Origin: Roseinatronobacter domitianus | GTDB lineage: Bacteria; Pseudomonadota; Alphaproteobacteria; Rhodobacterales; Rhodobacteraceae | Length of the DNA: 64,000 nt | Assembly (NCBI RefSeq): GCF_023336755.1 | Contig: NZ_JALZWP010000004.1 | Span: 62,001 to 126,000 of the forward strand | Direction of reading: 5' to 3' | Shown: piece after piece, positions 1-64,000 of the stretch | Numbering within the stretch: position 1 is the stretch's first letter | Layout: every line of letters starts with the position of its first letter | Notes under the pieces: model-generated | What the model saw: the letters and a program-made list of their open reading frames with translations, nothing else | Databases searched by the model: none | What the model was told of the DNA's origin: nothing | Position numbers and translations under genes: made by a program

Positions 1-737
1 ATCAACGTGCGCTCGAACTGGCCGGTGTTTTCGGCATTGATGCGGAAATAGGTCGAAAGCTCCATCGGGCATTTCACGCCTGCGGGGATGTAGACGAAGC
101 TGCCATCGCTGAACACGGCGGAATTGAGTGCTGCGAAATAGTTGTCATTCTGCGGCACAACGCTTCCCAGATATTTCTTCACCAGTTCGGGATGGTCCTG
201 CACCGCTTCCGAGATCGAGCAAAAGATCACGCCCGCCGCCGCCAGTTCCTTCTTGAAAGTCGTCCCGACGCTGACGGAATCAAACACCGCATCCACGGCC
301 ACCTTGCGCGGCTCATCCGCACCTTCGACGCCGGCCAGAAGCATCTGTTCTTTCAGCGGGATACCCAGCTTGGCGTAGGTTTCCAACAGCTTGGGGTCCA
401 CCTCGTCCAAGGATTTCGGCTTGTCGATCATCGACTTGGGCTTGGCGTAATAATACTGCTCCTGGTAGTCGATCCCCGGCACATTCAGCATCGCCCAATC
501 GGGGCTTTCCATGGTCAGCCAGCGGCGATACGCCTCCAGCCGCCAGTCCAGCAGCCATTCGGGCTCACCGTTCTTCTCGGAAATCAGCCGCACGATGTCT
601 TCATTCAGACCCTTCGGCGCGAATTCCATCTCAATATCGGTATTCCAGCCGTGCTTATAGGTGCCGGCCATGGATTGCACAGTCTCGACCGTCTCGCGGT
701 CCACGCCATCACGCACTTCGGTATCCAATGCAGCCAT
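1..737 (-). CDS. sufB: Fe-S cluster assembly scaffold SufB, N-terminal part
   Basis: SufB is the scaffold of the SufBC2D complex, which builds Fe-S clusters in the cytoplasm from sulfur supplied by a cysteine desulfurase. About 245 residues are visible; the C-terminus runs off the left edge of the window. Family stretches include [20 protein letters not shown] and [19 protein letters not shown]. The start is the ATG at 737, preceded by a purine-rich AAAGGGGAAAG. It lies 26 nt downstream of the cysteine desulfurase gene on the same strand and is the third gene of an iscR-led operon. Family assignment is secure; sufC, sufD and the rest would lie to the left. Confidence 0.95.
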
Positions 738-763
738 GTCTTTCCCCTTTTCCTTTCGCGCTG

Positions 764-1828
764 TCAGGCCGCGCGCGCCTTGAACCGCCGATAATCTTTC
801 AGCCACGCCTCGGCAAAACGCAGCACATGGTCTTCTGTTACACCCGGCCCAAGCGAGACGCGGATCGCGCCCTGTGCCGTGGCGATGTCGAACCCCATCG
901 CGCCCAATACGTCCGACCGCTTGGCCTTGCCCGACGAGCAGGCCGAGCCGGCCGAAATCGCAAAGCCTGCAAGGTCCATCTGCATGACCTGCGTCTCGCC
1001 CTTCCAGCCCGGCGTTGCCAAGCACAGCGTGTTGGGCAGGCGCGCAACACCTTTCCCGACAGAAATAGTCATATCAGCGGCAGCGTCCAGAGTTTTTTCT
1101 AGAATATTTCTAATTTCAGAAACCTGCTCCCAGACACCAGCGGTCAAATCGCGCTGCGCGGCCTCTGCCGCAGCACCGAATCCGGCAATCCCGATCAGGT
1201 TTTCGGTGCCGGCACGGCGACCCATTTCCTGCCCGCCACCCCGAATTTGAGCGGCAAGCTCGGTGCCGCGCCGCAGGATCAGCGCCCCGATGCCCTTCGG
1301 CCCGCCCAGCTTATGGGCAGACACAAACCCCATCTCGACCCCCAACCAGTTAAACGCGAAGGGGATCTTGCCGAAACCCTGCGTCAGATCGCTGACCGCC
1401 AGCCCCTCTGGCAAATCCTGCACAATGCCGGTTTCGGAATTGGCCAGTTGCAGCGTGCTCTGGCCCGGGTCCGGGACCATCACGCGGCCCGCGCCGTCCA
1501 CCGCCAACGCCCCGTCAGTCCAGGCACGCACGGCGTCATGCTCCACCAGCGCACCCGACAACCCGCGCCCTGCCAATGCCAGCGCGGCCGCTTCGGTCGC
1601 CCCAGAGGTAAAGACAATATCTGCGCCTTCGGCCCCCAAAGCCGCGGCCAGTTGCGCGCGCGCCCGCTCCACCAGCGCCCGCGCCGCGCGCCCCTCGGCA
1701 TGCACCGAAGACGGGTTGCCAACCACATCCATCGCCGCGGCCATCGCCGCCCGCGCCTCGGCGCGTAAGGGAGTCGTCGCATTCCAATCCAGATAGACGC
1801 GTTCTCTCAAACCCTCGTCTCCATTCAT
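764..1828 (-). CDS. Cysteine desulfurase, NifS/IscS type
   Basis: This PLP enzyme removes sulfur from L-cysteine and passes it as a persulfide to Fe-S assembly. Visible hallmarks are the PLP lysine in [10 protein letters not shown] (about K173), the short active-site loop SACSSGK with catalytic cysteine near 297, and GRRAGTEN near 205. At 354 residues it is shorter than typical IscS (about 400). The short loop marks it as group I (IscS/NifS-like) rather than SufS. It lies between iscR and sufB, so its partner is presumably the SufBCD scaffold. I leave the symbol blank because iscS and sufS are used inconsistently for this lineage. Confidence 0.93.
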
Positions 1829-1883
1829 CCTTGCCCAAATATCCCGGGGGAGTCGCGCGTCAGCGCGGCGGGGGCAGCGCCCC

Positions 1884-2342
1884 CTATTCGTCCACCACCT
1901 GGAACAGGTTGGGCACCGCCGGGCATGGCGTCATCGCGTTGCCTGCCACATCCGACAGCCGCGCCTGATGCAGGAACACATAGACATGCGCCGACAACCC
2001 CTCCCAAAGCCGGTTGGTCAGCGATTGCGCGCGCGAACCGGTCACGGCGCCCCTTGCACCCGCGCCCTTGTCCATCGCACTCACGGTTTCCTCTACGGCT
2101 TCCAGAATATCGGATACGCGGATCGAATCTGCCCCACGCGCAAGACGATACCCGCCGCCCGGACCGCGGACAGAGGCCACAAGCCCCGCGCGCCGCAATT
2201 TCACAAAAAGCTGTTCCAGATAGGCCAGAGACACGTTTTGCCGCTCTGCAATCTCACCCAGCGACACAAGCCGTCCTTCGGGGGCCAGTGCAAGGTCGAC
2301 CAGCGCGATCATTGCATAACGGCCTTTTGTCGAGAGTTTCAT
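1884..2342 (-). CDS. iscR: Rrf2-family iron-sulfur regulator IscR
   Basis: Winged-helix Rrf2 regulator of 152 residues heading the desulfurase-sufB operon, so it probably controls it. The N-terminus MKLSTKGRYAMIALVDLAL and the recognition segment SVRGPGGGYRLAR are typical. The start at 2342 is chosen because it gives the canonical N-terminus; the frame stays open upstream to 2387. The region that carries three cluster-binding cysteines in E. coli IscR (about 92-106) reads DKGAGARGAVTGSR here, with no cysteine. The only cysteine is near the C-terminus (TPCPAV). As I recall, R. sphaeroides IscR also has one cysteine and still binds a cluster with unusual ligands. Family and context are clear; sensing chemistry is inferred. 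Confidence 0.9.
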   Translation of the reverse strand: MKLSTKGRYAMIALVDLALAPEGRLVSLGEIAERQNVSLAYLEQLFVKLRRAGLVASVRGPGGGYRLARGADSIRVSDILEAVEETVSAMDKGAGARGAVTGSRAQSLTNRLWEGLSAHVYVFLHQARLSDVAGNAMTPCPAVPNLFQVVDE

Positions 2343-2471
2343 CGCAAATATCTCCGTGACGCGCCGAAAACCCTGCGCGAATGCCAATCCGGTTGACCTT
2401 TGACACCCCCCGCCCTAAAGCTGCAAGCTGCCGCAGTCCTGCCTGTCAGGCCAAAATACGGCCAGCGTCAG

Positions 2472-2488
2472 TTTAGAATGGCTCTAAA
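2472..2488 (-). promoter_or_regulatory. ICE-box-like site (Irr operator) upstream of iscR-suf
   Basis: The 17 bases TTTAGAATGGCTCTAAA form a 6-bp inverted repeat. They match the Irr 'ICE' consensus TTTAGAA-N3-TTCTAAA except at one position. Irr is the haem-dependent iron regulator of Alphaproteobacteria. The site is about 130 bp upstream of the iscR start. It overlaps the likely promoter, since a minus-strand TTGACT (2509-2504) could be its -35. Binding by Irr is inferred from the motif. Confidence 0.65.
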
Positions 2489-2492
2489 ATAC

Positions 2493-2509
2493 CTGAATAT
2501 GAAAGTCAA
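2493..2509 (-). promoter_or_regulatory. Iron-Rhodo-box-like site upstream of iscR-suf
   Basis: CTGA-N9-TCAA lies four bases beyond the ICE-like site. The Rhodobacterales Iron-Rhodo-box, attributed to IscR/RirA-type regulators, has been described as CTGA-N9-TCAG, so one position differs. The right half overlaps a candidate minus-strand -35 hexamer TTGACT. Autoregulation by the adjacent IscR is the natural reading but is not shown here. Confidence 0.55.
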
Positions 2510-2612
2510 GAATACCCCTGCATGGTTCATCCGCTGTCCCGGTGCCGTTTTTGACCCGGCCCTGACCGGCCCTGTCCTGCAAAATCCCGTTATCCTCGCA
2601 TAAGGCTTCCCC

Positions 2613-3272
2613 ATGCCAGAGATCATCTTCGCCGGCCCCGAAGGCCGCCTGGAAGGCCGCTTCCATCCGCAACGCAAGGTCGATGCACCTATTGCCATCG
2701 TGCTCCATCCGCACCCGCAGTTCGGCGGCACCATGAACAACAAGGTGGTCTACAACCTGCATTACGCGTTCTACAAAATGGGCTTTTCGGTGTTGCGCTT
2801 CAATTTCCGGGGTGTTGGCCGCAGCCAGGGCGAATACGATCAGGGCGTGGGCGAATTGTCCGATGCGGCTGCCGCACTCGACTATGTGCAGGCACAAAGC
2901 CAGAACGCCCGGCATTGCTGGGTTGCAGGGTTCAGCTTTGGCGCGTGGATCGGGATGCAGTTGCTGATGCGTCGCCCCGACATCACCGGTTTTGTGTCGG
3001 TCGCGCCGCCGGCCAACCTTTATGATTTCAGCTTCCTTGCGCCCTGCCCTGCATCGGGTCTTATTATCAATGGCACCGCCGACCGTGTGGCACCTCCGCG
3101 CGATACGCGGACGCTGGTGGGCAAGCTCAAAGAGCAGCGCGGCATCACCATCACGCATGAAGAAGTCGAGGGCGCGGATCATTTCTTCCAGAATGAAGAC
3201 CAGCATATGCAGCCCATGCTCACGACGGTGACGGATTATGTCACGCGTCGCCTGACCGAAGGCACCCGGTAG
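2613..3272 (+). CDS. Alpha/beta hydrolase (COG2945-like)
   Basis: Cytoplasmic serine hydrolase of 219 residues with no signal peptide; substrate unknown. The nucleophile elbow is GFSFG (S108), followed by an acid in NGTADRV (about D157) and a histidine in GADHFF (about H190), giving a complete catalytic triad in the expected order. The segment LHPHPQFGGTMNNK is characteristic of this small conserved family. It is divergent from iscR across a 270-bp region and is followed after 6 bp by an SMR transporter, probably as one transcript. Hydrolase fold is certain; natural substrate cannot be read from the sequence. Confidence 0.85.
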   Translation: MPEIIFAGPEGRLEGRFHPQRKVDAPIAIVLHPHPQFGGTMNNKVVYNLHYAFYKMGFSVLRFNFRGVGRSQGEYDQGVGELSDAAAALDYVQAQSQNARHCWVAGFSFGAWIGMQLLMRRPDITGFVSVAPPANLYDFSFLAPCPASGLIINGTADRVAPPRDTRTLVGKLKEQRGITITHEEVEGADHFFQNEDQHMQPMLTTVTDYVTRRLTEGTR

Positions 3273-3278
3273 GCGCGC

Positions 3279-3602
3279 ATGCACTGGGTGTTCCTGGGCA
3301 TTGCCATCTTCTTCGAGACCTTGGGCACCACGCTTCTCAAGGCCAGCGACGGGATGACGCGCGCGGCCCCCGGCATCGCGGCCTTTGCCGCCTATGCGCT
3401 GTCCTTTTGGCTGCTGTCGCTGGCGTTGCGCATCATCCCGGTGGGCGTAGCCTATGCCATCTGGGCGGGGCTTGGAATTTGCCTGATCGCGGCGATTGGC
3501 TGGGTGTTGTTCGGCCAGAAGCTGGATTGGGCCGCGCTGCTGGGCATGGCGCTGATCCTGTCGGGTATCTTGGTCATCAATCTGTTCAGCGCCAAGGTCT
3601 GA
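3279..3602 (+). CDS. Small multidrug resistance (SMR) family exporter
   Basis: Inner-membrane protein of 107 residues with four hydrophobic helices, the size of EmrE. The essential membrane glutamate is at E13 in IAIFFETLGTTLLKAS, and the GVAYAIWAGLG motif of the third helix is present. SMR proteins act as dimers that exchange protons for quaternary ammonium compounds, guanidinium or other cations. The sequence does not decide between a multidrug (EmrE) and a guanidinium (Gdx/SugE) exporter. It lies 6 bp after the hydrolase and 3 bp before the YitT gene. Confidence 0.88.
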   Translation: MHWVFLGIAIFFETLGTTLLKASDGMTRAAPGIAAFAAYALSFWLLSLALRIIPVGVAYAIWAGLGICLIAAIGWVLFGQKLDWAALLGMALILSGILVINLFSAKV

Positions 3603-3605
3603 CCC

Positions 3606-4208
3606 GTGCATGATCGCCCCACCCATACGCTGTTTGAAGACGCGCAAGGCTTGCTGGTCGGAACCGGCCTATGCGGCTTTGGCCTGTCGATGCTGACCAG
3701 CGCAGGGCTTGTGACCGGGCAGACCGCAGGGCTGGCTGTGCTGTTATCCTATGTCACCGGCTTTGGCTTCGGGGTGTTGTTCTTTGTCATCAACCTGCCC
3801 TTCTACTGGCTGGCCCATCGCCATTTGGGACGCGATTTCACGCTCAAGACCTTTATCGCCGTTGCACTTGTCTCTGCCTTTGCGGAACTCGCCGACCGGT
3901 TGGTGAACACGCAAGCCGCGCACCCGGCTGTTGCGGCGGTTCTCTTCGGTATGATCGCGGGTGCCGGGCTGCTGGCGATTTTCCGCCACCGCGCCAGCTT
4001 GGGTGGCGTGGGTATCCTGGCCTATTACCTGCAAGAGCGGATGGGCTGGCGCGCAGGCTGGGTGCAACTGGGCTTTGATCTGGCTCTGTTTGGTGCCGCA
4101 CTTCTGGTCATGGCCCCCGATCTGGTGCTCTGGTCGTTGCTGGGCGCGGCCATTCTGAACGTGATTATCGGGGTCAATCATCGGCGCGATCGCTACATCG
4201 CGACCTGA
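3606..4208 (+). CDS. YitT family membrane protein
   Basis: Integral membrane protein of 200 residues with five or six hydrophobic segments and the YitT/DUF161 signature around LVTGQTAGLAVLLSYVTGFG. Function is unknown; some YitT-like proteins have been suggested to be transporters. The start is GTG at 3606, three bases after the SMR stop. The nearby ATG at 3610 is in another frame. The spacing suggests translational coupling with the SMR gene. The C-terminal YitT ligand-binding-like domain seen in longer relatives is absent. Confidence 0.8.
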   Translation: MHDRPTHTLFEDAQGLLVGTGLCGFGLSMLTSAGLVTGQTAGLAVLLSYVTGFGFGVLFFVINLPFYWLAHRHLGRDFTLKTFIAVALVSAFAELADRLVNTQAAHPAVAAVLFGMIAGAGLLAIFRHRASLGGVGILAYYLQERMGWRAGWVQLGFDLALFGAALLVMAPDLVLWSLLGAAILNVIIGVNHRRDRYIAT

Positions 4209-4283
4209 TACGACATTACAGGGCTGGCCAGACGCCCTTCAATCGGCTAATGCGGCGGCGCAGCACAAAAAGGCACTTCTGTT

Positions 4284-6104
<1,821 letters not shown>

Positions 6105-6131
6105 GCGCCAGAGGTCTGACCCAAGAAAATT

Positions 6132-6171
6132 GCCCGCGTGCGCCCGTTTCCGGGGCCACGCGGGCTTTTTT
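6132..6171 (+). terminator. Rho-independent terminator of typA
   Basis: A perfect 9-bp GC-rich stem (GCCCGCGTG at 6132-6140, CACGCGGGC at 6157-6165) is followed by TTTTTT at 6166-6171. It is 28 bases after the typA stop. The downstream RibD-like gene is convergent and ends at 6286. Confidence 0.9.
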
Positions 6172-6285
6172 GTAGTCGAAGGGATGTTCTGTGCGTTGCG
6201 GGCATTCGCAGTCGCCAGCCCCACATTTACTGTTTTTTGTAAGTCATAACGCTCGCAAACGGCGCCCACGGCCAAGCGACATGTT

Positions 6286-7125
6286 CTAGGACTGCCTGAA
6301 TGCCCACTCAGCGCCAGCGGTGGAATGCCAGTTCTCAGAACGGTGACGGGCGGCTTCGGTCAGCGTGCAGTTGAACAGAATATCCGACCCAATGTCGCAG
6401 ACCTGCGTTTCAGGGCGGGGCGCATCGGCAAGGCTGCCGATCTGCGTGATCCGGTTAAACCCTTGCGGTCCACCACCGATCAGCAACGGGGCCACCGCGA
6501 CATGCAGGTGCGACAGCAGCCCCGCCTCAAAAAAGCGCGACACCGTAATCCCCCCACCCTCGACCAGAATATTGTGCAGGCCAAGCTCGTGCAGGCCAGC
6601 AAGAATCTGGCGCGGCGCAAGCGTGCCATCTGTCAGGCTGGGCAGGCGCACCACTTCTACGCCAGCGGGGCGGTCGCGCGCCACGGTTTGCACCACAATC
6701 CTGCGGGTGCCATCATCGCGCAGCGCCGGAGCATCGTCGGTCAGGCGACCACGCGGGTCAATGATAACCCGCGCCGGGTTCTGACCCGCACACAACCGCA
6801 CGGTCAGGCGGGGGGTATCATGAAGCGCTGTGCGCACTCCAATGACCACGGCATCTGCAATTGCGCGCAGCCGATGCAAATGGCGCAACCCATCCGGCCC
6901 GGAAATATCGCGCGCGTCGCCGGACGCGGTGGCCACACGCCCATCCAGCGATTGGCCGATCTGCCCGATCGCCATCGGCCCCATATCGCGCCGCGCCAAC
7001 GGGGCGTAGATGTTCAGCGCCGACCGCTCGCCCGCTGTCCAGTCACCGCAACAGGGGCAGCCCTGCCCCGCGCGAATGTCGAGAATACGCTGCCAGACTC
7101 GCGGCGTGACATCGGCCTTATCCAT
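6286..7125 (-). CDS. Stand-alone RibD C-terminal (reductase) domain protein
   Basis: 279 residues matching the reductase half of RibD, which reduces a ribosylamino-pyrimidine with NADPH. Visible are MGPMAIGQIGQSLDGRVAT, the NILVEGGGITVSRF motif and VAPLLIGGG. The deaminase domain of bifunctional RibD is absent; instead the first 35 residues carry a CPCC motif. The start at 7125 is fixed by GGAAAGGAG directly upstream and gives an 8-base overlap with the methyltransferase gene. The true ribH-ribB genes are about 19 kb away. With a PTPS-like protein in the same operon, this enzyme probably reduces a different pyrimidine or pterin substrate; that is inference. Confidence 0.82.
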   Translation of the reverse strand: MDKADVTPRVWQRILDIRAGQGCPCCGDWTAGERSALNIYAPLARRDMGPMAIGQIGQSLDGRVATASGDARDISGPDGLRHLHRLRAIADAVVIGVRTALHDTPRLTVRLCAGQNPARVIIDPRGRLTDDAPALRDDGTRRIVVQTVARDRPAGVEVVRLPSLTDGTLAPRQILAGLHELGLHNILVEGGGITVSRFFEAGLLSHLHVAVAPLLIGGGPQGFNRITQIGSLADAPRPETQVCDIGSDILFNCTLTEAARHRSENWHSTAGAEWAFRQS

Positions 7126-7891
7126 GCGCTCTCCTTTCCGGTGGCACAGCCAGCAAATCCTTGTGCCCGATCCGCACTTCAGCATGATCCAGCGCCGCAC
7201 GCCGCGTGGCCAGCCAAAGCTCTGTTCCGTTGTGCCCGGCGCGCGCGGCAGCCGTGGCAATACCATCCAGCAATTCCGCCTGAAGGGTCTGATCGGTCGG
7301 CCCAAGACGCCACGGACTATCGGCCAGTTCAACCGTGTAGCCGGCGTTCCTGAACAGCGTGGCAGCCCGCGTGGCACTTTCTGCCCCCAGCGCGGGACCG
7401 AACCCTTTGTCGCTGCGCTGATCGGCATTGAACGCGCGTGTCACGGCCGCATCTTCGTCATGTTCTGGGGTCCACGACATTTCCCCATCATAGCTGAGCG
7501 CAGCGTAAAACGGTAGCCCGGCCCGGACCAGCCGCGCCACCAACCCTTCAAGCCATGCCTCTGACACAAGGTCCAGCAGCGCCGAGGCGGTGACAAGCGT
7601 CGCGCCGTCAAGCGGCAGCGCATCCAGTTCGGTCAGGTCAGCCTGAACCCCTGTCACCCGCCCCCCAAGGCGCGGGGCCAGCGCCAGCAAGCCGGGGTCA
7701 TTGTCGACCAATGTCCAGCGCATGCCTGTCGGCACCACGTCAGACATTGCCCGCACGGTCGCGCCGGTGCCTGCGCCCAGATCGACGATCCGTTCCCCTG
7801 CACGTGCCCCGGCCATTGCCAGCAAGCGCGCGTCGCGCGCAGCGCGGTCGGCAGGCGCGCGCAGGCTCAACCAATCGGGCGCAAATCCCAT
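7118..7891 (-). CDS. Class I SAM-dependent methyltransferase
   Basis: 257 residues with the SAM-binding motif VDLGAGTGATVRAM (about 36-49) and an acidic end of strand 2 (WTLVDNDPGL). It has no DNA or rRNA methyltransferase signature, so a small-molecule substrate is likely. It lies 3 bp after the PTPS-like gene and overlaps the reductase gene by 8 bases, so it is the third member of a four-gene operon. Substrate is unknown; the operon suggests a pterin or pyrimidine intermediate. Confidence 0.78.
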   Translation of the reverse strand: MGFAPDWLSLRAPADRAARDARLLAMAGARAGERIVDLGAGTGATVRAMSDVVPTGMRWTLVDNDPGLLALAPRLGGRVTGVQADLTELDALPLDGATLVTASALLDLVSEAWLEGLVARLVRAGLPFYAALSYDGEMSWTPEHDEDAAVTRAFNADQRSDKGFGPALGAESATRAATLFRNAGYTVELADSPWRLGPTDQTLQAELLDGIATAAARAGHNGTELWLATRRAALDHAEVRIGHKDLLAVPPERRAHG

Positions 7892-7894
7892 TGG

Positions 7895-8290
7895 CTACAC
7901 CTGCCCTTCATACCAAGCGCGGGCCATGTGGCTTTCATGCAGCAGAATGCGCAGCTTTTTCACCCGGCCATCGTCTTTCAGATCACCCGCCGCAATCCGC
8001 GCTTTCATGGTATCGAAGATATGCTTGCACAGGAATTCGGTGGTGGTGAATTTGCCTTCAAATTCAGGCACCTCGTCTAGGTTCTTGTAGCGCAGCGGGG
8101 CCAGCGTATCGGCCAGGGCCTCTGTCGCAAGGCCGATATCCACGACCAAGCCATGCGCGTCGATATCCTCGGTGTAAAAGGCGGCATCGACGGTAAAGGT
8201 GGCCCCGTGCATACCCTGCGCCGGTCCGAAAACCGGTGATGGCAGCGAATGGGCGACCATGATGTGATCGCGAACTTCGACAGCGAACAT
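7895..8290 (-). CDS. 6-pyruvoyl/6-carboxy-tetrahydropterin synthase fold protein, active site degenerate
   Basis: 131 residues with the length and layout of the PTPS/QueD family. The start at 8290 has AAAGGAC upstream and gives MFAVEVRDHI. Canonical members bind zinc through one early histidine and an HGH pair. Here H14 and H28 remain but the second histidine of HGH is alanine (MHGATF). The catalytic cysteine upstream of HGH is missing (FGPAQGMHG). The catalytic Asp-His of the LDHxxLN motif is replaced (LRYKNLDEV). The glutamate of the PTAEN motif may survive in TTTEF. It is therefore unlikely to carry out the QueD or PTPS reaction unchanged. It is operonic with a dehydrogenase, a methyltransferase and a RibD-type reductase. 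Confidence 0.75.
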   Translation of the reverse strand: MFAVEVRDHIMVAHSLPSPVFGPAQGMHGATFTVDAAFYTEDIDAHGLVVDIGLATEALADTLAPLRYKNLDEVPEFEGKFTTTEFLCKHIFDTMKARIAAGDLKDDGRVKKLRILLHESHMARAWYEGQV

Positions 8291-8309
8291 GATATGTCCT
8301 TTCAAAGGG

Positions 8310-9281
8310 TCAGGTGTAACGGATGCGGTGGCACAGCGTGGCCGGGTCCGCAAGAATGGTCGCGTAGTCACGCGGCATATCGGCGAAATCGCTTTCGCCA
8401 GAGATCAGCACATCCAAGCGTGGGTCGGTCAACATACCCAGCGCCTTGGCCAGACGGCGGCGATAATCCCAGCGCGGCAGACGCTCTGGCGGCAAGGCGC
8501 CAACCTGCGAACTTATCAGCCGCAAACGCTGGCTGTGGAACCGCCCGCCCAAAGGCAAGGCAACGGGCGTGGTGCCGTGCCAGCTGGCCTCTACCACGGT
8601 GGCGCCCGGCCCGGCATGCTCCAGCGCAAGCGCCAGACCGGCAGCGGATGCCGAAGCATTCACAATAACGTCATAGTCGCCGGAGAGCCCGTCGGGGGCC
8701 GCAAAATCGCATCCCAGACGCGCGGCCAAAGCACCGCGCGCCGGGTCCAGATCGCAGAGCGTGACCTCTGTTCCCGGCATTGCAGCGGCCAGATATCCGA
8801 CCAATGCCCCGACAACCCCCGCGCCGACAACCGCCACGCGGTCGCCTGCGGAAACGGCACTGTCCCAGACCACGTTCAGCGCGGTTTCCATATTGGCGGC
8901 CAGAACCGCGCGCGCGGGCGGCACACCCGGCGGCAGCGGAATGGGGGTGTCGGGGGGCAAGCGAAACATGTCCTGATGCGGGTAAAGGGCAAAGACCATT
9001 TCCCCGACATTTGGCCCTTCTGCACGCTCTGCAACGGCACAATAACCGTATTTCACGGGAAAGCTGAACGCGCCTTCCTGAAAGGGCGCACGCATGTTGT
9101 CCTGTTCACGGGTCGGCACGTTGCCCGACAGCACCAACCGCTCCGTTCCGCGGCTGATGGCGCTGTAGCGCATCTGCAAAAGTTCGCCCGACCCGATATC
9201 TGCGGGCAACAGGCGTGCCTCTCCGGGCGCGCATATCCAGAGGGCGCGGGGGGTCACGGTGTCTTGCGTCTTATGCGGCAT
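8310..9281 (-). CDS. Zinc-type alcohol dehydrogenase-like (MDR) oxidoreductase
   Basis: Medium-chain dehydrogenase fold, 323 residues. The N-terminal part contains YSAISRGTERLVLSG, and the Rossmann motif VAVVGAGVVGALVGYLAAA (about residues 144-162) is followed by CDLD, which favours NAD(H). No catalytic-zinc cysteine cluster is evident. The start at 9281 was chosen because the longer open frame to 9356 adds a residue run unlike the family. First gene of the operon that continues with the PTPS-like gene 19 bp downstream. Substrate unknown. Confidence 0.75.
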   Translation of the reverse strand: MPHKTQDTVTPRALWICAPGEARLLPADIGSGELLQMRYSAISRGTERLVLSGNVPTREQDNMRAPFQEGAFSFPVKYGYCAVAERAEGPNVGEMVFALYPHQDMFRLPPDTPIPLPPGVPPARAVLAANMETALNVVWDSAVSAGDRVAVVGAGVVGALVGYLAAAMPGTEVTLCDLDPARGALAARLGCDFAAPDGLSGDYDVIVNASASAAGLALALEHAGPGATVVEASWHGTTPVALPLGGRFHSQRLRLISSQVGALPPERLPRWDYRRRLAKALGMLTDPRLDVLISGESDFADMPRDYATILADPATLCHRIRYT

Positions 9282-9423
9282 GGCGATCTCTTGTTTCGTT
9301 GCAGAAGGTAGCGCATGACCCTGCCCTGCCAAGGCAAGAGGGCGCGCAAAAAACAACGGTATGTTGGCTGGACATATGCGCGGCTGACCTAGTTAACCCA
9401 TATATTGCAGAAGGAAACGCGTT

Positions 9424-10161
9424 TTGCGGCTGGGCAGTATTCTGGGCGTTTTGCGGTCGGTGATGATCTATTACAACCCGGCGCTGATGCGGCGGAACCG
9501 GCAGCTATATCAGACATTGATCGTGCCGGGCGACCTGACATTCGACATAGGCGCGCATGTGGGCACACGCGCGCGCGCGCTGCGGCATTGCGGGGCGCGG
9601 GTGGTCGCGTTTGAACCGCAACCGGTTTTCGCCAGTTTCCTGCGGTGGACCTTGCCGCGTGATATCATTTTGGTCGCAGCCGCGCTTGGCAAAACAGAGA
9701 CACGCGCGCAGATGGCCGTATCGCAGCGTCATCCGACAGTGTCATCGCTGCGCGACAGCCTGCCGGACGAAGCACGCACCATGCCCGGTTTCGAACATGT
9801 GCGCTGGGACAGCCGCGCCGAAGTGACGGTAACGACACTTGATGCCATGATCGCGGCGCACGGCGTTCCCCGCTACATCAAGATCGACGTGGAAGGCTAT
9901 GAGGCCGAAGTGCTGGCGGGCCTGAGCCGCCCTGTTAGTCTGGTGTCCTTCGAATACCTGCCGGGCCTGCCGCAAGCCAGCGCAGGAGTGTTGGCGCGCC
10001 TGGCAGAGCTTGGCAGTTACGAATTCAACGTCGTGCGCGGTGAGAATGCCGGGTTCGACTGGCCCGACTGGCGCGACATGGCAAGCCTGCGCAACTGGCT
10101 GGGCCAGCAGGCGCCTGATAGCGGGTCTGGCGACATTTATGCGCGGCTGATCGCTGCCTAG
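9424..10161 (+). CDS. FkbM family methyltransferase
   Basis: 245 residues with SAM motif LTFDIGAHVGTRA (about 37-49) and the family motif YIKIDVEGYEAEVLAG (about 155-170). FkbM-type enzymes O-methylate sugars or natural products. The likely start is the TTG at 9424, eight bases after AGAAGGAA; an ATG at 9463 is the alternative and would shorten the N-terminus by 13 residues. It is divergent from the dehydrogenase operon and convergent, 4 bp apart, with the IMPase-like gene. A role in methylating the glycan made by the flanking loci is plausible but inferred. Confidence 0.75.
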   Translation: MRLGSILGVLRSVMIYYNPALMRRNRQLYQTLIVPGDLTFDIGAHVGTRARALRHCGARVVAFEPQPVFASFLRWTLPRDIILVAAALGKTETRAQMAVSQRHPTVSSLRDSLPDEARTMPGFEHVRWDSRAEVTVTTLDAMIAAHGVPRYIKIDVEGYEAEVLAGLSRPVSLVSFEYLPGLPQASAGVLARLAELGSYEFNVVRGENAGFDWPDWRDMASLRNWLGQQAPDSGSGDIYARLIAA

Positions 10162-10165
10162 TTCC

Positions 10166-10960
10166 TTAGGCGGCGCGCAGCACCTGCGCAAATTGCGCAA
10201 AAACAGAGGGCGTTGCCGTTAGCACCGTGCCGCTGATTTCTGGTGGCAAACCGGGGGTCAGCCCGTTCACCTCTGCCCCTGCCTCGCGCAGCAGGACCAG
10301 CCCGGCGGCAATGTCCCAAGGCTGCAAGCGGCGCTCCCAGAACCCGTCCAGCCGACCGCAGGCCACATAAGCAAGGTCCAGCGCCGCAGCCCCCATACGC
10401 CTTACCCCGGCACAATGCGGGGCAAGTCGGGCGATATCGGCAGCGTGGTCGTCGATATGATCCATGCTGCCAAAGGGAATGCCGGTGCCAAACAGCGCGG
10501 CGCTCAGGCTATCCGTATCTGCCACGCGCATCGGTGCACCATTCAGCCACGCGCCCTGACCTTTGACCGCCGCAAAGATTTCGTCGCGCAGCGGGTCATA
10601 GATAACCCCAAGCGTTCGACTGCCCTTCACCTCCAGCGCGATCGACACCGCCCAATGCCCTATGCCGCGCAAATAATTGGTCGTGCCATCCAGCGGGTCC
10701 ACGATCCAGACATTGGACGCGTCCTGCGGCGGCGTGCCGGTTTCCTCACCCAGCCAATGATCCTGCGGCCCGCAAAGACGCGCACGCAACAGCGCCTCGG
10801 CGCGCAAGTCGGCCTCGGAGACGAAATCTCCGGCCCGCTTCGAACGTGGTGCAAGCCTCTCTTGCCCCTGCCGCAGTTTGACCAACACTCCACCGGCCTC
10901 GCGGGCGGCGGCAATGGCTGTGTCAAGCGCAGGGTGCTTGGGAAAGGCGGCTGCGGTCAT
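10166..10960 (-). CDS. Inositol monophosphatase family protein
   Basis: 264-residue Mg-dependent phosphatase. The metal-binding motifs are GEETGT (about 78), IVDPLDGTTNYLRG (about 93-106) and PWDIAAG (about 212). Family members hydrolyse inositol phosphates, sugar phosphates, 3'-phosphoadenosine phosphates or histidinol phosphate, and the sequence does not decide. The start at 10960 overlaps the stop of the UPF0104 gene as ATGA. It is the last gene of a four-gene operon with a CDP-alcohol phosphatidyltransferase, so a phosphoalcohol or sugar-phosphate substrate fits. Confidence 0.85.
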   Translation of the reverse strand: MTAAAFPKHPALDTAIAAAREAGGVLVKLRQGQERLAPRSKRAGDFVSEADLRAEALLRARLCGPQDHWLGEETGTPPQDASNVWIVDPLDGTTNYLRGIGHWAVSIALEVKGSRTLGVIYDPLRDEIFAAVKGQGAWLNGAPMRVADTDSLSAALFGTGIPFGSMDHIDDHAADIARLAPHCAGVRRMGAAALDLAYVACGRLDGFWERRLQPWDIAAGLVLLREAGAEVNGLTPGLPPEISGTVLTATPSVFAQFAQVLRAA

Positions 10961-11835
10961 GGCTGCACCCGATCGCGCCGCGCGCCCATCAGGCGCAGCG
11001 CCAGAGGCACAAGGCCGCTCAGGGCCGCGACAATGGCGGACAGACCGAATGCGACACTTGCCGCCACAGCTTCTGTCGCGGTTACACCGACGAGCGGCCA
11101 CACTCCGGCAGCCAGCCCTTCGCGCACCCCCCAGCCATTGACTGTCAGGGGCACCAGCATGGCCAGCAAGGTCAGCGGAATGACGAAAAGCGCATCCACA
11201 GGGTCAAGCACCACGCCGACCGCCCGCGCCGCGGCCCAAACGCCCAGCAGGTTACAGGCCAGCACCGCCGCGCTTAGCCCGACTTGCACCGTCATCTGCG
11301 CGCCCCATGCCCGATAGGCCAGCGCACGCCAGCGCCGGGGCGTGAACCGCACCAGCATGACAGAACATGCCGCGCTGCCAAAGCCGATGGCCAGGCCCAC
11401 GGGCATGCCATGACGCACGCCAAGCCACCAGCACAGCCCCGCAAGCCCGGCCAGCAGCAGGGCGATCTGCCCGGCCAGCCGTTCCAGAACCACTGATGCT
11501 GCCGCAGGCCGCCAACCGCCCATCGCCCCACGCGCCCGCGCGGCACGGCCAAGATCGCCCAGCACGCCGCCCGGCAACAGCGTGTTGCCCAAAACCGACA
11601 GGTGGTATTCGGCCACGGCCCAACCAAGCGGGACGGGCGTTCCCAGCGCCTGCGCCGTCACCTGCCACCGCAGCGCCGACAGCCATATCTGCAAGACAAG
11701 CAGCAGCCCGGCCAGCGCGATCCACCCGATCTGGGCGGTGGCCAGCCGTTCCAGCAACAGCGTTGGGCCAGCCAGCCAGATAACCGCTGTCAGCACAGCG
11801 AGCGTGGCAATCATACGCCAGAGCCATGCTCTCAT
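10957..11835 (-). CDS. UPF0104 / lysylphosphatidylglycerol synthase transmembrane-type protein
   Basis: Integral membrane protein of 292 residues with about eight hydrophobic helices. It belongs to the UPF0104 group, which includes the membrane half of MprF and AglD-like proteins. LGNTLLPGGVLGDLGRAARA and LTVNGWGVREGLAAGVW are typical conserved loops. No cytoplasmic aminoacyl-transferase domain is attached, so it is not a complete MprF. Such stand-alone proteins are often found with glycosyltransferases and may act as flippases. Coupled by ATGA overlaps to both neighbours. Confidence 0.78.
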   Translation of the reverse strand: MRAWLWRMIATLAVLTAVIWLAGPTLLLERLATAQIGWIALAGLLLVLQIWLSALRWQVTAQALGTPVPLGWAVAEYHLSVLGNTLLPGGVLGDLGRAARARGAMGGWRPAAASVVLERLAGQIALLLAGLAGLCWWLGVRHGMPVGLAIGFGSAACSVMLVRFTPRRWRALAYRAWGAQMTVQVGLSAAVLACNLLGVWAAARAVGVVLDPVDALFVIPLTLLAMLVPLTVNGWGVREGLAAGVWPLVGVTATEAVAASVAFGLSAIVAALSGLVPLALRLMGARRDRVQP

Positions 11836-13439
11836 GGGGCTGCATCCGTGCTCAGGCGAGTCAGCAGCAGGTCGCGCAGCGCGTCCATTGCCAAGCTGGG
11901 CGTGGCCGGATCGGGCAACATGCCTTGGACCCAGCCCAACCCGTCGAACAGTGCCAGCAAATCGGGCGGGCCAATGACATGCAAGGGCACGTCAAACCCG
12001 TCCACGCCGGACACAAAGCGCGCCGGTTCATGATCGCCCATGACCACGATCAGGGGCGCTGTATCACCCTGTCGCGCGGCCCAGTCCCCAACCGTTTCAA
12101 GGCTGTAGTCGGTGGCCTGCCGGAACTGGTCGCGCACCCGGTCATGATCGCGCCAGACCACCTCTGGCGGGTCGCCCGACAAGGCCCATGGGTCAAAGAT
12201 GCGCCCGTCGCCAAGTGCATCCCACGGCAAAAGCTGCGGCACCGGCACCCAAGGCGCATGGGACGACACAAGCGCGATCTGCGCGACCAGCGGCGCACGG
12301 TCCGGGCGTGATTGCTCCAGCCGCTCGAATGCGGTCAGTGTAAACTGATCCGGCATCGTCACCCAGTTGAACGGTTGCCCCCGATAGCCCAGATCATCGG
12401 CGTTATAGATCGCATCGAACCCGAAATAGCGTCCTTCCGGCCACGGCAGCACATGCGCCGGCATGATTGCCACGGTGCGGCGCCCGGCCTGCGCGGCAAA
12501 GTGAAACAAGGTGCGGCGCGGGCTGGCCAAAAGCGCGCGGTAGCGCGATTGCGTGTCCAGCCACAGGCCCGACGCGACGGACCCATGCGTCAGCCAGCTT
12601 TGCCCGCCCACCATGGGCGCGCGCGCCCAGCCAGAGCGGATGGCCAACCCGGCTTGGCCGATCTTGGCTTCGGCGCGGCGCAGGGTCGCGCGATGGGTCG
12701 GGGCATAGAGCGGGTTCTCATGGCTGGAACGGCCGTAACTCTCGACAAAAATCAGGACCATGTCGCGCGTGCCAAGGCGTTCTAGGCCTGGCTCAATCTG
12801 CACCATCGGATCGTTTTGCGAGGCGGTCACAAAACGCGCAAGATCGCGCCGCGCGACAATGGCGTGCTCGACACGTTCCAGACCGACCCGCGCGGTAAAG
12901 GCGGCACCCGGCGGGCGCAGCTCTTGGGGCAAGGTCCATGCGCCGCGCGCGGCGCCGATCTCTGCGACAGCAACAATAGCGGTCACGGGCACCAGGGCAC
13001 CGGCCAGCACGCGCGCAGGCTTGGGCATTTGCACGCGGGCCAGCACACCCGTCGCCCACCACAACAGCCAGCCCAGCGCGCCCAGGCCCAGCACAATCGC
13101 CACAAGAGCCAGCCATGACAGAAAACCCCCAAGGCTGCCTTGGGCCAACATCCATGCGGCAGGCAGCAGGTGGTAATCGACCACCAGATTGAAGCCCCTG
13201 TTGAACGCCGTAAAGGTCGCAAAATCGGCCAGTTTCAGCACCGCGATTGTCCAGATCGCGGCAACCAACAGGATGCGCAGCGCAATCCCTGCCCTACCCG
13301 GACCAAAGGCCAGTAGCGCCGCCACGATCACCGGTAATTCCAAAGGGAAAACCGCCAAAGCGCCCCATGTCATCGCTTGCGGATGGTTGGGCTGGATCAG
13401 AACCAAAAACAGGATGGCCAGGGCGGCAACGCGTGTCAT
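11832..13439 (-). CDS. Membrane-anchored alkaline-phosphatase/sulfatase superfamily protein (OpgB/LTA synthase-like)
   Basis: 535 residues: roughly the first 180 contain four or five membrane helices, the rest is a periplasmic alkaline phosphatase-superfamily domain. Features are MVLIFVESYGRSSHENPLYA after the membrane part, a candidate nucleophile Thr or Ser in GGQSWLTHGSVAS, and the metal motif VMGDHEP near residue 455. This arrangement is that of phosphoglycerol or phosphoethanolamine transferases (OpgB, OpgE, LtaS, EptA). An OpgH and an OpgG/OpgD homologue lie in the divergent operon, so decoration of a periplasmic glucan with a phospho-substituent is likely. Donor and product are inferred. 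Confidence 0.75.
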   Translation of the reverse strand: MTRVAALAILFLVLIQPNHPQAMTWGALAVFPLELPVIVAALLAFGPGRAGIALRILLVAAIWTIAVLKLADFATFTAFNRGFNLVVDYHLLPAAWMLAQGSLGGFLSWLALVAIVLGLGALGWLLWWATGVLARVQMPKPARVLAGALVPVTAIVAVAEIGAARGAWTLPQELRPPGAAFTARVGLERVEHAIVARRDLARFVTASQNDPMVQIEPGLERLGTRDMVLIFVESYGRSSHENPLYAPTHRATLRRAEAKIGQAGLAIRSGWARAPMVGGQSWLTHGSVASGLWLDTQSRYRALLASPRRTLFHFAAQAGRRTVAIMPAHVLPWPEGRYFGFDAIYNADDLGYRGQPFNWVTMPDQFTLTAFERLEQSRPDRAPLVAQIALVSSHAPWVPVPQLLPWDALGDGRIFDPWALSGDPPEVVWRDHDRVRDQFRQATDYSLETVGDWAARQGDTAPLIVVMGDHEPARFVSGVDGFDVPLHVIGPPDLLALFDGLGWVQGMLPDPATPSLAMDALRDLLLTRLSTDAAP

Positions 13440-14200
13440 CCCGGCGCATCCGCCTGCGCGCGAAGTGCCCGGATGTCATACAGGAACGAGGCCAGCACGA
13501 CACACAAGATCGTCAAGCCCACGCCCTGCGCCAAAGCGCCTTCCAGCATTGGCATAAGCAGACAGACCTGCCCCCCCATCTGAACCCCGGCCACCACGCG
13601 GCGGCGCTGCGAGGGGCCCAATGGGGCGTGCATCCACGGCCAGATATGCCCGGCCAACAGGAATGCCGGGCGCATCAGGCCCAACACCAGAAACCACGGG
13701 CCGACCTTGCCCAATGCAACCGCCAGCGCCGCCATCACAAGCGCAAAGGCCACATCGGTTTCCACATCCAGCCGCGCCCCGAAGCGCGATGAAAGCCCGG
13801 CGCGGCGCGCGGCCCATCCGTCGACCCCGTCAAGTGCAAGGACACAGGCCGCCAGTCCGGCCAGCAGGTATCCCAGCACGGTCAGCGTTTCGGGGACAAT
13901 CAGCAACCCGGCCAGCGCCGCAATCGCCGCGCCGCGCAGCAGCGTGACGATATTGCACAAACCCAGGCGAGAATGCGGGTAGGACAGCCGCCGCAAGCCG
14001 TGCAGCGCCAACCCGCCCGCAAGCACCATCATAAAGCCCGCCAGCAACGCCGCCGCCATGGCGTGTTCTGCACCGGCATGGCTGGCAAGCCCGAAGGCGC
14101 CGACACCGGCAAGCGGCAAGCTTGCGCCAACCACAACCCACGCCTGCCGCATGGCTTGCGGGGCAACGGGCGGTGCTAATGGTGTGTCGCTGTGCATCAT
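13436..14200 (-). CDS. CDP-alcohol phosphatidyltransferase
   Basis: Inner-membrane enzyme of 254 residues with about six helices. The full catalytic signature D-x2-DG-x2-AR-x8-G-x3-D-x3-D is present in the stretch starting DGVDGWAARR and ending LDVETD (about residues 122-147). Family members transfer a phosphoalcohol from a CDP-linked donor to an alcohol acceptor. The start at 14200 is the first of two adjacent ATGs behind TTGGGGAC. First gene of the minus-strand operon, overlapping the sulfatase-fold gene as ATGA. Its product may be the lipid or phosphoalcohol donor for that enzyme; the specific alcohol cannot be read. Confidence 0.85.
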   Translation of the reverse strand: MMHSDTPLAPPVAPQAMRQAWVVVGASLPLAGVGAFGLASHAGAEHAMAAALLAGFMMVLAGGLALHGLRRLSYPHSRLGLCNIVTLLRGAAIAALAGLLIVPETLTVLGYLLAGLAACVLALDGVDGWAARRAGLSSRFGARLDVETDVAFALVMAALAVALGKVGPWFLVLGLMRPAFLLAGHIWPWMHAPLGPSQRRRVVAGVQMGGQVCLLMPMLEGALAQGVGLTILCVVLASFLYDIRALRAQADAPG

Positions 14201-14341
14201 GTCCCCAAGAGTTAGCACGCCATCGCAAGGTTCAATCCCGATCTTGCGTGGTTTTTGCCTGCTCACGCGAGTTTGCTTTTACCGGGTGCGCTCTAACTTC
14301 TACCGTTAGCTGCGTCCAACCCGGCATTGCAAAGGGCATGT

Positions 14342-14905
14342 ATGACCTCTTCAACCACCAAACCGACCCGATATGCCGCCACAACCCGCGCCTTGCATTG
14401 GATCGTGGCGCTGATGGTGCTGGCCACCATTCCGGTCGGGGTTATCATGCTGCAAGACGGCCTGTCGCGCGATCTGCGCAACACGCTGTTCATCCTGCAT
14501 AAAAATGGTGGGGTCATTATATTGCTGCTGGTGGTCCTGCGGCTGGGTTGGCGCGCGCGCAACCCCGCGCCGCCCTTGCCCGACAGCGTGCCGCCGCTGC
14601 AAGCGCGCATCGCCCATCTGGCGCATGGCGCGCTTTATGCGCTGCTGCTGGTTATGGCACTCAGTGGGTATGTCCGCGTCCGTGCTGGGGGCTTTCCGGT
14701 TGAAATGCTCGATGCTATCGGAATGCCGGGCTTGGTGCCGCGCTCGGATTCCTTGGCGGAAACGGCGAAATGGGTTCACGCCACGGCGCGCTTTGCGCTG
14801 GTGGCGCTGATCCTGGCGCATATCGCGGCAGGGCTGAACCATCTGCGCAAACGGGATGGCGTTTTCGAGCGGATCTGGCCACCTTTCGGGCGTGGCCGGG
14901 TATGA
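14342..14905 (+). CDS. Cytochrome b561
   Basis: 187-residue inner-membrane cytochrome with four helices and haem-ligand histidines in RALHWIVAL, FILHKNGG, AHGALYALLL and LAHIAAGLNHL. Bacterial b561 proteins move electrons from quinol, some acting as superoxide:quinone oxidoreductases. The ATG at 14342 follows AAAGGG at suitable distance. Its stop overlaps the ATG of the opgH-like gene. Why an electron-transfer protein is coupled to glucan synthesis is not apparent. Confidence 0.88.
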   Translation: MTSSTTKPTRYAATTRALHWIVALMVLATIPVGVIMLQDGLSRDLRNTLFILHKNGGVIILLLVVLRLGWRARNPAPPLPDSVPPLQARIAHLAHGALYALLLVMALSGYVRVRAGGFPVEMLDAIGMPGLVPRSDSLAETAKWVHATARFALVALILAHIAAGLNHLRKRDGVFERIWPPFGRGRV

Positions 14906-17316
14906 GCCGCACCTTCTGGCCGGTTGCCATTGCGTTGGCCCTCGCCTCTGGCCTGTCTGCACTGTTCTGGACGGGAATCGACCATCCCACCACAGCGCCC
15001 GCGCTGGCCGCAGCGGTGCTGGTCCTGTTCTCTGTCAACGCGCTTGCGCTTGCTGCGGCGGCGGTGACAGCCGTTATGGGCGTGCCTCGACCTGCCGCGC
15101 CGACAGGGCATAGCGCCATCCCAAGGGACCGCTGCGCTATTCTTTGGCTGATATGCGGCGAACCCCCAGAGCCTTTGGCAGTGCGCGCCAGAGAATTGGT
15201 AAAAGCCTTGAAAGACCGCCCCGAAGGCGCGAACACGCAGGTTTTCATCCTGTCAGACACGACCGATGCCGACGCAGTCGCCAACGAGCAGGCGCTATTC
15301 GCCGCATTACCGGGCGTTATCTACCGCAACCGCACTGCGCCCGACGGTCGCAAACCGGGCAATCTGCGCAACTGGCTGGAGCATTACGGCGCAGAGTTCG
15401 ACACGATGCTGGTGCTGGACGCCGATAGCAGCTTTACCGCCGAGCGCTTGGCCCAGATGCGCCAGACCATGGCGCAAGAGCCGCGCTTGGCGCTGCTGCA
15501 AGCCGGTATCGCGCTGCGCCCCGGTTCCAGCCGACTTGCGCGGTTGCAACGTCTGTCGGTGCGGATGACGGGACCGGTCTTTACCAGCGGGCTGGCACGG
15601 CTCAGCGGAGCCTGCGGCAATTATTGGGGGCATAACGCGCTGCTGAGGGTAGAGGCCTTTCGCGCTGTGGCCGACCTGCCCGCCTTGCCGGGACGTCCCC
15701 CATTCGGCGGGCCGATCCTGAGCCATGACTTCATCGAAGCCGCCTATCTGCGTGCCGCTGGCTGGGACTTGCGCATCTGCCCCGCCATGCTTGGCAGTGC
15801 CGAAGATGCGCCGACGACCACAGCCGCCTATACCCGTCGCGACCGCCGCTGGGCGCAAGGCAACCTGCAACATCTGCGATTGATCGGCGCGCGGGGGCTG
15901 CATCCGGGAAGTCGCCTGCATCTGTTGGCCGGAATTCAATCCTACATCTCTGCCCCGATCTGGCTGGCTTTGGTGCTGTTGCTTGGGTCCGGCGCGGTCC
16001 ATGCACGGCCCGAGGCCTGGGTCGCATTGGCCGCAACGCTCACTGTGTTGCTGGTGCCAAAACTGGCCGGGCTGGCGCGGTTGCGCCGCCAGATCGCGCG
16101 CCGCCCCGGCCCGGTGTTGCGGGGCTTTGGGGCAGAACTGGTGCTTTCCACCGTCATCGCCCCCATCTGGATGCTGCGGCGCGCCGGTCATGTGCTGTCG
16201 GTGCTGGCCGGGCGCGATGGCGGTTGGCAACCCTCTGGGGCGGCACTTGCGCCCAGTGGCAAGGCCGGTCGCGGCGCGCAAATTGCAGGGCTGGCAATTC
16301 TGCTCGCGGTGATCTTTCCGCAAGCGCTGCTGGCATCTGCCGCCAGTGCGGTCTTGTCGGCGGCGATGGTGCTGCCCGTGGTAGGACCGCTGCTTGCCGC
16401 GCCATGGCTTCTGGCGTGGCTCGATGATCTGGCACGACCCAACCATGTCGCAGCCTATTACGATGCCAGCACGAAGCGCTTTCTGGCCGTGGGTGGCAGC
16501 GGCGGGGCGCTGGCCATTCATCGCCCGCTTTGGGCAGATGGAGTGGGCACCTCGGAACAGGCTGCGGCCCATGTCAACACGCTGATCGCCGAGGCCACAG
16601 AGCGGATGCTGGGGCACCCGCCGGAACACTTGTGCGACCTTGGCTGCGGCGTGGGCGGCACCGTGTTCCACCTGGCGCACCTGTGGCCAGAGGCGCGGTT
16701 CTCTGGCCTGACGCTAAGTGCGGAACAGGTGCGGCTGGCCCGAAGCCATGCCCGCGCACAGGGGCTGTCCGATCGCTGCCATTTCCTGCAAGCCGATTTC
16801 ACACTTCATGCCAGCCTGCACAAGGCAGAGGTGGCCATCGCCGTCGAAAGCCATGTCCACGCGCCCAGCGCAAAAGCCTTTTTAACCGCCGCGCTTGACC
16901 ATCTGGCGCCCGGTGGCGTGCTGGTGCTGGTTGACGATATGCTGGCCGAAGAGCGCACCTTGCCGCCCCGCCACGCGCGGCTGATCGACAGCTTTCGCAA
17001 GGGCTGGCGCTTGGGCCATGTCAGCGCGCGCGGTCAGATCGCCGCGCAAGCCGAAGCGCTGGGCTATGCCGTGCTTGCCGAGCGCGATCTGAGTGCATTT
17101 CTGCATTTGACACGCTGGCGGGACCGCGCCTTGCGCGTGGTCGGGCCGATGGCAGAGCGGTTCGGGCTGCACCATCGACCGCTTTTCGCCAATATGATCG
17201 GTGGCAATGCGCTGACCGAAGCCTATCGCCACGGGCTGATGCGCTACACGCTGCTGGTGCTGCGCGCCCCACACGCCGCGCGCCTGCCGGATGATCGTTC
17301 GGAAACTGCGGCATGA
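14902..17316 (+). CDS. OpgH-type glucan glucosyltransferase fused to a C-terminal SAM methyltransferase
   Basis: 804 residues. Two N-terminal helices are followed by a GT2 domain with LVLDADSS (about D173/D175), GGPILSHDFIEAAYLRAAGW and RRDRRWAQGNLQH (about 312-324), then further membrane helices to about 500. This matches OpgH/MdoH, which polymerises and exports the beta-1,2-linked backbone of osmoregulated periplasmic glucans from UDP-glucose. From about 550 to the end there is an unrelated class I methyltransferase with LCDLGCGVGG (about 577) and GLTLSAEQ, resembling cyclopropane-synthase/small-molecule types. E. coli OpgH has no such domain. The start overlaps the cytochrome stop (ATGA). 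The methylation target is unknown. Confidence 0.85.
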   Translation: MSRTFWPVAIALALASGLSALFWTGIDHPTTAPALAAAVLVLFSVNALALAAAAVTAVMGVPRPAAPTGHSAIPRDRCAILWLICGEPPEPLAVRARELVKALKDRPEGANTQVFILSDTTDADAVANEQALFAALPGVIYRNRTAPDGRKPGNLRNWLEHYGAEFDTMLVLDADSSFTAERLAQMRQTMAQEPRLALLQAGIALRPGSSRLARLQRLSVRMTGPVFTSGLARLSGACGNYWGHNALLRVEAFRAVADLPALPGRPPFGGPILSHDFIEAAYLRAAGWDLRICPAMLGSAEDAPTTTAAYTRRDRRWAQGNLQHLRLIGARGLHPGSRLHLLAGIQSYISAPIWLALVLLLGSGAVHARPEAWVALAATLTVLLVPKLAGLARLRRQIARRPGPVLRGFGAELVLSTVIAPIWMLRRAGHVLSVLAGRDGGWQPSGAALAPSGKAGRGAQIAGLAILLAVIFPQALLASAASAVLSAAMVLPVVGPLLAAPWLLAWLDDLARPNHVAAYYDASTKRFLAVGGSGGALAIHRPLWADGVGTSEQAAAHVNTLIAEATERMLGHPPEHLCDLGCGVGGTVFHLAHLWPEARFSGLTLSAEQVRLARSHARAQGLSDRCHFLQADFTLHASLHKAEVAIAVESHVHAPSAKAFLTAALDHLAPGGVLVLVDDMLAEERTLPPRHARLIDSFRKGWRLGHVSARGQIAAQAEALGYAVLAERDLSAFLHLTRWRDRALRVVGPMAERFGLHHRPLFANMIGGNALTEAYRHGLMRYTLLVLRAPHAARLPDDRSETAA

Positions 17317-18839
17317 AGCGGCGCGGCTTCCTCTGGGGGGGTGCAGCCTGCCTTGCGCTGCCCCCACATCTGGCCCTTGGACAGGGCCAAGACCCGGAAC
17401 GCAGCCTGATAGAGACCGCACGCAAGGCCGCGACGCGGCCCTACCGCCCTGACAGGACGCCCCTCTCCGCGCCCTTCGACGGGGCCAGCTATGACAGTTA
17501 TCGCGGCATTCGCACGCGACCGGGCCTGAGTGGCGATCTGGCGCTCGGACCCGAGTTTCGCGCCGATATGCTGCCGCAGGGCTGGTTGTTTCGCGAACCC
17601 GTGACGATAGACTTGCCGGGCCATGACACGCGTTTTTCGCCCTCGCTGTATGATTTTGACAACCGGTATTTCGGTGCGGATGCCGCTGGGCAAGATGCCG
17701 GCTCAATGGGCTTTTCCGGCCTGCGCCTGCGGCACCGGCTGAACGCGCCCGATACGTGGGACGACGTGCTGGTTCTGCAAGGCGCAAGCTATTTCCGCGC
17801 CCTGGCCAAAGATACCGTCTACGGGTTATCGGCCCGCGCTTTGTCGCTGGGAACAGGTGGCCCGACCCCGGAAGAATTTCCGCGCTTCACCCGGATCGTC
17901 GTATTCGGCACGCAAGACGGGCTGCGCTTTGGCTGCCTTGTGGACAGCCCGCGCGCCAGCGCCGCACTGATCGCCACGCTGCACCCCGGCCCGCGCACGG
18001 TGCTGGACTGCGCGTTGCATCTGTTCCCGCGCGTGCCGCTGGAGGATGTGGGAATCGCGCCGCTGACCTCTATGTTCCAGCACAATGACATCGGCCCGGC
18101 CCGGATAGATGATTTTCGCCCTGCGGTGCATGACAGCGATGTTCTGGTGGTCGATAATGGCGCGGGAGAACGGCTGTGGCGCCCGCTCGCGAACCCCGCC
18201 AACGTGCAAATGTCGGCCTTTGCGGATCGCGGCCCGCGCGGCTTCGGGCTGGTGCAAACCCCGACCGATTTCGCCCGGTTCCGCGATCAGGAAGGCGCCT
18301 ACCACCGCCGCCCTTCGGCTTGGGTTGCGCCCAAGGGCGATTGGGGCGCAGGCGCGGTCATGTTGCTGGAAATCCCCACCGAAAACGAATTCGCCGATAA
18401 TATCGTGGCCTTCTGGCGACCGCGTGACAGGCTGGAGCCCGGCGCGCATCGCTTCGACTACAGGCTGGACGTGACAGCCCCCGGCCCCGACCCTCTGCCG
18501 CCCCGGCCCGAACCCTTCTGGCCTGCCCGGTCGGCATCTGGGGTTGAGCCGAACACAGGCAACGCGCGGCTATTCGTCATAGACTTTCACACAAGCGGCC
18601 CCTTGCCTGATATGATCGGCGCAGATCTGGATATTGGTGCGTCGCAGGGCACGGTCAGCGGGCAAGCGCTTTACCCGTTGGAGGCGCGACCGGGCACATG
18701 GCGGGCCAGCTTCCTCTTCACGCCCAAGGCCGGGCAAGAGGTCGCGGAATTGCGCTTGCGCCTGCGCGGTCAGGATGGCACGCCGCTGGCTCCGGTCTGG
18801 CTGCATCGCTGGACCCGAACGGCGCAAGGAGGTGTCTGA
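17313..18839 (+). CDS. Periplasmic glucan biosynthesis protein, OpgG/OpgD family
   Basis: 508 residues with a Tat-type signal (MKRRGFLWGGAACLAL, cleavage near residue 23). Conserved MdoG-family stretches include VLVLQGASYFRALAKD, YGLSARALS, EEFPRFTRI, TSMFQHNDIGPA and PSAWVAPKGDWGAGAVMLLE. OpgG and OpgD act in the periplasm on the glucan backbone made by OpgH; a Tat signal is more typical of OpgD. The gene overlaps the opgH-like gene as ATGA. The preceding and following genes are all in the same coupled operon, so a joint role is strongly supported. Confidence 0.88.
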   Translation: MKRRGFLWGGAACLALPPHLALGQGQDPERSLIETARKAATRPYRPDRTPLSAPFDGASYDSYRGIRTRPGLSGDLALGPEFRADMLPQGWLFREPVTIDLPGHDTRFSPSLYDFDNRYFGADAAGQDAGSMGFSGLRLRHRLNAPDTWDDVLVLQGASYFRALAKDTVYGLSARALSLGTGGPTPEEFPRFTRIVVFGTQDGLRFGCLVDSPRASAALIATLHPGPRTVLDCALHLFPRVPLEDVGIAPLTSMFQHNDIGPARIDDFRPAVHDSDVLVVDNGAGERLWRPLANPANVQMSAFADRGPRGFGLVQTPTDFARFRDQEGAYHRRPSAWVAPKGDWGAGAVMLLEIPTENEFADNIVAFWRPRDRLEPGAHRFDYRLDVTAPGPDPLPPRPEPFWPARSASGVEPNTGNARLFVIDFHTSGPLPDMIGADLDIGASQGTVSGQALYPLEARPGTWRASFLFTPKAGQEVAELRLRLRGQDGTPLAPVWLHRWTRTAQGGV

Positions 18840-19882
18840 TGCAACTGGTTTTTGCCATTCCCGGCGACCTTGACGCACGCACGGGCGGCACGCTCTATGA
18901 TCGCAAGGTGGTCGATGCGTTGCGCCGCGCCGGGCATGATGTGACGCTGCTGGCCCTGCCGGGCGACTGGCCCGACCAAAGCCATGCGCAAGAAACCGAA
19001 GCCTTGGCGCGTCTGAACGCTTTGCCCGATAACTGCCCCGTCGTTATTGACGGGCTGGCCTATGGCGCGCTCTCTGCGGCGGTCATTCGCAATCCCTTGG
19101 TCGCGATGGTGCATCACCCGCTCGCGCTGGAACCGGGCCTGACACCGGACGCCGCCGCGCGGCTGCATGCGCGCGAACAGGCGAACTTGGCCAAAGCCGC
19201 ACAAGTCGTCGTGCCCTCGGCGCATGTGGGCGGACTGTTAAGCACACATTTCGACATGGACGCCGCGCGCGTCCATGTCGCGCATCCCGGTTTCGACGCG
19301 GCACACCCCGCGCCCGGAACCGTAACTGAGGGTCCGCCCCTTATCTTGTCGGTCGGGCTGGTCTGCCACCGCAAAGGCCATGATGTGCTGTTGCGCGCTT
19401 TGGGCGCAATCACCGATCTGGACTGGCGCGCGGTCATTGTCGGGCGGCTTCATGAACCCGGTCATGTCGCCGAGTTGCACAAACTGCATGACATACTTGG
19501 GCTTGCGGAACGGGTGACATTGGCCGGAGAATTGGACGCCGCGGAGCTGTCGGCACTTTATGCACAAGCCAGCCTGTTTGCGCTTGCCACACGCTATGAG
19601 GGCTACGGCATGGTCCTGTCCGAAGCGCAGCAACACGGCCTGCCAGTTATCTCTTGCGACACAGGCGCGGTGCCGGAAGCGTTGGACGGCAGCGGCCTGC
19701 TGGCCCCGCCCGATGACGCGCCCGCATTTGCCGCGCATCTGCGCGCGGTGCTGCGCGACGCGGACCTGCGCGCGCGCCTGCGCGCCCAAAGCCGGGCGCG
19801 CGCGGCCCGTCTGCCAACATGGGACGATGCGGCACGGGTCATGGCGCAGGCGGTGGCGGCTGCACAGCCTGTCCAGGGGTAA
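18839..19882 (+). CDS. Glycosyltransferase family 4 protein
   Basis: 347-residue GT-B enzyme. The C-terminal half shows LILSVGLVCHRKGHDVLLRA, and the EX7E motif is in EGYGMVLSEAQQHGLPVI (about 262-279). The start overlaps the previous stop (TGATG) and is preceded by AAGGAGG at 18826-18832, a very strong ribosome binding site. No membrane segment or signal peptide, so it acts in the cytoplasm on a nucleotide-sugar donor. Acceptor may be a lipid or the glucan. Its 3' end overlaps the convergent gene by 44 bases. Confidence 0.87.
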   Translation: MQLVFAIPGDLDARTGGTLYDRKVVDALRRAGHDVTLLALPGDWPDQSHAQETEALARLNALPDNCPVVIDGLAYGALSAAVIRNPLVAMVHHPLALEPGLTPDAAARLHAREQANLAKAAQVVVPSAHVGGLLSTHFDMDAARVHVAHPGFDAAHPAPGTVTEGPPLILSVGLVCHRKGHDVLLRALGAITDLDWRAVIVGRLHEPGHVAELHKLHDILGLAERVTLAGELDAAELSALYAQASLFALATRYEGYGMVLSEAQQHGLPVISCDTGAVPEALDGSGLLAPPDDAPAFAAHLRAVLRDADLRARLRAQSRARAARLPTWDDAARVMAQAVAAAQPVQG

Positions 19883-20804
19883 CGTCAAACCCGTGCGCGT
19901 CAGGCACCCGGAACCGCTTCAGCAGCGCAACCGCGCCCAAAACCAGAAAAACCGGAAGCACGACCATTCGTAAAATGAAGACCCCGATAATGGTCATAGA
20001 CGCGCTCAGGATGGTATCGGCCTGATCAAGAATGCTCCATCCGGCGGTCAAATACTTGGCGCTGTCGGCAAATACAGAGCCTGCACCATCGCGCGCCTCA
20101 CCGAGCCATGTCCGCACGCCTAAAAAGAAGCCAGAGTTCTCTGCCTCATCGCTCTTGTTATCCAAATTTTGCGGATCATCCGAGACAACAGAGGCTTCGG
20201 CTTGTTGCGCCACAGCTCTTAATTGCGCCGTTGCTTCATCCATTCGGTCTTGGGTGGCACGCTCACCAACCCAGACACCGACTGAAAAAAACAGCGGAAT
20301 GAGGAATGCGACCACGATTCCGAAAGACACCCCGGTGCTGCAAGCCGGGCCCGCAATCAGGGCGAACCGAACACTATGTGCGCTAATCGACATACCGATT
20401 AGCCCAAGCCCAAGCACGACCAACCCGATGGACACGACTGGCCCCATCGCAACAGCCGCCAGTGCACTGGCCGCCGCCACCAGAAAAATGGCATCAGCCA
20501 CGCGTTCGATTGTATCATCGACGGGTTCCAGCACCTTCAGAGGCTGGATGCTGGCCTGACCGACCATAGACGCGCCAAGCTCGACCTCTTGGGCCGTGGA
20601 CAGAAACGCATTGATAACCCTGAGCGACACATAGACACCTGTCGAAGCGACGGCGATCTGTTCGGCGGCACGTTCAGCCGTCGAAACCACAGGGTTCGCG
20701 TCTTGTTTTACAAACACACCCGCCACAAGACACAGCAGGCCCGCGATGAGGACCAGCCATGATCTGGAGCGGCGTTTCTGGGGCATGTCGGGCGCATGGG
20801 TCAT
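19839..20804 (-). CDS. Uncharacterised membrane protein
   Basis: 321 residues; I do not recognise a family. There is an N-terminal helix (SWLVLIAGLLCLVAGVFV), then a probably extracytoplasmic stretch, three helices between about 100 and 185, a polar region of about 70 residues, and a last helix near 275-300. The C-terminus ends in a proline run. The ATG at 20804 has AGGA upstream. The gene is convergent with, and overlaps, the GT4 gene. It may be unrelated to the glucan locus, since it stands on the opposite strand with its own start. Confidence 0.65.
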   Translation of the reverse strand: MTHAPDMPQKRRSRSWLVLIAGLLCLVAGVFVKQDANPVVSTAERAAEQIAVASTGVYVSLRVINAFLSTAQEVELGASMVGQASIQPLKVLEPVDDTIERVADAIFLVAAASALAAVAMGPVVSIGLVVLGLGLIGMSISAHSVRFALIAGPACSTGVSFGIVVAFLIPLFFSVGVWVGERATQDRMDEATAQLRAVAQQAEASVVSDDPQNLDNKSDEAENSGFFLGVRTWLGEARDGAGSVFADSAKYLTAGWSILDQADTILSASMTIIGVFILRMVVLPVFLVLGAVALLKRFRVPDAHGFDVTPGQAVQPPPPAP

Positions 20805-20935
20805 TTACAAATTATCCTGTTTCAAAACTGGCACGCAAATGAACCCTACATGCCGCATCCTGTATTGCACGCGGTAATTGCCAACGACCGGAATGTGCAA
20901 AGCGCCCTGTGTCCCGGATTGCCGCCCGCCAACGG

Positions 20936-21964
20936 CTAGGGTGTCAGCGCAAACCCTTCTGGCACATGGTCGCGCCCTTCCAGCACAAGGTCGGCCATGA
21001 TCTGCGCCAGCGCAGGTGCCATGGCAAAGCCGATCTTGAAGCCGCCGTTGAACACGAAATGCCCGGCGCGATCTGGCCACGCGCCCATCAGCGGTGCACG
21101 GGATTGCGCGCGCGGGCGCACCCCGGCCCAACGCGCTATGACCGGCGCATTGGCCAGTTGCGGGCAGGCCGCAATCGCGCTTGCATGAAGTGCGTCGCAG
21201 AGTGCATCGGTCGTGTCGGGCGCGTCGAATTCGCGCTCGCTGGTCGATCCGATGGCGATGGTCCCATCGGCATGCGGCACAATATGCAGCCCATCGGCAA
21301 AGACCTGCGGGCAGTCCGGCGCGGCATGGGCCAGAAGCAGGGATTGCCCCTTCACGCCTCCGCCCATCTTGCGGCCCAGCGCCTGTGACAGCTCCGCCAG
21401 CCCTTCATAACCCGTGGCCCAGATGACCCTGCCGCCCTCTGGCTGATCTCCCTGTTCTACCGTCACCCCCTGCGCCGCCAGCGCCGCGACCAAGGCCGCC
21501 CCGGCGCGGCGCGGGTGCAGGCGTGCGGTCAGCGTGTCATGGACCACAAAGCCCGAAGGCGCGTCCACCGCCAGCCCCGGCGCGTCGGCCACGGGCAGCA
21601 CGCGCCATTCGGCAAAGCCCTGCCACAACTCGCGGGCTTGGCGCTCACGCGTCCGGGCGAGCGCTACCGCCGCTTCGGCCAAGGGCTGCACCCGGCCCGT
21701 GCGCGCATAGCCCGGATCAACCCCGCCGCGCGCCGCCACATCCGCCCAGTAGCGTTCGGCCATGCGCAGCGCGTCGAATTGCATGGCTTTCTTGGGGTTC
21801 CAGTTTTCCGGCACATGCGGGGCCAGCGCGCCGACAATGCCACCGCTCGACCCGGCACCGGGATGGCGCTTCTCGAATACCCGCACCTTTGCGCCCCGGT
21901 CGGCGCAGGCCAGCGCCACGGTCAGGCCAAACACGCCCGCCCCCATGATCGTCACATCGGCCAT
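20936..21964 (-). CDS. FAD-dependent oxidoreductase (DAO family), probable MnmC(o)-like protein
   Basis: 342 residues with the dinucleotide-binding motif VTIMGAGVFGLTVALA at the N-terminus and the family end motif WAGVRPRAQSRAPLMG followed by GHFVFNGGFKIGFAMAP. DAO-family flavoenzymes oxidise amines; glycine oxidase and the MnmC C-terminal domain are the closest roles. ATGs at 21970 and 21964 are both in frame; GGAAG is 8 bases from 21964, so that start is preferred. It is divergent, 59 bp apart, from mnmD, the partner of the MnmC oxidase domain in E. coli. This context favours a tRNA U34 modification role, but ThiO-like activity is not excluded. Confidence 0.75.
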   Translation of the reverse strand: MADVTIMGAGVFGLTVALACADRGAKVRVFEKRHPGAGSSGGIVGALAPHVPENWNPKKAMQFDALRMAERYWADVAARGGVDPGYARTGRVQPLAEAAVALARTRERQARELWQGFAEWRVLPVADAPGLAVDAPSGFVVHDTLTARLHPRRAGAALVAALAAQGVTVEQGDQPEGGRVIWATGYEGLAELSQALGRKMGGGVKGQSLLLAHAAPDCPQVFADGLHIVPHADGTIAIGSTSEREFDAPDTTDALCDALHASAIAACPQLANAPVIARWAGVRPRAQSRAPLMGAWPDRAGHFVFNGGFKIGFAMAPALAQIMADLVLEGRDHVPEGFALTP

Positions 21965-22023
21965 TGTCATTTCTTCCGGTCCCCGCCATGACTTGCTGAA
22001 CATGTGACATAAAGCAGACACCG

Positions 22024-22677
22024 ATGCAGGACCAGACCGCAGAGCTGGATTGGCGGGACGGACAAATCCCCGTGGCACGCCGGTTCAATGACCCGTATTT
22101 TTCCCTGGCCGATGGGCTGGCGGAAACCCGGCACGTGTTCTTGGCGGGCAATGAGTTGCCAGCCTGCGCCCGGCCCGGTTTTTCCATTGCGGAACTGGGC
22201 TTCGGGACCGGGTTGAACCTGCTGGCGACGATCACGGCGATGCCCGGCATCCCAATCCGCTACACCAGTTTCGAAGCCTTCCCCATGACCGCGCCCGATA
22301 TGGCGCGCGCCTTGGCGGCATTCCCGGAACTGGACGCGCGCGGCTTGCTGGACGTCTGGGCAAGCGGCGCGCGGGCCTTCACCTTGGGCGCGGCACAGGT
22401 CGAGGTCATCATCGGTGACATCGCCACCACCCTGCCCAGATGGCAAGACCGCGCCGATGCGTGGTATCTGGACGGGTTCGCCCCCGCCAAGAACCCCGAC
22501 ATGTGGGCACCAGAGGTCATGGCAGAGGTCGCGCGCCACACAAACCCCGGCGGCACATTTGCCACCTACACGGCAGCCGGAGCGGTTCGGCGCGCCTTGG
22601 CAGAGGGCGGCTTTGACGTGCAGCGCGTTCCGGGCCACGGACGCAAGCGACATATGAGCATCGGGCGCATGCCATGA
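22024..22677 (+). CDS. mnmD: tRNA U34 methyltransferase MnmD (MnmC N-terminal type)
   Basis: 217-residue SAM methyltransferase that performs the last step of mnm5(s2)U34 synthesis in tRNAs: methylation of the 5-aminomethyl group. Typical motifs are FNDPYFSLADGLAETRHVFL, ELGFGTGLNLLATI and AWYLDGFAPAKNPDMW. In E. coli this domain is fused to an FAD oxidase in MnmC; here it is separate and the oxidase-like gene is divergent. The stop overlaps the DMT transporter start as ATGA. Confidence 0.9.
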   Translation: MQDQTAELDWRDGQIPVARRFNDPYFSLADGLAETRHVFLAGNELPACARPGFSIAELGFGTGLNLLATITAMPGIPIRYTSFEAFPMTAPDMARALAAFPELDARGLLDVWASGARAFTLGAAQVEVIIGDIATTLPRWQDRADAWYLDGFAPAKNPDMWAPEVMAEVARHTNPGGTFATYTAAGAVRRALAEGGFDVQRVPGHGRKRHMSIGRMP

Positions 22678-23546
22678 CCGAGCAGGATACCACCAAGGGC
22701 ATCTGGCTGATGGTCGCCGTCGCGCTGATCTTCGCGCTGCAAGACGCGTTCTCGCGGCATCTGGCGGGCGAATACAACGTGCTGATGATTATCATGATCC
22801 GCTACTGGTTCTTCGGGGCCTTCGTGATCGCGGTTGCTGCGCGCAAGGCTGGCGGGCTGCGCAAGGCAGCGGCCACGAAACAACCCTTTGTCCAGGCGTT
22901 GCGTGGGCTGATCTTGGCCGCAGAAGTCTGCGTCATGGTCACGGCCTTCGTGCTTTTGGGCCTGACAGAGGCCCATGCCGTCTTTGCCGTCTACCCCTTG
23001 CTGATTGCCGCGCTCTCCGGCCCGATTCTTGGCGAAAAGGTCGGCTGGCGGCGTTGGGCCGCGATCGGCATCGGGTTCGTGGGCGTGCTGATTATTCTGC
23101 AACCGGGCTATGGCGTGTTCCAGATCGAAGCGCTGGTGCCGCTTCTGGCCGCAACCATGTTCGCGCTTTACGGGTTGCTGACGCGCTATGTCGGGCGGCA
23201 AGACCCGGCGGCGGTCAGCTTCTTCTGGACCGGCACGGGGGGCGCGGTGGCCATGACGGTGGTCGGTATCTGGTTCTGGGAACCCATGGCGCCGGCCGAC
23301 TGGGTCTGGATGGGCGCGCTGTGTGTCAGTTCCGCCTTCAGCCATTTCCTGCTGATCCGCGCCTATGAAATAGCCGAAGCCAGCGCGGTGCAGCCTTTCG
23401 CCTATTTGCAACTGCCTTTTGCGACGGGGCTGGGGATTATGCTGTTCAACGAGTCCTTGCGGCTGAACGTGGCGCTGGGCGCAGCGGTGGTGGTCAGTGC
23501 GGGGCTGTTTACATTGTGGCGGGCGCGGCAGGTGGGCAAAGCGTAG
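22674..23546 (+). CDS. DMT (EamA) family transporter
   Basis: 290-residue inner-membrane protein with ten predicted helices in two EamA repeats, the drug/metabolite transporter fold. ALIFALQDAFSRHLAG in helix 1 and the Pro/Gly-rich helix 4 region AHAVFAVYPLL are typical. Substrates in this family range from amino acids to carnitine-like compounds; none can be assigned. Coupled to mnmD by a 4-base overlap, probably without functional link. Confidence 0.85.
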   Translation: MTEQDTTKGIWLMVAVALIFALQDAFSRHLAGEYNVLMIIMIRYWFFGAFVIAVAARKAGGLRKAAATKQPFVQALRGLILAAEVCVMVTAFVLLGLTEAHAVFAVYPLLIAALSGPILGEKVGWRRWAAIGIGFVGVLIILQPGYGVFQIEALVPLLAATMFALYGLLTRYVGRQDPAAVSFFWTGTGGAVAMTVVGIWFWEPMAPADWVWMGALCVSSAFSHFLLIRAYEIAEASAVQPFAYLQLPFATGLGIMLFNESLRLNVALGAAVVVSAGLFTLWRARQVGKA

Positions 23547-23676
23547 CGCCATCGGTGGGCCGGGGACTGCCGATACAGCCGCCAATTCTATCGTGGTTTA
23601 TGGTAGCGCAATCCGAATGATGCCGGAACGATGCTCTGCACCAACCAATCGGCAGGCCGCGGGACGGCCCGCCGAT

Positions 23677-23699
23677 GGCGCGGCGGCGCGTGCCGCGCC
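23677..23699. terminator. GC-rich hairpin between convergent genes (possible terminator)
   Basis: A perfect 8-bp inverted repeat (GGCGCGGC at 23677-23684, GCCGCGCC at 23692-23699) ends one base before the msrB stop codon, between the convergent DMT and msrB genes. No T-run follows on either strand, so it is a weak candidate for intrinsic termination. Nothing else was recognised in the 154-bp gap. Confidence 0.35.
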
Positions 23700-23700
23700 C

Positions 23701-24144
23701 TTACCCTTCGACCTGATCCAGATAAGCGCCGTAACCTTCGGCCTCCATATCCTCTTGTGGAATGAACCGCAGCGAGGCCGAGTTGATGCAATACCGCAAG
23801 CCCCCCCGGTCGCGCGGCCCGTCGTTGAACACATGGCCCAGATGGCTGTCGCCGTGCTTGGAGCGCACCTCGACCCGGCGCATTCCAAGGCTGTCATCGG
23901 CCAGCTCGGTGACATGGTCATGCACCAAGGGCTTGGTGAAGCTGGGCCAGCCGCACCCCGATTCGAATTTATCGGAGGATGCGAATAAAGGTTCCCCCGA
24001 CACGATATCGACATAAATGCCGACGCGTTTTTCGTCGTTATAGACCCCGGTCCAAGGGCGTTCCGTGCCGTTTTCCTGCGTGATGTGATATTGCTCGGGC
24101 GTCAAAGCGTCGATCACTTCGGGGCGGCGTTCGTATTTGGGCAT
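23701..24144 (-). CDS. msrB: Peptide-methionine (R)-S-oxide reductase
   Basis: 147-residue cytoplasmic repair enzyme reducing methionine-R-sulfoxide in proteins. The catalytic cysteine is C119 in [12 protein letters not shown], with SGCGWPSF (C63) and [10 protein letters not shown] also present. The two zinc-binding CxxC motifs of many MsrB proteins are absent, so this is the zinc-free type. The start at 24144 follows GGAGAG; an upstream in-frame ATG at 24156 lacks such a site. Confidence 0.95.
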
Positions 24145-24258
24145 AGCTCTCTCCATGTGTTACCCAAGATTTAGCCTCAACCTGCCCGCGCGCAAGGGTC
24201 TGGATTTCCGCTTCCCGCTGGTGCATAAGCGGGCAAACTTGACCTGAACAGGTGGCTC

Positions 24259-24633
24259 ATGAAATTCCTGCTGCGCTTGCTGACATGGTGGAACACCTCC
24301 ACGCTGAACACCGCGTTTTTCACATGGCGCAAGGGCGTGAAAGTGGGCGAGGATGACCAGGGCAACATCTTCTATCAGAACCGTGAGAAGACAAAGCGCT
24401 GGGTCATCTATAACGGCGAATCCGAAGCAAGCCGCGTCTCGCCGGATTGGCATGGCTGGCTGCACCACACATGGGATGAGCCGCCGACCGACAAGCCCCT
24501 GCCCCGCAAGGCTTGGGAAAAACCGCATCAGGAAAACCTGACCGGCACCGTGCTGGCCTATGCGCCCGCCGGGTCCATTCGGCGCGCGCAACCCACCGAA
24601 CGGCGCGACTACGAGGCCTGGAGCCCGGAATAA
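24259..24633 (+). CDS. Complex I accessory subunit, NDUFA12 family
   Basis: 124 residues homologous to mitochondrial NDUFA12 (B17.2), a supernumerary subunit of NADH:ubiquinone oxidoreductase found in Alphaproteobacteria. Signature stretches are [22 protein letters not shown] and [17 protein letters not shown]. It lies near DUF2155, not in the nuo operon, as is usual. It binds the peripheral arm and is not catalytic. Confidence 0.93.
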
Positions 24634-24638
24634 CCGCC

Positions 24639-25025
24639 ATGCGCGTTATGTCACTTATATTGGCCTGCATCATCGGCCCTGCCATCGTGAATGCACAGGA
24701 CATCGCCATTCCCGGCCAGCCAGAGCAAGTGCTCTCGGCCGATGGTGCAGTGCTGCGGGGCTTGGACAAGGTCGCGGGCACAAGCCGCGATATTCGTCTG
24801 ATGAGCGGCGAAAGCGACATGATCGGGCATTTGCAGGTCACGATGTCGGACTGCCGTTACCCCGAAGACAACCCGATGGGCGAGGCCTATGCGTGGATTG
24901 AGGTGCAGGACACGCGGGCAAATGCGCAGTTATTCGCGGGTTGGATGATTGCGTCCAGCCCGGCACTCAGCGCGCTGGACCATGCGCGCTACGATCTTTG
25001 GGTTCTAAGCTGCATCACCTCTTGA
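24639..25025 (+). CDS. DUF2155 domain protein
   Basis: 128 residues with a signal peptide (MRVMSLILACIIGPAIVNAQ, cleavage after NAQ or VNA). The DUF2155 region includes DCRYPEDNPMGEAYAWIEVQD and ends HARYDLWVLSC, with two cysteines that could form a disulfide in the periplasm. Start at 24639, six bases after the NDUFA12 stop, so both are probably co-transcribed. Function unknown. The last 37 bases overlap the convergent aat gene. Confidence 0.85.
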   Translation: MRVMSLILACIIGPAIVNAQDIAIPGQPEQVLSADGAVLRGLDKVAGTSRDIRLMSGESDMIGHLQVTMSDCRYPEDNPMGEAYAWIEVQDTRANAQLFAGWMIASSPALSALDHARYDLWVLSCITS

Positions 25026-25627
25026 ACGCTGGGCAGCTTTAGGGCGGTGATATCGGCCTTGACCTTCAAAGCGTCTGCCAGCCGTTTGCGATAATCCATA
25101 CGCGGAATTTCGACCCCACCAAGCCGAGCCAGATGGTCGTTCAAATATTGCGTGTCGAACAGGGTAAAACCGCTACGCCGCAGATGCGTGACAAGCCACG
25201 CCATCGCCACCTTAGAGGCATTGGTGCGCTGCGAGAACATACTCTCACCGCAGAACACCCCGCCAATCGCCAGACCGTAAATGCCGCCGATCAGGTCATC
25301 CCCGTCCCAGACTTCCAGTGAATGAGCGTGCCCTGCCCGATGCAGCGCGGTAAACAGATCGGTAATCTCGGCATTGATCCATGTGGTGTCGCGCGCGGCG
25401 CAGCCTTCGATCACGCCATCAAAATCGGTGTTCAACGTCACACGCCACGACATGTCGCGGATATGTCGCGCCAGCGAGCGTGACAGGTGGAACCCATCCA
25501 GCGGGATGATGCCACGCTGCACCGGGTCGAACCAATAGAGTGTCCGACCCTCCCGGCTTTCGGCCATGGGGAACGTGCCCAACCGATACGCTTCCAGCAA
25601 AATCCGGGGGGTTAGCCGCAGGTCCAT
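24989..25627 (-). CDS. aat: Leucyl/phenylalanyl-tRNA-protein transferase
   Basis: 212-residue enzyme of the N-degron pathway that adds Leu or Phe from aminoacyl-tRNA to proteins with N-terminal Arg or Lys, marking them for ClpS/ClpAP. Motifs are GTFPMAES, YWFDPVQRGIIPLDGFHLS, GGIYGLAIGGVFCGESMFS and LFDTQYLNDHLARLGG. The start at 25627 gives the usual MDLRLTPRILLEAY beginning. It is 7 bp after nusB on the same strand and overlaps DUF2155 at its 3' end. Confidence 0.95.
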   Translation of the reverse strand: MDLRLTPRILLEAYRLGTFPMAESREGRTLYWFDPVQRGIIPLDGFHLSRSLARHIRDMSWRVTLNTDFDGVIEGCAARDTTWINAEITDLFTALHRAGHAHSLEVWDGDDLIGGIYGLAIGGVFCGESMFSQRTNASKVAMAWLVTHLRRSGFTLFDTQYLNDHLARLGGVEIPRMDYRKRLADALKVKADITALKLPSVQEVMQLRTQRS

Positions 25628-25634
25628 GGGCCGC

Positions 25635-26102
25635 CTAGAACTCGTCCGGGCGCAACTCATGCGCCATATGGTCCAGCACGGCATTGACGAATTTCTGCTC
25701 GCGCGAGTCGGGGAAGAAATCTCCCGCCAGACCGACATATTCGCTGAGGATGATGCGCGCGTCGCGCTCTGTCGTCAGCAGTTCCGCGCCCGCCGCGCGA
25801 AACAGCGCGCGCAAGGTCGGATCAATCCGGGCGATGGGCCATTTTGCAACCAAGGCACGGTCGGTGACCTGGTCAATGGCGGCCTGCCGGTCGACTGCGG
25901 CTTCCACCACACGGCGAAAGAAGTTGATGTCGGCTTCAGCCCATGCTTCGCCCTCGACCTCTATTCCGATGCGGTGATCCTCGAACTCACGCAACACAGT
26001 GCCGATGGGGCTGTCAGAGGCTTCCATCTGAAACAGCGCCTGCACGGCGTAGAAACGCGCAGCACTGCGCAGGGCCCGTCTGGCTTTGGAATCTAGCTTC
26101 AT
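25635..26102 (-). CDS. nusB: Transcription antitermination factor NusB
   Basis: 155-residue all-helical RNA-binding protein that, with NusE, binds BoxA in rRNA leaders and promotes antitermination. ARFYAVQALFQMEAS at the N-terminus and PTLRALFRAAGAELL, IILSEYVGLAGDFF and KFVNAVLDHMA are conserved. Overlaps ribH as ATGA, in the classical ribH-nusB order. Confidence 0.95.
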   Translation of the reverse strand: MKLDSKARRALRSAARFYAVQALFQMEASDSPIGTVLREFEDHRIGIEVEGEAWAEADINFFRRVVEAAVDRQAAIDQVTDRALVAKWPIARIDPTLRALFRAAGAELLTTERDARIILSEYVGLAGDFFPDSREQKFVNAVLDHMAHELRPDEF

Positions 26103-26641
26103 GCTTTGGTCCCGCCCGTGGCGATCTGGAATTCATCAGCTTTGGGCATGAAGCCCACGCTGCGCTTGACCCCGCCCCAACGCCGCGAGAGCGCAATCAG
26201 ATGCAAAGCCGCCGCCGCGGCCCCGCCGCCCTTGTTCTGCCCCGCCGCTTCGGCACGCACATCGGCCTGCGCCCGGTTTTCCACGGTCAGGATACCATTG
26301 CCGATACACGCCCCTTGCAACCCCAGTAGCGTGATCGCGCGCGAGCTGTCATTGCAGACCGTGTCGTAATGCGTCGTCTCGCCTCGGATAACGCAGCCAA
26401 GCGCCACAAAGCCGTCGAAATCGGACATGCGGAACGCTTGCCCGATGGCGGTCGGCACTTCCAACGCACCGGGCACTTCGATCAGGTCATGGCTGCCGCC
26501 AACGGCCTCTATCTCGGCCCGCGCGCCAGCCACCAACTGATCGGCGATATCCTTGTAATAAGGCGCAACCACGATCAGCAGTTTCGGCGCACGGTCAAAG
26601 GAAGGGCGCGGCAAGCTGTAATGGGATTCGTTCGCGGCCAT
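26099..26641 (-). CDS. ribH: 6,7-dimethyl-8-ribityllumazine synthase
   Basis: 180 residues. It condenses 5-amino-6-ribitylaminouracil with dihydroxybutanone phosphate, the penultimate riboflavin step. Motifs are VPGALEVPTAIG, LGCVIRGETTHYDTVCNDSS and GNGILTVENRAQAD. Length is slightly above average. Start at 26641, one base after the ribB-type gene, so the two are translationally close. Confidence 0.95.
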   Translation of the reverse strand: MAANESHYSLPRPSFDRAPKLLIVVAPYYKDIADQLVAGARAEIEAVGGSHDLIEVPGALEVPTAIGQAFRMSDFDGFVALGCVIRGETTHYDTVCNDSSRAITLLGLQGACIGNGILTVENRAQADVRAEAAGQNKGGGAAAAALHLIALSRRWGGVKRSVGFMPKADEFQIATGGTKA

Positions 26642-26642
26642 A

Positions 26643-27770
26643 TCAGGCGCCTTTCCGGGATGGGATCTTGCGGGTGCCAACGATCGACAGCCCATAGCCT
26701 TCCAGCCCCACAACGCGCGGGGTCTTGGAATTGGTCAGAAGCACCAGTTCGTGCAGCCCCAAAGATGAGAGGATCTGCGCGCCCAAACCATATTGCCGCA
26801 AGGTCTGCGGCGAGGCGTCGGACATGGCCATCTTCATATGCGTGTCACGCAACAGCACCAGCACGCCACGCCCTTCATCAGCGATCAGCGCCATCGCGTC
26901 GGAAAACTCGTTCGCGCGGCCCGGACCGCCGGTGCCAACCATGTCCAGCAGCGGGTCGAATGCATGCATCCGCACCAGCACCGGGTCAGCCGTGGAGATA
27001 TTGCCCTTTATAAGCACGACATGCTCTGCACCTTGGGTCGTGTCGGAATAGACCCGCATCTGCCATTCGCCGCCAAATTCCGACGTGATGATCTGTTCGG
27101 ACATGCTGCGCACAAGATTGTCATGACGGCGGCGATAGGCGATCAGGTCGGCAATCGTGCCGATCTTGATGCCATGCTTTTGCGCGAAGGCCACAAGGTC
27201 GGGAAGACGGGCCATGTCGCCATCTTCTTTCATGATCTCGCAGATCACGCCGGACGGGTTCAGCCCCGCCAGCCGCGAAATATCGACCGCCGCTTCGGTA
27301 TGGCCTGCGCGCACCAGCACACCGCCGTCGCGCGCACGCAACGGAAAGACATGCCCCGGTGTGGCGATATCTGCGGCCCCTTTGGACCCGTCAATCGCCA
27401 CCGCCACGGTGCGTGCGCGGTCATAGGCCGAAATGCCGGTAGACACGCCTTCGCGCGCCTCTATCGACACGGTGAAGGCCGTTTCATGGCGCGAAGAATT
27501 ACTGGACGCCATAAGTGGCAGGCCCAGTTGGTCGATGCGCTCTCCCGGCAGGGTCAGGCAGATCAGACCTTTGCCATGCGTGGCCATGAAGTTGATCGCT
27601 TCCGGCGTTGCCATCTGCGCGGGGATGACAAGGTCGCCCTCATTCTCGCGGTCCTCATGGTCCACAAGAATGAACATGCGGCCCTTGCGCGCTTCCTCGA
27701 TGATCTCTTCGGTGGAAGAAATGGCATCGCGCCAGCTTTCTTCGACTTCGCCGGGCTTTTCATACTGCAT
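26643..27770 (-). CDS. ribB: 3,4-dihydroxy-2-butanone-4-phosphate synthase with degenerate RibA domain
   Basis: 375 residues. The N-terminal half (about 10-210) is RibB: ILVDHEDRENEGDLVIPA, HGKGLICLTL, SIEAREGVSTGISAYDRA and RAGHTEAAVD, making the four-carbon unit of riboflavin. The second half aligns with GTP cyclohydrolase II, but the three zinc cysteines of the CxxGDxxxSxxCDC motif are replaced (LLDMVGTGGPGR), and REGR is RDTHM. That half is therefore probably inactive. The start at 27770 gives a conventional N-terminus. No FMN riboswitch was recognised upstream. First gene of ribB-ribH-nusB-aat. Confidence 0.92.
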   Translation of the reverse strand: MQYEKPGEVEESWRDAISSTEEIIEEARKGRMFILVDHEDRENEGDLVIPAQMATPEAINFMATHGKGLICLTLPGERIDQLGLPLMASSNSSRHETAFTVSIEAREGVSTGISAYDRARTVAVAIDGSKGAADIATPGHVFPLRARDGGVLVRAGHTEAAVDISRLAGLNPSGVICEIMKEDGDMARLPDLVAFAQKHGIKIGTIADLIAYRRRHDNLVRSMSEQIITSEFGGEWQMRVYSDTTQGAEHVVLIKGNISTADPVLVRMHAFDPLLDMVGTGGPGRANEFSDAMALIADEGRGVLVLLRDTHMKMAMSDASPQTLRQYGLGAQILSSLGLHELVLLTNSKTPRVVGLEGYGLSIVGTRKIPSRKGA

Positions 27771-27953
27771 CTTGCGCGCTTCCTTATCTGTCTTGCCTGC
27801 CAGATAGCCCAAAGCCCGGCTTTGGAAAAGGGGCCAATCCGGGCAATTCGGCACAGACAATGTGCGGAGTTAACCGCGCGTGCGGCCAGTTCAGCCGGCA
27901 TTTGCCCGATACTGGCACAAATGGGCCACGCCGCCATGCAGGAGCCCGCCATC

Positions 27954-28553
27954 ATGAACCATGTCGAACAGCTTGCCACCCAGATCGTCGCCCGCGAGGG
28001 TGGCTTCGTCAATGACCCGGATGATCCCGGCGGGGCGACCAATTTCGGCGTCACCATCCACACCCTGCGCCGCTTGCGCCCCGGCGCGCGCATAGATGTC
28101 GAGGATGTCCACGCCCTGACCCGCACAGACGCGGTGAATATCTACCTCGAACACTACTTTCAGCGACCACGCATTGGCGAGTTGCCGCAGCCGCTTTGGG
28201 CGACAGTGTTCGACATGTATGTGAACGCGGGAGCTAATGCCGTGCGCATCCTGCAACGGCTGCTGAATGAGATGGGGCAGGATGTGGCGGTGGACGGGGC
28301 CATCGGACCGCAAACAATTGCCGCCACGCACCGCGCCTATGGCATGGCCCCGAACCATATGGTCGACGCTTACGGCATCGCCCGGCGCGATTTTTACTAC
28401 CGACTGGCCGACCAACGCCCCGCAAGCCGCAAATTCGCGCGCCGGCGCGATGGCGGCAAAGGCGGCTGGATCAGCCGCGCAGAGGAATTCATCAGCCCGC
28501 GCTACCACCTGACCGACGCGCAACACCGCGCCCGCACCGGGGCCTGGGCATGA
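27954..28553 (+). CDS. Holin-associated N-acetylmuramidase (GH108 endolysin)
   Basis: 199 residues. The GH108 motif VAREGGFVNDPDDPGGATN has the catalytic glutamate at E15. A C-terminal peptidoglycan-binding domain of the PG_binding_3 type covers about 95-190. There is no signal peptide, so export depends on a holin. The start at 27954 is set by CAGGAG about 10 bases upstream; an in-frame ATG at 27936 precedes that site. Overlaps the holin gene as ATGA. R. capsulatus uses a soluble endolysin/holin pair of this kind to release its gene transfer agent; a prophage relic is the alternative. Confidence 0.85.
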   Translation: MNHVEQLATQIVAREGGFVNDPDDPGGATNFGVTIHTLRRLRPGARIDVEDVHALTRTDAVNIYLEHYFQRPRIGELPQPLWATVFDMYVNAGANAVRILQRLLNEMGQDVAVDGAIGPQTIAATHRAYGMAPNHMVDAYGIARRDFYYRLADQRPASRKFARRRDGGKGGWISRAEEFISPRYHLTDAQHRARTGAWA

Positions 28554-29047
28554 TCCGCGCCTTGGGACGGGCTTTGTTCGGCGGCGGCGCGCGCGCTTTG
28601 GGCGACAGCGTCACCAAGGTGGCCGAAGTGTTTACGCCCAACGCCACGCGCGCGCTGGAACTGGGCGCGGACGCCTATGCCGCCGCACATGCCAGCCATC
28701 TGGCGGAATTCCAGCATGCGCGCCCCGGCAGGTTCGATGCCTTCGTCAACGGGCTGAACCGACTGCCGCGGCCCATGCTGGCCTTGGGCACGCTGGCGCT
28801 GTTCGTTTATGCCATGGCCGACCCGGTGGAATTCGCGCGCCGTATGCAGGCGCTGGCCACGGTGCCCGAACCCTTGTGGTGGCTTCTGGGCGCGGTGGTC
28901 GCGTTCTATTTCGGTGCCCGAGAGGCGCATCATTCGCGTCTGGGCAAATTCACCCCATCAGCGGTGCCACCATCACCCCCAAAACCAATGCCAGATCCGG
29001 CCCCAAACCCAGCCTTGTCAGACTGGAAAGCAGATCAGGACCCCTGA
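28550..29047 (+). CDS. Holin of the 3TM family
   Basis: 165 residues. An N-terminal amphipathic part is followed by two clear hydrophobic helices (about 75-95 and 108-126), then a Pro-rich polar tail. The segment GRFDAFVNGLNRLPRPMLAL is typical of holin family PF11351 in Rhodobacteraceae. It would form inner-membrane holes that let the upstream muramidase reach the wall. No tail, capsid or phage regulator gene is near, so this is a free-standing lysis cassette. Its 3' end overlaps DUF3775 by 13 bases. Confidence 0.82.
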   Translation: MIRALGRALFGGGARALGDSVTKVAEVFTPNATRALELGADAYAAAHASHLAEFQHARPGRFDAFVNGLNRLPRPMLALGTLALFVYAMADPVEFARRMQALATVPEPLWWLLGAVVAFYFGAREAHHSRLGKFTPSAVPPSPPKPMPDPAPNPALSDWKADQDP

Positions 29048-29364
29048 CGCAGGAAATCCTCTTCCTCTCCGGCCGGGTCCAGCCCCAGTTCTTCCAAACC
29101 GTTTTCAAGGTTCTCGGCCAGATGTGGCATGCCCAGAAGATAATCGGCGGTGGGGGTTGTCGCCTCTGACATGGCGGTGGCGACGGCTTCGGCGTAATCC
29201 TCTGGCTCAAACGCGCCGCGCCCAATCCAGGCAACGGCGGTCATGCTGGCCTTTTCATCATCATTCAACGCGTCGATGAACGCATGCGCCTCACCCTCCC
29301 CGACCGCACCTTCGCGCGCAAGGTAGATGATATGAACAATCTTGCGCAGGCTGATTGCAAGCAT
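29035..29364 (-). CDS. DUF3775 domain protein
   Basis: 109-residue acidic protein without membrane segments. ISLRKIVHIIYLAREG and VAWIGRGAFEPEDYAEAV match DUF3775, a small family common in Rhodobacteraceae. The start at 29364 follows GGAGGATGCC, a strong site, whereas the in-frame ATG at 29379 has none. Function unknown. Convergent with, and overlapping, the holin gene. Confidence 0.75.
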   Translation of the reverse strand: MLAISLRKIVHIIYLAREGAVGEGEAHAFIDALNDDEKASMTAVAWIGRGAFEPEDYAEAVATAMSEATTPTADYLLGMPHLAENLENGLEELGLDPAGEEEDFLRQGS

Positions 29365-29558
29365 GGCATCCTCCGTCATCCATAGGGGCAGCGTGGCTCA
29401 TTCACGCGCTGCATGCAATCTTAATCCGAGCATCGGCATAGGCACTAACCCTAATCAACCTGCCGCGCATTTTCCTTGTCCGTGCCTTATCCGCGCCGGA
29501 TTCCACCGCGATACAGGCCAAGTAGCAAGAGCACAGCAACTGAAGGAGCGCTTGGAAC

Positions 29559-29732
29559 ATGCCCTATGATACGCATAATCGCTGGGTTCACGGCGTTCTG
29601 GCAGAGGCCGCCAAAACTCTGCCCGATCTCCCATGGTCGCGCCGGGCCAAACATGCGCGGCGCAGCGCGGCGTCCGGCGGATTTCATCTTGCGCTTTCCC
29701 CGGCGACCGGGATCATGGATTTTAACGAGTGA
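29559..29732 (+). CDS. Small hypothetical protein, 57 residues
   Basis: ATG at 29559 has GAAGGAG about 11 bases upstream, and the reading frame is free of rare codons. The product begins MPYDTHNRWVHGVLAEAA and contains a basic patch (WSRRAKHARR). No family was recognised. It stands alone between DUF3775 (divergent) and acpS (convergent) and is followed by a strong hairpin, which together support a real small gene. Confidence 0.5.
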   Translation: MPYDTHNRWVHGVLAEAAKTLPDLPWSRRAKHARRSAASGGFHLALSPATGIMDFNE

Positions 29733-29761
29733 TTTGACGTCAAATTTAGAGTGCGAATACC

Positions 29762-29789
29762 AGAAGCGCCCCGTTTGCGGGGCGCTTCT
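29762..29789. terminator. Perfect 12-bp hairpin between convergent genes
   Basis: AGAAGCGCCCCG (29762-29773) and CGGGGCGCTTCT (29778-29789) pair perfectly around a TTTG loop. There is no long T-run, but the stem's own TTCT end follows the GC core in both directions. Placed between the small ORF and the acpS stop, it may act as a bidirectional terminator. Confidence 0.6.
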
Positions 29790-29812
29790 GTCGTCACGGC
29801 GCTTTTATAGGG

Positions 29813-30211
29813 TCAAGCCGGGCGCGCTTCGATGACGACAAAGGCCTGCGCCCAAGGGTGGTCATCCGTGATCGTGACATGAATGAATGCGCTATGGCCC
29901 GGCGGGGTCATCTGGCGCAAACGCTGCTCGGCCCAGCCGGTCACATGCATGACCGGTTGGCCGCTGCCAAGGTTTGTCACCCACATACTACGCCAGGCGA
30001 TCCCCATGGACAGGCCGGTGCCCAGCGCCTTGGAACAGGCTTCCTTGGCAGCCCAGCGCTTGGCATAGACAGCCGCCGAATCGCCTTGGCGTGCGGCGCG
30101 GGCCAGTTCTGCCTCTGTGAACACGCGGTGGCGAAACCGGTCCCCAAACCGTGCCAGCGTGCCCGCGATACGGTCTATATTGGCAAGGTCGCTGCCGATC
30201 CCAAGGATCAT
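29813..30211 (-). CDS. acpS: Holo-[acyl-carrier-protein] synthase
   Basis: 132 residues. It transfers 4'-phosphopantetheine from CoA to apo-ACP. Motifs are [15 protein letters not shown] and [15 protein letters not shown], carrying the Mg-binding Asp and Glu. It lies 7 bp downstream of pdxJ on the same strand, the order usual in proteobacteria. The lepB-rnc-era genes that often follow are absent here. Confidence 0.95.
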
Positions 30212-30218
30212 GGCTGCA

Positions 30219-30977
30219 TCATTCCCGCGCGAGGTTCATCAAGCGGCGCATCTCGGCCAAGGCGGCGTCCAGACCGATAAATACGGCTTCCCCGATCAGG
30301 AAATGACCGATGTTCAGCTCTACCAGTTCGGGAATCGCCGCAATCGGGCCGACATTGTCGAAATTCAGGCCGTGGCCGGCATGCACTTCCAGCCCCAACT
30401 CGTCCGCAAGCGCCGCGCAGACGAACAGGCGGCGCAATTCGGCGTCACGCGCGTCGGTATCCCCGGCCTCGACATGCTCGCAATAAGCGCCGGTGTGCAG
30501 TTCCACCACTTGAGCGCCGACACGGGCGGCAGCCTCTATCTGAGCCTCGTCCGGGGCCACGAACAACGACACCCGGCTACCGGCGGCGCGGAGTGGCGCG
30601 ATAAACTCGAGCAGACGCGCCTCATCGCCCGCCACTTCCAGCCCGCCCTCTGTGGTGCGTTCTTCGCGCCGCTCGGGCACAATGCAAATAGCTTCGGGTT
30701 TGAGAGACAGGGCAATGCGGCTCATCTCGGCAGTTGCGGCCATTTCCAGATTGATCGGAATATTAACAGCAGCCTGCACCGCGGGCACATCGGCATCGCG
30801 AATATGGCGACGATCTTCGCGCAGATGCAGGGTTATCCCGTCCGCACCGGCGGCCTGCGCCAGTTGCGCGGCACGGACCGGGTCGGGCACACGCCCGCCG
30901 CGTGCATTTCGCAATGTCGCCACATGGTCGATATTGACGCCAAGGCGCAACAGATCACTGGAGGTGGAATCGGTCAT
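30219..30977 (-). CDS. pdxJ: Pyridoxine 5'-phosphate synthase
   Basis: 252-residue TIM-barrel enzyme that condenses 1-deoxyxylulose 5-phosphate with 3-amino-2-oxopropyl phosphate to pyridoxine phosphate. Motifs are [33 protein letters not shown] and [12 protein letters not shown]. The start at 30977 places [10 protein letters not shown] at the usual distance; the frame is open to 31007. Pairs with acpS. Confidence 0.96.
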
Positions 30978-31040
30978 CGTGGTCCCCGCTCTTATTGCCG
31001 GTAACATACGCCCCGGCGCGGTAAACTCAATGGCCCTGCA

Positions 31041-31682
31041 TCAATTGCGCTGGTCCGTCTTCCGGCTGGCAGCCCGCGCGCGTTCGAACCGCTTTTGCAA
31101 TTTGCGCGCCCGCCGAATGCGATAGGCTCGGATAATCGGCAAAGACACGAAATACATGGCCACCGCAACAACGCTCCCGACAAGGCTTCCGCCCAGCATA
31201 TATGGCAGGAACACTTCGCCGAAGAAAAGTTTGGTCTGGTCCCATATAATCGGGTCCGGCGTGAAGATGGCGTAGGCGTTCTGCCCGACTTCCTGCCACA
31301 TGCCCTTGATGCTGCCAACCACCCCGCGTGGACTGAGCATGTGCCCCTTCCCAAGGATAAGGCTGCCGGTTTCCATAGCGCTGACCAAAATCAGCGGAAA
31401 CGTGAAAGGATTGCCAAAAAATGTGCCCAGCAGCGCCGCAAGGACATTCCCGCGCAACACCCAAGCTATGCTGGCGGCGGCAACGAAGTGAAAGCCGAAC
31501 AAGGGGGTAAAGCTGATAAACACACCCGCCGCGATTCCCTTTGCAATCCGCTCGGGGCTGTCGGGAAGGCGACGCAGCCGGTGCCATACATAGCTACCAG
31601 CGCGCTGCCAGCCCCCGTCCGGGTAAGCCAGGTTCTTCAGCCACTGAAGAAGAGAGCGAGGGCTGCGTCGTCTGAAAACCAC
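31041..31682 (-). CDS. DUF2062 membrane protein
   Basis: 213 residues with the DUF2062 core: PERIAKGIAAGVFISFTPLF, FGNPFTFPLI and three or four helices. Function unknown; members often sit between rsh and pdxJ in this group. The start is taken as GTG at 31682, behind AAGG, because it gives the family's usual VVFRRRSPRS beginning. An ATG at 31763 would add 27 atypical residues and overlap rsh, so it is less likely. Confidence 0.75.
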   Translation of the reverse strand: MVFRRRSPRSLLQWLKNLAYPDGGWQRAGSYVWHRLRRLPDSPERIAKGIAAGVFISFTPLFGFHFVAAASIAWVLRGNVLAALLGTFFGNPFTFPLILVSAMETGSLILGKGHMLSPRGVVGSIKGMWQEVGQNAYAIFTPDPIIWDQTKLFFGEVFLPYMLGGSLVGSVVAVAMYFVSLPIIRAYRIRRARKLQKRFERARAASRKTDQRN

Positions 31683-31719
31683 CGGAATACCTTGGAAGCA
31701 CGTCTTATGCGCGAGCGCG

Positions 31720-33843
31720 TTACGGACGTTGCGAAGGATCGCGCACTCTGGCGATTTGCGCAACCGCCGTTTCCGCCTCTAACGCGGTCATGACCTGATG
31801 CAAATGCGAAACACCCCGCAATTGGACCATCACGCGCAACAGGAAGAAATCGGGTTTGCGGTCCAGAAACCGCAGGTCAGAGATATTTGCCTTATGCTCT
31901 CCGATCAAGCTACAGGCGCGCCCCAGCACCCCGGCATCGTTGGAAATCGTGAGTTCCAGCATGACCTCATAGACCGGGGGGTGGGTGCCGTCCTGCCAGC
32001 GCAACTCGATCCAGCGGTCGGGCTGCTCATCGAATTCAGCCAGCGCCTCGCAATCCATGCTGTGGGCGACCACGCCCTTGCCACGATAGGTGATACCCAC
32101 GATCCGCTCGCCCGGCAGCGGCTGACAACAGGCGGCGCGGCGAAAAGACTGGTCTGCCGCCAAGCCCATGACCGGGCGCGTGGCGTCCACTTCGGGTTCG
32201 ACCGGCACGCCTTCGGGATAGAGCGCGCCAACAACCTTGCGCGCGCTGATCTCTGCCGCCCCGACCTGCGCGCGCAATTCGTTTTCCGAACCGATCCCCA
32301 GCATACGCGCAGCGGTGGCAATGGCCTTGGCGCTCATCTCGCGCCCGATGGCGGCGAAAGCGGCACGCAACAGTTCGGTGCCGAGGCGCACGAACCGCTC
32401 GCGATCCTCGTCACGCAACGATCTGCGGATCGCGGATTTCGCCCGTCCCGTCACCACAAGGTCGATCCAGCTTGCCTGCGGGCGCTGCCCTTCGGCGGTA
32501 ATAATGACCACCGATTGCCCGTTGCGCAGCCGGGTCCACAGCGGCACGCGCAACCCGTCCACCTTGGCAGATACGCATTTATCCCCGATGCGCGTATGGA
32601 TCGCATAGGCAAAATCCAGCGGCGTCGCCCCGCGCGGCAGTTGGATCACATCGCCCTTGGGTGAAAAACAGAAGACCTGGTCCGAATACATCTCCAGCTT
32701 GACATGTTCAAGGAAGGCGCCGTGGTCTTCCTCGTTCTGCAAGCCTTCGGTCAGTGTGGCAACCCAGCGGGCCGGATCGACCGCGAAGGGGTTTTCCGAA
32801 CGCGCACCATCACGGTAGGCCCAATGCGCGGCAACGCCCGCTTCGGCCACTTCGTGCATCTCGCGCGTGCGGATCTGGATTTCAACACGTTTGCCATCCC
32901 GCCCTGACACGGTGGTGTGAATAGAGCGGTAGCCGTTCGATTTCGGCTGGCTGATATAGTCCTTGAACCGCCCCGGAACCGCGCGCCAGCGTTGGTGCAT
33001 GATCCCAAGCACCTTGTAGCATTCGGCCACGTCACCGGTGATGATGCGAAACCCGTAAATATCTGACAGCCGCGAGAAGGCGAGATCCTTCTCCTGCATC
33101 TTGCGCCAGATTGAATAGGGTTTCTTGGCGCGGCCATAGACATCGGCCTCGACAGCCGCGCGGTCCAGTTCCGAACGGATGTCGTTGCTGATGCGGTGGA
33201 CCACATCGCCCGCTTCGCGTTGCAAGGTGATGAAACGGCGCAGAATGGAATTGCGGGCCTCTGGGTTCAGCACGCGGAAAGACAGGTCTTCCAGCTCCTC
33301 GCGCATCCATTGCATGCCCATGCGGCCTGCGAGCGGTGCGTAGATGTCCATCGTCTCGCGCGCTTTCTGGGCCTGCTTTTCCGGACGCATGGACCGGATG
33401 GTGCGCATATTGTGCAACCGGTCGGCCAGTTTGACCAGAATCACCCGCAAATCGCGCGACATGGCGATCAGCAATTTGCGGAAGTTCTCGGCTTGCTTGG
33501 CCTCGGAAGAGGACAGCTGAAGGTTGGTCAGCTTGGTGACACCGTCGACCAGTTCCACGATTTCCGTGCCGAACAGACGTTCCACCTCTGAATAGGTGGA
33601 TTTGGTGTCTTCGATCGTGTCGTGCAGCAGCGCCGTGACCAGAGTGGCGTCATCCAGCCGCATTTCGGTCAGGATGGCAGCGACCGCAACGGGATGGGTG
33701 AAATACGGCTCGCCCGAATGACGGAACTGGCCTTCATGCATCGCCTCGCCATAGGCCCAGGCCCGGCGCACAAGGTCTTGATTACAGCCAGGATTGTAGT
33801 TGTGGATCAGGGCGATCAGGTCATCAACTGCGATCACCGGCAC
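31720..33843 (-). CDS. rsh: Bifunctional (p)ppGpp synthetase/hydrolase (Rsh)
   Basis: 707 residues, the single RelA/SpoT homologue typical of Alphaproteobacteria. It makes and degrades the stringent-response alarmone. The hydrolase HD motif is VTALLHDTIEDTKST (about 70-84). The synthetase region contains KSNGYRSIHTTV, the TGS domain IQLPRGATPLDFAYAIHTRI, and a C-terminal ACT domain begins near 630. Both catalytic halves look intact. Downstream of rpoZ by about 50 bp. Confidence 0.95.
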   Translation of the reverse strand: MPVIAVDDLIALIHNYNPGCNQDLVRRAWAYGEAMHEGQFRHSGEPYFTHPVAVAAILTEMRLDDATLVTALLHDTIEDTKSTYSEVERLFGTEIVELVDGVTKLTNLQLSSSEAKQAENFRKLLIAMSRDLRVILVKLADRLHNMRTIRSMRPEKQAQKARETMDIYAPLAGRMGMQWMREELEDLSFRVLNPEARNSILRRFITLQREAGDVVHRISNDIRSELDRAAVEADVYGRAKKPYSIWRKMQEKDLAFSRLSDIYGFRIITGDVAECYKVLGIMHQRWRAVPGRFKDYISQPKSNGYRSIHTTVSGRDGKRVEIQIRTREMHEVAEAGVAAHWAYRDGARSENPFAVDPARWVATLTEGLQNEEDHGAFLEHVKLEMYSDQVFCFSPKGDVIQLPRGATPLDFAYAIHTRIGDKCVSAKVDGLRVPLWTRLRNGQSVVIITAEGQRPQASWIDLVVTGRAKSAIRRSLRDEDRERFVRLGTELLRAAFAAIGREMSAKAIATAARMLGIGSENELRAQVGAAEISARKVVGALYPEGVPVEPEVDATRPVMGLAADQSFRRAACCQPLPGERIVGITYRGKGVVAHSMDCEALAEFDEQPDRWIELRWQDGTHPPVYEVMLELTISNDAGVLGRACSLIGEHKANISDLRFLDRKPDFFLLRVMVQLRGVSHLHQVMTALEAETAVAQIARVRDPSQRP

Positions 33844-33895
33844 CTCTTGAGGCAGGCCCGAAACGGTGGGGCATAACAGGCAAGGCGCGCGCGCC

Positions 33896-34258
33896 TTACC
33901 CGTTCTGTTGGCTGTGCACTTCCATAAGCGCGCGCAGCATCTGCTCTTCGCTCATGTCACCCTCGGACGGCTTATCATCCGAAGAGGCACCCATCAGAAG
34001 CGACATATCGTCGTCTTCCGGCAAATCGACCTCGATCTGGGTCTGAAGGCTTTCGATCAACCGCTCGCGCAGATCATCGGCCCCTTGGGTTTCTTCCTCG
34101 ATCTCGCGCAGGGCGACGACCGGGTTCTTGTCGTTGTCGCGGTCCACGGACAGGGCAGCGCCAGCGGCAATTTCGCGCGCACGATGCGCGGCAAGGGCCA
34201 CCAGTTCGAAGCGGTTCGGAACCTTGTCAACGCAATCTTCGACGGTTACGCGTGCCAT
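33896..34258 (-). CDS. rpoZ: RNA polymerase omega subunit
   Basis: 120 residues; it binds the beta' subunit and aids polymerase assembly. [20 protein letters not shown] and [11 protein letters not shown] are canonical. It is longer than E. coli omega (91) through an acidic C-terminal tail, as usual in this lineage. Start at 34258. First gene of rpoZ-rsh. Confidence 0.95.
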
Positions 34259-34330
34259 CGGTGCACTCCATATCAATCAGGGCAAGAGCCGGCCTTCTAC
34301 TGCTGTAGCACACATAATACAAGGCCCGAA

Positions 34331-34912
34331 TCAATCGACCAGCCGGTGGATTTCTTCCAACTCGGCCGGGTCGAGCGCGGCGTGCATCTGGCGCACGCTC
34401 TGGCCCAGAACGGGATGCACCCAGTCCGGCGCGATATCCATCAACGGCACCAGCACGAAAGCGCGCTCATGCAGGCGGGGATGCGGCAAGATCAATTCCT
34501 TCGGGGCAAGGCTTGACTGCGCGGCAGCGTCCAGCCCGGCCCATTGCTCATAGCCCGCGCGGTCAGGCAAAACCCGCGCGCCATAGCCCAGAAGGTCCAT
34601 GTCGATCACGCGCGCGCCCCAACGCGTCTGGCGCCGTCGGCCCATCTGGTCCTCGATCTTATGCAGCCTGTCCAGCGCCGCTTTCGGGGAAAGCGCGGTG
34701 CGGCACAAGACCGCCGCATTCACGAAATCCGGCCCTGCCCCACGCGGAAAACAAGCTGTGCTATACAGATGGCTTCGTGATATGATATGAAGATCATGGT
34801 CCGCCAGCTGGGCGGCTGCCGCAACAACCTGTCCTTTCGGGCTATCCATTTGCCCCGACAGGTTGGCCCCAATTGCCACCAAGACAGAATTGCATTCCGC
34901 CACGTTCGTCAC
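34331..34912 (-). CDS. folK: 2-amino-4-hydroxy-6-hydroxymethyldihydropteridine diphosphokinase
   Basis: 193 residues. Transfers diphosphate from ATP to hydroxymethyl-dihydropterin in folate synthesis. Motifs are SVLVAIGANLSG, GPDFVNAAVLCRT, RWGARVIDMDLLGYG and LPHPRLHERAFVLVPL. The start is GTG at 34912, seven bases after AGGGAG; the longer frame to 34954 lacks a site. About 70 bp upstream of rpoZ. Confidence 0.93.
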   Translation of the reverse strand: MTNVAECNSVLVAIGANLSGQMDSPKGQVVAAAAQLADHDLHIISRSHLYSTACFPRGAGPDFVNAAVLCRTALSPKAALDRLHKIEDQMGRRRQTRWGARVIDMDLLGYGARVLPDRAGYEQWAGLDAAAQSSLAPKELILPHPRLHERAFVLVPLMDIAPDWVHPVLGQSVRQMHAALDPAELEEIHRLVD

Positions 34913-35019
34913 GATAATCTCCCTATGAATGTGCCCGACGACAAATTGTAACACCCGGTTGAGTCGTGCATGCAGTTTGCAGGCACGGGTTTCGGCACGC
35001 CACCCTTAAGGAAGTAAAC

Positions 35020-35592
35020 ATGTTTTACAAGGACGAGCGTCTTGCGCTCTTTATAGACGGTTCAAACCTCTATGCCGCCGGTAAGGCGCTGGGGTTCGAT
35101 ATCGACTACAAACTGCTGCGGCAGGAATTCATGCGTCGCGGAAAATTGCTGCGCGCCTTTTACTATACCGCGTTGTTGGAAAACGACGAATATTCTCCGA
35201 TCCGCCCGCTGGTCGATTGGCTGCATTACAACGGCTACAGCATGGTGACGAAAGCTGCCAAGGAATACACAGACTCCATGGGTCGCCGGAAAGTCAAAGG
35301 CAACATGGATATCGAGCTGGCCGTAGACGCGATGGAACTCGCGCCCCGGCTGGACCATGCTGTGCTGTTCTCTGGCGATGGGGATTTCCGCCCATTGGTC
35401 GAGTCGCTGCAACGCCAAGGCGTTCGCGTCTCGGTCGTGTCCACGATCCGCAGCCAACCGCCAATGATCGCGGATGAATTGCGGCGTCAGGCTGACAATT
35501 TCATCGAACTTGATGAACTGCGCGATGTGATCGGCCGCCCCCCGCGTGAGCCGCGTTTTGAACCCAACGCAGAACGGGTCGAAGCAGACTGA
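35020..35592 (+). CDS. NYN domain (LabA/DUF88-like) protein, probable ribonuclease
   Basis: 190 residues of the NYN fold related to PIN nucleases. The acidic metal site is FIDGSNLYAAG (about D14), KGNMDIELAVDAM (about D91) and LFSGDGDFRPLVE (about D115 and D117). No membrane or regulatory domain. Related proteins are thought to cleave RNA; the target is unknown. The start at 35020 follows AAGGAAG. Divergent from folK and ended by a terminator. Confidence 0.87.
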   Translation: MFYKDERLALFIDGSNLYAAGKALGFDIDYKLLRQEFMRRGKLLRAFYYTALLENDEYSPIRPLVDWLHYNGYSMVTKAAKEYTDSMGRRKVKGNMDIELAVDAMELAPRLDHAVLFSGDGDFRPLVESLQRQGVRVSVVSTIRSQPPMIADELRRQADNFIELDELRDVIGRPPREPRFEPNAERVEAD

Positions 35593-35603
35593 ATACGACA
35601 AAG

Positions 35604-35631
35604 GGCGCTCGCAACCATGCGGGCGCCTTTT
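35604..35631 (+). terminator. Rho-independent terminator after the NYN gene
   Basis: Ten-base stem GGCGCTCGCA (35604-35613) and TGCGGGCGCC (35618-35627) with one G-T pair and an ACCA loop, followed by TTTT. It starts 11 bases after the stop codon. Confidence 0.85.
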
Positions 35632-35707
35632 CGCCAGACAGCAATAGCATCGTTAAAACGTGTCGCGCAAACATGTGAACCGGTTCTGCGCGGGCACGCC
35701 GGACACG

Positions 35708-36481
35708 CTAAACCCCAAAAGCACGGCGCAACAGATTCAGACCCAGAAACACCATCATCACAAGGGTCCAACGCCGGAAGCGCGCTGCATCCAACCGGTC
35801 TTGCACACGGTAGCCCAGCGCAAGCCCCAAGACCGCAGGCACAACGAGCAGCGCCGAAAAGGTCACGCTGCGCGCGGTCAGGATGCCCGATGCCGCATGG
35901 CCGGCCACCATGGCGACCGCACCGACCAGAAACACCACACCCAAAATGCGCACCATGTCACGTTTCACGGTATCGACCGCGATCAGATAGGCAATCACCG
36001 GCGGCCCCCAGACACCCGACACTCCACCATAAAGCCCGCCAATAGCGCCGCTAAGCCACTGCCCGCGCCGACGTCTGGCAACAGGAACGACCCATGTCTT
36101 TCCGGCCAGCTGCGACAGCGCAAAGGCGCAGATCGGGCCGCCCAACAGCGCCAACAGCAGTGGCTCTGAGACGAAGGGCACCAGTTGCGCGCTGGCCAGC
36201 AGGCACAGGACCAACGCCGCCAACATCCGCCAATGGGCAAGCACAGACCCCCAGGCCGCGGGCCACCCTTGCCGCAATGCTTGCGACAGATTGGTGACAA
36301 GCGTGGGCAGGATCAGCCCGGCCAAGGCCAGATCAACCGGCATCAGGCTGCCAAGACCAGAGATCATAATCATCGGCAGCGCAAAACCCAGCGCGCCCTT
36401 TACCAAGCCCGCAGCGAAGGCGATGAGCATGGCACCCAGCAGCAAAGCAGGCGTCAGGGCTTCGGGTAGAAAAGCAGACAT
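35708..36481 (-). CDS. TSUP (TauE/SafE) family permease
   Basis: 257-residue membrane protein with about eight helices in two repeats. GLVKGALGFALPMIMISGLG and SGAIGGLYGGVSGVWGPPVIAYL are the repeat motifs of sulfite exporter TauE/SafE. Substrates of related proteins are sulfite, sulfoacetate or other organosulfur anions; none is indicated here. Divergent from mcd across 186 bp. Confidence 0.85.
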   Translation of the reverse strand: MSAFLPEALTPALLLGAMLIAFAAGLVKGALGFALPMIMISGLGSLMPVDLALAGLILPTLVTNLSQALRQGWPAAWGSVLAHWRMLAALVLCLLASAQLVPFVSEPLLLALLGGPICAFALSQLAGKTWVVPVARRRRGQWLSGAIGGLYGGVSGVWGPPVIAYLIAVDTVKRDMVRILGVVFLVGAVAMVAGHAASGILTARSVTFSALLVVPAVLGLALGYRVQDRLDAARFRRWTLVMMVFLGLNLLRRAFGV

Positions 36482-36667
36482 GAAACGTGTTTCCCGTTTT
36501 TGGGTATGCTATACAGGTGAACTATTCCGGCTGCACGCCCGAAACGCGGTGCGACATTTTCGGCAAGCTTTGTCGTCCTTATTGAATTTTTCTTGCTCTG
36601 GCGTTGCAGAGGCTCTATGTCATGCTGCAACTGCAAATATTGTTCCGACCAAACGCGGAGAGCGACG

Positions 36668-38344
36668 ATGCCCCATGATGGACAGATGATGCCAACCACC
36701 CTGCTGCCCGACCTGCTGGCACTGACACGTTCGGCCATCACCCCGGCTGAGACCGTTCTGAACAAGGTCACCGCAGCCGTGCGCGGCCGAGTCGCACCTG
36801 CGGGCAAGGTAGACGGTGCCCTTTTGGAAGCCGATCAACATGCCGCACATGGCTTGGCATGGCTGGCCACCTATGTCGAAAGCCTGCGCCAGATGCAGGC
36901 CTGGGCCGACAAGCTGGACGGCGAGGGCCGCTTCGGAGAGATGGAAGCCCTGATTCACCAGATCGCCTTCGGGGAATACCTGCAACAGATCGCAGGCGGC
37001 ATCCCGATGAACCAAACCGAAATCGTGCGCATGGCTGATATGGGGCTGGATTGGGCTGACCTGTCCGAGTTCCAGACCGAAGCCGTGCGCAGCTTGCGTG
37101 AAAGCGGAAATACCGATGCCGCGCGGATGCGTCTGGTTGAGTTGATGCGCGAAAACCATGGCCGCGCGACCTTTGGCGCAACCGGGCTGGATGAAGAACT
37201 GGAAATGATCCGCGACCAGTTCCGCCGCTATTCGGACGAACAGATCGCGCCCCACGCGCATGAATGGCACCTGAAGGACGAATTGATCCCGATGGACGTG
37301 ATCGAGCAACTGGCCGAAATGGGCGTATTCGGTCTGACCATCCCGGAAGAGTTCGGCGGTTTGGGCATGCCGAAATCTTCGATGGTTGTTGTGTCGGAAG
37401 AATTGTCGCGTGGCTATATCGGCGTGGGCAGCCTTGGCACCCGCACCGAGATTGCCGCCGAGTTGGTCATCTGCGGCGGCACCCAAGAGCAAAAAGAGCA
37501 CTGGCTGCCCAAGCTGTCCTCGGGTGAGATTTTGCCGACCGCCGTGTTCACCGAACCCAACACCGGGTCGGATCTTGGCGCGTTGCGCACCCGCGCGGTC
37601 AAGACGGGCGACGACTGGGAAATCACCGGTAACAAGACCTGGATCACCCACGCCACGCGCACGCATGTCATGACCGTTCTGGCGCGCACCGTGCCTGACA
37701 CGACAGATTATCGCGGCTTGTCGATGTTCCTGGCCGAAAAGACGCCGGGCACCGACGAACACCCCTTCCCCACCCCCGGCATGACCGGCGGAGAGATCGA
37801 GGTGCTAGGCTATCGCGGCATGAAAGAATACGAACTGGCCTTTGATGGTTTCAAGGTTGACGGCGCGAACCTGCTGGGCGGTGTCGAGGGCCAAGGCTTC
37901 AAGCAGTTGATGCAGACTTTCGAATCCGCGCGCATCCAGACCGCGGCACGCGCAATTGGCGTGGCGCAAAACGCGCTGGAAGTGTCGATGCAATATGCCG
38001 AAGATCGCAAGCAATTCGGCAAGTCACTGATCGAATTTCCCCGCGTCGCAGCCAAGCTGGCGATGATGGCAGTAGAAATCATGGTCGCGCGCCAGTTGAC
38101 CTATTACAGCGCCAACGAGAAAGACGCCGAGCGCCGCTGCGACGTTGAAGCAGGCATGGCGAAACTGCTGGGCGCCCGCGTGGCCTGGGCTTGCGCAGAT
38201 AACGGCTTGCAAATTCATGGTGGCAACGGTTTCGCGCTGGAATACCAGATCAGCCGCATCCTGTGCGACGCGCGCATCCTGAACATCTTTGAAGGAGCTG
38301 CCGAAATTCAGGCGCAGGTCATCGCCCGCCGTCTACTGGGCTAA
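36668..38344 (+). CDS. mcd: (2S)-methylsuccinyl-CoA dehydrogenase
   Basis: 558-residue FAD acyl-CoA dehydrogenase. It oxidises methylsuccinyl-CoA to mesaconyl-CoA in the ethylmalonyl-CoA pathway for acetate and C2 assimilation. It has an extra N-terminal domain of about 150 residues before the usual fold (LTIPEEFGGLGMPKSSM, FTEPNTGSDLGALRTRAV, ENGLQIHG-like DNGLQIHGGNGFALEYQ), and this extension is characteristic of Mcd. The start at 36668 follows GGAGAG. Other pathway genes (ccr, ecm) are not in the window. Monocistronic with its own terminator. Confidence 0.88.
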   Translation: MPHDGQMMPTTLLPDLLALTRSAITPAETVLNKVTAAVRGRVAPAGKVDGALLEADQHAAHGLAWLATYVESLRQMQAWADKLDGEGRFGEMEALIHQIAFGEYLQQIAGGIPMNQTEIVRMADMGLDWADLSEFQTEAVRSLRESGNTDAARMRLVELMRENHGRATFGATGLDEELEMIRDQFRRYSDEQIAPHAHEWHLKDELIPMDVIEQLAEMGVFGLTIPEEFGGLGMPKSSMVVVSEELSRGYIGVGSLGTRTEIAAELVICGGTQEQKEHWLPKLSSGEILPTAVFTEPNTGSDLGALRTRAVKTGDDWEITGNKTWITHATRTHVMTVLARTVPDTTDYRGLSMFLAEKTPGTDEHPFPTPGMTGGEIEVLGYRGMKEYELAFDGFKVDGANLLGGVEGQGFKQLMQTFESARIQTAARAIGVAQNALEVSMQYAEDRKQFGKSLIEFPRVAAKLAMMAVEIMVARQLTYYSANEKDAERRCDVEAGMAKLLGARVAWACADNGLQIHGGNGFALEYQISRILCDARILNIFEGAAEIQAQVIARRLLG

Positions 38345-38364
38345 GGCAGGCGACACGTTTCCTG

Positions 38365-38397
38365 AAAACCCCTCGCAATCGCTTGCGGGGGGTTTTT
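38365..38397 (+). terminator. Rho-independent terminator of mcd
   Basis: AAAACCCCTCGCAA (38365-38378) pairs with TTGCGGGGGGTTTT around a TCGC loop, ending in TTTTT. It begins 21 bases after the stop codon. The A/T flanks could also serve the convergent anbu gene. Confidence 0.9.
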
Positions 38398-38424
38398 CTT
38401 TGCGCCCGGAACGCGCTCTCCGCG

Positions 38425-39162
38425 TCACATGTCGAAACTGTAATCCGGCAGGCTGTCGAGCGCGGCTTTCAGCTTGTCGCCCCAATCTTGCGAAACCGAT
38501 TGGAAATACGGATCATCCAAGGCAATGCGCCCGGTGCGCCCGGTGCTGAAACTGTCTGCGGCATAGAAATGGTAGTCAAAGGGCGCGCCGACGCTCAGAT
38601 TGGCCTTCACGGTCGAATCGAAGCTGACCAGAAGCAGCTTCATTACCTCTTCAAAACTCATGCCCGCATCGAAGGCGCGCACGAGGATGGGACGGCCATA
38701 TTTCGTCTCTCCAATCTGGAAAAACGGGGTGTCGGCGCTGGCTTCGATGAAATTGCCTTCTGGATACACCATGAACAGACGCGGCGCGCTGCCCTTGACC
38801 TGTCCGCCCACTAACAAGGTTGCCTTGAACGCGGATTCCGATTGCAGGCCACCGCTGCTATGCTGGCCGATCACCTCGCGCAGAGTCTCTGCCACCATGC
38901 GCACGGCCTGGAACATGGACGGCACGCCCAGAAGCGCAGGGGTGCGCTCATCCGGCGATTTGGCGCGTTCTTCCAACAAGCTGACCACCGCCTGCGTGGT
39001 GGCCAGATTGCCCGCCGACATCAGCGTGATGACGCATTCGCCAGGGTTTTCCCAGATCGTCATCTTGCGGAAGGTCGAGATGTTATCCAACCCCGCGTTG
39101 GTCCGCGTGTCGGACATAAAGACCAGACCGCGCTCCAGCACCATTCCCACACAATAGGTCAC
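38425..39162 (-). CDS. Anbu (proteasome-type ancestral beta subunit)
   Basis: 245-residue Ntn-hydrolase-fold protein. The N-terminus MTYCVGMVLERGLVFMSDTR is that of Anbu, a bacterial homologue of the proteasome beta subunit and HslV, with Thr2 as the likely N-terminal nucleophile once Met is removed. Reported Anbu proteins assemble as large open rings; peptidase activity and substrates are unsettled. It is the last gene of a four-gene operon containing exactly the partners known for Anbu loci. HslV is excluded by length and neighbours. Confidence 0.9.
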   Translation of the reverse strand: MTYCVGMVLERGLVFMSDTRTNAGLDNISTFRKMTIWENPGECVITLMSAGNLATTQAVVSLLEERAKSPDERTPALLGVPSMFQAVRMVAETLREVIGQHSSGGLQSESAFKATLLVGGQVKGSAPRLFMVYPEGNFIEASADTPFFQIGETKYGRPILVRAFDAGMSFEEVMKLLLVSFDSTVKANLSVGAPFDYHFYAADSFSTGRTGRIALDDPYFQSVSQDWGDKLKAALDSLPDYSFDM

Positions 39163-39177
39163 GGTTGCTATCCTTTG

Positions 39178-39975
39178 TTATTGTTGGGCAACATCTATGC
39201 GAACCGATAACGACTCGCCCATGCCACCCGCATAGCGCCCAGATACAGGTGCGGCCTCGCGGTAGTCCAGCCCTGTTGCGATTCGAACATAGCGGGTGTC
39301 GGGCGATTGGCCGTTGGACACATCGAAACCGACCCAGCCCAAGCCCTCGACATACGCCTCGGCCCAAGCATGCATGGCGTCTTGCGCGGTTTGCTGGTCC
39401 AGCATCAGGTAGCCCGAAACGTAACGCGCAGGCACGCCCAACCGCCGCGCGCAGGCGATGAACACATGCGTGTGGTCCTGGCACACGCCGCGCCCGGCTT
39501 CGATGGCGTCCTCGGCGCTCCAACTTGGCTCGGATGCCCCGATCTCGAAGGTAATGCGCTCGCGGATGCCAGCGGACAGGTCGTGCAACCCCGCAAGGTC
39601 GGGACCAGCCCCGATGTCGCGCGTCAAAGCCCGGACGCCACTGCGTGCCAGTGTGCGCGGGGTTTCACGCAGGTAGAGCCATAGAGGCACTGGCCCTCTA
39701 TGCGGACCGACAATGCCGGAATCGTCCGACAACTCCACCTCGCCTCGGCTGGTTACAGACAGCTTTCGCGTGCCGGGTTCAAAACTAAGCAGCTCGACGA
39801 CATTGTGGTGATGATCTTCGAAACTCAGTTCCTTGACCCCGCCATCCACCACGGTCTGCCAATGCAACACGTGCTGGAACCGCACCGATTTCGGCGTTTT
39901 ACGCAGTTGTTGCAGACCATAGCTGATCGGGGTCTCGAAAGAATAGATCGTCTGGTGTTCGATTTTCAGGCGCAT
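39178..39975 (-). CDS. Transglutaminase-like protein of the Anbu operon
   Basis: 265 residues. N-terminal beta domain (about 1-140) followed by a papain-like transglutaminase core with the cysteine in GRGVCQDHTHVFIACAR (about C173), histidine in AMHAWAEAYV and aspartate in GWVGFDVSNG. The triad is complete. Family members may cleave or ligate peptide or isopeptide bonds. It lies 15 bp before anbu and 4 bp after the alpha-E gene. Confidence 0.9.
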   Translation of the reverse strand: MRLKIEHQTIYSFETPISYGLQQLRKTPKSVRFQHVLHWQTVVDGGVKELSFEDHHHNVVELLSFEPGTRKLSVTSRGEVELSDDSGIVGPHRGPVPLWLYLRETPRTLARSGVRALTRDIGAGPDLAGLHDLSAGIRERITFEIGASEPSWSAEDAIEAGRGVCQDHTHVFIACARRLGVPARYVSGYLMLDQQTAQDAMHAWAEAYVEGLGWVGFDVSNGQSPDTRYVRIATGLDYREAAPVSGRYAGGMGESLSVRIDVAQQ

Positions 39976-39979
39976 GAGC

Positions 39980-40921
39980 TTACTCGTAGAAGCGGAAATC
40001 TATCTCGACCTGCCGAGCGATCCGGCTCAGTTGACCAAGGATTTCCTCTATGAATTGATGCAAGCCGCATTCGAACACGGCAGCGATGTCATGGCTCAGA
40101 TATTGCCGTTCCAGATGGTCCACCATCGCAAGCGAGGGCAACTGCCCGTCTATACCCTTGTGCAAATAGTGAAGGTTCGAGCGCAACTTGTCCACGCAGA
40201 AGGCCAGCGATCGCGGCATCCGCTTGTTCAGCACCAGAAACTCCGTGATCTCTGCCGGGCCACCGCCCGCGCCATATTCCATGCGAAAGCCCCCGCGCGC
40301 AGACACCGCGCGCAGGATCGTCTCCCATTGCACGTTGTCCAGCGAGGTGCCCACGGCACTGACAGAGGGCAACAACACATAGTATTTCACATCTAGAATC
40401 CGGGCGGTGTTGTCGGCGCGCTCCAGAAATGTTCCAAGGCGCACGAAATCATAGATTTCGTTGCGCAGCATGGTGCCATGCGTCATGCCACGTACCAAAG
40501 ACGTATGTTGCCGGATCTCGCGCAACACATCGGGCAGATCGCGCTCAGAGACCTTGCGCGCCAGATTCTCGCGGATGCGCATATAGGCGGCGTTGGTTGC
40601 GGCCCAGACCTCTCCGGTCAGTGCGGTGCGCACCAGCCGCGCGTTGTGCCGGGCGGATTCGATGCAGGACAGCACCGAAGACGGGTTTGCGCGCGACCGT
40701 AGCATCCAGTCCACCGCCGCGTCGCGCGTGACGGTATCGTTTTCGCGGTCGAATGCCCCTTTCACCCCGGCTGATTGCAAGATGGATGTCCATTCCGCAT
40801 CGCCGGCTTCCAACCGGGTCAGGGCAATGCGCTGGCCTGCTTCGATCAGGCGGGCAGTGTTTTCGGCGCGTTCCAGATAGCGATACATCCAGAACAGGCC
40901 ACCGGCGGTTTTCCCAAGCAT
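39980..40921 (-). CDS. Alpha-E domain protein
   Basis: 313 residues, almost entirely helical, starting MLGKTAGGLFWMYRYLERAE, which is typical for alpha-E (DUF403). Conserved blocks include FLERADNTARILDVKYY and HYLHKGIDG. No enzymatic motif is known; it always accompanies the transglutaminase and the ATP-grasp protein and may be a structural or substrate partner. 4 bp from each neighbour. Confidence 0.9.
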   Translation of the reverse strand: MLGKTAGGLFWMYRYLERAENTARLIEAGQRIALTRLEAGDAEWTSILQSAGVKGAFDRENDTVTRDAAVDWMLRSRANPSSVLSCIESARHNARLVRTALTGEVWAATNAAYMRIRENLARKVSERDLPDVLREIRQHTSLVRGMTHGTMLRNEIYDFVRLGTFLERADNTARILDVKYYVLLPSVSAVGTSLDNVQWETILRAVSARGGFRMEYGAGGGPAEITEFLVLNKRMPRSLAFCVDKLRSNLHYLHKGIDGQLPSLAMVDHLERQYLSHDIAAVFECGLHQFIEEILGQLSRIARQVEIDFRFYE

Positions 40922-40925
40922 CGCG

Positions 40926-42350
40926 TTACTCCTCCAGCACCCAAGTGTCCTTGGTGCCCCCGCCTTGGCTGGAATTGACCACCAAAGACCCTTTTTTCAG
41001 CGCCACCCGTGTCAGCCCGCCCGGCGTAATCTTCACCCCGTTCGGATTGACCAGCACGAAGGGGCGCAGATCGACATGGCGCGGCGCAAGCCCGGACCGC
41101 GCGAAGATCGGCACGGTCGACAGGCTAAGCGTGGGCTGCGCGATGTAATTGCCGGGCCGCGCTTTCAGCTTGCGGCGGAATTCGGAAATCTCTTTCTTGC
41201 TGGCGGTCGGCCCAATCAACATGCCGTAGCCACCAGAGCCGTGCACTTCTTTCACCACCAGATCGGCCAGATTGTCCAGCACATAGGCCAGATCATCGGG
41301 CTGCGAACAGCGCCATGTCGGCACATTTTGCAACAGGGGCCGCTCGCCTGTGTAGAATTCGACAATATCGGGCATGTAGCTGTAGATCGCCTTGTCGTCG
41401 GATATGCCGGTGCCCGGCGCATTGGCAATGGTAATGCCGCCTGCGCGATACACATCCATAATGCCGGGAATGCCCAGCGCGCTGTCGGGGTTGAAATTGA
41501 GCGGGTCAAGGAAATCGTCATCCACCCGACGATACAGAACATCAACCGGCGTATAGCCGCGCGTGGTGCGCATGGCGACACGGCCATCGACGACGCGCAG
41601 ATCATGGCCCTCGACCAGTTCGACCCCCATCTGATCGGCCAAGAAGGCGTGCTCGTAATAGGCAGAATTGAAAATACCCGGCGTCAGCACCGCGACCACG
41701 GGCTTGCCAGATGTGCCCCCCGGCGCGCAGGCCGCAAGCGAGCGGCGCAAATCCAGCGGGTAATTCTGCACTGGGCGCACACGGTTTTGCGAGAAAAGCT
41801 CCGGGAACATCTGCAACATCGTTTCGCGGTTTTCCAGCATGTAGCTGACACCGGACGGCGTCCGCGCGTTATCCTCCAGCACGAAAAATTCGCCCGGCCC
41901 GGTGCGCACAAGGTCGATACCGACAATATGCGTATAAACCCCGCCCGGCGGCTGCACGCCGATCATTTGCGGCAGATAGGCCTCATTTCCGGCGATCATA
42001 GATTCGGGCAAGCGGCCAGCTTTCACGATCTCGCGGTTATGATAAATGTCGTGAAGAAAGGCATTTATGGCGCGAACCCGCTGCTCGATCCCGCGCGACA
42101 ACTTGCTCCACTCATGCCCGGAAATGATACGCGGAATAATGTCAAAGGGGATCAGGCGTTCTTCGGCCTCTGCCCGGCCATAGACATTGAAGGTAATGCC
42201 GGTCAGCCGGAAAATCTCTTCGGCCTCGCGCTGCTTGGCGCGCAGCCTTGCGGGGTCTTCTTCGGCGAACCAATCGTGAAAGCCGCGATATGGATCGCGC
42301 AGCGTCGCGTCATGGCCCCACATCTCATCGAATGTCGCCCCATCGCTCAT
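40926..42350 (-). CDS. Circularly permuted type 2 ATP-grasp protein
   Basis: 474 residues of the CP_ATPgrasp_2 family: FNVYGRAEAEERLIPFDIIP, YTHIVGIDLVRTGPGEFFVL-type core, VKEVHGSGGYGMLIGP near 340 and HVDLRPFVLVNPNG. ATP-grasp enzymes form amide bonds through acyl phosphates, so with the transglutaminase it may make and break a peptide-like linkage. The start at 42350 follows AGGGG; the open frame to 42620 extends into the promoter region. First gene of the Anbu operon. Confidence 0.9.
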   Translation of the reverse strand: MSDGATFDEMWGHDATLRDPYRGFHDWFAEEDPARLRAKQREAEEIFRLTGITFNVYGRAEAEERLIPFDIIPRIISGHEWSKLSRGIEQRVRAINAFLHDIYHNREIVKAGRLPESMIAGNEAYLPQMIGVQPPGGVYTHIVGIDLVRTGPGEFFVLEDNARTPSGVSYMLENRETMLQMFPELFSQNRVRPVQNYPLDLRRSLAACAPGGTSGKPVVAVLTPGIFNSAYYEHAFLADQMGVELVEGHDLRVVDGRVAMRTTRGYTPVDVLYRRVDDDFLDPLNFNPDSALGIPGIMDVYRAGGITIANAPGTGISDDKAIYSYMPDIVEFYTGERPLLQNVPTWRCSQPDDLAYVLDNLADLVVKEVHGSGGYGMLIGPTASKKEISEFRRKLKARPGNYIAQPTLSLSTVPIFARSGLAPRHVDLRPFVLVNPNGVKITPGGLTRVALKKGSLVVNSSQGGGTKDTWVLEE

Positions 42351-42732
42351 GAACCAACCCCTCTGTCCGAAACATGCGGGTCGGCAGCGACACCCCCCGC
42401 AACTTGCAGTGTTTAATACTGCTATCATGTTGTAAATGCCGATGCGCGGTGTTTTCCATCCGCGCGAGAAAACAGCACCACGCGCCTGAAATTGAGGCAT
42501 CTGGCACGCTGCCCGCGACCAGACCCGCACCTTACACGCCACGCCCCCCGCAGGGACAAACGCTTCGGCAAGGCCACCATTCGCAAGGTTTGTCATGATT
42601 TTGTTACAAACATTCACCAAACAGTTGCATATCTCGCAAAGCTCACGCCCGGTTGCCGCCCGGACACCTTGTCAGGGCATTCTTTCGTCGCTCCGCGTGC
42701 CTGCTTAGGCCGCGCCCAAGAAGATCGCAGTC
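42351..42732. other. Divergent intergenic region between the Anbu operon and phoR
   Basis: 382 bp without a credible gene. The left part must hold the minus-strand promoter of the Anbu operon, but I could not pick -10/-35 elements with confidence. The right part is more AT-rich (42590-42640) and holds a PHO-box-like direct repeat about 125 bp before phoR. Confidence 0.6.
42590..42607 (+). promoter_or_regulatory. PHO-box-like repeat upstream of phoR
   Basis: TTGTCAT-GATT-TTGTTAC has two 7-base repeats spaced 11 bases apart, as in the PhoB consensus CTGTCAT-N4-CTGTCAT. Matches are 6/7 and 4/7. It is the only such repeat seen in this region and points toward phoR, consistent with autoregulation by PhoB. 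Confidence 0.5.
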
Positions 42733-43764
42733 ATGTCGCCAACAGCCTTCACCGCCCTGCTAGAAGCCTTTAGCGAACCGGTTTTGGTGGTTCGGCGCGA
42801 TGGCACTGTCGAAAATGCAAATACCGCTGCGGTGGAGCTGCTCGGCAAGCGGATCATGGGGGCGCAGCTTCGCGCCTTGCTGCGCCAACCGGACGTGACC
42901 GCCATGCTGGAACGCATGATTGCGGGCGCAGAAGAAGGGGCGGCCGCCTATGCCACCTCTGACGCCAGTGCCGAGCGCAACTGGAAAGTGACCGCCCGGC
43001 GCATGGATGCCGAAACCTTCGTCGTCAGCATACGCGACACGTCCGAACTGGAAGCGGCCGAAGCGCAGCGCCGCGATTTTGTGGCCAATGTCAGCCACGA
43101 GCTACGCTCGCCCCTGACAGTTCTGGCCGGTTTTCTTGAAACGTTACAAGGGGCTGCGGCGGATGACCCGCAGGCCCGCACCGAGTTTCTGTCGATCATG
43201 CAGGCCGAAACCGAACGTATGACCGGGCTGGTGGCCGACCTGCTGTCGCTGTCGCGGGTCGAAGCAAGCGCCCGCATCCGCCCGCGCGACCCGGTCGCCA
43301 TTGACATGGTCCTGCATGCCACCCTTGCGGCTTTGCGTCCGCAGATCGAACAGGCCGGGCTGCGCGTGACCTGTGACCTTCCAGACAATCTGCCTCCGGT
43401 GCCGGGTGATTACGATCAGCTTGTGCAAGTCTATCACAACCTGGTCGAAAACGCCCTGAAATATGGGGCCGATGGCGGCGCAATAGAGATCACCGGCGTG
43501 ATCGTGCCACGCCTGCCGGGGCTGGATGGCCCTGCCCTGCGCCTTGGTATCCGCGACCATGGCGAGGGAATTGACCCCATTCATATTCCCCGCCTGACCG
43601 AACGCTTCTACCGCGCAGACCGCGCCCGCTCGCGTCAAAGCGGCGGCACGGGGCTGGGGCTGGCCATCGTCAAACACATTCTGGGGCGCCATCGCGGACG
43701 GCTGATAATTCGCAGCCGTCCCGGCGAAGGCTCTACATTCGAGACCATTCTGCCGCTAAGCTGA
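42733..43764 (+). CDS. phoR: Phosphate-regulon sensor histidine kinase PhoR, without membrane segments
   Basis: 343 residues: PAS-like domain (about 5-95), HisKA with FVANVSHELRSPLTVLAGFL (phospho-acceptor His about 122), and HATPase with NLVENALKYG, DHGEGIDPIHIP and GGTGLGLAIVKHILGRH. It phosphorylates PhoB when phosphate is scarce. No hydrophobic helix is visible at the N-terminus, unlike E. coli PhoR, so it appears cytosolic. Upstream of phoU and phoB on the same strand. The assignment rests largely on this context. Confidence 0.88.
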   Translation: MSPTAFTALLEAFSEPVLVVRRDGTVENANTAAVELLGKRIMGAQLRALLRQPDVTAMLERMIAGAEEGAAAYATSDASAERNWKVTARRMDAETFVVSIRDTSELEAAEAQRRDFVANVSHELRSPLTVLAGFLETLQGAAADDPQARTEFLSIMQAETERMTGLVADLLSLSRVEASARIRPRDPVAIDMVLHATLAALRPQIEQAGLRVTCDLPDNLPPVPGDYDQLVQVYHNLVENALKYGADGGAIEITGVIVPRLPGLDGPALRLGIRDHGEGIDPIHIPRLTERFYRADRARSRQSGGTGLGLAIVKHILGRHRGRLIIRSRPGEGSTFETILPLS

Positions 43765-43767
43765 CAC

Positions 43768-43785
43768 CTGTCACGCAAACGTCAT
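43768..43785 (+). promoter_or_regulatory. PHO box before phoU
   Basis: CTGTCAC-GCAA-ACGTCAT: two 7-base repeats spaced 11 bases apart, matching CTGTCAT at 6/7 and 5/7. It lies 41 bases before the phoU start and immediately after the phoR stop. In related genomes the pst operon begins at this place. Confidence 0.6.
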
Positions 43786-43826
43786 ATCAAGGCGTTACAG
43801 CAGCACCACGCAAAAGGACACTTTAC

Positions 43827-44534
43827 ATGGAACCGCATATCGCCTCTGCCTTCGACAAGGATCTCGAAACCATCAACCTGAGCGTCTTGCAAATGGGCGG
43901 TCAGGTCGAAGCTGCGATCCTTGACGCCGCCCGCGCGCTGGAAAGCCGCGACGAGGAATTGGCCCAAGTCGTGGTGGATGGCGACAAGGCGATCGACGCC
44001 GCCGAGGAAGAGATCAACAATCAGGTTGTGCGCCTTTTGGCCCTGCGCCAGCCGCAAGCGGGCGATTTGCGCACGGCGGTCGCCGTGATGAAAACGGCGG
44101 GTGATCTGGAACGGTTGGGCGACTACGCCAAGAACATGGCCAAGCGCGTGCCGGTTCTGGCCGCCAGCCCGATGATCGAAGGGGCCGCAGGTGCGCTACG
44201 CCGCCAAGCCCGGCTGGTCGGACAGATGCTGACCGATATGCTGGACGCCTTCGCGCGCGGCGATGCCGATCTCGCCCGCGATGTCATCACCCGCGACATA
44301 GAAGTTGACGACATGACCAACGCGCTGTTCCGCGAATTCATCACCCATATGATGGAAGACCCGCGCAATATCACGCCCTGCCTGCATTACGTGTTCATTG
44401 CCAAGAACATAGAACGCATGGGCGATCTGGTCACGCATGGCGCGGAAAACATCATTTTCGTGACCGAAGGCAAAACCGGCATAAAGCGCGACAAGGGACA
44501 TTCCACCGCGACGATTGCCGCACCCAGGGACTGA
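43827..44534 (+). CDS. phoU: Phosphate-signalling protein PhoU
   Basis: 235-residue helical protein with two PhoU repeats. MEPHIASAFDKDLETINLSV and the metal-binding helices with VKMKTAGDLERLGDYAKNMA-type sequence (about 90-108) and KNIERMGDLVTHGAENIIF (about 193-211) are characteristic. It normally links the PstSCAB transporter to PhoR as a negative regulator. The transporter genes are not adjacent here. AAAAGGAC upstream of the ATG. Confidence 0.93.
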   Translation: MEPHIASAFDKDLETINLSVLQMGGQVEAAILDAARALESRDEELAQVVVDGDKAIDAAEEEINNQVVRLLALRQPQAGDLRTAVAVMKTAGDLERLGDYAKNMAKRVPVLAASPMIEGAAGALRRQARLVGQMLTDMLDAFARGDADLARDVITRDIEVDDMTNALFREFITHMMEDPRNITPCLHYVFIAKNIERMGDLVTHGAENIIFVTEGKTGIKRDKGHSTATIAAPRD

Positions 44535-44539
44535 CATAA

Positions 44540-45232
44540 ATGGCCGACGCAGACACGCCGCTGGTGCTGATCGTTGATGACGAACTGGCACAGCTTGCCC
44601 TTCTTAGCTACAACCTGAAGGCGGCCGGGTTCCGGGTCGCAACCGCCAAGGATGGGGACGAAGCGCTTCTTGCGGTGGCCGAACAGGGGCCGGACATCGT
44701 GTTGCTGGACTGGATGCTGCCGCGCTTGTCGGGGCTGGAAGTCTGCCGCCAGTTGAAAGCGACGGCGGCGGGGCGGGATGCCGCGATAATTATGGTATCA
44801 GCCCGGTCAGAAGAAGCCGACCGCGTGCGGGGGCTGGAAACCGGGGCGGATGATTACATCGTGAAACCCTATTCGGTGGCCGAACTGATTGCTCGGGTGC
44901 GCGCCAATCTGCGCAGGCTGCGCCCGACCTCTGCGGGCCAGGCGCTGGAAGTGGGCGATATCCGGCTGGACCCGGACAGCTACCGGGTTACGCGCGGCGA
45001 GCAGGTGCTGCACCTTGGCCCGACCGAGTTTCGCCTGCTGGGCGCGCTGATGGAGCGGCCCGGCAAGGTCTGGACGCGCGAGGCGCTGCTGGACCGCGTC
45101 TGGGGGCGCGACATCTATATCGACACACGCACGGTCGATGTGCATGTCGGCCGCCTGCGAAAGACGCTGCTGTCCCAAGGCGGCGAAGACCCGATCCGCA
45201 CCGTGCGCGGTGCGGGCTACGCGATGGGCTGA
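44540..45232 (+). CDS. phoB: Phosphate-regulon response regulator PhoB
   Basis: 230 residues: receiver domain with the acidic pair IVDDE, phospho-Asp in DIVLLDWMLPR (about D55) and the lysine in DDYIVKPYS (about K106), then an OmpR-type winged helix (DPDSYRVTRGEQVLHLGPTE to the end). Binds PHO boxes when phosphorylated by PhoR. Five bp after phoU. Confidence 0.93.
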   Translation: MADADTPLVLIVDDELAQLALLSYNLKAAGFRVATAKDGDEALLAVAEQGPDIVLLDWMLPRLSGLEVCRQLKATAAGRDAAIIMVSARSEEADRVRGLETGADDYIVKPYSVAELIARVRANLRRLRPTSAGQALEVGDIRLDPDSYRVTRGEQVLHLGPTEFRLLGALMERPGKVWTREALLDRVWGRDIYIDTRTVDVHVGRLRKTLLSQGGEDPIRTVRGAGYAMG

Positions 45233-45235
45233 CCG

Positions 45236-45251
45236 GCCTTGCGCGCGCAAG
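45236..45251. terminator. Palindrome between convergent phoB and dedA-like genes
   Basis: GCCTTGCGCGCAAGGC is a perfect 16-base palindrome in the 26-bp gap between the two stop codons, followed by ATCTTT. It can form only a short hairpin with a CGCG loop, so bidirectional termination is possible but weak. Confidence 0.4.
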
Positions 45252-45258
45252 GCGATCT

Positions 45259-45861
45259 TTACTGCGTGGGGTAACGCCGCCGTATCCGCTGCACCAACAC
45301 CGCCGCCGTGCCCAGACCCAGGCCCAGCGCGAAGACCAGCCCTGACCATTCCGCGACAATCTTGGTCAAGGCGTCAAGCCGCGCGGCAAAAGCATAGCCC
45401 AGCCCGACATAGATCACGACCCAGATCGCTTCGCCCAAAGCGTCCCAAAACGTAAAGCGTCCGCGCGGCAAGCGCGCCGCCCCGGCAATCAGGTTCACCC
45501 AAGGACCAAGCGGCGCGAGCAGCCATGTCGACAGGAACACACCAATACTGCCATGCTGGCGCACTGTGGCCCGTGCCCGCGCGATCAGCCGCGCGCGCGA
45601 AGAGCTGCGCGACAATCGCTCCAGCAAAAGCGGCCCGCCCCAGCGCCCGATCTGGAACCCGGTCTGGTCGCCCAGCACCGCCGCGCCCCAAGCGATGGCC
45701 AGCACATGCCACAACACGAAATCGCCCGAGGCGGCAAAAGCACCGGCCCCAAGCATGACCGCCGAGGTCGGGATCGGCAGCGCAAGGCAAGACAAGAAGG
45801 CCGAGGCCGCGACCACCCACAGCCCGTAGCTGGACACGAGCGCGAACAGCGTTTCCGTCAC
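45259..45861 (-). CDS. DedA family membrane protein
   Basis: 200-residue inner-membrane protein (SNARE-associated/VTT family). Typical features are PTSAVMLGAGAFAASGDF, the FQIGRWGG loop and an F-x3-R segment followed by GPWVNLIAGAARLPRGRF. DedA proteins are implicated in lipid scrambling and undecaprenyl-phosphate recycling. Last gene of a minus-strand operon after selD, overlapping the small membrane protein gene as ATGA. Confidence 0.88.
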   Translation of the reverse strand: MTETLFALVSSYGLWVVAASAFLSCLALPIPTSAVMLGAGAFAASGDFVLWHVLAIAWGAAVLGDQTGFQIGRWGGPLLLERLSRSSSRARLIARARATVRQHGSIGVFLSTWLLAPLGPWVNLIAGAARLPRGRFTFWDALGEAIWVVIYVGLGYAFAARLDALTKIVAEWSGLVFALGLGLGTAAVLVQRIRRRYPTQ

Positions 45862-46232
45862 GGCCCGAGCCCTTCCCGATGCGCGTCAATCCTGGCCTGC
45901 AAATGATCCAACAACACGGGAAGCGGTGTGCTGCGCGTCTGCGCCAAGTCGTCCAGCGTCATACGGCGGCCCGATCCATCCGACGCCAGCGCCAAAGCCT
46001 GCAAGACGACGGTTGGCGGCACGTCCCAAGAATGCGCCACAAAACGCGGGGTCATCCAGCCCGCCAGTTCCGGATCGGTGGGCGCAGCGTTCCAGTGCCA
46101 GACCGCAAGCGACAGGCGCAAAGCAAAGATCAGCACCAGCAAAGCCGCGCCCCCGGTGACAAGCGTCAGCACTGGTGCGCGCTGCCACAGGCGTTTAACC
46201 CAACCACCTGCGCTGGCTTTGCGGCGCGTCAT
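45858..46232 (-). CDS. Uncharacterised single-pass membrane protein
   Basis: 124 residues with a basic N-terminus, one helix (VLTLVTGGAALLVLIFALRL, about 20-39) and a periplasmic tail of about 80 residues with WMTPRFVAHSWDVPPTVV. No family recognised. Overlaps both selD and the DedA gene by four bases, so all three are probably translated together. Confidence 0.65.
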   Translation of the reverse strand: MTRRKASAGGWVKRLWQRAPVLTLVTGGAALLVLIFALRLSLAVWHWNAAPTDPELAGWMTPRFVAHSWDVPPTVVLQALALASDGSGRRMTLDDLAQTRSTPLPVLLDHLQARIDAHREGLGP

Positions 46233-48379
46233 GCTGGATCACCTTCAACCCGCCCTATGATGCTGGCCGGAATGCCCGCCGCGCGTAGGTCTGCTAAGGT
46301 GGCGTCTGCTTGGGCGGGGGACACCGCCGCCAGCAACCCGCCGCAGGTTTGCGGGTCGACCAGCAGATCTTCGCGCGGCCCGTGCCATTCGGGGCGCAAG
46401 GCAGCGCGGTTCGCAGGCGCAAGGGTCGAGGCCACGCCCTGCCCCGCCAGCCCCTCGGCGCCATCGAGCACCGGCAGCGCGGCATGGTCCAGCGTGGCGG
46501 TCAGCCCCTCGCCCAGCATTTCGCACAAGTGCCCGGCCAGCCCAAAGCCCGTAACATCGCTCATGGCACGCGCAACCGGGGTCAAGATCGCGGCATCAGC
46601 CACCATGGGGCGCGCCATGCTGGCAAGACAATCGCGCCAGATCGGCCCAAGCAAGCCAGATCTGGGGCGGATCATCTGCATCTCGGCGGCAAGGATAATC
46701 CCGGTGCCCAAGGGCTTGGTCAGGATCAGCACATCCCCCTCCCGCGCCCCGCGTTTCGGCACGGGCTGCGCGCAGGTTCCGGTCACGGTAAAGCCCACGA
46801 CCATCTCTGCGCCATATGTCGTATGCCCGCCGCCCAACGTGGCCCCTGCCGGGCCGAACACCGATTGCGCACCGTCCAGAATATCGGCCAGAAAGCGTTC
46901 GCCCACAACATCAGAGGCGCGCGGCAGAATGATCTGCGCCAGCGCCAGTTGCGGAACCGCCCCCATCGCCCAGACATCGCCCAAGCTATGAATGGCAGCC
47001 AGTTGCCCCATTAACCACGGATCGCTGACAAAACCGCGCAAATGGTCCGTTGACAGAACCTGCGCGCCATCTGGCCCGCGCAAGATGGCTGCGTCATCAC
47101 CGGGGGTTTTGTCAGGGTCGGCACCGGGCAAAACGGCCAGCGCCCGCCCTAGCGCGCCCGAGGGCAGCTTGGACCCGCAACCGCCACACATCGGCTTTGC
47201 GCCCATCACCGCCCCCAGATCGCGCGGGCGCAGTTCCGGCAGTTTGGGTGCGGACATGGCGGGGTAATCCCGGAACTTCGCCATGAAGCGTTCGTCAATA
47301 TTGTCTTTCAACCACCACAACCACGCGCCCCCGCTGCGCAGCCCGAACTTCTCGGCCAAGGCGCGCTTGTCGCCCAAAGACGCCAATTTCAAGTAATCGC
47401 GCTGCGGTTGGTAGCGGCGCAAGGGCGCGCCTGCCGCCCGTGCGCGCAGGTTGTGGAACAGATAGGGCGCCTCACGCACCGCGTAGACGCCGGATTTCGG
47501 GCGCGGCGCATGGCTGAGATGCGCGCAATCGCCGACCGCAAAGATATCGCGGGCGGAGGATTCGAGCGTTGGCCCGACCGTGATGAACCCCTGATGCAGG
47601 TCCAGCCCGGTATCTTGCAGCCAGTCTTGCGGGCGCGATCCGGCCACCGACAGCGTGAAATCCGAGGGCAGGCGCGTGCCGTCGCTCAATTCGACCGCAT
47701 CGGCCAATATCCGCACCGGGTGCGCGTTCAGATGCAGGTCCACGCCGTAGCGGCGCATGGCGTCCACCATCCCCGCGCGCGCCTTTGGTCCCATATTGCC
47801 CAAGGGCTGCGCGTTGCGGTCCACGACCGTTATGGTGGGGCGGCGTCCGGTCTGCTGCATGCGGTAGGCCTGCGCGAGCGCCAGTTCCACCCCGCCCACG
47901 CCGCCGCCGATGATGACAAGGTTGGGCGCTTCGGGCGCGGTTTGCAGGAACGCCTCCCACTTTGCGGCGTAACCTCCCAGCGGCTTGGCGCTGACGCCGT
48001 GGTCGGTGAAGCCTTCGGTCTGCGGCAGGTCGGAGGTGATGCCGATATCTATGGACGCGATATCGAAGGCCACACTACGCCCAGAGGCCAGCGCAACGGT
48101 TTTCGCCACGGGGTCGAGGCCCACGGCGCGGTCCAGGATCACCTCTGCCCCCGCGAAGCGACACAGGCGAACTAGGTCGATCATGATTTGGTCGATGGTG
48201 TAATGGCCCGCGATGGCCCCGGGGAGCATGCCGGTATAAGGCGCGATGGGGCTGGGGTTGATAACCCGCAGACGCACGCCCGCCATGGGTTTCATGCCCC
48301 ATTGCCGCAGGACCAGCGCATGGCAATGACCGCCGCCGATTAGCAGAATGTCGCGGGTGATCGGGAAGTCTGGCTGCAT
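46229..48379 (-). CDS. selD: Selenide, water dikinase fused to an N-terminal FAD/NAD(P) oxidoreductase domain
   Basis: 716 residues. Residues 1 to about 360 form an NDH-2-like flavoprotein domain (DILLIGGGHCHALVL, APYTGMLPGAIAGHY, VGGVELALAQAYRM, DIFAVGDCAHL). About 375 to the end is SelD, which makes selenophosphate from selenide and ATP. The active-site loop is MCGGCGSKLP with Cys and Lys at the catalytic positions (no selenocysteine), followed by GDDAAIL and STDHLRGFVSDP. Such fusions occur in other bacteria; the redox domain may prepare the selenium substrate. No selA, selB or mnmH is in the window. Confidence 0.9.
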   Translation of the reverse strand: MQPDFPITRDILLIGGGHCHALVLRQWGMKPMAGVRLRVINPSPIAPYTGMLPGAIAGHYTIDQIMIDLVRLCRFAGAEVILDRAVGLDPVAKTVALASGRSVAFDIASIDIGITSDLPQTEGFTDHGVSAKPLGGYAAKWEAFLQTAPEAPNLVIIGGGVGGVELALAQAYRMQQTGRRPTITVVDRNAQPLGNMGPKARAGMVDAMRRYGVDLHLNAHPVRILADAVELSDGTRLPSDFTLSVAGSRPQDWLQDTGLDLHQGFITVGPTLESSARDIFAVGDCAHLSHAPRPKSGVYAVREAPYLFHNLRARAAGAPLRRYQPQRDYLKLASLGDKRALAEKFGLRSGGAWLWWLKDNIDERFMAKFRDYPAMSAPKLPELRPRDLGAVMGAKPMCGGCGSKLPSGALGRALAVLPGADPDKTPGDDAAILRGPDGAQVLSTDHLRGFVSDPWLMGQLAAIHSLGDVWAMGAVPQLALAQIILPRASDVVGERFLADILDGAQSVFGPAGATLGGGHTTYGAEMVVGFTVTGTCAQPVPKRGAREGDVLILTKPLGTGIILAAEMQMIRPRSGLLGPIWRDCLASMARPMVADAAILTPVARAMSDVTGFGLAGHLCEMLGEGLTATLDHAALPVLDGAEGLAGQGVASTLAPANRAALRPEWHGPREDLLVDPQTCGGLLAAVSPAQADATLADLRAAGIPASIIGRVEGDPA

Positions 48380-48552
48380 CTGTGGCCCCTTGTCTTTGCC
48401 CCTGCTTACGCGGATGGGGGGACATATGCGAGGGGCGGAATGTCACAAGATGGGGATTTTTCTGCCTAAAAAAGTTACCTGCCCTGCATTGGAAATACAA
48501 AATACAGAAGCTAATTTTCTAGAATAACCAACATTCAAACGTATTGAGCTAT

Positions 48553-49418
48553 TCAAGGCAATGCCTGAAGCAGTCGGTCTACCACATCATAACCCTTAGA
48601 GGTAATTTCAAACATTTCATTTTTATAGCCACGAGCGATAACTAATCCTTCTTCTACGGCTTGATCAAGGGCAGCTTCCCAACGAGCTGCTGATCTTCGG
48701 TCGCTTGACTCGATGAAGTTTATGCCATTGGTTTGTATAGCTTGCCCACCGAGAAACCGTATGCTCATTATTGTCCCGCTTGGATCTTTTGCGGCTTCAA
48801 TTAACAGCCTTTTCGCCTCCTCCGACAACCTGTTCTCAACTGGATCGTAAGAATCTGGTAAAGTCAGTAAGGAACTAATATCTAGTCTCAAAAAATCGCC
48901 ATTAGAGTTTCCTATCTGATCCCTGACCCTTATTTGGAATTGCCGTCTGAATTTTTCTGCAAAATCTTGAATGTTGTCGTAAGCTTCAACCAACCCCTCC
49001 CCGTAACACCACTCCTTAAATTTTTTAACAGATTGATACTGATTTGGATCCAAGCTCTCCGGAGCTACAGGAGCTGTGGAAAAATAGACCATCGCGGGCT
49101 TGCCATCAGATATATGACGTTGATCTCCTCGACAGTTCCACTTTCAAATTCACCAGTTGGAGTTCCCAAGCGGGTCCAAAAAACACCAATCAAGAAATCG
49201 CAATGCTTTAGGACGTTTTTGTTTATTATGTCTTGAGGTCGCCCGCCTAAATCAGGTGCAGAATGTGTCTCCCACCCAACTGGTAGAAAAACAGATTTTG
49301 CAGCTTTTGCATTAATATCGTTCCATTCATGGATTGTTTCTCTAATTAGCATTCTTTCCTTGGCAACATCGCTAGGGGATGCGATCATTACTGAAAAAAC
49401 ACTTGCATTATAGGGCAT
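48553..49418 (-). pseudogene. DUF4062 protein gene interrupted by a frameshift
   Basis: Two overlapping frames read as one protein of about 285 residues. 49418-49065 encodes the DUF4062 N-terminus (SVMIASPSDVAKERMLIRET, CDFLIGVFWTRLGTPTGEF, ending EEIN), and the frame ending at 48553 resumes with ISDGKPAMVYFSTAPVAPES, the expected next block. The shift by one base lies near 49112-49122. DUF4062 resembles a TIR-like or nucleotide-processing domain found in STAND and defence proteins. Base composition is far more AT-rich than the neighbours, which suggests transfer. It may be truly broken or a sequencing error. Confidence 0.65.
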
Positions 49419-49662
49419 CTTTTATCCAATCAATTTTAGACTTTTCAAACCCTGATTATACGAAACAGAAAATCTTAGGTCTAGCGCGGAATCAAGGGCG
49501 TAGCCCGCCGCGCCAGCGTCGTCGCGGCCCAGCGCGGCGGCGCTTTGGTTGGCCTTGGCGCACCGATCCTCTGGGGAGGGGTTTGGCTGCCATAAAGTGC
49601 CCACCCCCACCGTCAGCAGCGCCACCGCCCGCGACGGCACTGGCGCTCTGTTATGCAATAAA

Positions 49663-50499
49663 TCACACCCCCGGCACCAGCTTGAACCCGATCCCTTCGC
49701 GCTTCAGGCGGTTAAACGCCGGCGACAGGAAGTGGCCGCCGGTGAACAGCGCGCGATCTGCGTAGATCTCTTCCAGCAGGTGCCGGCGGGTGTCGCGCGC
49801 GGTGTTCATGTCGATATCAAAGGAAATCGCCACATCCGGGTCCGCCAGTTGCAGCGCCGGGGCGTGGATGATGTCGCCCGCGTGGATCAGCGTCTCGCCG
49901 CGCGACTCCAACCGCCAGCCCGCATGCCCCGGCGTGTGGCCCGGCAGGTCCATGAAACTCAGGCCCGGCGCGACTTCGGACCCGTCCCGCGCCATCACAA
50001 GCCGGTCGTCATACGCCGCCAGCACCGCCTGCGCCAGTTTCGCCCAATCGGCAATCCCCGACAGCGCGCGCTGGAAATGCGCGTCATCGGACCAGAAGGC
50101 GCGGTCGGCATCGGTGACATGAAGCGTCGCATTGGGAAAGACCGCAGCCCCGTCGGCCGTAATCATCCCCGCCACATGGTCGGGGTGCAGGTGCGTGGCG
50201 ACCAGCGTGTCCACGTCTTCGGGTGCCACGCCCAGTTCCGCCAGCCCTTCGGCCAAATGCCCGCAGGTCGGCCCGAACAGGTCGCGCGGCCCGGCATCGG
50301 CCAGAATGGTGCGCCCGTTCATGCGGATGAGGACGGCGTTGAAGTTGGTTTCAATCTGCTCGACCCCCGCTTCGGCCAGAAGCGCGCCGATCTGCGCCGC
50401 GTCAGTTTCTGGGAACAGATCGGGTGTGAAGGTCGTGGCGCCATCGGTGATGATGCTGACCTGCGCGTCGCCAATGGTCTGGGTGATGGTGCGGCTCAT
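49663..50499 (-). CDS. MBL-fold metallo-hydrolase
   Basis: 278 residues with the zinc motif THLHPDHVAG (about 107-116), LPGHTPGHAGW (about 188-198) and a late HAGDIIHAP. No signal peptide, so cytoplasmic. The layout resembles lactonase or glyoxalase-II-like members; the substrate cannot be read. The starting ATG at 50499 follows GGAGGACCCG. Confidence 0.85.
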   Translation of the reverse strand: MSRTITQTIGDAQVSIITDGATTFTPDLFPETDAAQIGALLAEAGVEQIETNFNAVLIRMNGRTILADAGPRDLFGPTCGHLAEGLAELGVAPEDVDTLVATHLHPDHVAGMITADGAAVFPNATLHVTDADRAFWSDDAHFQRALSGIADWAKLAQAVLAAYDDRLVMARDGSEVAPGLSFMDLPGHTPGHAGWRLESRGETLIHAGDIIHAPALQLADPDVAISFDIDMNTARDTRRHLLEEIYADRALFTGGHFLSPAFNRLKREGIGFKLVPGV

Positions 50500-50616
50500 C
50501 GGGTCCTCCGGAATTTATGACTGGCAATGGTAGAATGGCACGCGCCCCGCTGCAATGCTGCCGTTGCGCGGATGGTTTATGGTCCAACAGTGAGTATTTA
50601 AGGCAAGATGAAAATA

Positions 50617-50934
50617 TCAGGGCAGCGCGATCCGGTGCGAGAGCGCGCCGGTTGCCCGATCGAAAAGCAGGATTTCATCCTGGGCCAACACCAGCACCCA
50701 ATCGGGGGCCAGGGTCACGGCGTTTGGGGTGATGCCCGCAGGCAGGTCGATGCTGTCGGGCATGGTCAAAGCTGGGGGCGCTTGGGTAATGCGCAGCACC
50801 AAAAGCCCCACGATCAGCACCAGACCCGCGATCATAACCGTCGTCAGAATGACCACCAAGCGCTTGACGAAGCGGACATCGGGAGGCATGGCAGCGTCTT
50901 GATCTTCTGGGAGACCCTCTGGGGGCATGGACAT
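50617..50934 (-). CDS. Small single-pass membrane protein (DUF6476-like)
   Basis: 105 residues with one helix (VILTTVMIAGLVLIVGLLVL, about 28-47) and a C-terminal domain of 55 residues ending in LAQDEILLFDRATGALSHRI. This resembles a small family that sits divergently to rluD in Rhodobacteraceae. The start is 50934 or 50928. Its 5' end meets that of rluD with no intergenic space. Confidence 0.7.
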   Translation of the reverse strand: MSMPPEGLPEDQDAAMPPDVRFVKRLVVILTTVMIAGLVLIVGLLVLRITQAPPALTMPDSIDLPAGITPNAVTLAPDWVLVLAQDEILLFDRATGALSHRIALP

Positions 50935-51970
50935 GGCGCAGGCACCTTTCACCGAATTGCGGGTTGTGATCGCGGCGGACCCGCCTGCACGGCTTGATAA
51001 AGCCTTGGCGCGCGATGTTCCAGAGGAAGCGACGCTGTCACGCTCGCGCCTGATGCGGATGATCGCCGAGGGCTGCGTGTGGCGCGACGGCGCGGTGCTG
51101 ACGGATCCGCGCGCCAAGGTGGCCGAGGGGGATGTTCTGGTGTTGCGTGTAGAAGCCGCGGCAGAGGTCGAGACCGTCGCGCAGGACATTGCTCTGGATG
51201 TCGTGTATGAGGATGACGCGCTGATCGTGGTTAACAAACCGGCGGGCATGGTGGTGCATCCTGCCCCCGGATCGCCGGACCGAACGTTGGTAAACGCACT
51301 GCTACATCATTGCGCCGAGAGCCTGTCGGGTATTGGCGGGGAAAAGCGGCCCGGCATTGTGCACCGGATAGACAAGGACACATCCGGCCTGCTGGTGGTG
51401 GCAAAGTCGGACCATGCGCATCATCATCTGGCTGCGCAATTCGAGCGCCACAGTGTGATGCGGCGGTACATGGCGCTGGTGCACGGCCTGCCCGATGCGG
51501 GCGATCCGCGGTTGCGCGGCGTGCGCGGGGCCAGTTTCGAGGCCGGGAACATCCTGAAGATCACCTCGCAACTGGCGCGGCACCGGACCGACCGACAGCG
51601 GCAGGCGGTCGTCTGGTCGAACGGGCGGCACGCGGTAACACGCGCGCGGGTGCTGGAGGCCTATGGCACGCCACCCGCGCTGTCTTTGCTGGAATGCTGG
51701 CTGGAAACCGGGCGCACGCATCAGATCAGGGTGCATCTGGCGCATGCGGGGCATGGGCTGGTCGGCGACCCGGTCTATGGCGGACGGCGCAAACTGTCAG
51801 AGGCCGCGCTGAGCCCCGCTGCCGTGGCGGCTGTCGGCGGGTTTTCGCGGCAGGCGCTTCATGCCGAAACCTTGGGTTTCGAACACCCCGATACGGGCGA
51901 CATGCTGGAATTTCACGCGCCTTTGCCAGCAGATATGCAAGACCTGATCGCGACCCTGCCCGACGCCTGA
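50933..51970 (+). CDS. rluD: RluD-type 23S rRNA pseudouridine synthase
   Basis: 345 residues: S4 RNA-binding domain (RLDKALARDVPEEATLSRSR, about 20-39) and RluA-family catalytic domain with the aspartate in HRIDKDTSGLLVVAKS. RluD modifies uridines of helix 69 in 23S rRNA. The ATG at 50933 lies seven bases after GGGGG and is preferred; 50927 is the alternative. An RluC role cannot be fully excluded. Confidence 0.85.
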   Translation: MAQAPFTELRVVIAADPPARLDKALARDVPEEATLSRSRLMRMIAEGCVWRDGAVLTDPRAKVAEGDVLVLRVEAAAEVETVAQDIALDVVYEDDALIVVNKPAGMVVHPAPGSPDRTLVNALLHHCAESLSGIGGEKRPGIVHRIDKDTSGLLVVAKSDHAHHHLAAQFERHSVMRRYMALVHGLPDAGDPRLRGVRGASFEAGNILKITSQLARHRTDRQRQAVVWSNGRHAVTRARVLEAYGTPPALSLLECWLETGRTHQIRVHLAHAGHGLVGDPVYGGRRKLSEAALSPAAVAAVGGFSRQALHAETLGFEHPDTGDMLEFHAPLPADMQDLIATLPDA

Positions 51971-52005
51971 GGTCTTAACGCTTTCGTTACGGTTTGTTGC
52001 AATAC

Positions 52006-52033
52006 TTGAAGCTGTAGGCGCCTGCGGTTATCT
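52006..52033 (+). promoter_or_regulatory. Candidate rpoH promoter
   Basis: TTGAAG (52006-52011) and TTATCT (52028-52033) are 16 bases apart, 23 bases before the rpoH start codon. The left element with its preceding C (CTTGAAG) also resembles the -35 of heat-shock promoters, so autoregulation is possible. Confidence 0.35.
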
Positions 52034-52056
52034 GCATGCCTGACAGGAGGGTCCGC

Positions 52057-52953
52057 ATGGCCAGTTACGCAAACCTACCGGCACCAAGCCCCGAACAGGG
52101 TTTAAACCGTTATTTACAGGAAATCCGGCGCTTCCCGATGCTGGAACCCGAACAGGAATACATGCTGGCGAAACGTTGGGTGGACCATCAGGATACGGAT
52201 GCGGCTCACCAACTTGTCACCAGCCACCTGCGACTGGCCGCGAAGATCGCCATGGGCTATCGGGGTTATGGCCTGCCCCAGGCAGAGGTGATTTCCGAAG
52301 CGAATGTCGGGCTGATGCAGGCGGTCAAACGGTTTGACCCGGAAAAAGGGTTTCGGCTGGCCACCTATGCCATGTGGTGGATTCGCGCCAGTATTCAGGA
52401 ATATATCCTGCGGTCTTGGTCCTTGGTCAAACTGGGCACGACCAGCGCGCAAAAGAAGCTGTTTTTCAACCTGCGCAAGGCGAAGAACAAGATCGGCGCG
52501 TTGGAAGATGGCGATATGCGGCCCGAAAATGTGGCGCGCATCGCAAATGACCTGAACGTGACGGAAGCCGAAGTCATCTCGATGAACCGGCGCCTGTCGG
52601 GCGGGGATTCGTCGCTGAACGCGACCGTCGGGTCCGAGGAGGGCACCGCAAGCTGGCAAGACTGGCTGGAAGACGAAAGCGCCAACCAAGCCGAAGATTA
52701 TGCCGAGCGCGACGAATTGGACCTGCGCCGCGAATTGCTGACGGAAGCGATGGACGCGCTGAACGAACGCGAGCGCGACGTGCTGACCCAACGGCGCCTG
52801 AGCGAAGACCCTGTCACACTGGAAGACCTGTCGCAACGCTACGACGTGTCACGCGAGCGTATTCGGCAGATTGAAGTCCGCGCATTTGAAAAGCTGCAAG
52901 CGCGGATGCGAACGCTGGCACGCGACAAGGGAATCGTGGTGCCGGTTTCCTGA
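52057..52953 (+). CDS. rpoH: RNA polymerase sigma factor RpoH (sigma-32)
   Basis: 298 residues. Directs transcription of heat-shock genes. Region 2 contains HLRLAAKIAMGYRGYG and RLATYAMWWIRASIQEYIL; the RpoH box is QKKLFFNLRKAKNKIG; region 4 ends with SRERIRQIEVRAFEKLQARM. The start at 52057 follows AGGAGGG. Many Rhodobacteraceae have two RpoH proteins; the paralogue class was not determined. Confidence 0.95.
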   Translation: MASYANLPAPSPEQGLNRYLQEIRRFPMLEPEQEYMLAKRWVDHQDTDAAHQLVTSHLRLAAKIAMGYRGYGLPQAEVISEANVGLMQAVKRFDPEKGFRLATYAMWWIRASIQEYILRSWSLVKLGTTSAQKKLFFNLRKAKNKIGALEDGDMRPENVARIANDLNVTEAEVISMNRRLSGGDSSLNATVGSEEGTASWQDWLEDESANQAEDYAERDELDLRRELLTEAMDALNERERDVLTQRRLSEDPVTLEDLSQRYDVSRERIRQIEVRAFEKLQARMRTLARDKGIVVPVS

Positions 52954-53236
52954 CGTTGGAAGGGCATTTAGGCTGGCTTCACGAAACCGCGCTGCGGAGA
53001 CCAATGACCGCTTGGACTACAGCGAGCCTATGACGGGAAGAGTGGCGCCGCGGCATCGCCGTTGACTGGCGCAAGCAGACCACCCGCCTGCGTAAGAGGG
53101 CTGCAAACCTGAAACGCCGCATGCAAGGGTGCGGTGACGTCGTGGATATGGCGCGAAGCGGTGCTGGGGCTGTCGGCCAAGGTTCGGACATACGCCGCAT
53201 CTGGGCAGCGGGCAGATTGCACCGCAAACCACCCCG
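52954..53236. other. Intergenic region after rpoH, no gene recognised
   Basis: 283 bp between convergent rpoH and the Dabb gene. Short open frames here have no convincing start signal or family resemblance, and no terminator with a T-run was seen. It may be a degenerated remnant. Confidence 0.4.
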
Positions 53237-53545
53237 CTACATCGCAATATCCAACACGATCAGCCCATCGCGCCCCGCAATGGCGCTACCCACAAGACGC
53301 GCCCCCAAAGCCCGGTGGGCCGGGTCTTTGGCATAGGCTTCAAGCGCCGCCCAATCATCGAAATCAATCGTGAACCCATGATGATAGCCCTGCTCCATCT
53401 GTTCCGGGCTGGCCGAGCGCCCCGATATGAAGCCGCGCGCGCCGGGGTGCTTTGCGATTACGGCCGACAGTTCGGCATAAAGAGCGGTGATCTCTGCCTC
53501 TGACACGTCTGGTTTGAACCGGGTCAGGACGATGTGCCGGATCAT
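53237..53545 (-). CDS. Dabb (stress-responsive A/B barrel) protein
   Basis: 102-residue dimeric ferredoxin-like barrel protein: MIRHIVLTRFKPDVSEAEI at the start and HGFTIDFDDWAALEAYAKDP in the middle are family hallmarks. Function varies among members and is not indicated here. The start at 53545 follows GGGGGA. It is one base after the stop of the DUF3179 gene. Confidence 0.85.
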   Translation of the reverse strand: MIRHIVLTRFKPDVSEAEITALYAELSAVIAKHPGARGFISGRSASPEQMEQGYHHGFTIDFDDWAALEAYAKDPAHRALGARLVGSAIAGRDGLIVLDIAM

Positions 53546-53546
53546 A

Positions 53547-54521
53547 TCATTCCCCCAGCATCCATCGCCCCTCCGGGTGGAACGCATGAAAGGCAAATGC
53601 AAAGGGAATGTCATGCACCGCTGGGCGGCCTTGCGTATCGGTTACGCGGACATTGCCAACCTCGCGCCCCGCGCCAATTTCGCGGCTGTCCAGCGCCGAG
53701 GCTTGGCCAGCGCGCCAGGTCAGCACCACGCCCCCTTCGCGCAACGCGCCGGCTTCGCGCAAGCGGTCCAGTGGCCACGCGCGGTCGCCGACGCGGACCA
53801 CGCGTGCAAGCGGATGAATACCATGCGGCGGGTCTTCGCCGCGATAGAGAAAGGGACGGTCCGACGTGTCATAGGCCGCATACGGGTTCGAGCCATAGCG
53901 ACGTGGCGCGTCGGGCTCATCCATCACCAGACCGTCCGGGTGTTCGGCGCGAAAACGCTCCCAGCTTTCCATCCATGCCGGAAGCTGGGTCAGTTGCATG
54001 CCCATCATCTGCCCCACAATTGCAGTTGCCGTCGCCTGTTGCCACCAGCTTTCGGTCGCGCGGTCATACATAATCATATCGGAATGGCGCAGCTTGCCCG
54101 ACACGCCAAAGCTGTGGGCCACCCCGTTAATGGTCGCGTCAAACACCATGCCAGTGTTGCACAAGGGGCAGAAGGTCACGGCAATGGGGCGCCCCGCGAC
54201 AACATCATTCACGATTTCGTGCCACATCAGGTATCGGACGGGATAGGCACGGGCCGGGGCACCTTCGGGCGCATAGGTCAGCACGGGTTCCCGCGCAGAC
54301 AGACGGGTTTCGTCTGCGGCGGGCAGAAATTCGGGCGCGTCAATGGCTGGTATGCCGTCCTTGGGCGGACCACCTGACAGGATCTCGGCAAACTCCACGC
54401 TGGAGCGATTGAAATCGGTGCGTGACCATTCTGCCTGCCAGCGCGACGGGTCAGCTTGGGCGCTACCACCCAAAGCAAGAACAGTGGCACATGTCACAAT
54501 CAGGCGGTGCAAGGGCGTCAT
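53547..54521 (-). CDS. DUF3179 domain protein, exported
   Basis: 324 residues with a signal peptide (LIVTCATVLALGGSAQA). The DUF3179 core includes VTFCPLCNTGMVFDATING, a CxxC pair that could bind a metal or be redox-active, and SWWQQATATAIVG. Function unknown. The start at 54521 puts the signal at the N-terminus. Directly upstream of the Dabb gene. Confidence 0.85.
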   Translation of the reverse strand: MTPLHRLIVTCATVLALGGSAQADPSRWQAEWSRTDFNRSSVEFAEILSGGPPKDGIPAIDAPEFLPAADETRLSAREPVLTYAPEGAPARAYPVRYLMWHEIVNDVVAGRPIAVTFCPLCNTGMVFDATINGVAHSFGVSGKLRHSDMIMYDRATESWWQQATATAIVGQMMGMQLTQLPAWMESWERFRAEHPDGLVMDEPDAPRRYGSNPYAAYDTSDRPFLYRGEDPPHGIHPLARVVRVGDRAWPLDRLREAGALREGGVVLTWRAGQASALDSREIGAGREVGNVRVTDTQGRPAVHDIPFAFAFHAFHPEGRWMLGE

Positions 54522-54589
54522 GTCGGCGGCTCCGGTTGCTGTCTGTTGCCTTGGTATACGCCAAACCACCCGCAAATGTTACACCGCGC

Positions 54590-54796
54590 TTAGAAATCTA
54601 TTGCGATGCCCTTCTTTTCCCAGTCGCCATAGCGCACAGGTTCGGGGCCTTTGCGCCCGCCCAATTCGCGCGGCATCTCAACCGCCGTTTCCGCGGCGCG
54701 GCGCGCGTCGGCTTCCGCCAAGGCGCGGCGGGCGGCTTCGGGTAGCCGGGCGCGGCGGGTGGCTTCGTCTTCGGGGGTTTCTGGTTGGTCAGTCAT
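54590..54796 (-). CDS. DUF1674 protein (succinate dehydrogenase assembly factor 4-like)
   Basis: 68 residues ending in PELGG-type and VRYGDWEKKGIAIDF motifs; the C-terminal RYGDWE(K)KG(I)AIDF is diagnostic of DUF1674/SdhAF4, which helps flavinated SdhA mature in mitochondria. Start at 54796. Divergent from rsmB across 64 bp. Confidence 0.85.
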   Translation of the reverse strand: MTDQPETPEDEATRRARLPEAARRALAEADARRAAETAVEMPRELGGRKGPEPVRYGDWEKKGIAIDF

Positions 54797-54860
54797 GGTC
54801 GCTCTGCTTGTCATGGCGTCTTGCCTGATATACCGCAGCCGCACAAAAGGACAAGAAAAC

Positions 54861-56129
54861 ATGAGCGATACCCTGCCCTCGCATGCCCCCCGCGCCGCTG
54901 CCCATGCGCTTGTCATGGCGGTTGTGACCGAAGCGCGCAGCTTGGCAGAGGTGCAGCCGCGCCCTTTCACCGCCCTGCCACCAGAGGGCCAAGCCCGCGC
55001 GGCACGGTTGGCCATGGCCTGTTTTCGCCACCATGGCCGCGCCGATCACCTGTTGCGCGCGCCCTTGCGCAAAACCCCGCCCGACATTGTGCTTTGGGCC
55101 TTGCGCTTGGCGGTGGTCGAGATGGGAGCAATGGACGCGCCAGCGCATGGGGTCATAAATGACACGGTCGGGCTGCTGAACCGGGTCGCGCCAAAATTTG
55201 CAGGCCTTGGCAATGCGGTGTTGCGCCGCGTGGCTGACGGGCTGCCCGACACTTGGGCCAACGCCCCCGCGCCCCGCCTGCCCGGTTGGTTGCGCGGCGC
55301 TTTGCAGAACGCTTACGGCAATGGCGTGACCGTCGCGATAGAGGCCGCGCATGAGATTACGCCGCCCTTGGATATCAGCCTGCATGGCCCCTGCCCAGAC
55401 GGATTGGACGGCCAAACCTTGCCCACCGGCACGCGACGTCTGCCCGCCGGGCAACAGGTCAGTGCGCTACCGGGTTACGCGGAGGGCGCGTTCTGGGTGC
55501 AGGATGCCGCCAGCGCCCTGCCCGCGCGGTGGCTGTCGGGGCATCACCGCGTGCTGGACCTGTGCGCCGCCCCCGGCGGCAAGACCATGCAACTGGCGGC
55601 GATGGGCGCGGATGTGACCGCGCTGGACCTGTCGGGGCCAAGGCTGTCGCGCCTGCGCGCGAATCTTGCCCGCACGCGGCTGGACGCAGAGATCATCTGC
55701 GCCGATGCGCTGACATGGACGCCTGACACCCCCTTTGATGCGGTGCTTCTGGATGCGCCATGTTCGGCCACCGGCACCATCCGCCGGCACCCCGAATTGC
55801 CGCTGTTGAAAACCCGTGACGGGCTGCGCGCGTTGCGCGACCAGCAAGCGCGATTGCTCGACCGGGTTCTGGACCCGGCAAGCGGCATGGTCAAACCCGG
55901 CGGAGAGGTGGTCTATTGCACCTGCTCGCTGCTCCCGTCCGAAGGCGAGGACCAGATCGCGGCCGCACTTCAACGCCATCCCGGCGTGCGACTTGTCGCC
56001 CGGCCCATGGATGGCGTGCCGACCGACTGGCAAAGCCCCGACGGCCCAATCCGCACCCGGCCCGATTACTGGCCAGAGCAAGGCGGGATCGACGGGTTCT
56101 ACATGGCGCTGCTGGCGACGCCAACATGA
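54861..56129 (+). CDS. rsmB: 16S rRNA cytosine-C5 methyltransferase, RsmB/NOL1-NOP2 type
   Basis: 422 residues. N-terminal NusB-like RNA-binding domain (about 1-140) and a SAM methyltransferase with DLCAAPGGKTMQLA (about 234-247), LLDAPCSATGTIRRHPE and the catalytic-cysteine motif VYCTCSLLPSEGE. Methylates a cytosine in 16S rRNA. Start at 54861 after AAGGACAAG. Confidence 0.9.
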   Translation: MSDTLPSHAPRAAAHALVMAVVTEARSLAEVQPRPFTALPPEGQARAARLAMACFRHHGRADHLLRAPLRKTPPDIVLWALRLAVVEMGAMDAPAHGVINDTVGLLNRVAPKFAGLGNAVLRRVADGLPDTWANAPAPRLPGWLRGALQNAYGNGVTVAIEAAHEITPPLDISLHGPCPDGLDGQTLPTGTRRLPAGQQVSALPGYAEGAFWVQDAASALPARWLSGHHRVLDLCAAPGGKTMQLAAMGADVTALDLSGPRLSRLRANLARTRLDAEIICADALTWTPDTPFDAVLLDAPCSATGTIRRHPELPLLKTRDGLRALRDQQARLLDRVLDPASGMVKPGGEVVYCTCSLLPSEGEDQIAAALQRHPGVRLVARPMDGVPTDWQSPDGPIRTRPDYWPEQGGIDGFYMALLATPT

Positions 56130-56220
56130 GCGGACGTGCGCCAATACCGGTGACAGCGCCCGCCGCAGCCTGTATGTTACCGGCAAGGGCCGTCGAAAAC
56201 GCCCGATCACGACAAAGGGC

Positions 56221-57972
56221 ATGGCACAGGTGAGCAGGCCAGCGTCATCAGGAACAGAGCGCGTCAGCGCCATGGACGGTCTGACTGCGCGCTGGCTGGC
56301 GCGGGTGCGCGCGCCTGTGGCGATCACCTCGCAGCCAGAACCGCGCAGCTTGGGCCTTTATGCTCGCGGCCAACAAATGCTGGCGGGGAATTTTCTTGTC
56401 GCCGGTGAACTGCTGACCGGCCAAGGGACCGTTCCTTTCGACGCAAACACACCCGAAGCCGTGGACGATCTGCAAGGCTTCGAATGGCTGGACCATCTGG
56501 CGGCTGTCGGCGACCGGCCCGCGCGCGCATTAGCGCAAGCGGGCCTGCGCGACTGGTCGCGCCGGTTCGGGCGCGGCCGTGGACCGGGCTGGGCACCGGG
56601 GATCGCAGGGCGCCGCCTGATCCGCTTGCTAAGCCATGCCGTGCTTTTGATGCAGGGCATGGATGGAAGCGAACAGGCGGGGTTTTTGCGCCTGCTGGCG
56701 CATCACGCCGCTTTCTTGCGCAAACGCGCCGGCCATGCTGCCCCCGGTCTGCCCCGGATAGAAGCGCGCACCGGGCTGCTGTATGCCGCGCTTGCGCTCG
56801 AAGGCTGGCAGGATCGCGCGCCGGGCATCGTGACCGCGCTGACCCGCGATTGCGCCGCACAGATCGGGCCAGATGGCGCAATAGCCACGCGCAACCCCGA
56901 GGAATTGCTGAATGTCTTCGAATGCCTTGGCTGGGCGGGGCAATTGCTGGCCGAAAACGAGCAACCCATCCCCGATGCATTGGGGGATGTGATGGCATGC
57001 ATGGCTGGGGCGTTGCGCGCGCTGCGCCATGCCGATGGTGGGTTGGCGCGCTTTCATGGTGGCGGGCGCGGGCGTGACGGCGTGTTGGCCGCAGCCCTCG
57101 CCGCGCATGACGCGCTGTCAAACCTGCCTCCGACCCCGCCCCCTGACAAAGTGATGGGCTATATCCGGCTGGCCGCCGGGCGTAGCAGCGTCATCGTCGA
57201 TGCCGCACCACCGCCGTTGCAAAGCGCACCCGGCCGCGCCCATGCCGCGACCCTGGCCTTCGAGCTGACCTCGAACCGTCGCCCGCTGATCGTGTCTTGC
57301 GGGGATGGGCGCAGTTTTGGCCCTGAATGGCACCGTGCCAGCCGCGCAACCGCCAGCCATTCCACGCTGGCGCTGGACGGGTATTCCTCGTCGCGGTTCA
57401 GCACGCCGGGCGGACACCGACTGGACCTGACGGACGGGCCGCGCCATGTCGGGCTGGAATTTCGCCACACGCCCTATGCACGCGCCGCCGCGCTGTCGCA
57501 TGATGGATACGGCGAAAGCCACGGTCTGGAACATCTGCGCTATCTGGACCTGTCGAAAGACGGGCGCGTGTTGTCGGGCGAGGATATGCTGATCGCCACG
57601 GGCCGCGCCGCCCAGAAACGCTTTGACGAGGTGCGCGGGCGTCTGGGTGGAACAATCCCCTACGCGCTGCGCTTTCATCTGCACCCAGAGGTCGACGCCT
57701 CGCTGGACATGAACGGGACTGCCGTCTCTTTGACCCTGCGCTCTGGCGAGATATGGGTCTTGCGCGCCGAGGGCGCCGCGCTGTCTTTGGCCCCGTCGGT
57801 TTATCTGGAAAAAGGCCGCATCAAGCCGCGTGCGGCGCAACAGATCGTGTTGTCCTTGGCCGCAACAAGCTATACCAGCCAGACCAACTGGACATTGGCC
57901 AAGGCGCATGACACGCCGACCGCCTTGCGCGACCATGCGCAGGACGACATCTTGGCCGTGCCGGACCTGTGA
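56221..57972 (+). CDS. Heparinase II/III family protein
   Basis: 583 residues with an alpha/alpha-toroid part (about 60-300) and a C-terminal beta-sandwich (about 320-583) with ASHSTLALDGYSSSRF and the HDGYGES loop. Family members are polysaccharide lyases, but no signal peptide is seen; copies next to rsmB and purH are common in this group. The start is uncertain: 56221 has AAAGGG adjacent, 56272 is an alternative. Substrate unknown. Confidence 0.8.
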   Translation: MAQVSRPASSGTERVSAMDGLTARWLARVRAPVAITSQPEPRSLGLYARGQQMLAGNFLVAGELLTGQGTVPFDANTPEAVDDLQGFEWLDHLAAVGDRPARALAQAGLRDWSRRFGRGRGPGWAPGIAGRRLIRLLSHAVLLMQGMDGSEQAGFLRLLAHHAAFLRKRAGHAAPGLPRIEARTGLLYAALALEGWQDRAPGIVTALTRDCAAQIGPDGAIATRNPEELLNVFECLGWAGQLLAENEQPIPDALGDVMACMAGALRALRHADGGLARFHGGGRGRDGVLAAALAAHDALSNLPPTPPPDKVMGYIRLAAGRSSVIVDAAPPPLQSAPGRAHAATLAFELTSNRRPLIVSCGDGRSFGPEWHRASRATASHSTLALDGYSSSRFSTPGGHRLDLTDGPRHVGLEFRHTPYARAAALSHDGYGESHGLEHLRYLDLSKDGRVLSGEDMLIATGRAAQKRFDEVRGRLGGTIPYALRFHLHPEVDASLDMNGTAVSLTLRSGEIWVLRAEGAALSLAPSVYLEKGRIKPRAAQQIVLSLAATSYTSQTNWTLAKAHDTPTALRDHAQDDILAVPDL

Positions 57973-57993
57973 TGTTGTATAAGGACTGCCCCG

Positions 57994-59583
57994 ATGACCG
58001 ACCTTGTTCCGCTGAAACGCGCGCTGATTTCCGTCTCTGACAAGACCGGGCTGATCGACCTTGCCAAGGCGCTTGCTGCGCGCAAGGTGGAACTTGTCTC
58101 CACCGGTGGCACGGCGCGGGCATTGCGCGAAGCGGGTCTGGCGGTGCAGGACGTGTCGGACCTGACCGGCTTTCCCGAAATGATGGATGGTCGCGTGAAA
58201 ACCCTGCACCCGATGGTGCATGGCGGGCTTCTGGCGCTGCGTGACAACGAAGAACATCTGGGGTCGATGACCGCGCATGGCATCAAGGCGATCGACCTGT
58301 TGGTGGTGAACCTTTACCCGTTTGAAGACACCGTTGCGCGCGGTGCGGATTATGCCGAAGCGGTCGAGAATATCGACATCGGCGGCCCTGCGATGATTCG
58401 CGCCGCGGCCAAGAACCACGGGTTTGTCAGCGTTGTGACCGACCCCGAAGACTATATTCCGCTGCTGTCGGAACTGGACGCGCAAGAAGGCCGCACACGC
58501 CTGAGCTTCCGCCAGACGCTGGCGCAGCGTGCCTATGCCCGCACCGCAGCCTATGATGCGGCAGTGTCCACATGGATGGCGGGCGCAATCAATGACCCCG
58601 CCCCGCGCCGCCGCGCCTTTGCTGGCACTTTGGCCCAAACCCTGCGTTATGGGGAAAACCCCCACCAGTCGGCGGCGTTTTACCGCGATGGCAGCGACCG
58701 TCCCGGCGTTGCCACGGCAACCCAGCATCAAGGCAAGGACCTGAGCTACAACAACATCAACGACACCGATGCCGCGTTCGAACTGGTCTCGGAATTCCTG
58801 CCCGCCGATGGCCCGGCCTGCGCGATCATCAAGCACGCCAACCCCTGCGGCGTGGCCCGTGGGGCCACGTTGGCCGAAGCGTATAACCGCGCCTATGATT
58901 GCGACCGCATATCGGCCTTTGGCGGGATCATCGCGCTGAATACGCGGCTGGATCTGGACACCGCCAAGGCCATCACCGGCATTTTCACCGAGGTCGTCAT
59001 TGCGCCCGGCGCCGATGACGATGCGATTGCCCATTTCGCCACCAAGAAAAACCTGCGCCTGCTGACCACCAAGGGGCTGGCCAACACCGCGGCGGCTGGT
59101 CTGACCTTCAAGCAGGTGTCGGGCGGGTTTCTGGTGCAGGACCGCGACAATGGCATGATCGAGCCGGACGATCTGCGCGTCGTCACCAAACGCGCGCCGT
59201 CGGCTGCCGAACTCGCCGATATGCTGTTCGCATGGCGCATCGCCAAGCATGTCAAATCGAACGCGATCATTTACGTCAAGGACCAAGCCACCGTGGGCGT
59301 GGGTGCGGGCCAGATGAGCCGGGTCGATTCGACCCGCATCGCCGCGCGCAAATCGCAGGACATGGCCGAAGTGCTGGGGCTGGACGCGCCCCTGACCCAA
59401 GGTTCTGTCGTGGCGTCCGACGCGTTCTTTCCCTTCGCCGATGGGCTGCTGACCGCCGCAGAGGCCGGCGCGACCGCACTCATACAACCCGGCGGGTCCA
59501 TGCGCGATGACGAAGTGATCGCCGCCGCTGATGCTGCCGGGCTGGCCATGGTCTTTACCGGCCAGCGCCATTTCCGGCACTAG
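57994..59583 (+). CDS. purH: Bifunctional AICAR transformylase/IMP cyclohydrolase
   Basis: 529 residues, catalysing the last two steps of IMP synthesis. The cyclohydrolase domain has [29 protein letters not shown] and [16 protein letters not shown]; the transformylase domain has [24 protein letters not shown] and [12 protein letters not shown]. Start 57994, 21 bp after the heparinase-like gene. Confidence 0.97.
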
Positions 59584-59592
59584 GGGGGCGCT

Positions 59593-60072
59593 ATGAAACC
59601 CATGATCGGCACCGGCACGCTCATTCTGGCCGCAGATCAGGCGAGCAAATGGTATGTGCTGGGACCGCTGGCGCTGGACCAGCGCCTTTTCGTGCCGGTT
59701 CTGGACCCGTATGTCAGCTTTGTGATGGCATGGAATACCGGCATTAATTTTGGCCTCTTCGGCTCTGACGCGCGCTGGATGCCCTGGGTTCTGGTTGCCG
59801 TGGCGCTTGGCATCTGTGCCTTTGTCGTTATCTGGCTGATCCGCGAAGGCGCGCCACGCGGCATGCAAATCGCTGCCGGCCTTTTGGTCGGCGGGGCCAT
59901 CGGCAATGTGATCGACCGCATCCGCTTTGGCGCAGTCGCGGATTTCCTGAACGTCACTTGTTGCGGGTTCAGAAATCCGTATGCTTTCAATGTTGCGGAT
60001 ATCTCGATTTTTCTGGGCGCGGCGCTGTTGATCCTGCTGTCAGGACCGCAGAAGGACGCCGCAGACAAATAG
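59593..60072 (+). CDS. lspA: Lipoprotein signal peptidase (SPase II)
   Basis: 159-residue inner-membrane aspartyl protease with four helices. Motifs are AADQASKW, MAWNTGINFGLF, and the catalytic aspartates in GNVIDRIRFGAVADFL and AFNVADISI. Cleaves prolipoproteins before the lipid-modified cysteine. The following gene encodes a lipoprotein. Ten bp after purH. Confidence 0.96.
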   Translation: MKPMIGTGTLILAADQASKWYVLGPLALDQRLFVPVLDPYVSFVMAWNTGINFGLFGSDARWMPWVLVAVALGICAFVVIWLIREGAPRGMQIAAGLLVGGAIGNVIDRIRFGAVADFLNVTCCGFRNPYAFNVADISIFLGAALLILLSGPQKDAADK

Positions 60073-60146
60073 CGAAACGCAGGGGCGTGACGTCAGCGCA
60101 ACGATGCGCTAAACATGTTGAAGATAGGGCGTTTGGGGAAATGACG

Positions 60147-60680
60147 ATGGCACTCCGGCAAGGGATATTCGCGATTGCGGGCTGCGCGATTCTGGCGCTT
60201 GGGGCCTGCTCCGACACGGATCAACCCATGCTGATGCATGCCGCAGCGCAAGACAATGAGCCCGACGAATTCGGCATTCTGCCCACCAAGCCGTTGGAAA
60301 TGCCCGACAGCCTGAGCGAATTGCCTGCCCCGAACCCCAACGGCACGAACCGGGTAGATCCGCAGCCACGCGCAGACATTGCCCGCGCTTTGGGTGGCAA
60401 CCCCGCGCGCGCCGTGTCCGGCGGCGGTGTCGATGGCGGCATCGTGAATTACGCGGGCCGCTTTGGGCGCAATGACGGGATTCGCGCCCAACTTGCTGCC
60501 GAAGACCTGCAATTCCGCCGTGACAATAACGGGCGATTCTTGGAACGGCTCTTCTCGGTGAATGTCTACCACAACGCCTATGAACGCATGTGGCTGGATA
60601 AATACACCGAACTGCAACGCTGGCGCCGTGCTGGCGTGCAGACCCCCAGTGCTCCGCCCGAGGGGCAGCAGGCCGAATAA
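60147..60680 (+). CDS. DUF3035-like lipoprotein
   Basis: 177 residues with a lipoprotein signal and lipobox LALGAC, so lipidated at the cysteine near residue 20 and placed in the envelope. DEFGILPTKPLEMPDSLSEL-PAP is the conserved segment, as I recall of DUF3035. The start at 60147 lies six bases after GGGGAA; 60141 is adjacent to it and less likely. Directly after lspA, its processing enzyme. Confidence 0.75.
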   Translation: MALRQGIFAIAGCAILALGACSDTDQPMLMHAAAQDNEPDEFGILPTKPLEMPDSLSELPAPNPNGTNRVDPQPRADIARALGGNPARAVSGGGVDGGIVNYAGRFGRNDGIRAQLAAEDLQFRRDNNGRFLERLFSVNVYHNAYERMWLDKYTELQRWRRAGVQTPSAPPEGQQAE

Positions 60681-60713
60681 ACCCGCTCTCACGTTCGCGT
60701 ATCCGGGCTTGAA

Positions 60714-60729
60714 TGCGGATAAATCCGCA
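60714..60729. promoter_or_regulatory. 16-base palindrome upstream of the M16 peptidase pair
   Basis: TGCGGAT-AA-ATCCGCA is a perfect inverted repeat 33 bases before the start of the first M16 gene, in an 81-bp gap. Its position suits an operator; no regulator was matched. It lacks a T-run and is not a good terminator. Confidence 0.35.
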
Positions 60730-60761
60730 GTAGCTTTGACGCAGACACAAGAGGAGCGGAA

Positions 60762-62090
60762 ATGCGCAGTTTCATTGCAGCGATTGGTGTTGTTCTGACG
60801 GCTTTCGCCGCGCAGGCCAGCACTGTCACACAAGGCACGCTTGAAAACGGCATGGATGTTGTCGTGATAGAGGATCGCCGCGCCCCGGTTGTGGTGCATA
60901 TGGTCTGGTATCGCGTCGGTGCGGCGGATGAACCCGCCCTGAAATCCGGCATCGCGCATTTTCTGGAACACCTGATGTTCAAGGGTACGGATGATCTGGC
61001 ACCGGGCGAGTTTTCGGCCGTCGTAGAAGCCAATGGTGGGCGTGATAACGCTTTTACATCATGGGATTATACCGGATACTTCCAGCGTGTCGCCTCTGAT
61101 CGGCTGGGTCTGATGATGCAGATGGAAGCAGACCGCATGACAGACCTTCTGCTATCAGAAGAGGAATGGCGGCCCGAGCGCGATGTCATCCTGAACGAAC
61201 GCGGGCAGGTGGTCGAAAGTCAGCCGGGTCGTGTGTTCAACGAAGCGATGCTCGCCGCGCTTTACAAAGCCCACCCCTACGGCACCCCGATCATTGGGTG
61301 GCGGCACGAGATGGAAACGCTGAATGGCGATGATGCCAAAGCGTTCTATCGTCAGCATTACGCGCCGAATAACGCAATTCTGGTTGTCGCGGGGGATGTC
61401 GATTTCGCAGAGGCAATGGAGCTTGCCCGCACCCATTACGGTCCGATCCCGGAAAACCCCGATGTGACAACCCGCGCCCGCCCGATGGAGCCGCCGCATG
61501 TCGCCGAACGCCGTTTAACCATGAAAGATGCCCGCGTCGGCACGCCCTATGTCAGCCGGATGTATCTGGCACCCACCCGCCACGAGAGCGAACAGGCCGC
61601 CGCGCTGCAGATGCTTGCGGCCCTGCTGGGTGGTAGCGCGACCACCTCGGTTCTGGAACGAAAGTTGAATTTTGAACAGGGCGTGGCGCTGTCGGCTTGG
61701 GCCAATTATAGCGGGATGGCCCGCGATTATGGCATGTTCAGCCTTGGTATTGCTCCTGTAGAGGGTGTATCTCTGGAAGATGCAGAAGCCGCCCTCGATG
61801 CCGCGATTGTTGAATTTGTGCAAGAGGGTGTGGATCCCGAGCAGTTCGACCGCGTGCGTCGTCAGATCCGGGCCTCGGAAATCTACGCGCTCGACAACGT
61901 GCAGGGCCGCGCGCGCCAATACGGCGTTGGCCTGTCAATCGGCTTGGCTATCGAAGATATCGACGGTTGGATTGACGCTCTCGACGCAGTGACACCCGAG
62001 CAAGTCATGGAAGCGGCCAACATTTTATTGGACCGCAGCAGCGCCGTGACAGGCTACCTGACCCAACCGGACACAGAGGCGGTGAACTGA
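60762..62090 (+). CDS. M16 family zinc metallopeptidase (catalytic subunit)
   Basis: 442 residues with a signal peptide (FIAAIGVVLTAFAAQA). The inverted zinc motif HFLEHLMFKG (HxxEH, about residues 66-70) and a downstream glutamate region are present. Acts in the periplasm on peptides or misfolded proteins. It overlaps the next gene (TGATG), a non-catalytic homologue, which suggests a heterodimer. GAGGAG precedes the ATG. Confidence 0.92.
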   Translation: MRSFIAAIGVVLTAFAAQASTVTQGTLENGMDVVVIEDRRAPVVVHMVWYRVGAADEPALKSGIAHFLEHLMFKGTDDLAPGEFSAVVEANGGRDNAFTSWDYTGYFQRVASDRLGLMMQMEADRMTDLLLSEEEWRPERDVILNERGQVVESQPGRVFNEAMLAALYKAHPYGTPIIGWRHEMETLNGDDAKAFYRQHYAPNNAILVVAGDVDFAEAMELARTHYGPIPENPDVTTRARPMEPPHVAERRLTMKDARVGTPYVSRMYLAPTRHESEQAAALQMLAALLGGSATTSVLERKLNFEQGVALSAWANYSGMARDYGMFSLGIAPVEGVSLEDAEAALDAAIVEFVQEGVDPEQFDRVRRQIRASEIYALDNVQGRARQYGVGLSIGLAIEDIDGWIDALDAVTPEQVMEAANILLDRSSAVTGYLTQPDTEAVN

Positions 62091-63385
62091 TGCGGCTTAT
62101 CCTTGCTTTCCTGCTGCTGTTCGCAACGCCCTTGCGCGCAGAAATAGACATTACACCCGTCACCAGCCCCGGCGGTCTAGAGGCCTGGCTGGTCGAGGAA
62201 CGGTCGATTCCCTTCGTTGCGATTGACTTGATCTTCGAAGGCGGTGCGACGCTGGATGCGGATGAGAGCCTTGGCGCAGTCGCATTCATGACCGCGCTGC
62301 TGAATGAGGGCGCGGGCGCGTTGGATGCGCAGGGCTTTGCCATCCGCGCCGAGGAATTGGCCGCGCGTATCAGCTTCGACTCCGGGCGCGACACGGTCAG
62401 CGTCTCGGTCCAGTTCTTGACCGAAACGGCCGAGGAAACCATCGCGCTGTTGAACAGCGCCTTGACCCAGCCGCGCTTCGACGAGGATGCAGTGGAACGG
62501 GTGCGCGCCCAACTGATCGCCAGTTTGCGCCGCGACGCGCTGGACCCGAACACGATCGCCAGTCGCGCCTTTGCCGAGGCCGCGTATCCTGGTCATCCCT
62601 ATGCCCGCCCGTCAGAGGGCACGCCCGAAAGCATCGCCGCGATAACCCGCGACGACCTGCGGAGCGCGCACCGGGCCGCCATTGCCCGCGACCGCGTGCA
62701 TATAGGGGTGGCGGGCGACATTGACGCCGCAACGCTTGGACCTTTGCTGGACGCCCTGTTTGAAGACGTCCCGGAAAACACCGCAACCCTGCCCGAACGC
62801 GCCAGCTTTGCCGCCGAATCGGGCGTCACTCAGGTGCCATTTGACGGCCCGCAATCGGTCATTGCATTCGGTCATCGCGGCATACCGCGCGACGACCCCG
62901 ACTTCCTGACCGCCTTCGTGGTCAATGAAATCGTCGGGGGGGGACGGTTTGGAACGCGGTTAATGCGTGAATTGCGCGAGAAGCGCGGGCTGACCTATGG
63001 GGTTGGCGCGTTCCTTGCCTCCGGGCTTCTTGGCGAAAGCTATCAGGGGCGGCTATCTGCCAGCAATGCCGATGCGGCCGAGGTAATCGCGTTGATCCGC
63101 GCCGAGTGGGAAAAGCTGGTTGCCGGGGGCGTGACCACAGACGAACTGAACCGCATCCAGACTTACTTGACCGGTGCCTACCCGCTGCGCTTTGACGGAA
63201 ATGGCGCGATTGCGGGCATCATGGCGTCGATGCAGTTTCAGGGGTTTGGCATTGATTATGTCAATATTCGCAACGACAAAATTGAGGCCGTAACGCTGGA
63301 AGAGGCCAATGAAATTGCCCGGCGCCTCTACCGCCCCGATAGCCTGCGTTTCATTATCGTCGGGCAACCCGAGGGCATAAACTAG
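62090..63385 (+). CDS. M16 family peptidase-like protein (non-catalytic subunit)
   Basis: 431 residues with signal peptide (LILAFLLLFATPLRA). The fold matches M16 (GGRFGTRLMRELREKRGLTYG is typical), but the HxxEH zinc motif is absent; the corresponding place reads AFMTALLNEGAG. It should support the preceding catalytic subunit, as in mitochondrial processing peptidase. Confidence 0.92.
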   Translation: MRLILAFLLLFATPLRAEIDITPVTSPGGLEAWLVEERSIPFVAIDLIFEGGATLDADESLGAVAFMTALLNEGAGALDAQGFAIRAEELAARISFDSGRDTVSVSVQFLTETAEETIALLNSALTQPRFDEDAVERVRAQLIASLRRDALDPNTIASRAFAEAAYPGHPYARPSEGTPESIAAITRDDLRSAHRAAIARDRVHIGVAGDIDAATLGPLLDALFEDVPENTATLPERASFAAESGVTQVPFDGPQSVIAFGHRGIPRDDPDFLTAFVVNEIVGGGRFGTRLMRELREKRGLTYGVGAFLASGLLGESYQGRLSASNADAAEVIALIRAEWEKLVAGGVTTDELNRIQTYLTGAYPLRFDGNGAIAGIMASMQFQGFGIDYVNIRNDKIEAVTLEEANEIARRLYRPDSLRFIIVGQPEGIN

Positions 63386-63424
63386 GCTTGGCAGCGCTTC
63401 CGATGGCGTGCTATATGCTGTGGG

Positions 63425-64000
63425 ATGAACCGTCCTGACCGCAATATACGGCCTGAAATCCGCCAGTTGGATGAAGCCTCCGTGAATCGTATCGCGGCGG
63501 GCGAGGTGGTCGAGCGCCCGGCCTCTGCCGTAAAAGAGCTGGTAGAAAACGCGCTGGATGCCGGGGCAACGCGGGTTGATGTGGCCTATGCCGAGGGCGG
63601 CAAGACCTTGATCCGAGTGCGCGACGATGGCTGCGGCATGGCAGGCGATGACCTGCCACTTGCACTTTCACGACATGCGACCAGTAAAATAGACGGGTCT
63701 GACCTTCTGAACATACACTCTTTCGGCTTTCGGGGCGAAGCTCTGCCCTCTTTGGGGGCCGTGGGCCGCTTGCGGATTGTCAGCCGCATGGCCGGGGCCG
63801 AGGGGATGGCAATCATGGTCGACGGGGGGCGCATGACCGCGCCCCGGCCCGAAGCCGCACAATTCGGGACATTGGTGGAACTGCGTGACCTGTTCCATGC
63901 CACCCCTGCCCGGCTGAAATTCATGCGCTCTGACAGGGCCGAAGCGCAAGCCATTGCCGACACGGTCAAACGGTTGGCCATGGCCGAGCCTTATGTCAGC
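63425..64000 (+). CDS. mutL: DNA mismatch repair protein MutL, N-terminal part
   Basis: 192 residues are visible before the right edge. The GHKL ATPase motifs are [37 protein letters not shown] and [17 protein letters not shown], plus [12 protein letters not shown]. MutL couples MutS mismatch recognition to repair. Start at 63425, 39 bp after the M16 pair. Confidence 0.96.

What the first reader, a model, noticed from the sequence alone, without database searches (positions are those of the whole stretch)
14902..17316. OpgH glucosyltransferase fused to a SAM methyltransferase
One reading frame carries the full OpgH signature set followed by a class I methyltransferase of about 250 residues. 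Known decorations of osmoregulated periplasmic glucans are succinyl, acetyl, phosphoglycerol and similar groups; I do not know of methylation. The fusion suggests that methylation is tied to backbone synthesis or to the glucan primer.
Basis: partly seen in the sequence, partly recalled or inferred. Interest (0 to 1): 0.75.

Follow-up and report, generated by a model that had tools for sequence, protein, structure and literature searches.

The report
Glucan synthase OpgH fused to methyltransferase
In one genus of Rhodobacteraceae-type bacteria the membrane enzyme thought to make periplasmic sugar chains has a methyltransferase built into its tail, which suggests that these chains, or something made beside them, may carry methyl groups.

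Summary
The fusion is real. One 804-residue frame (14902-17316) holds a short OpgH glucosyltransferase (residues 1-506) and a complete class I SAM methyltransferase (about 515-800), overlapping opgG. It is no sequencing error: 20 of 36 genomes of the genus carry it full length without stops, and both halves are under purifying selection (dN/dS 0.08-0.21). Its history looks stepwise: relatives with opgH-opgG and no methyltransferase; one genome (G291) with opgH, a separate methyltransferase gene and opgG in a row; then one fusion. Closest solved enzymes are natural-product O-methyltransferases, among them two glucose O-methyltransferases. I think it methylates a glucose of the nascent glucan or primer at the cytoplasmic mouth of OpgH, possibly capping the chain as WbdD does; this is inferred. 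Main counter-evidence: in a distant alphaproteobacterial family, standalone homologues (12 of 12) sit near a dehydrogenase of the gene set that also flanks the window's fusion, and 10 of those 12 genomes show no OpgH. So the substrate could be another product of that set. My ten literature searches listed no such fusion and no methylated OPGs. A new variant of a known kind.

The parts
14902..16419 (+). OpgH (MdoH) GT2 glucosyltransferase part, residues 1-506; short form
   Evidence: NF003962 413 bits over cut-off 328; PF13632; signature residues conserved in 21 fusions
16420..16443 (+). short junction between the last hydrophobic segment of OpgH and the methyltransferase
   Evidence: alignment of 21 junctions; DNA read
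16444..17313 (+). class I SAM methyltransferase domain, about residues 515-804
   Evidence: Pfam, PDB hits, alignment A1
16636..16659 (+). SAM-binding motif DLGCGVGG (residues 579-586)
   Evidence: D66, G68, C69, G70, G72, G73 invariant in the 23 rows of A1
16846..16860 (+). ESHVH (649-653); its last His is invariant in A1 and aligns with a His of MitM, 5gm1 and 3bus, but with a Glu of 4pne
17313..18839 (+). opgG, overlapping the fusion stop codon; keeps an Asp (D362) aligned to E. coli OpgG D361
   Evidence: PF04349 431 bits; alignments to 1txk and 8ip2; number; D361/D388 from passages of PMC10514313
18839..19882 (+). GT4 glycosyltransferase downstream of opgG; in 16 of 20 fusion genomes and 0 of 11 genus genomes without OpgH/OpgG
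14327..14905 (+). cytochrome b561 gene overlapping the opgH start (own start codon uncertain)
   Evidence: PF01292; upstream of opgH in fused and most MT-less loci
13436..14266 (-). CDP-alcohol phosphatidyltransferase, divergent from the operon (start uncertain)
   Evidence: PF01066; conserved neighbour
11832..13439 (-). membrane sulfatase/phosphotransferase-like protein (OpgB-like is my reading)
   Evidence: PF00884; no NCBIfam name
10957..11835 (-). LPG-synthase-TM / flippase-like membrane protein
   Evidence: PF03706
8310..9356 (-). zinc-type dehydrogenase of the neighbouring gene set (start uncertain)
   Evidence: weak PF00107, below its cut-off; conserved with PTPS, GT4 and MT in distant genomes
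7895..8290 (-). 6-pyruvoyl tetrahydropterin synthase (PTPS) homologue
   Evidence: PF01242; QueD and 6PTHBS models below their cut-offs
7118..7891 (-). second class I methyltransferase of the neighbouring gene set
   Evidence: PF13649
6286..7125 (-). RibD C-terminal-domain reductase of the neighbouring gene set
   Evidence: PF01872

Best explanation
A genuine bifunctional membrane enzyme. The OpgH half is a short GT2 synthase that builds the beta-glucan of osmoregulated periplasmic glucans (OPGs) from UDP-glucose and passes it across the inner membrane to OpgG. The tail is an active SAM-dependent O-methyltransferase held on the cytoplasmic side, where SAM is, directly under the synthase. It most likely methylates a glucose hydroxyl of the nascent chain (its cytoplasm-facing non-reducing end) or of the primer; if the 2-OH of the end residue is the target, this would also cap a beta-1,2 chain and set its length. 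The gene arose when a separate methyltransferase gene came to lie between opgH and opgG and was later fused, once. Shown: the fusion, its conservation, purifying selection, the tree order, the family of each half, the overlap with an OpgG that keeps its catalytic-type Asp. Inferred: cytoplasmic placement, catalytic activity, the substrate and capping.
For: Full length in 20 of 36 genus genomes and in G096 of another genus. OpgH tree of 62 rows: 11 MT-less relatives lie outside, G291 with an unfused opgH-mt-opgG row is sister (99/95) to the 21 fused rows (100/100). In G291 the opgH stop and the mt ATG are two bases apart. dN/dS of the MT 0.08-0.21 in 8 genome pairs, OpgH residues 1-506 0.11-0.18. 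Fusion genomes hold OpgG in 20 of 20, directly downstream in 18. PDB profile search with 23 MT sequences: MitM, then 6uv6 ('D-glucose O-methyltransferase', E 2.5e-26) and 3bus (E 3.3e-25; RebM, recalled) lead; the unfused G291 MT alone gives the same three; RebM is a sugar 4'-O-methyltransferase by the title of its paper (reference list seen). OpgG keeps the Asp. The MT begins soon after the last hydrophobic segment in 21 of 21 fusions. WbdD is a precedent of a methyltransferase tied to a polymerase that ends a glycan chain (PMC3482155, passages).
Against: In family f128, 12 of 12 genomes with a standalone MT homologue have it 0.8-3 kb from the dehydrogenase of a non-OPG gene set; 10 of these 12 show no OpgH match at E 1e-20, the other two have one on another contig. 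So the MT family does not need OpgH. With the window's own domain alone the solved relatives rank MitM, 5gm1, 4pne, and only then 3bus and 6uv6, and several of the close ones methylate non-sugars (recalled), so homology does not fix the substrate. The MT tree does not resolve whether G291 lies outside the fused rows. One genus member, G034, has OpgH-OpgG without the MT, so the MT is not indispensable. No chemistry. The unfused state rests on one genome of 450 contigs, 87% complete.
Confidence: 0.5

Rival explanations
1. The MT acts on another product of the neighbourhood (a glycolipid, phospho-headgroup or pterin-type glycoside made by the GT4, CDP-alcohol phosphatidyltransferase, sulfatase-like, PTPS and dehydrogenase genes) and is only carried by OpgH, or the OpgH product is itself one piece of that conjugate.
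For: In f128, 12 of 12 genomes with the MT have it within 3 kb of the dehydrogenase gene. I looked at the surroundings of 8 of the 12 and saw three arrangements: beside a RibD_C reductase and a helicase gene (six), beside a GTP cyclohydrolase I gene (G557), and inside a CDP-OH-PT - MT - FkbM row with overlapping ends (G972). The same gene set flanks the fusion in the window and in R. ekhonensis. GT4 is in 16 of 20 fusion genomes and 0 of 11 without OpgH/OpgG. Of 13 loci fetched, ten hold an OpgH paralogue with no OpgG nearby, and eight of these ten have the dehydrogenase beside it.
Against: The dehydrogenase is missing from 9 of 20 fusion genomes, so that part of the set is dispensable for the fusion. 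opgG directly follows the MT in 18 of 20 genus fusions, in G096 and in G291. Two other standalone homologues whose surroundings I saw, in G362 and G076, have no such set nearby.
Confidence: 0.33
2. The tail is a SAM/SAH-binding regulatory domain that tunes OpgH, in the position where PilZ sits in cellulose synthase (recalled), and is no longer an enzyme.
For: Position soon after the last hydrophobic segment.
Against: Key residues of the SAM motif, the His of ESxxH and the DD pair are invariant in the 23 rows of A1, which include the unfused G291 gene and one distant standalone homologue; the MT is at least as conserved as OpgH; separate MT genes exist.
Confidence: 0.08
3. Frameshift, chimeric assembly or misannotation joining two genes.
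For: One genome (G291) has the two as separate genes.
Against: 20 genus assemblies and G096 show the same in-frame joint, including two assemblies of 6 contigs.
Confidence: 0.01

Closest known systems
OpgH/MdoH of E. coli and the opgGIH operon of Rhodobacter sphaeroides
   Same: GT2 synthase with the MdoH signatures, partnered with OpgG; R. sphaeroides opgI plus opgH complement an E. coli opgH deletion (PMC10514313, passages)
   Different: Gene order opgH-opgG, shorter protein, methyltransferase tail; mostly 35-43% identical to the usual OpgH of the family
RebM (3bus) and the D-glucose O-methyltransferase 6uv6 (AtmM, recalled), MitM
   Same: Among the closest solved relatives over much of the domain; ESxxH and the Asp after it align with 3bus
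   Different: Distant in sequence; stand-alone enzymes acting on small natural products (recalled)
WbdD of E. coli O8/O9a (chain-terminating methyltransferase; PMC3482155, passages)
   Same: A methyltransferase physically tied to a glycan polymerase at the membrane
   Different: O9a WbdD also has a kinase and feeds an ABC exporter; no kinase domain was seen here; the product is unknown
OpgB/OpgC/OpgE decoration enzymes (roles recalled)
   Same: Would be a modification of OPGs
   Different: Those add phosphoglycerol, succinyl or phosphoethanolamine from the periplasmic side; a SAM enzyme must act in the cytoplasm

Membership tests
OpgH/MdoH glucosyltransferase | Match to the curated MdoH model | tested here: met
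   NF003962 413.3 bits, cut-off 328; the other eight MdoH models listed stay below their cut-offs
OpgH/MdoH glucosyltransferase | GT2 catalytic signatures (DxD, HDF, RRxRW; recalled as signatures) | tested here: met
   Positions, conserved in 21 fusions
OpgH/MdoH glucosyltransferase | Partner OpgG in the genome | tested here: met
   20 of 20 fusion genomes
OpgH/MdoH glucosyltransferase | Makes beta-1,2-glucan | not testable with these tools
   Needs biochemistry
Class I SAM methyltransferase | Glycine-rich SAM motif and methyltransferase Pfam domains | tested here: met
Class I SAM methyltransferase | Methyl transfer activity | not testable with these tools
   Needs assay
RebM/AtmM-type sugar O-methyltransferase | Sequence relation over the whole domain | tested here: inconclusive
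   Next after MitM in the profile search, but behind MitM, 5gm1 and 4pne in the single-sequence search
RebM/AtmM-type sugar O-methyltransferase | Catalytic His and Asp (roles recalled; the RebM paper is not held) | tested here: met
   His of ESxxH and Asp of VDDM align with ESLHH and ADF of 3bus, invariant in the 23 rows of A1
WbdD-type chain terminator | Methyltransferase tethered to the polymerase | tested here: met
   Covalent fusion
WbdD-type chain terminator | Sequence homology to WbdD | tested here: inconclusive
   No WbdD among the 59 solved sequences matched by the domain at E 0.01 in a single-sequence search; the profile search showed only 60 of 84
WbdD-type chain terminator | Methylated non-reducing end and altered chain length | not testable with these tools
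   Needs glucan analysis

The most novel reading that the evidence does not exclude
A polymerase with a built-in methyl cap: the fused methyltransferase ends beta-glucan chains by methylating the cytoplasm-facing end glucose, giving O-methylated OPGs of set length; and OpgH-type synthases are more widely part of a PTPS/GT4/phosphotransferase gene set that makes an unknown glycoconjugate.
Probability: 0.25. Interest if true: 0.75.

Novelty: new variant of a known kind. Interest (0 to 1): 0.55.

Why it matters
How OPG synthesis is primed and stopped is, to my knowledge, unsettled. A synthase that carries its own methyltransferase gives a concrete, testable handle: methylation of the glucan would be an OPG decoration made in the cytoplasm instead of the periplasm, and capping would explain length control. 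Relatives without the domain, with it as a separate gene and with it fused form a natural comparison series. The repeated linkage of OpgH and of this methyltransferase family to the same unexplained gene set points to an unknown glycoconjugate pathway in alphaproteobacteria.

Tried and rejected
Frameshift or assembly error: rejected by 20 of 36 genus genomes plus G096. OpgI of R. sphaeroides as a ready-made methyltransferase partner: the one passage I saw says that opgI and opgH complement an E. coli opgH deletion, which does not suggest a methyltransferase; I did not see the original paper. Dependence of the fusion on the PTPS/dehydrogenase set: not found (dehydrogenase in 11 of 20 fusion genomes against 2 of 11 without OpgH/OpgG, Fisher p 0.066), while GT4 did associate (16 of 20 against 0 of 11, p 1.6e-5; the genomes share ancestry, so these p values are too strong). 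In those counts G709 and G026 are classed as OpgH/OpgG-bearing from OpgG alone. Search for the MT across the phylum: 1 of 299 genomes at E 1e-25, the window's own; across the class 8 of 385, the window's own included, of which I read the surroundings of three others (G362, G455, G557). Literature: ten searches; in the listings shown (20 of 53 papers, 10 of 64) I saw no OpgH-methyltransferase fusion and no methylated OPGs; the library lacks most subscription journals. PMC10514313, PMC11842490, PMC3482155, PMC3158105 and PMC9558356 were seen as passages only. A predicted fold was planned but not possible.
Full report
What is there. The frame at 14902-17316 on the + strand codes for 804 residues without interruption. 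Residues 30-511 match the curated MdoH/OpgH model NF003962 above its cut-off (413 against 328 bits) and PF13632. Residues 572-732 match several methyltransferase domains above their cut-offs. The start codon overlaps the stop of a cytochrome b561 frame and the stop overlaps the ATG of opgG, so the order is cytb561 - opgH-MT - opgG - GT4 with overlapping ends. OpgG is a full MdoG protein (431 bits) and keeps the Asp that aligns with D361 of E. coli OpgG, the residue mutated in its substrate complex as D388 was in OpgD, where D388 is the general acid (PMC10514313, passages).

Is it an artefact? No. Of 36 genomes of the genus examined (the window's own included), 20 have the fusion full length with no stop inside; 4 have only contig-end pieces; 12 have no OpgH-level match. 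Named carriers are Roseibaca ekhonensis and Roseinatronobacter thiooxidans, 4 of 7 loci reach into the methyltransferase and 3 (Marivita, a Steroidobacter and a Verrucomicrobiota) match OpgH only. One genus member, G034, has OpgH running straight into OpgG without a methyltransferase. In the family (f1; Rhodobacteraceae by the named members) 4 of 295 genomes have the methyltransferase at E 1e-15: the window's own, G096 (fused), G291 (separate gene) and G076 (a 32% homologue in an unrelated place), whereas 144 of 295 have an OpgH at E 1e-25.

How it arose. The window's OpgH belongs to a distinct short-OpgH clade (100/100) with gene order opgH-opgG. In its tree (62 rows, midpoint root) 11 MT-less members lie outside, and G291 is sister (99/95) to all 21 fused rows (100/100). 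In G291 the opgH stop codon and the ATG of the methyltransferase gene are two bases apart and opgG follows; its contig begins inside opgH, so nothing upstream is seen. In the MT-less Marivita protein OpgH ends about where the methyltransferase begins in the fusion. So a methyltransferase gene probably came to lie between opgH and opgG and was later fused, once. This is the usual trail of two proteins that work together, though the middle step rests on one incomplete genome (450 contigs, 87% complete). The MT tree (32 rows) puts the fused rows together against the f128 homologues with full support, but does not resolve whether G291 lies outside or among them.

Is the tail an enzyme? The main SAM-motif residues, the His of ESxxH and the DD pair are invariant in 23 of 23 aligned homologues: 21 fused, the G291 gene and one distant standalone protein. 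Among 21 fusions 30% of MT positions are invariant against 25% in OpgH. dN/dS in eight genome pairs is 0.08-0.21 for the MT and 0.11-0.18 for OpgH residues 1-506. With a profile of the 23 sequences the best solved relatives are MitM, 6uv6 (deposited as D-glucose O-methyltransferase; AtmM, recalled) and 3bus (RebM, recalled), and the separate G291 protein alone gives the same three. With the window's domain alone the order is MitM, 5gm1, 4pne, then 3bus and 6uv6. RebM is a rebeccamycin sugar 4'-O-methyltransferase (title seen in a reference list). This favours an O-methyltransferase, perhaps for sugar hydroxyls, but does not settle it.

Where does it sit? Hydropathy averaged over 21 sequences shows two segments before the GT domain, two after it, a weak stretch around 413-427, and a final pair to about residue 498. 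The tail starts soon after. If the weak stretch does not cross, the number of crossings after the GT domain is even and the tail lies on the cytoplasmic side; that E. coli OpgH has a cytoplasmic C-terminus is recalled. A cytoplasmic methyltransferase could reach the primer, UDP-glucose or the growing non-reducing end, not the exported chain. In a beta-1,2 chain, methylation of the end 2-OH would stop growth; WbdD shows that bacteria use methylation by a polymerase-bound enzyme to end glycan chains (PMC3482155, passages).

The evidence on the other side. Standalone homologues of the MT were found in other alphaproteobacteria (8 of 385 class genomes at E 1e-25, the window's own included). In family f128, 12 of 23 genomes have it, and in all 12 it lies on the same contig 0.8-3 kb from a dehydrogenase homologous to the one at 8310-9356 of the window. 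In the 8 of 12 whose surroundings I fetched three arrangements occur: beside a RibD-type reductase and a helicase gene (hrpB by eye; six), beside a GTP cyclohydrolase I gene (G557), and inside a CDP-alcohol phosphatidyltransferase - MT - FkbM row with overlapping ends (G972). Most of the neighbours (sulfatase-like protein, CDP-alcohol phosphatidyltransferase, FkbM, a second methyltransferase, GT4, PTPS, dehydrogenase, RibD_C) are those that surround the fusion in the window. Of the 12 genomes, the 10 of genus g421 show no OpgH match at E 1e-20; G557 and G972 have one on another contig. So the MT family has a life without OpgH. Against this link, the homologues of G362 and G076 have no such set nearby, and most of the 12 share one inherited arrangement, so 12 of 12 is not twelve independent events.

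How tight is the tie in the fusion genomes? Of the 20, OpgG is present in 20 (directly downstream in 18), GT4 in 16 and the dehydrogenase in 11; among the 11 genus genomes without OpgH/OpgG, GT4 is in 0 and the dehydrogenase in 2. The CDP-alcohol phosphatidyltransferase or sulfatase-like gene flanks the operon in 19 of 19 genus loci with enough sequence (L018 ends too early) and in G096, but it also flanks MT-less relatives. Further, of 13 Rhodobacteraceae loci fetched, ten (L097-L106) hold an OpgH paralogue with no OpgG nearby; eight of these have the dehydrogenase beside it and the other two a GT4, while the remaining three (L107-L109) have OpgG and none of the set. OpgH-type synthases and this set thus meet repeatedly.

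Verdict. The most likely reading is a methyltransferase that acts on OpgH's product or primer (0.5), with a real chance that it acts on another product of the neighbourhood (about 0.33), and small chances for a regulatory tail or error.

Noticed in passing
window 6286-9356 (-) with 18839-19882 (+): A conserved gene set that I could not name: RibD_C reductase, class I methyltransferase, PTPS homologue, dehydrogenase and GT4, recurring in distant alphaproteobacteria. It could make a glycosylated pterin-like compound; that is a guess from the domains.
   Followed up: partly
window 10957-14266 (-): Flippase-like protein, sulfatase-like membrane phosphotransferase and CDP-alcohol phosphatidyltransferase next to opgH-opgG in most loci of this OpgH clade. 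Together they could make, flip and transfer a phospho-alcohol onto the glucan, in the manner of OpgB (inference).
   Followed up: partly
L097-L106: A second OpgH type (open frames 633-690 aa) with no OpgG nearby, beside the dehydrogenase/PTPS/GT4 set in 8 of 10 loci; L102 holds two copies.
   Followed up: partly
L042:3188-6552 and about L035:336-3700: An ABC transporter (permease, ATPase, substrate-binding protein that by eye resembles the NMT1/THI5 kind) between opgG and GT4 in L042 and beyond the flippase-like gene in L035; not checked with a domain search.
   Followed up: no
   Followed up: no
L075 and L024 (G034): One genus member has an MT-less OpgH, 37% identical over the end piece and about 51% over another contig's piece, directly before OpgG: replacement, contamination or loss cannot be told apart.
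   Followed up: no
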